DNA from: Saccoglossus kowalevskii
Lineage: Eukaryota; Hemichordata; Enteropneusta; Harrimaniidae
Assembly: GCF_000003605.2 (NCBI RefSeq)
Contig: NW_003125889.1
Coordinates: 68,022 to 95,893, forward strand
Reading direction: 5' to 3'
Length of the DNA: 27,872 bases
Below the pieces are notes generated by a model, which was given only the letters and a program-made list of their open reading frames with translations, made no database searches and was not told where the DNA came from. The translations under genes were made by a program, and so were the position numbers. Shown here in pieces: positions 1-27,872 of this stretch (positions are counted from its first letter, which is position 1; each line of letters opens with the position of its first letter).

Positions 1-554
1 AAAAAAAATCACAAAATCAAAATCAAAGTAAAATAATAAAATAAAAGGGCATTAATAACAAAAGTAATAAAAAATAAAATTAAAATAAGTTTATAGCCAA
101 AATAATTGTAAAGCCCGTACACTACATCAGATTTTAATCAGATTGTGTAATGTGGTGGGTCAGGGTTAAGTTCACCGTACCTATGTGATGCGGTAGGTCA
201 CTGTGGCGTGTCACGGCCTTGCGTCGTTCATCTCGCCTGTGCGATGATGTGATGGTGATGATGTGATGTTCTTCAGCGACATTTATTTAAAATGCTGAAT
301 GATGGTTCCCTGGCCTGTTCTCAACTTGTACGTAACATGTGCAATGTGTTGTGATGTAAAATAACGGAATACTTTGTAATTGTATGTATCATTTTTTTTA
401 TCAGTGAATCATGTCACATAAATGGCATCTTACACTGTTCGTAACCTGAGTCAGGATGGGGCGAACAACCAGAATAATCTAATCTAGAATCTATTAGTAT
501 TTTTTTTTTTAAAAAACGTTATATTTTATTTGTCACCTTTATACCTTAATTATA

Positions 555-590
<36 letters not shown>

Positions 591-1049
591 GTAATGATCA
601 TGCAGCACACGCAACGAAATTCATTGATGTGTATATGTGATATGTCATGATATTGCCCTCTATAGTTTACATGGAGAAAAAACAGATGAATGTCGGATAC
701 GAACATAAAGAACTGGCCGATTCTAAAGGTTGCGATGCTGTATAATAATAAACATATAAACGCCATCTATAGGTCGTTTGAGAAGTTCGTTTTGTTTTTA
801 TGGAAATTGATTAAAATTAAACGTCCTGATATTACTAATGTAAATTAACATAATATGGAGTCGCAGCAGACATTATTTTTCAGTTTCGAAACTAAATATT
901 CAATGTATGGCGAAATTTCGAATTTCAGTACTCGACTGAATGTAACCATAGTATGCATTATTATTGTCTTCAAACTTTTACGACCTTGAACTAACAACGT
1001 GGAACTGGAACCCAATTTCCCACATAATGAGTAAGTGATATTGTAATTA
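1..1049. other. 3' flank of the homeobox gene
   Basis: AT-rich sequence with an A-rich start, a GATGATGTGATG-like simple stretch near 240-270 and a (TAA)n tract. On the minus strand an AATAAA hexamer lies near 524-529, about 520 bases past the homeobox stop. It could be the polyadenylation signal, but the match is short and the distance is not diagnostic. Confidence 0.5.
550..589. repeat. (TAA)n microsatellite
   Basis: About a dozen consecutive TAA/ATA trinucleotide units with slight irregularity at the left edge. Confidence 0.9.
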
Positions 1050-1511
1050 TCAGCAGACTACGACAATCGGCGATGTTCTGTTCCTGTCGTCTTTATTTTC
1101 GGCAACGTTCGTTATTTCTTTACTCAAATTCTCCACACTGAATGACCCTATGACGTCACGGTTATTGTGTGTCTCTAACTCAGACATATACAGTTTCGCT
1201 TTTTGCCTCAAAGTGGCAATACTTGAGTTTCGTCGATCATCGGATTCTATTGTTAGCGGGTTAATTCTTTCCTCCAATTTACTGCAATTGTCAGATGCTT
1301 TCAAAATATCGACAAATGGGGGCGCTAAGTGTGGCTTCTCGCCGTCGCTTCTGGATCCCGGCCATGGAAATTCTTTTGGGGTTGTCGTTTTTTCGCTGCA
1401 GGCTTCTTTTAAGGGCCTGGGAATTTTTGATGGTCCTGTCTTTGATGTGACATCTTTTCCCTGTATTTTCATTTGTCTTCGTTCTTTTGCTCTCCTATTT
1501 TGAAACCACAC
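1050..1511 (-). CDS. Homeobox gene exon 3 (recognition helix, OAR-like and eh1-like motifs, stop)
   Basis: The exon follows an acceptor ending ttgttgtag and begins with the Val of VWFQNRRAK. It encodes residues 167-319. After the basic [10 protein letters not shown] stretch comes a Lys, Pro and Ser-rich linker, then the OAR-like motif (262-275), the eh1-like FSVENL (290-295) and the C-terminal end IVVVC before TGA. An opposite-strand ORF at 1150-1503 is a shadow of this exon. Confidence 0.95.
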   Translation of the reverse strand: MWFQNRRAKERRQMKIQGKDVTSKTGPSKIPRPLKEACSEKTTTPKEFPWPGSRSDGEKPHLAPPFVDILKASDNCSKLEERINPLTIESDDRRNSSIATLRQKAKLYMSELETHNNRDVIGSFSVENLSKEITNVAENKDDRNRTSPIVVVC

Positions 1512-4500
1512 CTACAACAAAACAGCATTATCATGTTAAGATGGTGTGAACTTCAATCCTCAGCTGGCTACCCACAAAGTTACATGGTCGTACTAACTTT
1601 TCTCAATTTCGTATAATTTGGACCACAACTACGTGATTCTTACTATACGTACATTGTTTTTTTTATTACCGGCTATATTCACAGTATACAATGTGTGTGT
1701 TGGGGGGGGGGGGTCTTTCTCGCTTACTGAAAACAACGGCTATCCTATGTAAGTGTTTATCGCTCTGGTGTGTCCTGTTTTATAGCTTAACATTTCCGCG
1801 TTCGAATGTCTATTTAAAAAACAATATATGAATGAATGAATGAATGAATGAATGAATGAATGAATGAATGAATGAATGAATGAATATGAATGAATGAATG
1901 AATGAAAAGCTGTCAAACATAAGCTTCCGATGATACAGTTTAACAAACGATTGAAACGACTCGGACTCATTTAAATACACTTGCATTAGTACTAGTATTT
2001 CTTTACAAAATTATTTCATGGTTTTCCGTGGGATGTTCAGCACATATTCTAGTTTCACATCTACTGTGATCTTTAAATTAACAGAGAGTCATATTGCATC
2101 ATAGTTGTGTAACTTTGCACTTAAGTAAATCCTGCCACTGTATTCCGGGAAAGTTCCGTATAATTAATGCTTCTAATAGTAAGCTGATTACGGGTCATTC
2201 AATCATTCCGTCAGTGGAAATAACGACATCGCACTCTCTACTGGGTGGGGGCGGAGATGATTTATGTATTAATAAAGTCGCAAATGGATGCTATTCAAAC
2301 AATGTTAAAGTTTAATTTTTAAGAAAAGTGATCACATTAATAAAAAACAAGAAGACAGGATCCTGCTAGTGTCTTTGACATCTCTCCGATTCAGTGACTG
2401 GCGTACCTTTGCACCTGTGTAAAATACTACTCGGCTTTCCATGAGTACCACACTCTGACCAACGAGGAGTGCCTAAGTGTTCAGCACTGTGCATTTCATC
2501 CAGACTGTAACTGTATACTTACAAAAAACGACATTCGACCATGACACTAGGGGTCAAATAAGAGACATAATTTACCTCCAAAAGCTAGTTTTTATTGTCA
2601 AATTACAATGCAGTAAATCTGCGCGTGTCGATAGCAAAGTGTGTGTTTACAGATACTCGAATGTTAAAAATTAGAACTGTACGTCGTATACTTTTTTTTC
2701 TTTTGAAACACGCATGGCCTGTCACGGGAAAACGTGCGACGCGGCAAAAAACATACCTCCTCTTTTTGGTTGAACTAAAATTTATAAAGTCCTTAAGATA
2801 ACAGCGTGAGGATAGCCTTTTGAATCTGTCACAAACTCTCGGCACCTCTAAGTCCGCCAATTTATATATTCCTTTCATCAAAGGCATTAGAACAGTCGCG
2901 ACAATAGATCCTTCTCCGCGCCCAACATGGGACGAACAAATATTTACTACCGTCGGTTGGGACGGAGCAAACAAGCAAATACGACGGAGAAAGCGAATTA
3001 GCCGGTGACCACTTGAGGGTGAGATTAATTAACTCTGGGAAACTGTTATTAATCAGTTGGGTAAACAGCAAACACTTGTAACGACGGAAACTCGTATTGA
3101 TCTCATCACGGTACTGACAAATGGAACCACAATCATGAAACGTATGAATTGTGAAAGACATTTCGAGCGGGGAAAGAACGGTTATAAATTTAAACCACCA
3201 GTATGTGGGAACGATCCTCTCACATTCGCTTATGCTATTTTTCGTAATTAGTTTGATTGGCGGTATCGCATTGAACTGTTTTAGCTCCTTGCACTCCATC
3301 CATGTCAGCGTTGAATCTAGTTAATGCGCTTCAACTGTTACAGTAGCGGTAGTTTTAAAACAGCTCTCATCTTTTCCGTCAATAAAAATCCAATATCGCC
3401 TGAATTTAATTGCTTACCATGATTCGGGCGGCACTGATCACGCTCGCCGAATATGTTCTTGTCCACAAACATATATATATATATAAATAATCGCTTTGTA
3501 CCGTTTATTCCATATATATATTATCTTACTACTAGTGAATACAAATCGGCAGGTAATAGTAAAATTACACACCGTCCCCACACATCGAGTATCACCTTCT
3601 AATTGGAGTCGTGGAAAGAGCATATATTCGGAAAGATTCGTAAAAGTTTAATGCTATTTGTACAGTGTTATACATATAAACGACATTAGTTGGTGACATT
3701 ATCTTACCTGTACACGTGCTTCAATCAGGTCCAACTTCAACGCTAATGCTTCCCTCATGAATATGTCCGGATAGTGTGTAGTTTGGAAGGCTTTCTCTAG
3801 CTCTTCTAGTTGCCATGCGCTATAGTTAGCGCGATTTCTGCGTTGTTTTATTGGCTTATTCTCCTCCGCTGAAATGATGTAAGAAAAGTGACAAAAATCA
3901 ATATCTTTCAGTGCATGTTATATAATATTTAACTAAATGCGTTAGTGCCCGTATGTACACACGCCAGTATGATGATATAAACGTACTAGTAGACGGGGTT
4001 ATGTCTTAATGAATGGACAGGTAGCATACAAACATTTGGTTGTAAATTGCAACGACAAGGGCACTCATTAATCAAATTTTGATATTTGCAGTTTGATTCA
4101 AGTCTTAAATTCTTTAAGAATATATATCAAATTTGTTTCAGACACGCGCCAGTTTTGAAAGCTACGTACAATGTTTTTACTCGGTTGCCCCCCCCCTCAT
4201 GATGCCCCCCCCCCATGATGTCTGTATTTCACACCGCCGTACTAACAAAAGAGTTTACACTGAAAACAACGCTAATGATAACGCATGCAAGTGTAAAAAA
4301 ATTCTGATTATTTTGAGTGAGGTGATGTAAATTCTCGAGTTGTTTTCTGTTGAAACATACACCAGACATGTTGAGTTTCCCTTACCCCAACACGCCCAGG
4401 TTTCGTGTAAATATAATAACACACACAAGCCCACTCGTCTCGAGTAGAGCCAAGTGTCAACAACGCCTGTGAATTAAAGGATGTGAGAAACGCACTAGGG

Positions 4501-7500
4501 AGAATTAGTCAAATGTCGATGTCCCGCCAAGGCTGTCGTAGAACAAATCGTTAGTTTTAATGGGGTAATGTTACTGTATTGTTGTAACGATACCGACAAT
4601 ATGGTTTTTTATTAGCACTATCGATTAATACCACCCACAGTGTGAAATGAGCTATCACACTAACGCCGAGGATGTTTCTGTTTTTCCAGCACCATTGATA
4701 CCACCGTAGGTGTTCTCCGTCGTGCACAGTGATTGGAAATTGCGATGGGTATACGATGGGTAGGGGTTGTGATAATTTCAATTACGGGTACTGCATTAGA
4801 TGGGTATCAAGAAGACAAAACATGGAGTGGTTATTACAAACGGGTAGGGTAGTGCATCTTGCAGAAACAAACGTGTATTTGCATTCTACCAAAGTAACGT
4901 AACGTCGGTGGGCTGATATGACGTCAATGCAAGACCGCCATGGCAAACACAGAGGTCGCCCAATGAAAGCAAAATAACAAACATCGAGATAATTTCAAAT
5001 TAAAAGTACTTAAGGCATCATCCGAGCGCTGCAGAGTGAGTCAAGTTTATTTTGACAGGCGGGGTGAGAAGATGAGTGTTTGTTTCTCCGGGGAGAATGC
5101 AATGAGAAACGATCGCTGTGTTTGTACACGAATAACAAGTCAACTGAAAAATAAATTAGTACATATTGAGATAAAAAAGAACGACGTATGCTTCGGAACA
5201 GTTTATACAAAATTTTATATCATATTCTATTGAAAATGAGTAGTGTTATTATTTGTGACATTGTCTTTGGGATTGGGGTTGTTTTTAGATTTGCCAGCAA
5301 TATTCCCAAGTAACGTCGTGTCTGCACTAATATGTTCGGTGTTACCGGAGGCAATCCCGACAGCAAAAAGTTCCCACGGAGTCTGCCTTAAAACCCATAT
5401 GATGTATTGTATCTGTCATCATCAGTTTCAGAGAGTTTACCCTTATCAGTGTAATCTCATCAACAAGTATATTGATTTAATTATCTAAATATCTTAAGAT
5501 TCTAGCAAATATCAACATAGTAGGTTGTTTCTTTTCATATTAGAGTAAACATAACAGGAATTGATGGCGTCAGGAATAACCGAGAAGCAACCTCATTCGA
5601 GACATGCACGTGCAGCTCCATTCTAAGAAGTCCACAAAAGCTAAACGGGACGGGTAGGTTCGGGTCTGAACTGGGATAAGGTGGGCTAATGACATTTGAT
5701 GAATGCCTCGGACCAGGGGCTGATTTTGGAAAATATCGGTAATTTCGAAAAAAAATATTACACAATGCGGATCGAAAGCCGCGTATATAGTTAGAGATGT
5801 GTTGAGTCGTACAGTGTGGCTACGTCGCCTTGTGAGACGAAGTGGTGAAACGTAAGGAACGGTGGTATACCCGACTTTAACGAGAAGACTGGATATTGCC
5901 ACTGTGAGATATGGAATTACTATGCAAGCTAATTTCCTCAATTATTAAACTCATAAAAGCATTGTTCAAATATGTCTCTCTCCGTTCCCTTCTCACTCGA
6001 TTCATCGACAGCCATTCATCTAAGCCAATCATTACGCATCTTACGAATGTCTACACTATGTCAGACAGAGGGTACTTGGGAACTGTCTCCGCTGTCAACA
6101 CAGGGTAGGGCTTGAAAGCAGTTATTTCATGTTAAATGATCGCACATTTTCAAGACGACGCCTTCGGTGAACACGCCGTCTTTTCACAATACTAGTATGT
6201 GGTACCCACTTATTCAACCTAACAACCGTCGACACTCTGGAATATAGCAAGAATATATATAATGAGAATAAACTGTCATTTTTTCCGATTATCACTGGTA
6301 GGTAAATATACGTTGAACAAACAACGGAACACGGCAGCATTTCGTCGTCAACTTGAATCAGACGACATTAAACAAATAAAGTGCAACACACATTCGATAA
6401 TGGTAGAATCAAACATGTTTCAAATGAAAGTTAAGTGAAAACTTACTAGATGTAAACATTACATTTTAACAGCTGTATCATAACGGCAACATAAAAACTA
6501 TGCCTAATATAGAGGTACACGTACCTAATTTTGCAATGTAGGGCGGTCGGCTTTGCTAATATGCTTGCACGAGTCTTGTTTTATCTTATTAATATACTTT
6601 TTTTTTTAATTTTAAAAATCTATCATTGAGACTGAAAGAAAACTTAGTTCCAACCGTCTGGTTATGTTAACTAATTACCAAGTACTGTGATTACCTACTA
6701 GAGTTTTCTATATGTAATATATATATATATATATTATTACATGTTTTAGTATCCATGTAATTGCGTTATTCGAATGTGGCCTGATACTAGTGCATGTTCA
6801 ACAACACTGTTAAGGTTAATTTTCCTGTTATTTGATCGCTGTTTTTTTCCGCCAGGTATACTTTGATTATGATGTTACATGTTATATTCTTGTGAAACGG
6901 AGTTTAATAGTCTCCCCTGCCACAAGCACGATAACCACAACCACCACCACAAGATGCGTGGGCATTTCATTTTAGATGAAACAAACTCAGGTCAATTTTA
7001 TTCCAGTTAATTATATTTAATTTCGGTAGCTCCTCAAGTAGCTAGTACTTATTTACAAGAAGGCCGAAAGAAAAGAACAATATATACATAACAACACTTT
7101 ACACGACAACATACACAAAATAGCAGTACTTGTAAATATAAAATTACACAAAATATAAAATTCAATTTAAGTATTTCGCATACACAGGTTTTCAAATGAC
7201 GTGACAGTGGGGAAATACTTAATATTAGATGGGTATGGATTCCATAAGTGCGACCGGTGTAGCTAAAACTATATATCATATAATGCGTTCTGATTTCAAC
7301 AGGGTGGTTTTGAGATGAAGATCTCTGTATCTGTGCATTTGGTCATTGGTTGTGAATCTTGTTAACAGATGGAGCATCCCCATTCATGAATTTATAGTGT
7401 GGCCTGGTGCAAATGTCTTCTATTACTTAAACTAAGCATGTCAACTGAATTGTTAAACATGTCGTTTCTATGTGTGACTATATTCACCCCAGAATTATTC

Positions 7501-9042
7501 AACCTGCTTGATTCAGGAGTACCTTCAGCCTGTGAGGGCTACCAGCATCGGTAATATTAATTAACTATCACACTGATACAAATCTACTAAACAGTTGAAA
7601 GAAATGAGCGCGGAACAAAGCGTCCAATTATTACTTACAATCGTCTTACATATCATATGTATGTTATGTTTTCATAATAAAGTGACCAAGACACTTAAAA
7701 CTTTCAACTTCTGTTATGGAATTTCCCTTGCATGTTTTATTAAATCACGTAGACTAGCATTTGTTTCTACCTTACGCAATGGCCATCATAAATTCCGTTT
7801 TTGCTACGTTTGAACTTGGTATATGTTTATCAAATTACGGTGACAAATTTATAAGGTATTACGTAATGTTATGCTGCACTTCATCTGCGAGGTCGCAGTA
7901 TAATCAAAATTTGTGTCACCAGCGTACATATTAATATTCGAATTATGAACAGCGTTCATTGTGTACCTTACTGTTTAAAAAATAATAAAGAACGAGGTAT
8001 GGCCTCCGTGGAACCGCTATTTTAATTTCTTTAACTCAACAAAAAATACTGAAAAAAAATTGTTAAAGATTAAATCAAATTGAAGTTACAACATCATAAC
8101 CTGTAACCACGTCGTATGATACTTTCTCTGTTTATTACATACGTATATTATTAAAATGAAACGAACAATAGCAATTAGCATAATTGATTTGTTTAAGTAA
8201 TTACTTTTTGTTATTTCCAAAACAAAATAAGTTTACGGCTTTACATTTAATCTGTTGCCTGACTTGGCGAAAGTGTTTTTCCCTCTATACGATTTTTTGT
8301 TTTGCTTGAATGAATTTTTTTTCCATGTGTATGAAACGCAAACGTTAGTTTAAAACGACACGGTTGAGATCCGTTGATGACCGATCCCAGCCGTGAAGAC
8401 TGCGTTCACACACAGTTATCCGTGGGAAACCGACAACTTGCACATAACATGAGTCGGTGGAGGTGATGAAACTCATGTCCGGTGTAACTAACGGATGTCG
8501 TCACCGTGTGTACGTATGTGGAAGAAAGTTTACAGGAAAATACAATAACATAAGAAAAAGCATAAACAAAAGTTAATTAAATCAGCAAATTTGCCTCAGG
8601 TTCTATTGTAGGTTTTCAGTGTCCATTTCAATTACACACTATCTACCCACCCGTGTAATTAAATTAATTACCATCGTCGGTGTATGCGATAAACAAACCT
8701 CTCACCTGAATACTCGGTTGCTCCGGTAAGACCGGCCGCTTGGGATGCCATCATCAGCGCCTGTCGACAAGGTTCCGACGGTACATAGTTAGGGCTCAGC
8801 ATACTCTGGTAGGGACACATGGGCCCCGGGGAATACAGAGCTGATGTGGCCGCGGCCGCTGCTAGGATGTCAAAATCGGCGCTACATCTGGCTGCATTGG
8901 CCAATGTCCCAATGGGGAGACCGAAAGCGTTAGAGGCGGCGAATGACTGAAAATTGGCCGTCAGTGGCGGAGTGTATGGCGGACTGCCGAATATGGCCGG
9001 GTTCATCTTGATAGTTTTGCCGTGATATTGTAGTTCCCACAT
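1050..9042 (-). CDS. UNCX/Unc-4-like paired-class homeobox transcription factor (3 exons)
   Basis: CDS is complement of 9042..8706, 3868..3708 and 1511..1050: 960 nt, 319 residues plus stop. Phases agree (exon 1 ends phase 1, exon 2 ends phase 0) and both introns are GT-AG. The ATG at 9042 is the first ATG after an in-frame stop at 9114-9112. The homeodomain spans about residues 121-180, with L136, F140, W168, F169, Q170 and N171 at canonical places. [10 protein letters not shown] and FMREALAL are typical of the UNCX/Unc-4 family. The intron at homeodomain position 46/47 is the one shared by many PRD-class genes. Residues 262-275 ([14 protein letters not shown]) resemble an OAR motif; FSVENL at 290-295 is eh1-like, suggesting Groucho recruitment. 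The N-terminus is rich in Ala, Pro and Ser. Odd points: Trp at homeodomain position 56 is Glu, and an OAR motif is not usual in UNCX. It should bind DNA in the nucleus. PRD class is certain; the family is likely; a fast-evolving paralogue is possible. Confidence 0.95.
1512..3707 (-). other. Homeobox gene intron 2 (2196 bp)
   Basis: It contains a run of G (about 1701-1711), a GAAT-type microsatellite (about 1828-1903) and a short (TA)n tract near 3470-3485. Overlapping open frames on both strands at 2600-3300, the longest 145 codons on the minus strand (3299-2862), have no recognisable domain. I do not call them genes. Confidence 0.65.
1828..1903. repeat. (GAAT)n microsatellite
   Basis: A long tetranucleotide tract of GAAT/TGAA units, broken once by a two-base irregularity near 1885. 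On the minus strand it makes a spurious Ser-Phe-Ile-His repeat peptide. Confidence 0.95.
3708..3868 (-). CDS. Homeobox gene exon 2 (homeodomain helices 1-2)
   Basis: This 161-nt exon lies between an acceptor ending tttcag and the donor gtaagat. It encodes residue 113 (split codon) to 166, homeodomain positions up to 46: the basic N-terminal arm (KQRRNR), helix 1 ([10 protein letters not shown]), the HYPD turn and helix 2 (FMREALAL), ending in EARVQ. The ORF is too short to stand out alone. It was identified by motif and by exact phase fit on both sides. Confidence 0.96.
4188..4214. repeat. Two adjacent poly-C runs
   Basis: Two runs of nine to ten C separated by TCATGATG. Such runs are error-prone in sequencing and of no evident coding value. 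Confidence 0.8.
6716..6736. repeat. (TA)n tract
   Basis: About ten TA dinucleotides in homeobox intron 1. Confidence 0.85.
8706..9042 (-). CDS. Homeobox gene exon 1 (N-terminal region)
   Basis: This exon encodes residues 1-112 plus the first base of codon 113, and ends CAG|gtgagagg. Content is low-complexity and typical of transactivation or repression regions: an Ala run near residue 60 and several Pro, Ser and Tyr-rich stretches (for example GSPPYTPPL). It has no recognised domain. The exon is much richer in G+C and CpG than the surrounding intron and flank. Confidence 0.9.
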
Positions 9043-9500
9043 CAAACACTCTTTTCGCTCGGTCTCGGTGGTTGGTCTCAGTGGAGGAAAGTAAACAATG
9101 CGTATTTTTTGTTACACCGTCTAAAATAAGTAATGCAACGGTGGCGATCCCGTGGTCACGTGACCTCACTCAAACGTCAACAGTCAGTACTCAGTTTGAC
9201 GGGAACATAGTTCACCGACCGACCGACTCCGATCAAAACGTCCAAATCTCACGTTTATCGTGCCTACCCCGTGATGATCGTGCGGCCTTTCTCAGCTGAT
9301 TAGCAGTGAACCACCGTGAGGGCAGTCCGGATTACCGTCGGTCTGACGCCAGTGACAGGTGGTGCGCTGAACATACCCATTGGCTTATGGCCCCATGTTT
9401 CACAGTGGCACCATTCCGCCGCGTTAAGATTGACACTCGAAGCCGACGAGAGTATGCAATTAATCAACCTGCGCTGGTGTAACACTGTACACCAAGTCAT
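9043..9500 (-). promoter_or_regulatory. Candidate promoter / 5' region of the homeobox gene
   Basis: The segment upstream of the homeobox ATG is visibly richer in G+C and CpG than the AT-rich DNA around it. It holds the perfect 12-base palindrome GGTCACGTGACC (9154-9165), an extended E-box. Just upstream, CGTCAA (9174-9179) faces TTGACG (about 9197-9202). No TATA box was seen at a convincing distance, which is common for CpG-rich promoters. No transcription start can be placed from sequence alone. Confidence 0.4.
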
Positions 9501-12500
9501 TGCTTAACATGAGGGGGACATTCGACATTCCAGTATCGCCGGATTTTTTAATCAAGTCGTTGGTACGCTCTAGTTGTGTTGGTCTTTTAACTTTAAAAAA
9601 TGTGATCCATCACCAAAAAGGTATCGGCTTAACGGTGGAAAGTGATACACTAACGTTTCTGGTGTGCATACCGTATCGTTGCGCAGAGAGTTCTGAAAAT
9701 GCGGAGTGGGAAATCAACATACTAAAATTAGATTGCGGAAAAAATTTATTTCAAAAGTTTAAAATTCTGAAAGTACGAGTGATGTGGGACAAAAGTTCCC
9801 GTAACAAGTAATAGCGGACATCTTCAGTCCGCGGCTCTGTGTTTGTACTACTTTAAATTCTAGCTCGAAAACTTAATATTCACACAAATTTCAACATACG
9901 GTCACAAAATCCTCGTCCCTCCTACTCTACCTTGCCCCTAGGACATAAATGGATTGTGCCTAATACAATAACTATATAGCTGGAAATAAATAAATCAAGG
10001 TAATTCTACAAAGAAATAATTCAAAATAATAATTGCCTATGAATATATTAAACTATTACAAGTATCTCAGTATAGCGTAATTGTTATTGGCCTTCAGTGA
10101 GATACGTGTGTTTTGCGGGCGAGGAGAGACGTACGCTCGTCCAGCTACATTCCGCCGGGTGTCCCACTAACTGCTTATCGCATCGGTGTGTTTGTCCTTA
10201 GTACGAGGATTATTTATTTAAATTCTCTTCAATGCCGCTGGATTTTCGCAGATAGGATTACTATATCGAGCCTTAATCAAATAGGTATTACTGAACTACC
10301 CGCGGTCTTTGATTGATCGTTCCAATATTTGTGTTGTTACTTTTTAACTTTCGAACCAGGATCTTTCATGATTATTCAGTGTTATTTATTAACCCATGAG
10401 GCATCGCGGTATTTGAAAAAGAAGTGAATACATTTCACCATTATAAAGTTTACTCAAAGTTGCCGGTCAAACAAGTTGCAAGTTAATACATCAATTCTTC
10501 TTCTTTTTTCAAGAAAACAGGACTATCAATATTTGACAATACCAAGCGATCAGGGAGGGCAAATCGCCCGAGATCGAGGACCAAATTTCGTGAAATCGAA
10601 AGCGGACGAACGAACGGTTAAAGATAGTGTGAGGACATTTATTGCACAAAATGTTTGATCTAATGTTTTCATTGTTCGGGGAGAAAGGACTAACAGTTCG
10701 AACAGGTAACTCTGAGTTGAATTCCAAATTATTACAAAAAAACGCGTTATACTATTCTCTCTTCAGGGGTGCACGCGCGCCAGGTGCCCCCTCCCCTTTC
10801 AGTCCGCAAAAAATTGACAAATCAATTGACACACCTAGCCCACCGGAGGTCTAATTCGGCCACGTCAATAGGAGCGCGCGCCCCCTTACAGAATTTTTGG
10901 ATCCGCCAGTGGAGTGTACCTCTATGTAACGACCAATACGAAGCGGCTATGTATATAATGAAGTCAGGACTTAGGCAATGCACACTCATTTACAATAGAG
11001 GGACTGTGAATATATACACAGTGTCTGTTTCGTGGGCTTTTTTTCCTTCTGTATCAACCACACCGTGTTTTGTTGGATACGTGTGTCTTCTAAAAATGTC
11101 TCCCAACAACAGCATTTCAACCAGGTATTCTTGGTACCACACGTGTTTATAATCTTTAAAAGTAGTGGGCCAAGAAAACCTAATTATCGCACTAGATTTC
11201 ATTCCCTATCTTTCCGTTGACATCTAATGTAATTTCTCTAGACACATTGACTTTCATTCCAAATTTCTCTTAAAGTTCAATTCAAATTTTCAGTTAGGAC
11301 TTTGAGCTAATTTTATAAATAATTTCACATGCTTTAATCCTTCGACGGCCGGAAACACAGTGACCTTATATAAAATACACCTCTTTGCTTTCAAAATTGT
11401 GCGCATATTTTTGGTTTTTTGGATTGTTTAATTTTGTTAAATATTGTCTTCCAAAATTTGATTTTGAATACCATAACAGCAAAGAATGGTTAAACACATT
11501 TTTCCCCAAATGTTCATTCTTAATAACAGCTGGATTATCAAAAACAAGTAAGACGATGCAATACCGCACACCGAACTTTAATGCTAACTCTATAACTGTG
11601 ACTTCTGTAACCACTGTAGCTTTGACTAAACATTATACCTCCATGGACTGAACTGCAACGGTCGCACGCAACATACATTTTAGTTAACATTCAACTGTAA
11701 TCATTATACTAAACTTTTCGATTTGCTACTGTAAATGACGACGAATGAACCGTAAATTCATAAAAACACGCGACTCAACAGTGTCGCTTTCAAAAGTACA
11801 ACGTGTAAGTGGCGTAGAATTAGTGTTCAATACTTCGTAAGATGCGGTCATATTCGATGAACGGCCGTGGGGATAAATGCTTCTGTTTTACCACTATTAT
11901 TTTCAGGACCTTGCTTATACATTAGTATCGTCCATGATGCAAACACAACTATGTACTTAACTACTATGACTACGTCACTAGACTGACACAGTGTAACAAA
12001 TCAGTAAGGACAATCTGCAACTGAAACCATGAATAGGTCCTGGTACGACACGGATTTCGGTTGTCTCAATAATATGTAGAGCTAATTACTGGACAAAGCC
12101 CACTTAAAAGCTCCTGTTATATAGATTGGTTCTGTTACAAAAAAAGGGTTCAGTGTTTTCAGGTTGATTAATAGCGGCAATTCGAGCCGGTGTAATACCG
12201 CAAAATAGACTTGTGGGAAACAGTGTTACTAAACAACGGTCGCAAAGCCGATACTCCGAGCCTCTGTTGTGTAGATGGTCATCGAACGAGTCAGTTTGGA
12301 AAACCCCCTGGCCCGCGTCAAAAACAGCAACTCGACACCCACCCATCTCAGTTAAACAAATTGATACAGTTTTGTTGCAACACCAATTAAAAAATTAACA
12401 GAATATAACAACAATGACGGTAGTAAGGCCACCCAGGGACGAGCAACCCGAGATGGATGCGAATGCGAAGATTGACGCTCTTCGTGGCGCACAAACAAGA

Positions 12501-15500
12501 AAAAAAAGTTGATCGGATTTCGAAACGTATTTTCCCCGCTGCTCAGTTCCGCTGGAGTGACATTGAACGATTTATTTGTATACCAGAGAAATCTGACAGC
12601 TATTCCTTTACTATTTTCTCATTAGTTTAGTACCTATGTAAACAATTTGAAAATGCGGAGTATTGTAACCGCGTGAAGGGTCATTACTTTCGACAAGCGG
12701 TATCTCTTTCAATAAAGTCCATGGTGTATTTACGGTAAGCACCAGCTCTCGCATATCTGTGACGTTGTAATTCACGGCGAAGTACGAAAAGTCACTTTCA
12801 TACTACTTTCACTAGCGAAAGGGTTCTTGTTTGTCTTTCTCGCGATTGTCAATCAGTACCCTTGGGGCAGTGCGTTGCAGGTATGTCCTAAGTAAACTAT
12901 ATTATAGATTTGTCCAAGCAATGTCTTTTCTTTAAAAAAAATCAAATTCATTCACATGAAACAACATTCAGAAGAACATGATCAATAACAAAACATGTTT
13001 CTGCCTTTCTCTCTCCGGCTGAATTTGGGGTTACGTTATAACGTCGATGGACTGCTGCTTGCCTGACTGACACCTACGGCTACTACACTGCGCTCCGTCC
13101 AACCACGAGATTCAGAACAACCTCAATGCACTGCAACGTATGTTTTGGGTTGGGACTTATTCCAAATTGGCAACAATAAGTTAAAAGGAATCGCGTAACA
13201 TTAACTTTAATTAGGCTTTCAGTAGCGACACCCGATCACCGCTTGCCAGGCCCTGTAAATGAAAACACTGTAAACAGAGTGGAGGGTCTCGGACACTCGG
13301 AACCCACGCGGAGCTGAGTGGTAAATACCAGCAAGTATAAGATTGGTTGAAGAATGACCTGTCAGATAAGAGCGGTTTTCACAAAGTGTTTTTTTGTGAA
13401 TTCGGTATCATTCGCAACTATCACCATCGAGGGATAATACCAAATTGGGCACCGGACCATTCATTGCTTGTAGCTTTTTCAAGCGCTTCACCGACCACCT
13501 GCATTGAGTTGTCAATAACTATATATCTTCCTATCGTAGGGAAATGACAACATTTGATGATCTCATTAGGAAAGTAAAACCATATCTTCACGACTCGTAC
13601 ATTTTAACTGAAACATATGCAATGTACGTGTTTAAAGGAATATTACATTGTGTCCCTAAATGTGTATTCAGATACAGTCATATTATAACACAGATCAAAC
13701 ATAAGCGATGCTACTTGTAGATTAAAGAGTAAATCTTAAACTGCCAAACGCGGTGATTACTTTCCAAATTGGACACTTGTTAGATTTCGTGTCTAATTTA
13801 CCCGGGTTACCATAGACACATAATACTGCCCACTCGCATTCATAGACTTTACGTCTCCATCTATTCACTGGTCACTGGCATCCAAGTGACACCGCGGAGC
13901 AGTAGCCATATAATTACATACGGCGTTCGGTTTCCCCATCCATGTCATTTACCTGTGACAGCAAAACAACGCAAATAGAAACGACACGGTAACCCGACCC
14001 GGTACGAGCATCCGCGATTGGACACGAAGGTAACCCAAATCCATCCACCTGCACTGACACCCTGCTTCTTAGATTCCCAGCTCGGCATGGGAAATTGTGT
14101 TCTTGTGAAAACAGGCTCGTTGGCCGATACGAATTTACATGTGTATGAACGCTGTAGCGGCCTTGTCTTACACCTCGTTTCGCCGTTTGAAATTGGATAA
14201 TTTGTAGACCGATACGCACCGGGTAAAGTTAGATTATCGGAGAAAGGTGGTTTCAAGTATTTTGTAAACTACATAATACGCTTAAGCCTCATTGTGTGCT
14301 TGTATTACTGGGGTCTTCACGGTCAACGACTGCAATATGTGTTTCTGTACGCCTTGAATTGGCATTGCACGTACATTTCTTTCTCGCATACCGCATAAGG
14401 AAAACACGTTATCGGGTGATCAAGCACTCGTCTTAAACAAGATTTAAAATAGTTTCAATTTACGTGCAAAAATTGTTTTCTGATCATTGCAAAAGTAGTT
14501 TTCACTCAAAAATTCCGACAAATTGAAGGAATTATTGCACACACATTTAGTGTTTATATTTTGCGTTACAGTAGCTAAAATATACACTGACACATTGGCA
14601 CTAGAGAAGATCTTTGCTTACACCGGAGCACTAGTGACGATTAAGTCACAAGCTCAAATTTGCAAAAAAATGCACGTAGTTATATGCAATCATGGTTCGA
14701 ATAGAGATTTATATACGGAATGGAAACAGTCTAGCCCGAGTGAAACCGACATGATTTACATTCCTGATAATCATGTTTATTTCAGTACATACTAATGAAT
14801 GAGTGTTCAAATTGGCGGTGTTTGGCATTAAGACATGCATAGGCTGTGTGTGAGCGTGATCATGGCACGCACCGTCAAGGTATGTGCCAGTTTCAATTTT
14901 CTAGATTCCAGTCCCTTTAAAAAGTCGACACAATCGACATTCAGTATCCAAATCATCGGTGACGTTAGTCCACGATTTATAAGTGATGTCTATACAACAA
15001 TAACAACAATTGTATATCACACACGTTCAAGGAGTTTACTGTCATTTGGAATTCAGGTATCACGTGATCATTTGCGTCATAATACCAACGTCTCGTAAAT
15101 GATCTCGCGATATTATGCCGCGATTATTCTCCAGTGTGAATGATATGGCTATCAAGTAAAGTGTGAGTCGATTTACGCAAGGCATACACTTATTTTAAAA
15201 TAATAATGAACATTTGCCGTCATATCGTTTTGCTAATGTCAAGTCAATTGTACATGTACTATACTACACATCCCAAAGGACAAATAAGTGGATTTCTAGT
15301 TGTTCAACTTCTCGTGCCTAACACCGCAACTGCGTTAATTTCGACATTGTGAAACTGTCTTGTTTTTATACAGAAAAATATCGTATTTTCAACAAGTAAA
15401 ATCATATTTATTAAACTTATTGTTCATGCATGTGTTGTTGAACCTTCTACATAGTTTGTAATTCTATTCAGCTTCTTAAAAGGCAAAAATATAGAGAATG

Positions 15501-15900
15501 TAGCTATAGAATATAATTACCTTATTTTCTGTAATGGTTTTGTGTAATCGGCAATTATGGAAATTATTCACTCGTGCACAGGGAATACATTTCGTTATGA
15601 GTTATTCTTAATATAAGTTTCTGAATAATCTTGTCAAAGTCAGGTTTTTCGGGATTTTCTTCTAAAAACGAAAGAATTTCACAATGTCTAAAACGGAAAG
15701 TCTTTATCGTAGTGTTTACCTGTAAAAACTAACCCAATTTGACTGGATACTTAAAGTAAAAGCAACTTAGTGTTTTGTTTTATGCTACTATCCAAATGTA
15801 TTTTTCCGCTACTTTAAATTCATGTATATTTATATTTTTCATAATTATCTTTATTTTGTATACTTTTATAACTGTATTTTCACTCCAATGTTTCGATGTC
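9501..15900. other. Intergenic stretch without recognised genes
   Basis: About 6.4 kb in which I recognise no protein domain, RNA gene or complete mobile element. The longest ATG-started plus-strand frame is 9509-9811 (about 100 codons), without a recognisable motif. Minus-strand frames at 13914-14256 are open but unidentified. A GC-rich repeat-like patch lies at about 10765-10920. Unrecognised short exons cannot be excluded. Confidence 0.5.
10765..10920. repeat. Probable dispersed-repeat fragment (GC-rich patch)
   Basis: An abrupt island of GCGCGC, C-runs and the phrase TTTTTGGATCCGCCAGTGG within AT-rich DNA. From general familiarity, similar wording recurs in interspersed repeats of marine invertebrate genomes. 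No terminal repeats or coding capacity are visible, so the class is unknown. Confidence 0.3.
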
Positions 15901-15904
15901 ATAG

Positions 15905-15930
15905 GCATATAACTTATGCATATAACTTAT
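15905..15930. repeat. 13-bp exact tandem duplication
   Basis: GCATATAACTTAT occurs twice in direct succession, just upstream of the LINE 3' fragment. Confidence 0.85.
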
Positions 15931-16021
15931 ATATATAACATTGAAATCAGTTCTTGTTTCAAGGCTGGCTTGTTTTAGTAAATACATTTCACAAACAAAC
16001 AGTGTGGTCTGATATATTTGA

Positions 16022-16430
16022 CACTGCCTTCGCATTGAAAGAGATCGTGGTGTAATTGAGAGAGACGAACGTATTTGCCCTCTTTGTGACATAGATGAAA
16101 TTGAAAATGAGTTTCACTTTCTCCGTGTTTGCCCATATTACCATGAATTGCGAACCTCGTACTTACCCAATACATTTTATAATACCCAGTCTTTTGATAA
16201 ATTTATAGAACTTGTTACTTCAAGTTCTCAAAATTCTGACATTTTACAACCACTGGCTACATACATCTTTCATGCATTGAAACTTGGGAACGAGATATGT
16301 GATTTTATTTAAGTATCTTCTTGTACATGTAAAGTGTTTTTATTTTTCGAATATTCTACTTGTACATGTAAATACTTTTATGGGCTGATGGCCTTGAATT
16401 TGTAAACCATTGATAACAATAACGGCCTGA
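16022..16430 (+). mobile_element. 5'-truncated non-LTR retrotransposon (LINE) 3' end
   Basis: An open frame from 16022 to the TAA at 16310-16312 encodes about 96 residues typical of the C-terminal end of a LINE reverse-transcriptase polyprotein. RIERD is followed by DERICPLCD, ENEFHFLRVCPYYHELR and a C-terminal FDKFIELV ... LATYIFHALKLGN stretch. The CPLC...H...C residues form the cysteine-histidine knuckle common after the RT domain in many invertebrate LINEs. The frame is intact, with a stop just upstream at 16019-16021, so the copy is truncated but fairly young. The 3' UTR includes a repeated TTGTACATGTAAA motif and GGGCTGATGGCCTTG, and ends in an A-rich tail. The clade is not determined. 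Confidence 0.85.
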
Positions 16431-17396
16431 TATGTTTGACGCGATATTGGTTGTGGTGGGAATTGGCGTTGTAACTAGTCACTGCTTGGACGGTGTATTA
16501 TTATTATTACTCACAAATACAATGTGCGAGACAAAAACAATAACCATATTTCAGAAACCTATATATTTTTTTTATATATATTTTTTGTTATTTTGAAACA
16601 CGCGGGATCGAATCAGTTGGATGGATAGTGAGAAAAGACTGCACGTTCTCGTTAATTTAAACGAATATGTGTAATGTAAACGATGTATTCCGAGTAGTTT
16701 CTTTTAAAATACATATAATTGGGATACAATAAAGAACCTGCAAAGTTCTATGGACGGACAATGGGAAGTATTAGAGTAAATGTATTAACATATGTTTTGA
16801 ATATAACCTGTGAGTGATCTTGAAAAAAAAAACCATACGCACAGACCCCGGATGGAAACGAGTCGTGCTTATAGAAAGACCGTCAAAATTGTCAAATGAC
16901 CAGAAATGACGTCACGAGCCAACTTGAACAACTACGGCTAAGCAATGCATCATACAATAATGTACTGATAATTATAACGTACCTGATTTCCGGGTAACTT
17001 GGAAGGTGAATTGCCATGCATCAATCTGTTTGTTATACATTTGTGCAGTGTAACAACAGCGTTGATTTGTATAATTGTTACACTTCACCTGAGCTTACAT
17101 GGTACTTACTTCACATATGTGTATCGAAATACAATATTTAAAGCCCGTGAAAGTATATTTATTTTCTGCGAATGCACAACTATTCATCGCGGATATTGGT
17201 TGTGTGAATGGTATATGTTTCCCGTGTTGTTGCCGATGTGTATGGATTTCTGTTGCTTTTACGGTCTGAACGCCTGGCAATTGTGTTCAAATATTACGCT
17301 TGTCCATTCTGAAATTATGTACGAAAATTGTCAATCTGTTTTCTTGGTGGCATTGGCAGAAGGAGAAAATAAACAGACATCAACTTAAATGCATAA
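16431..17396. other. Intergenic stretch
   Basis: AT-rich DNA with a perfect CRE octamer at 16907-16914. A 129-codon plus-strand frame (16999-17388) has a non-ATG start and no recognisable domain. It is probably a chance frame. Confidence 0.45.
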
Positions 17397-17567
17397 GTGT
17401 TGTGAAATGGTAGTACAGTGTTTCTATTACCCCAATCGCACCACGCCAGGGGATGGATGTGGATGTAAGGCGGAAGTGTTTGGAAATTGTAGTACAGTGT
17501 TTCTATTACCCCAATCGCACCACGCCAGGGGGTGGATGTGGATGTAAGGCGGAAGTGTTTGGAAATA
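17397..17567. repeat. 79-bp direct tandem duplication
   Basis: Unit A is 17397-17475 and unit B 17476-17554, followed by a short third start (17555-17567, GTGTTTGGAAATA). The two units differ at four positions by eye, and the last 64 bases at only one. The period is not a multiple of three, so it does not preserve a reading frame. Confidence 0.93.
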
Positions 17568-18547
17568 CGGCGTTCTATAATACTCGTTCCCCTATTAGCT
17601 TGTATTCACATTATCTGCTTATACGAGGTGACAAAGTATTATTATTAACTGGTCGTCTTTTGTCACACATTTGCGCTGTATTTATAATTGGCCGCTGGAG
17701 GGATGGTTGGCGCGAGTTGATGCGCCCTCACCGATCATTAATCATGAGTTGGTGTGGCTGGGTAGGTGTTATGCAGGTTTCTCACACTATTCATCGTTCA
17801 CGTTACATAGAACGTACTCTATCACGTGAACTTACTGCGTCACAAATAAATATAACATATCGAAACTATGCTGTTGCATCATGTGCCAACATTTAGCTGC
17901 AGCCCCCTCGAGGCCCTCTATCGACATATTGTAGAAAATACGTAATACAGCAATGGAATTCACCACAAGGTTTAAATCGGTCATGTTGTTTTTAACTCGT
18001 ATATACTATCAACCAGTTAACTTCCTCTATCTGTCAGACATTTCCAACGAGAGAAATAACATAATAATAATTGTAAATCGTTAAAAAAAGCACAAAATAT
18101 TCTGAGGAATATCAATTAAATTCCTTTGACTGGCAATGTACCAATTTCTGCAACAGAAATACTAATCCGCCTTGACGTAAACTCCTATTCCAGCATTCGA
18201 GAGGTTGGTCCAACGAATCGTATATTGTTGTAATTGATAGAGGGCGTTGTATAACGAATTAATTTATTTATGGGAAATGAAAAATGAGGGAAATGTATCA
18301 GAGTCCATGACAACGGGAAAATTCAAACGTCTTAACTGTAATACACATTAGGGATAAGCTCATTACACACTCGTGAAGATGGGATGTACCGTACAGAAAA
18401 ATAAAACATGTGTATGTTTAAAACAAAATGATGATATGCGCTGGGTATGGTTTATCGAAAACTAAAAAGTGTTGTTCGCGCATACATAAAGCATGATAAT
18501 AAATATCGAAATCAGAATGACTTGAACACTGAATAACTGGTACATAA

Positions 18548-18720
18548 TGATGACATAATGGTTAGCATGTCTGCCTAGCAACTGGGAGATTGTTGACTAT
18601 GTTTCCGACCCCCCCCCCCCCATCAGTAGTGAGGCTCGCAGCGTACTACATGTATATGTTGTCTCGTATACTGTCCCTAGGCCTGTTGTCAACCTACGTA
18701 AACAGTGGGCATCCCTGATA
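18548..18720 (+). mobile_element. tRNA-derived SINE-like element
   Basis: About 18548-18615 resembles a tRNA gene. A TGGTTAGCATG A-box-like D-arm is followed by TCTGCCTAGCAACTGGGAGA, an anticodon arm whose loop CTAGCAA would give AGC (Ala-like). A degraded B-box GTTTCCGACCC comes next. The acceptor stem does not pair and the B-box lacks the canonical GTTCGA, so it is not a functional tRNA. A long C-run and an unrelated tail up to about 18720 follow, as in a SINE. The 3' boundary is uncertain. Confidence 0.55.
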
Positions 18721-19064
18721 TAGTCTTCGTCAAAGTGAATGCCAGGGAAATGATTAAGAATTAGAAACAAAATAAATTACAATTCATTGCGCAAAACATA
18801 AAAATATCCATATGCAGCCATGTAGTACGTCGAATTTCCTGCAAACAAATGTCGCATGGGACCCACAAACACGACGCGTGTTTAAACACCCTGAATTAAA
18901 TCATAACTCTAAACTACTAACGTGTATATGGTCACTGGATTCAAGCCATCTTTTTGTTTACAGCGCCATCAGTATTTCAAACTGGCTATCGTCACAATTA
19001 CTAATATATAATACTAGTACTCTTTTCCTATAAATATCTCTAAATACCTAATGCCGGAACGTTT

Positions 19065-19078
19065 CTGTGACGTCACAG
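19065..19078. promoter_or_regulatory. 14-bp palindrome containing a CRE octamer
   Basis: CTGTGACGTCACAG is perfectly self-complementary and centred on TGACGTCA, the CREB/ATF site. No neighbouring gene start was recognised, so its role is unknown. Confidence 0.5.
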
Positions 19079-19279
19079 TCAAAATTCGACACTATCGACC
19101 ATGACATTCTGTACTACGACTGCGCAATAGATAAGAAATCAGTGGAACGTCTCTGCAGTGAATAAACCCTATGTGCAGAACTACAAACAAGTTGAAAATG
19201 TGCTTCTGACGCTTTCTCGCTTCCTTGGGAAGAAGCTGTCATTATATACACTGAACCTCTGAGTGAAGATAATACACAA

Positions 19280-20037
19280 CTGGAGGAATACATCCCAGAT
19301 ATCCGTACATGGACTGTCATAAACAAATTTATGACTAACGATGCCATAACAAAAGTAATTTGAGCATGTGAGCTCCAAATACCACATCAACCATCTATAC
19401 AGATCGCACTGACATCTCTATGTCTTAGCCTGAAGTTGTCAAAGATCTTGGAGTCATTATTGACAACAGTGTGCAATTAAACACGCACGTCAAAAACATT
19501 TGCAAGTCAGCTAACTTTTGCAAAATTGGAAAAATCCACAATTATCTGGACCAGAAATCAACTGTTACATCTCATTTATACTATTTCATTAACTAACTCA
19601 TTTCTATACGGGTTACCGTCATCCCAGCTTGAACTTCTACAACGTACCCAGAACACGCCATAACTAAAATATTACACCACCTACATTGAACACTTCCATA
19701 AACGGATTGTATATACAAAATACAGATACTATACTGCTAACATTTCATGCCTATAACAACATTTTCCCTGCTTGTATTAGGCTTGTATTACTGATCCCAT
19801 TATCTTATATACATCTCGCTTTTCTAATCAACTCTTTTTAAGCCGAGGATCCTGTTCAAGAACTAAATACTATGAATTCCCACAGCCACCCAGTCTATTA
19901 CAGCTCTATTTATTTTTAAGTCACAACTAAAAACATTATCTATTTGTTTTTCCTCCTTGTTCCTGGTTGATTCAGTAAAGCGCTTTGAAACTATCGCTAT
20001 ATGCGCTATATAAGAATTATTAGTATTATTTATTATT
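19280..20037 (+). mobile_element. Decayed L2/CR1-like LINE 3' fragment
   Basis: Recognisable pieces in order: DIRTWTVINKFMTNDA (from 19280), then after a frame change VVKDLGVIIDNSVQL and FCKIGKIHNYLDQKS (from 19429), then remnants matching the LYGLP...LQR.QNT portion and FKSQLKTLS near the C-terminus. This order is that of the region after the RT core in L2/CR1-type elements. The 3' end has the expected GCGCTTTGAAA ... ATGCGCTATATAAGAATTATTA motif and an ATT-rich tail. Several stops and frameshifts show that it is an old, dead copy. Confidence 0.85.
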
Positions 20038-20381
20038 ATACATCTGTCACCGTAACGCCATGAGTTACAGCGTGTCGTAATTTCACGGTATTTTACGGGG
20101 TGTTTTCACCCTACCATATAAGGATATAGGAATTACAAACATTTAATGATTACGCGTGTGAGCGTCTTCTAATAATAAAAACAAACATGGCTGCCACCAG
20201 AGTTTGATCGGACTCTACACAAAGAAGTTCGCTGATGCTGTTCTAAACTTTTTAGATTTTGGCATTTTTCTGGCAGCCTGAGTACGCCGTCGCATGGACC
20301 TCCGTTGCGCGTCAGTCGATACTCCCGCTTTACAGTCTTCGTGCATACTTTTCGGTATCCTCGTCACGGTAATAACCTCAT
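20032..20381 (+). repeat. Dispersed repeat, copy 1
   Basis: It shares a long, diverged, collinear match with 24856-25232. Common blocks include CATCTGTCACCGTAACGCCAT, AATAATAAAAACAAACATGGC, CAAAGAAGTTCGCT, TTCTAAACT and TTCGGTATC...AATAACCTCA. It sits directly behind the LINE tail and directly before the TTAA-flanked MITE candidate. No coding capacity was seen, so it is probably a non-autonomous element of unknown class. Confidence 0.85.
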
Positions 20382-20389
20382 ATTATTAA

Positions 20390-20579
20390 CCCTTTCACCA
20401 CCAGACTTTCACGCTCAAATTTTTCAGCACTTTTTTCTTATAATCTTCAATAATTTTTGGAAATGAACCCTAAAAAAAATGGCTATTTTTGTCCAAATGT
20501 TTTGATGGAAGAAGGTGTAGACTATAAACGCGAGTATTTTGTGAATTTGTGATGAAAAGAACTGGTGGTGAACAACAGG
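20390..20579. mobile_element. TTAA-flanked MITE candidate (piggyBac-like)
   Basis: A 190-bp segment bounded by TTAA at 20386-20389 and 20580-20583. The left end reads CCCTTTCACCACCAGACTTTC. The reverse complement of the right end reads ACCTGTTGTTCACCACCAGTTC, giving imperfect inverted repeats around TTCACCACCAG. TTAA targets and ends starting CCCTTT are typical of piggyBac-type elements. No transposase is inside, as expected for a MITE. Confidence 0.6.
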
Positions 20580-20881
20580 TTAAGGTAATGTCGTCAATCA
20601 ACAACTGTATTAGAGGTGTAGACGTTTTTCATCTAGAATATACTAATCTTTCAAGAAATTCGCTGCTAGAGGGCAGCATAACTTGTCGTCAAGTGCGCAG
20701 TAGAGATGCGCGTAATACTAAAACAAGTCACTATATATTATGAGCCAGCTAAGAATATAATTCAATTCATTTTGTAAAAGATACAGGTAAATACTGAGAT
20801 AAATGAAACAAATAATGAAAACAGGTCTAAGAAGTGACCGTCAATAATAATAACACGTTCTCTCTGAGAGGAGTCCGTCAC

Positions 20882-20954
20882 TTAGTAACATTCCATGAAC
20901 ACCAGTTTGTTAGGAGTTCCTTTAGGTACTTTGGCAATCATGTTCTTGGTGGCG
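20882..20954 (-). CDS. Protease terminal exon L
   Basis: A 73-nt exon after an acceptor ending cgttacag. It completes Asn240 and encodes ATKNMIAKVPKGTPNKLVF and MECY, then TAA at 20884-20882. The ATKN...G.(T/P)N.L ending is the usual C-terminus of the S8 catalytic domain. No AATAAA was seen close downstream. Confidence 0.94.
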
Positions 20955-23900
20955 CTGTAACGACAATAACATAATTTAAACATGATATAATGAACTCACA
21001 GTCTACAGCAAACGTAGTCGACTGTGACTACCAATCGAAAAAAAACACACATTGGACATGGATTATCGCAATGCTTCCTGGTACACGAAAAGATGGAATA
21101 TCTAAATAAACACGGCCGCCTTATTGGGTATGTTTTGTTTCCATGGCAACATGCCCATTTGAAATACAGACAACCAGTCTTAAAAATATTTAAATGCCAA
21201 ACCATTAGGTGAGGTTTATGTCAAAATATTAATTGTTTAATGACTAATTATCGAATTAAAAAAATAATTATCTACAATTAAATTTCATGTTAGCAGATAT
21301 TTAATTTCTTAGCTCCATAAGGTGTGACTAAGCGTGGTTTTCCTGGAAACTACCCCACCACAAATTTGAATATCAGATCTTTACATTTATGATGTCATAT
21401 GAAAAACTTTGCATATTTGCAAAATATTATGAAATCGTCAATATATCAACATATTACATAACATCGCACATTGGGTGATTCCTCTAAATGTTAGGCCTGA
21501 TAAGGTCGGTGTGAGTAACTACGTCCTTGTCGACATCGCGACAAAATAAGTTTGTTAACTTTATAAATTTAAAACTTCAAAATGAAATTTTAAAATGAGT
21601 GCGTCACGGTCACAACTTACCACAGCGTTGTAGAGAGAAAATATTGACAATAATAAATAATGCCAGAGTCTAAACTTACTTCTTTTCTATCCACTTTTTC
21701 ACCTCAGCTGGCGTTGGTAGTGAGTTCAGCGAGCTGATGTACTTGGCTACCACCCCGGTCTGAAAAAATAAACCGAACGCAGAATTGACATGTTGGTCAA
21801 TGTTAATTTCTAACTGTTGCTTTTCTCATGTGTTCTGTTTTGCGCCACCATATTTGAATAGGCCATATTACGGGAAGTAGTTTCGTAGGTTATGTGGGTT
21901 ATGTTATGTGGTTATGTGGTAAGTAGATACAAAAAGTCCTAAGCCATTGATACTAGCCTTTCACATACATCCCAGCTTTTATAAACAAACAAACAAACAA
22001 ACAAATCCCAAGAATACGATTCTTTATGTTTTACTTACCACGTGTGCTACTGAGAATGACGTTCCTAGAAGACAAAAATCACACAATTAAAACATCAATC
22101 AAATTATCCACTGTCTTAATTTTATACTATCGCTTAGGAGTACAATGCATGTGAAGCCCTGCACATATATGACGTCATGCGTCGCATATACCGAAACCAT
22201 CCGAAAATTACCGATTGTCCAGATAAAAGAATTATTCGCTTAGCGGAGAGATCTTGAACCCCTTTTACTTTAGAGATACATTCAGCAACATACAACAATA
22301 TAAGTTTATTAAGAATCTAATAAACGATTTATTGATGCGTTATTTTGTTCAGAAACATCAACACATTGTGATACAAGGATGTCTCTTACCAGATTTAGTG
22401 GTGACTGAAACTGGACCACGTATTCCGCATGACGCAATGCCTTGACCCTGAAGGGGAAAATAGTGAAGAGATGAATTCGACGTCTTAACACGGTAGAGGC
22501 TTTGCTCATCTCTCGGTGTGTAAATGACTAAACAGTCCAAATAATGTAACCAATCAAATGTCGTGTTATAAACTGTTTCTTACAACTTAAGACGCGCTAT
22601 TTGGTTGGACGAATATTTTTAGAGAAATAGCTGCCTGAACGCAACACACCCATTGAATGCAGTATGCACAATGGAATTGCAATTTATTTATTAACATATA
22701 TTTTGCTTTTCGACTACTTTTCAAGTATTTTGCCGCTATAAGCTGCGAAATGTTCACCGAGAAAAGTAGAAAGTCTCAATATACCGGTGCAAGGATATTC
22801 ACGCATTTGCCGACGTTGCTGTAAACACAGAACCGATCGGAAGACGTAGTGCAGCCAACTGTTATCCTGCAATCAGAAAAAAATATCCGTTATACGAATC
22901 TAATTCAAACGTCCTCAACGCCGACGTATAGCGTTATTAGCGTTAAATTAATCTAAAACCCACATTATCCTATGCACCACATACAATATTATTTTATAAT
23001 AATTTGTATGATATGTATGCCCAACTAAAGCGAATAACGTTGTATACTTCGCGTGGGACTCGTGTCGATCAAGAAGCGATGCGACGACGTTTAATATGTC
23101 GCAAATAATGCTTTTGTGGGTGCTCAATTCTATAAAAGTATTTATCCTCGGGGGCGGAGCTACGTCACGGACGTTCTACGTTGCTAAGACGCGCACCACT
23201 GTACCACGTATTTCTATGGGCTTTGTGCGCGCTGCTGTGGAACGCCGGTCGAGCCGGTGAAAACTCGAGAAAACAACACAAACTCAACTTTGAAGTAATC
23301 CCGAACAACCAAATTCATATATGTTACACACGTAGAGCTAATCTTGTAACACTGTTCAGGGGACTCTCAACAACCATTGCAAAGTACCGTTTTCTGCGAG
23401 TTTTTTGTCTTTGTTTTCACCGCGAGGGTTGCCAGGCGGTAGAAAATGCCCGGATGTCCGCCCCCGAGGATAAAGCATATTTGAAATGCTACAATTGTCG
23501 CAATGCATGTGTTCCAATTCGTGTAAACAAACATTGGTCCCCGAAAATTTGCCGTCATCCAATCACATAATAGTGGAGTTTGATTGTCAACCAATGATGA
23601 TCAGTTAGATTAACCGTCATCCAATCGTAGATAACACAATTTGTCCGCCATACAATTATAGATAGCAGTGTTTGGTCATCGTATAATGATGACGATAATT
23701 TGCATATAATATATAATATAATTACAATTACTGTTAAATTAAGTCTCCTAAGGACTGCAACAATATGTTGATATTTGTAATAAATATGGCTATACCAATT
23801 TGATATTATTTTAAATTCGTTAATCAAAATAGAAAACAAGAATCAAATATATTCTTTTGTCCAGAAGTTCACGAGTAGAAAGATACATGTATCAATGTAT

Positions 23901-26900
23901 ATGTAACTTACATTATACATATATAAACATATCACAACTATATGCCTCTATTAAGTATTTACGCATTATTTATGAACAACACGACACAGACGTAAAATTA
24001 TTAATCTGTCAATTAAAATGTTTAGACACAACCGGACTGCATAGCGATGCAACTCCCGTATTGTTTAATTAAAAAAACAATACAATTTAATTTGGTTGTT
24101 TATAAATGCATTTTTAAAAGCTTGTCTGTTTTTTTCTATCTGACAGGCACTAATTGTTGAATATACTGTTAGACATACATACGCTGTTTTAACGCTAGCT
24201 GGTGATAGTTTACAAGCATCGTCGAATTCATTGCCTGCTGCCACAACCGTTGTTACGCCCTACGACGAAAAGATAGAAATTGGTTAATGCAAATCATTCG
24301 GTGAGTGATTATTCTGGTTAGAAGATGCTACGGCGTCTTATGGCGAACCCAGTCACAGTACGTATAGAGTCGACTCGTCTTTACGACACAGTTGCCGTGT
24401 TTTTTTTACGTGTCATGTACAACACTCTAGACGAGACGAGCGAATACCCACTACGTTCAATAGTATAGGTAATCCAGTAAGAACGTAAGCAAACATAAAA
24501 TAAAATAAAATCCAAATGACGGACTTTTATTATTGACATGGTCACTATACGAGTCAACGATACTTGAATATCTAAACAGTCTATAATCTCTATACATGTA
24601 TTGTTTATCATAATACGTAACATATGGAAGTATGGAAGTCTGACATTTCCCGAAAATTCAACTCTTTTATCTATTTATCTATCTATCTATCTAAGAAACT
24701 CACGCTGCCAATCAGACTTTCTACAGCTCGGTTCACAGAATGCGAACGTCTTACACCAATGGACATGCTATAATTGTGAGAAAAATATGCGTTATTAAAA
24801 TATATTATTATTGTAATGCTTGGCACGTCATGTTCAATGTTCTTTAATATAGGATATTATTATACATCTGTCACCGTAACGCCATAAATTACAGCGTCTT
24901 CAGCGTTCCGTAATTTTGCGGTATTGCACTGGGTATTTTCATCCTACCATATTAGGAAATGCGAATTCCAAATAAGGAACGATTACGCGCGTAAGCGTAA
25001 TAATAAAAACAAACATGGCAGCCCCCAGATGTTGACCGGACCCCATACAAAGAAGTTCGCTCATTCTGTTCTAAACTGTTTGTATTTCGGCATTCTCATG
25101 ATGTATACTTGGGAGGAAAAGTATATAATAATAAGGTTATTACGAGGATACCGAAAAGTTTGCTGCGCGTCGGTCGATACTTCCGCTGTACTGTCTTCGA
25201 GCATATTTTTCGGTATCATCATAATAACCTCACAGTATTCGACGTAAGTAATAATAATTTCAAAAAAAGCTTAAAGGAAGTCTGCAGACTGGAGCTAGAT
25301 TTAAAAAAACACATGAAGTTCAAACATAATTGAAAACAAAAACTAGCCTATTGTTTATTTAAATTTGTATTGAGTTCATATTCTAATTAAAAAAAGGTAT
25401 TATTTTAACTTAATTACAATTGTTCAAAATGTTAAGGAGAATAAGTATTAAAAATACCACGAGAAACTTTCATAGTCGAGTCAAATGCACGACGACACCA
25501 GCTTTGTCATTTGCTCATGAATAATTCAATGCAATTGAAATTCATGTGACCTTCCTAAAACCCATTTTTCCTCGACACCTTCATTGGAAATTAGGAGATT
25601 AGAGGCTCTATCTGAGGTGGTTGCTGTTGTGGGTTCCAAACCTTCCATTTCCAAATTTTCTACAATTGAGGACAAAGTCCAGACGGGTCACATGACCAAA
25701 AGAAGTAAAAAATTATGAACCCTCGTAAAAACGAATTTCCATTGAAAGGCTTGATGCTGTCAATCGAGTACGATTTCGACGGAAGTGCATCAAATAACCC
25801 AATATTGCGTGGTTTCTCACACAAATTGTGACCAAGGTTGAAGACAATTGGTTAATATTATATGGAAATGATCGTGGTCAATTCGTTCAACTTTAAGTTG
25901 GTCTTTGCATTGTACATTCCCCTATACGTGACAAGAGTGTGTCTAGAGAATTTGACCATATATGGTTAAATGGTTCAGATGTTTTTACGAAACCTCGACA
26001 GCAAAAGTATAAGGTCAATAAGGTAAGTAAAACTTACTTAGCTTGATATATTTAACATGGTCTTCAAATAATATAACGGTTATTGATGTGCATGTTACAT
26101 CAATTGAAAGAAAAATGTACAACTGTGATTTGAAATCCGACGATAAACTATAAAACACAGGCATACACCTGCCCACACATCTCACATATACACATAAATG
26201 GTAAAATCAATTATTTTTACTGTGTGTAAGATGACGAAAAATCACTTACTTAGCAACTGATCCATTAGCTCGAGTAATTTTAGACATCTTTTTAAGATGC
26301 TGGTCTTCAACCCATACTGCACCCTTAATTATAGACCTTCAACATAGTGTGTAACAGCATTAATAATATTATTAAAAATACAATCGATATCTTGAAACGA
26401 ATATTAGTTTCATAATAGATTGTAAATACATGGACTCACTTTGTCGATCCTTTTCCTCTTCTATTTAATACCTTTACTGCAATTAGATTTGCCATCTTTG
26501 CAATCCCAAAAATAGCACCACCAATAGTACCTTGTTGAAAGAACACGCAATGCTTACAAAATATGTACACACTGAATATCAATCGACAATGATATATTTG
26601 AATTATGTTCTAAAAAAATAGATTTCAGGATTTGACAGCAGCATCTTCGAAAATTTAGTTTAATTGTATACCCTAGGTCGCGTATATTGGCAGAAGCAGG
26701 AAGTGACGTAGGACATTTAACTTATGATGTACTATTCAGACTCACCTGCAGCATGTGTACCATGGCCATGTTGATCTGTTAAGGGGGATGGTGAATCGAT
26801 GGTGTCAGTGCCCTAAATATGAAAACATGACAGCAGACATGAATTAATAAGAAAATCATTATATTGTGCTTGAATGTAAGAACTCACGAGTCGTCACCTA

Positions 26901-27439
26901 TGATCATAAATTGATAATTCCTAGAGTTGATGCTTTTCATGGGCAATAATATATTATTTCAAATGTGGTATGCGTACAACAAAAGAAATAATGATGTCTC
27001 TGCATTTGCACCAACAGTCTGGAGACACAAGTTGATACTTCTCATTGTGTTTTGCTATTTACTCTCAGCCCTACTCTTACGAGTCAAAAAACTGTCACAC
27101 TATTCTGTACTTCTTTTTATCTCCGATGAGCAGAGTATGACTTAAGAAACGTACATGTAATGGACAACACTCACCCACTTCGCCCTTCCTCCGAGGTCTT
27201 TATGTTGCAAATAAATCCCCCTGATAAAGCAATACAAATACTCTTGAATAATATGTCAGTCAACCTGGGTGTATTACGTAATGTCACTGCAACATTGTTT
27301 GATTTCATATTAATACATACAATACAATTTGTGCGGTACACGTTAAAATCAGTTCAATAGTTACGTAAGTTCCCTTAGTGTATTGATTATACTCACGTAT
27401 CAAAGACGTACACATCGACATTATCACCCACCGAATTAG
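20882..27439 (-). CDS. Proteinase-K-like subtilisin serine protease, 12 exons, 5' partial
   Basis: CDS is complement of 27439..27397, 27220..27175, 26812..26746, 26530..26440, 26336..26250, 24767..24704, 24259..24183, 22866..22785, 22447..22390, 22064..22039, 21759..21680 and 20954..20882: 794 nt, 263 complete residues plus stop. All introns are GT-AG and every phase matches. The catalytic residues of peptidase family S8 are present: Asp13 (DVYVFDTG), His46 (HGHGTHAAG), oxyanion Asn142 (VVAAGNE) and Ser207 (GTSFSVAHV). Spacing from Asp to Ser (194) and Ser to the end (56) fits proteinase K (185 and 55). DDAC..SPAS and the AHV after GTS recall PCSK9, but no PCSK9-type C-terminal domain follows. 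Family members cleave peptide bonds and are usually secreted with an I9 prodomain. That part and about 25 further residues lie outside the window. The protease is probably active; the substrate is unknown. Confidence 0.96.
21680..21759 (-). CDS. Protease exon K
   Basis: An 80-nt exon after an acceptor ending ttttcag, donor gtaagt. It encodes TGVVAKYISSLNSLPTPAEV and then KKWIEK, the helix after the GTS motif and the TPAEV...I segment. Reading into the intron gives an immediate TAA (21678-21676) made by the donor itself. Confidence 0.95.
21986..22005. repeat. (AAAC)n microsatellite
   Basis: About five AAAC units in the intron between protease exons J and K. Confidence 0.85.
22039..22064 (-). 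CDS. Protease microexon J (catalytic Ser, 26 nt)
   Basis: A 26-nt exon between an acceptor ending gtcttctag and the donor gtaagt. It encodes the end of Gly205 and TSFSVAHV, including nucleophile Ser207. Its length is not a multiple of three, so skipping it would both remove Ser and shift the frame. Confidence 0.93.
22390..22447 (-). CDS. Protease exon I
   Basis: A 58-nt exon after an acceptor ending ccccttcag, donor gtaaga. It encodes GQGIASCGIRGPVSVTTKS and the first base of the Gly of the GTS motif. This is the loop before the nucleophile. Confidence 0.93.
22785..22866 (-). CDS. Protease exon H
   Basis: An 82-nt exon after an acceptor ending gattgcag, donor gtatat. It encodes ITVGCTTSSDRFCVYSNVGK and then CVNILAP, matching the ITVGAT..D....FSN.G.CVDIFAPG block. 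Three Cys (163, 171, 179) stand where most relatives have one or two. Confidence 0.95.
23554..23702. repeat. Decayed ~30-bp minisatellite in a protease intron
   Basis: Five diverged units begin at 23554, 23586, 23616, 23647 and 23675 (28-32 bases each). Most start GTCATCCAATC or a variant, and most end in a TTTG or ATT-rich half. The intron is between exons G and H. Confidence 0.65.
24183..24259 (-). CDS. Protease exon G (oxyanion Asn)
   Basis: A 77-nt exon after an acceptor ending tcgtag, donor gtatgt. It encodes GVTTVVAAGNEFDDACKLSP and then ASVKT. Asn142 of AAGN is the oxyanion-hole residue. DDAC and SPAS are conserved in the proteinase-K/PCSK9 group. Confidence 0.97.
24674..24692. repeat. 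(TATC)n microsatellite
   Basis: A short run of TATC/ATCT tetranucleotides immediately beyond the donor of protease exon F. Confidence 0.85.
24704..24767 (-). CDS. Protease exon F (altered SLGG motif)
   Basis: A 64-nt exon after an acceptor ending aattatag, donor gtgagt. It encodes MSIGVRRSHSVNRAVESLIG and S. The family's SLGG substrate-pocket motif reads SIGV. The following A-V-E-S-L helix is normal. Confidence 0.93.
24856..25232 (+). repeat. Dispersed repeat, copy 2 (in a protease intron)
   Basis: Collinear, diverged copy of 20032-20381 in the same orientation, inside the intron between exons E and F. It differs mainly by the inner foldback: AGGTTATTACGAGGATACC... (25134-25157) pairs with 25207-25230 at 22 of 24 positions around a 49-base loop. 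Copy 1 has only the right-hand arm. Confidence 0.85.
26250..26336 (-). CDS. Protease exon E
   Basis: An 87-nt exon, acceptor after ttgaag, donor gtaagt. It encodes SIIKGAVWVEDQHLKKMSKI and TRANGSVA. This is the helix and loop leading to the SLGG strand, about two residues longer than in proteinase K. Confidence 0.92.
26440..26530 (-). CDS. Protease exon D
   Basis: A 91-nt exon, donor gtgagt. It encodes TIGGAIFGIAKMANLIAVKV and then LNRRGKGST, the conserved G(T/V)(I/V)GG...GIAK.A.L.AVKVL...G.GS strand-turn-strand after the His motif. Confidence 0.95.
26746..26812 (-). CDS. Protease exon C (catalytic His)
   Basis: A 67-nt exon after an acceptor ending atatttag, with donor gtgagt. It encodes GTDTIDSPSPLTDQHGHGTH and then AA, with catalytic His46 in HGTH. 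It starts in phase 0 and ends in phase 1. Confidence 0.96.
27175..27220 (-). CDS. Protease exon B
   Basis: A 46-nt exon after an acceptor ending ttatcag, with donor gtgagt. It completes Thr14 and adds GIYLQHKDLGGRAKW, matching the DTGI...H.EF.GRA segment that follows the catalytic Asp in proteinase-K relatives. It ends in phase 0. Confidence 0.92.
27397..27439 (-). CDS. Protease exon A (catalytic Asp)
   Basis: This 43-nt exon follows an acceptor ending atccag and precedes gtgagt. After a split codon it reads NSVGDNVDVYVFD, with Asp13 in the VFDTG motif. The preceding exon ends phase 1 and is not found in the remaining 433 bases of the window. Confidence 0.92.
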
Positions 27440-27872
27440 CTGGATAAAAATAATACATGAGTGTTCACTCCATTGTTTCAATAATAATAGGACTACGAGT
27501 ATATGCAATACAATTTACGATTAGCCTATTACATGATGAAATGCAAAGCCTCAGTTCTTGAATTCACCAAATAAACCACAGTGCGAACAGGTCGAAAACA
27601 AGCTGAACAAATACATTGAAAATAGAAATTCACTTGTAATTCAATGAATTGGATACTGAGATTGGTATGTGTATAGGTAACATAATACTGACAAAAGAAT
27701 AATATTTATTATTAAGTGAAAATGTGACCTTAACTTGCTTTCCATTGTTCTGTTATCATATGTCACATTTGAGCACGTCAGTAGTTAGTAGTAATTTCAT
27801 TTTATACTTCTTTTAGAAATTTGATATTATGTTTTGAACATTCAACCCTGCAACATCTTTTGTAAATGGAAA
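27440..27872. other. Protease intron upstream of exon A
   Basis: AT-rich sequence. I looked on the minus strand for an exon ending in phase 1 with the expected start of the S8 catalytic domain, and for a prodomain, and saw neither. The 5' part of the gene therefore probably lies past the window edge. Confidence 0.6.

Follow-up and report, generated by a model that had tools for sequence, protein, structure and literature searches.

The stretch of Saccoglossus kowalevskii DNA analysed here (27,872 nucleotides of the contig designated C1840; hereafter the window) carries a gene on its minus strand whose twelve coding pieces, each found at a single occurrence, lie between positions 20882 and 27439. 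The exons measure 26–91 nt. Each is preceded by AG, exons 1–11 are followed by GT, and all of them join into a single open frame of 263 codons that ends with TAA. Exon 1 (27397..27439; 43 nt) encodes catalytic Asp13 within the motif VFDTG. It is followed by exon 2 (27175..27220; 46 nt), exon 3 (26746..26812; 67 nt) with catalytic His46 in HGTH, exon 4 (26440..26530; 91 nt), exon 5 (26250..26336; 87 nt), which among exons 2–11 is the only one with a length that is a multiple of three, exon 6 (24704..24767; 64 nt), exon 7 (24183..24259; 77 nt) with the oxyanion residue Asn142 in AAGN, exon 8 (22785..22866; 82 nt), exon 9 (22390..22447; 58 nt), the 26-nt micro-exon 10 (22039..22064) with the nucleophile Ser207 in GTSFSVAHV, exon 11 (21680..21759; 80 nt) and exon 12 (20882..20954; 73 nt) with the stop codon. 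A preliminary description of this DNA had proposed twelve in-phase minus-strand exons with their splice sites, 263 encoded residues, and intact Asp, His, Asn and Ser, all of which were re-found here.

As a non-circular test of the junctions, other proteins were threaded through the raw DNA of positions 20500–27872 with a splice-aware aligner of our own. All eleven introns were recovered exactly by each of four queries, namely keratinase, aqualysin and the bacterial genomic proteins L058 and L059, with scores of 409–468 at the standard penalty; the borders of exons 2–11, the donor of exon 1 and the acceptor of exon 12 were re-derived in this way. In control runs, five proteins scored 40–66 on the plus strand, and keratinase scored 35–66 on 12 resampled DNAs. 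When the penalty was lowered, keratinase scored 478 versus 100–126 on eight resampled DNAs, and L059 called one extra intron. The paralogue C2445 recovered ten of the eleven intron pairs while calling 12 introns (score 375).

The joined protein matched PF00082 over residues 4–244 (E 6.1e-34; 118.1 bits, cut-off 21.8), its only Pfam match within the 263 residues, and this alignment, which had been proposed earlier as a check, runs across Asp, His and Ser. A phmmer search of PDB returned 146 distinct sequences at E ≤ 0.001, led by keratinase 5wsl (1.4e-53) and including aqualysin 4dzt and proteinase K 2b6n. PCSK9 scored below bacterial and fungal enzymes; of the 14 entries ranked above it, five are named proteinase K, one aqualysin-1 and one keratinase, and the rest bear other protease names that we take to denote proteinase K-type enzymes. 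Like the aqualysin/keratinase/proteinase K group of S8A enzymes (PDB 5wsl, 4dzt, 2b6n, 1ic6), the window protein has the catalytic Asp, His, Asn and Ser. It aligned over the whole domain with five bacterial structures at 43–45% identity. Across the six rows of that alignment D13, H46 and N142 do not vary; S207 is conserved in five, the exception being bacterial structure 8c4z with Ala. The window protein differs from the bacterial rows in lacking Cys at the DCNGHGTH and VLNC/VLDC sites, in additional Cys at 163, 171, 192 and 262, and in a nine-residue insert at 99–107; unlike the bacterial S8A genes, its gene is eukaryotic and has eleven introns.

Human PCSK9 resembles the window protein as a proteinase K-like animal subtilase in which AHV, not PHV, follows the nucleophile Ser. 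Unlike in PCSK9, the window gene ends directly after the catalytic domain, in exon 12, and the Cys-rich C-terminal domain of PCSK9 is absent. Convertases of the furin/kexin type carry a P domain behind the catalytic domain, whereas the window gene has no residues there and hence no P domain.

The I9 prodomain that had been predicted past position 27872 was found beyond the window end and an assembly gap. It is encoded upstream on the same strand (minus) by three exons (C1840:99951-100034, 99396-99516 and 99025-99083), which when joined match PF05922 (E 8.3e-7; 30.0 bits, cut-off 21.2), and it is a feature shared with the proteinase K group of S8A. A scan of 12 kb, by hydrophobicity only, yielded a single in-phase signal-peptide candidate of 17 residues at C1840:104915-104966. 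A search for the linker exon joining the prodomain to the catalytic domain did not find it; the assembly gap (C1840:95894-97372), which may hold it, adjoins the window. The candidate signal peptide would export the zymogen, the I9 prodomain would assist folding and inhibit the enzyme, and self-cleavage would release the mature enzyme, about 280 residues long and without a C-terminal domain. As predicted from these parts, the encoded enzyme is an ordinary zymogen of the proteinase K/aqualysin type.

Exons 2–5 are repeated in a copy located about 44 kb away on the same contig, with identical lengths (46, 67, 91 and 87 nt) and with AG/GT at every border. Over the 96 codons compared, pS was 0.64, pN 0.20 and dN/dS about 0.16, which shows purifying selection between the two copies. 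Exons 1 and 6–12 of the copy were not found within the 6.1 kb examined. For the five borders present in both copies, the introns would have accrued before the local duplication.

Intron positions, given as residue/phase in window-protein numbering, were compared with those of 22 related genes or fragments from the S. kowalevskii genome that could be aligned, with paralogue C2445 as query. The comparison included the proteinase K-like genes of set A (C4556, C131, C2445, C2347, C2747, C2117, C3060, C3701, C3985 and C3626), which share the domain with the window protein at 36–48% identity (16 rows). None of the 75 introns in these genes or fragments coincides with any of the eleven positions of the window gene. 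The family introns recur at 37-40/0 (10 of 12 spanning rows), 87/1 (16 of 18), 157/0 (18 of 18) and 215/1 (18 of 18). Compared with the set-A genes and their four shared positions, the window gene has its eleven introns elsewhere, and its earlier characterisation as extremely fragmented holds in that aligned related genes carry four introns in the equivalent stretch. An earlier alignment queried with the window protein (17 rows, all from outside C1840 and with C3060 omitted for length), later replaced by the C2445 query, likewise placed none of the window gene's intron positions in the paralogues. Among rows that reach across the position or nearly so, it recovered 157/0 in 15 of 16; for 215/1 the count was 13 of 14, and for 87/1 no more than six of 12 spanning rows, the others being scattered over 88–109. 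Whether the 87/1 border is called varies with the query used. Three junctions come close to those of the family: the start of exon 1 at 0/1 versus 2/1 (6 nt apart, equal phase), 158/2 versus 157/0 (2 nt) and 213/0 versus 215/1 (4 nt). The chance of two of four junctions falling within 4 nt is 0.08, and intron sliding could account for some of these near-coincidences.

The intron comparison covers the S. kowalevskii genome and human PCSK9. With PCSK9 exon borders at c.523, 657, 799, 996 and 1180, its introns at 219/0, 267/1, 332/0 and 394/1 map to 39/0, 87/1, 157/0 and 215/1. Other aligned genes of the genome share these positions, unlike the window gene, which has none of the four (nearest introns 30, 14, 2 and 4 nt away). 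Exon labels given for four variants in a passage of PMC11719334 (c.385 in exon 2, c.1030 and c.1152 in exon 7, c.1487 in exon 9) fit these PCSK9 borders, a partial agreement; a passage of PMC12711128 gives PCSK9 primer pairs for 12 exons, and the passages of PMC3152176 and PMC9291778 consulted contain no exact exon borders. No earlier report of the intron pattern described here was found in a literature search judged by title or the start of the abstract.

Mass insertion of the introner type was considered as a source of the introns and rejected, as no similarity was detected among the eleven introns or with the three introns of the copy (E 0.01). Intron 5, the only one compared with the whole genome, contains a common interspersed repeat of about 390 bp (24846..25238; intron positions about 1012–1404), which lies well inside the intron borders.

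Since the window introns occupy none of the family positions, the ancestor of this catalytic domain was most likely intronless. With none of the 75 introns shared, the window lineage, made up of this gene and its neighbour copy, probably gained introns of its own, eight to eleven or more, after that intronless start, and its many introns probably arose separately from those of related genes. Taken jointly with these lineage-own introns and the intronless ancestor, it is rather likely that the window holds a functional-looking gene, under selection, for an animal S8 serine protease of the proteinase K/aqualysin type. The ancestor may have been an old, separately acquired bacterial gene, an old retrocopy or the product of a split predating intron gain, and introns would have accumulated in the window lineage thereafter.

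A tentative case can be made for the first of these origins, in which a proteinase K-type gene was acquired from bacteria apart from the PCSK9-type family and gained all of its introns later. In a tree of 56 rows, the window gene and its copy pair (99/97) and are grouped with 20 bacterial rows (96/88), and the 16 paralogues form a group of their own (91/99); PCSK9, on a very long branch, lies outside the latter. Bacteria occupied one side of a branch in 0% of 200 bootstrap trees, and again in 0% in a second tree. The tree thus leans towards a separate bacterial root for the window lineage. Identity to the window protein is highest for bacterial proteins (L058, 49%, score 555; L059, 48%, score 540) versus 48% and a score of 464 for C2445, and the threading scores follow the same order (409–468 versus 375). 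However, the AU test does not reject a tree that unites the two animal groups (p-AU 0.32; 0.26 in the second tree), the window gene sits on a long branch (2.56 in the second tree) of odd composition, and if the copy is left out the window gene belongs to no starred set of at most half the rows, the bootstrap not being settled. The choice of bacterial sample also favours a separate transfer, since the patterns used for it came from an alignment headed by the window protein. A scan of bacterial and archaeal genomes with exact peptide patterns gave 40 stretches, none confirmed; the subsequent search with alignment A1 gave 564 relatives, and the 80 best were retained. Six exact peptide patterns run against viral contigs, a scan that reaches close relatives only, gave four stretches, none a confirmed relative. 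For the paralogues, a wider sample of 200 bacterial genomes from a single phylum gave a match in one of them, the centre genome itself, and was not used. It is a doubtful proposition that a bacterial proteinase K-type gene entered the animal lineage independently of the PCSK9 family and acquired some sixteen introns afterwards; if true, a gene transferred into an animal would have taken up introns on a large scale. The count of sixteen comprises the eleven introns of the catalytic domain, three near the prodomain provided that the signal exon is correct, and probably two at the linker exon.

It is also conceivable, at rather low probability, that a spliced mRNA from within the animal family was reverse-transcribed, losing its old introns, and that new ones were gained later. 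The AU tests permit such a joint origin, and the nearest paralogue shares 48% identity. One convertase gene of this genome has no introns and encodes its S8 pro-domain, S8 domain and P domain in a single ORF of 588 aa, which suggests that processed copies of S8 genes do form in this animal. Against a retrocopy, neither tree places the window gene inside the paralogue group.

A very early split of one intronless eukaryotic or animal proteinase K-type gene, followed by independent gain or by sliding and retention of some old introns, likewise appears unlikely, albeit worth weighing. The 80 bacterial relatives kept match as single unbroken stretches, and the junctions 6, 2 and 4 nt from family positions would fit partial sliding. 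Yet no junction is shared exactly, and even if two internal junctions slid, nine introns would still have to be gained. An artefact of chance splice sites or a decaying pseudogene, to which the adjoining assembly gap and the missing linker exon might point, is highly improbable given that independent protein queries recover all junctions, the frame is open with its catalytic residues intact and dN/dS is about 0.16 over 96 codons.

The preliminary description had also warned that gene callers could lose this gene. In line with that warning, when the entire genome was scanned in six frames with PF00082, the 33 places listed at E ≤ 0.001 among the best candidates scored included none on the contig of the window; against it, a search of the genome with the joined protein found nine pieces of the gene. 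Among other S8 genes of this genome, the intronless ones on C4171 had been suspected to be bacterial contamination, an idea that was dropped because the longer of them has a convertase P domain in addition to its S8 pro-domain and S8 domain.

Genes as fragmented as this one can escape profile searches of single exons. The structure of the gene is unusual and the enzyme itself is ordinary; the more interesting part of the result is the absence of introns shared exactly with other family members. Four catalytic-domain introns are common to some twenty related genes or fragments, and one small lineage has eleven different ones, which amounts to a natural experiment: with two disjoint intron sets in one genome, intron gain is datable by comparing orthologues.

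The twelve exons that the preliminary description had assigned to an S8 protease at 20882-27439 were found with exact coordinates, each occurring once on the minus strand, with AG before every exon and GT after exons 1-11. Joined, they comprise 794 nt in a single open frame of 263 codons plus a TAA stop, and the expected PF00082 match was obtained with the joined protein (E 6.1e-34). The introns measure 176, 362, 215, 103, 1482, 444, 1316, 337, 325, 279 and 725 nt and lie at (residue/phase) 14/2, 29/0, 52/1, 82/2, 111/2, 132/0, 158/2, 185/0, 205/1, 213/0 and 240/2; the nucleophile is encoded in a 26-nt micro-exon. Intron 5 carries an interspersed repeat of about 390 bp (window 24846-25238), for which 40 long matches, 74-86% identical, were obtained on other contigs (40 of 3603 first-look candidates scored), together with a few short reverse-strand matches in the same part.

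The exons had been assembled visually to match a known domain, so a test free of that circularity was required. Other proteins were threaded onto the raw DNA (20500-27872) with a splice-aware protein-to-DNA aligner written for this analysis, using a standard and a lower penalty. Keratinase (5wsl), aqualysin (4dzt) and two proteins from bacterial genomes (L058, L059) each recovered 11/11 introns exactly at both penalties, L059 giving one extra intron at the lower; a paralogue from contig C2445 recovered ten of the eleven intron pairs, with 12 introns called. At standard penalty scores were 375-468 on the minus strand versus 40-66 on the plus strand, and keratinase scored 35-66 on 12 resampled DNAs. 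At the lower penalty it reached 478 on the real DNA versus 100-126 on eight resampled DNAs.

The window corresponds to C1840:68022-95893 and is directly followed on this contig by a run of N (C1840:95894-97372). Beyond it, three minus-strand exons (C1840:99951-100034, 99396-99516 and 99025-99083, the donor of the third being weak) join into the I9 inhibitor domain that had been predicted past 27872 (PF05922, E 8.3e-7). Scanning C1840:100060-112000 for a Met-led, hydrophobic, phase-1 exon yielded a single candidate signal-peptide exon (C1840:104915-104966), in phase with the next exon. A search for the linker exon joining prodomain to catalytic domain did not find it; a phase 1-1 exon would fit there, and it may lie in the assembly gap. 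In a related gene on contig C3060, the linker exon carries the stretch WGMDRTDQR. If the prodomain and signal-exon assignments are all right, the whole gene would extend over about 16 kb. The interval C1840:97463-98998, which lies between the gap and the prodomain exons, contains an open stretch of 203 aa, with no Pfam match for the 103 residues of it that were searched, and a short repeat that can be read through in several frames.

The window also holds a paired-class homeobox gene in pieces (about 1050-1511 and from about 3773 downwards, minus strand), with a homeodomain part (Pfam 2.5e-12; best PDB match aristaless-like 4) and a further ORF encoding, by eye, the end of helix 3, and an OAR motif. 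A 79-bp unit is tandemly repeated at 17395-17566 (2.2 copies, 95% match). On the mitochondrial contig of the assembly, COX1 has in-frame TGA, ATA where Ile is usual, and rare AAA. The homeobox gene and this codon usage identify the host as an animal, and the latter may be of an Ambulacraria-like kind.

In the 572-Mb assembly (4830 contigs), a six-frame PF00082 search placed none of the 33 places among its listed matches on C1840. Searching with the joined protein listed 56 places, nine being the window gene and one its copy. A subset was aligned with the C2445 paralogue as query (24 rows, 22 outside C1840). Among these 22 proteinase K-like rows (set A), junctions were shared at 37-40/0, in a loop of varying length (10/12 spanning rows), 87/1 (16/18), 157/0 (18/18) and 215/1 (18/18). 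These four places account for 63 of the 75 introns, and none of the 75 falls at the window gene's eleven positions. The departing rows are two with in-frame stops, a fragment on C3701, and C2117, with an implausibly long join. The rows are not all independent, because two are a near-identical duplicate (C3060:7.6-9.0 kb and 26.9-28.3 kb). Adjoining it are two set-A rows with in-frame stops (L046, L047), either pseudogenes or assembly duplication. An earlier alignment, queried with the window protein, likewise gave 157/0 and 215/1 but, by our own count, called 87/1 in only 6/12 rows. C4171 carries an intronless 588-aa convertase ORF (positions 4860-6626 of locus L050, minus strand; S8 pro-domain, S8 and P domain) and, some 13 kb from it, another S8 piece that is shorter; the two resemble a processed gene accompanied by a decayed relative.

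Human PCSK9 introns, which we take to cut codons 175/1, 219/0, 267/1, 332/0 and 394/1, map through its PDB sequence to window residues 2, 39, 87, 157 and 215, the set-A places; set A is therefore probably old in animals. The passages available on PCSK9 exons and variants do not state its exon borders, and four exon labels in one published table agree with those used here (PMC11719334). The window gene departs from the set-A introns. Three junctions are near misses: the 5' border of the Asp exon, 2/1 by eye in nine set-A rows with readable flank (two being the duplicate) versus 0/1 (6 nt); 157/0 versus 158/2 (2 nt); and 215/1 versus 213/0 (4 nt). For 39/0 and 87/1 the nearest window-gene introns are 30 and 14 nt away. 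As the chance of two of four junctions falling within 4 nt is 0.08, intron sliding is possible at these three.

The second copy lies 43-45 kb away on the same contig and strand. Its exons 2-5 (C1840:137675-140079) have lengths identical to those of the window gene and AG/GT borders; a search of 6.1 kb at its locus did not reveal exons 1 and 6-12, and the introns of the two copies show no similarity. Over 96 codons pS was 0.64 and pN 0.20 (dS 1.42, dN 0.23; ratio about 0.16). The two copies separated long ago, and purifying selection acts on their exons.

Relatives were the best 80 of at least 564 bacterial or archaeal matches to patterns derived from an alignment with the window protein as its lead sequence. 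The 56-row tree contained 31 of them (<72% mutual identity), five bacterial PDB rows, PCSK9, proteinase K, the two C1840 genes and 16 of the 22 set-A rows (rows under 140 residues, with stops or identical were dropped and one trimmed). The two C1840 genes (99/97) were placed in a set that also included 20 rows from Actinomycetota and Pseudomonadota (96/88), and set A grouped apart (91/99). PCSK9, on a very long branch, stood beside a bacterial row and apart from set A; a link between PCSK9 and set A thus gains no support from the tree itself. A tree constrained to join the two animal groups was worse by 10.7 log units (p-AU 0.32), and by 11.0 (p-AU 0.26) in a 48-row tree freed of eight long, short or near-duplicate rows, in which the window-gene branch was very long. 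Taken together, these results lean towards separate roots for the C1840 pair and set A without settling the question.

Of the cysteines in the five bacterial rows, the window protein lacks those of the DCNGHGTH and VLNC/VLDC motifs and keeps Cys148 and Cys179, which are invariant there; it also has four added Cys. Judging from the family, the candidate signal peptide would direct secretion, the I9 prodomain would assist folding, and self-cleavage would release a mature serine endopeptidase; by default, its role may be guessed to be in digestion or in the turnover of extracellular proteins. The intron set of the window gene is a real oddity, worth dating through other animals.
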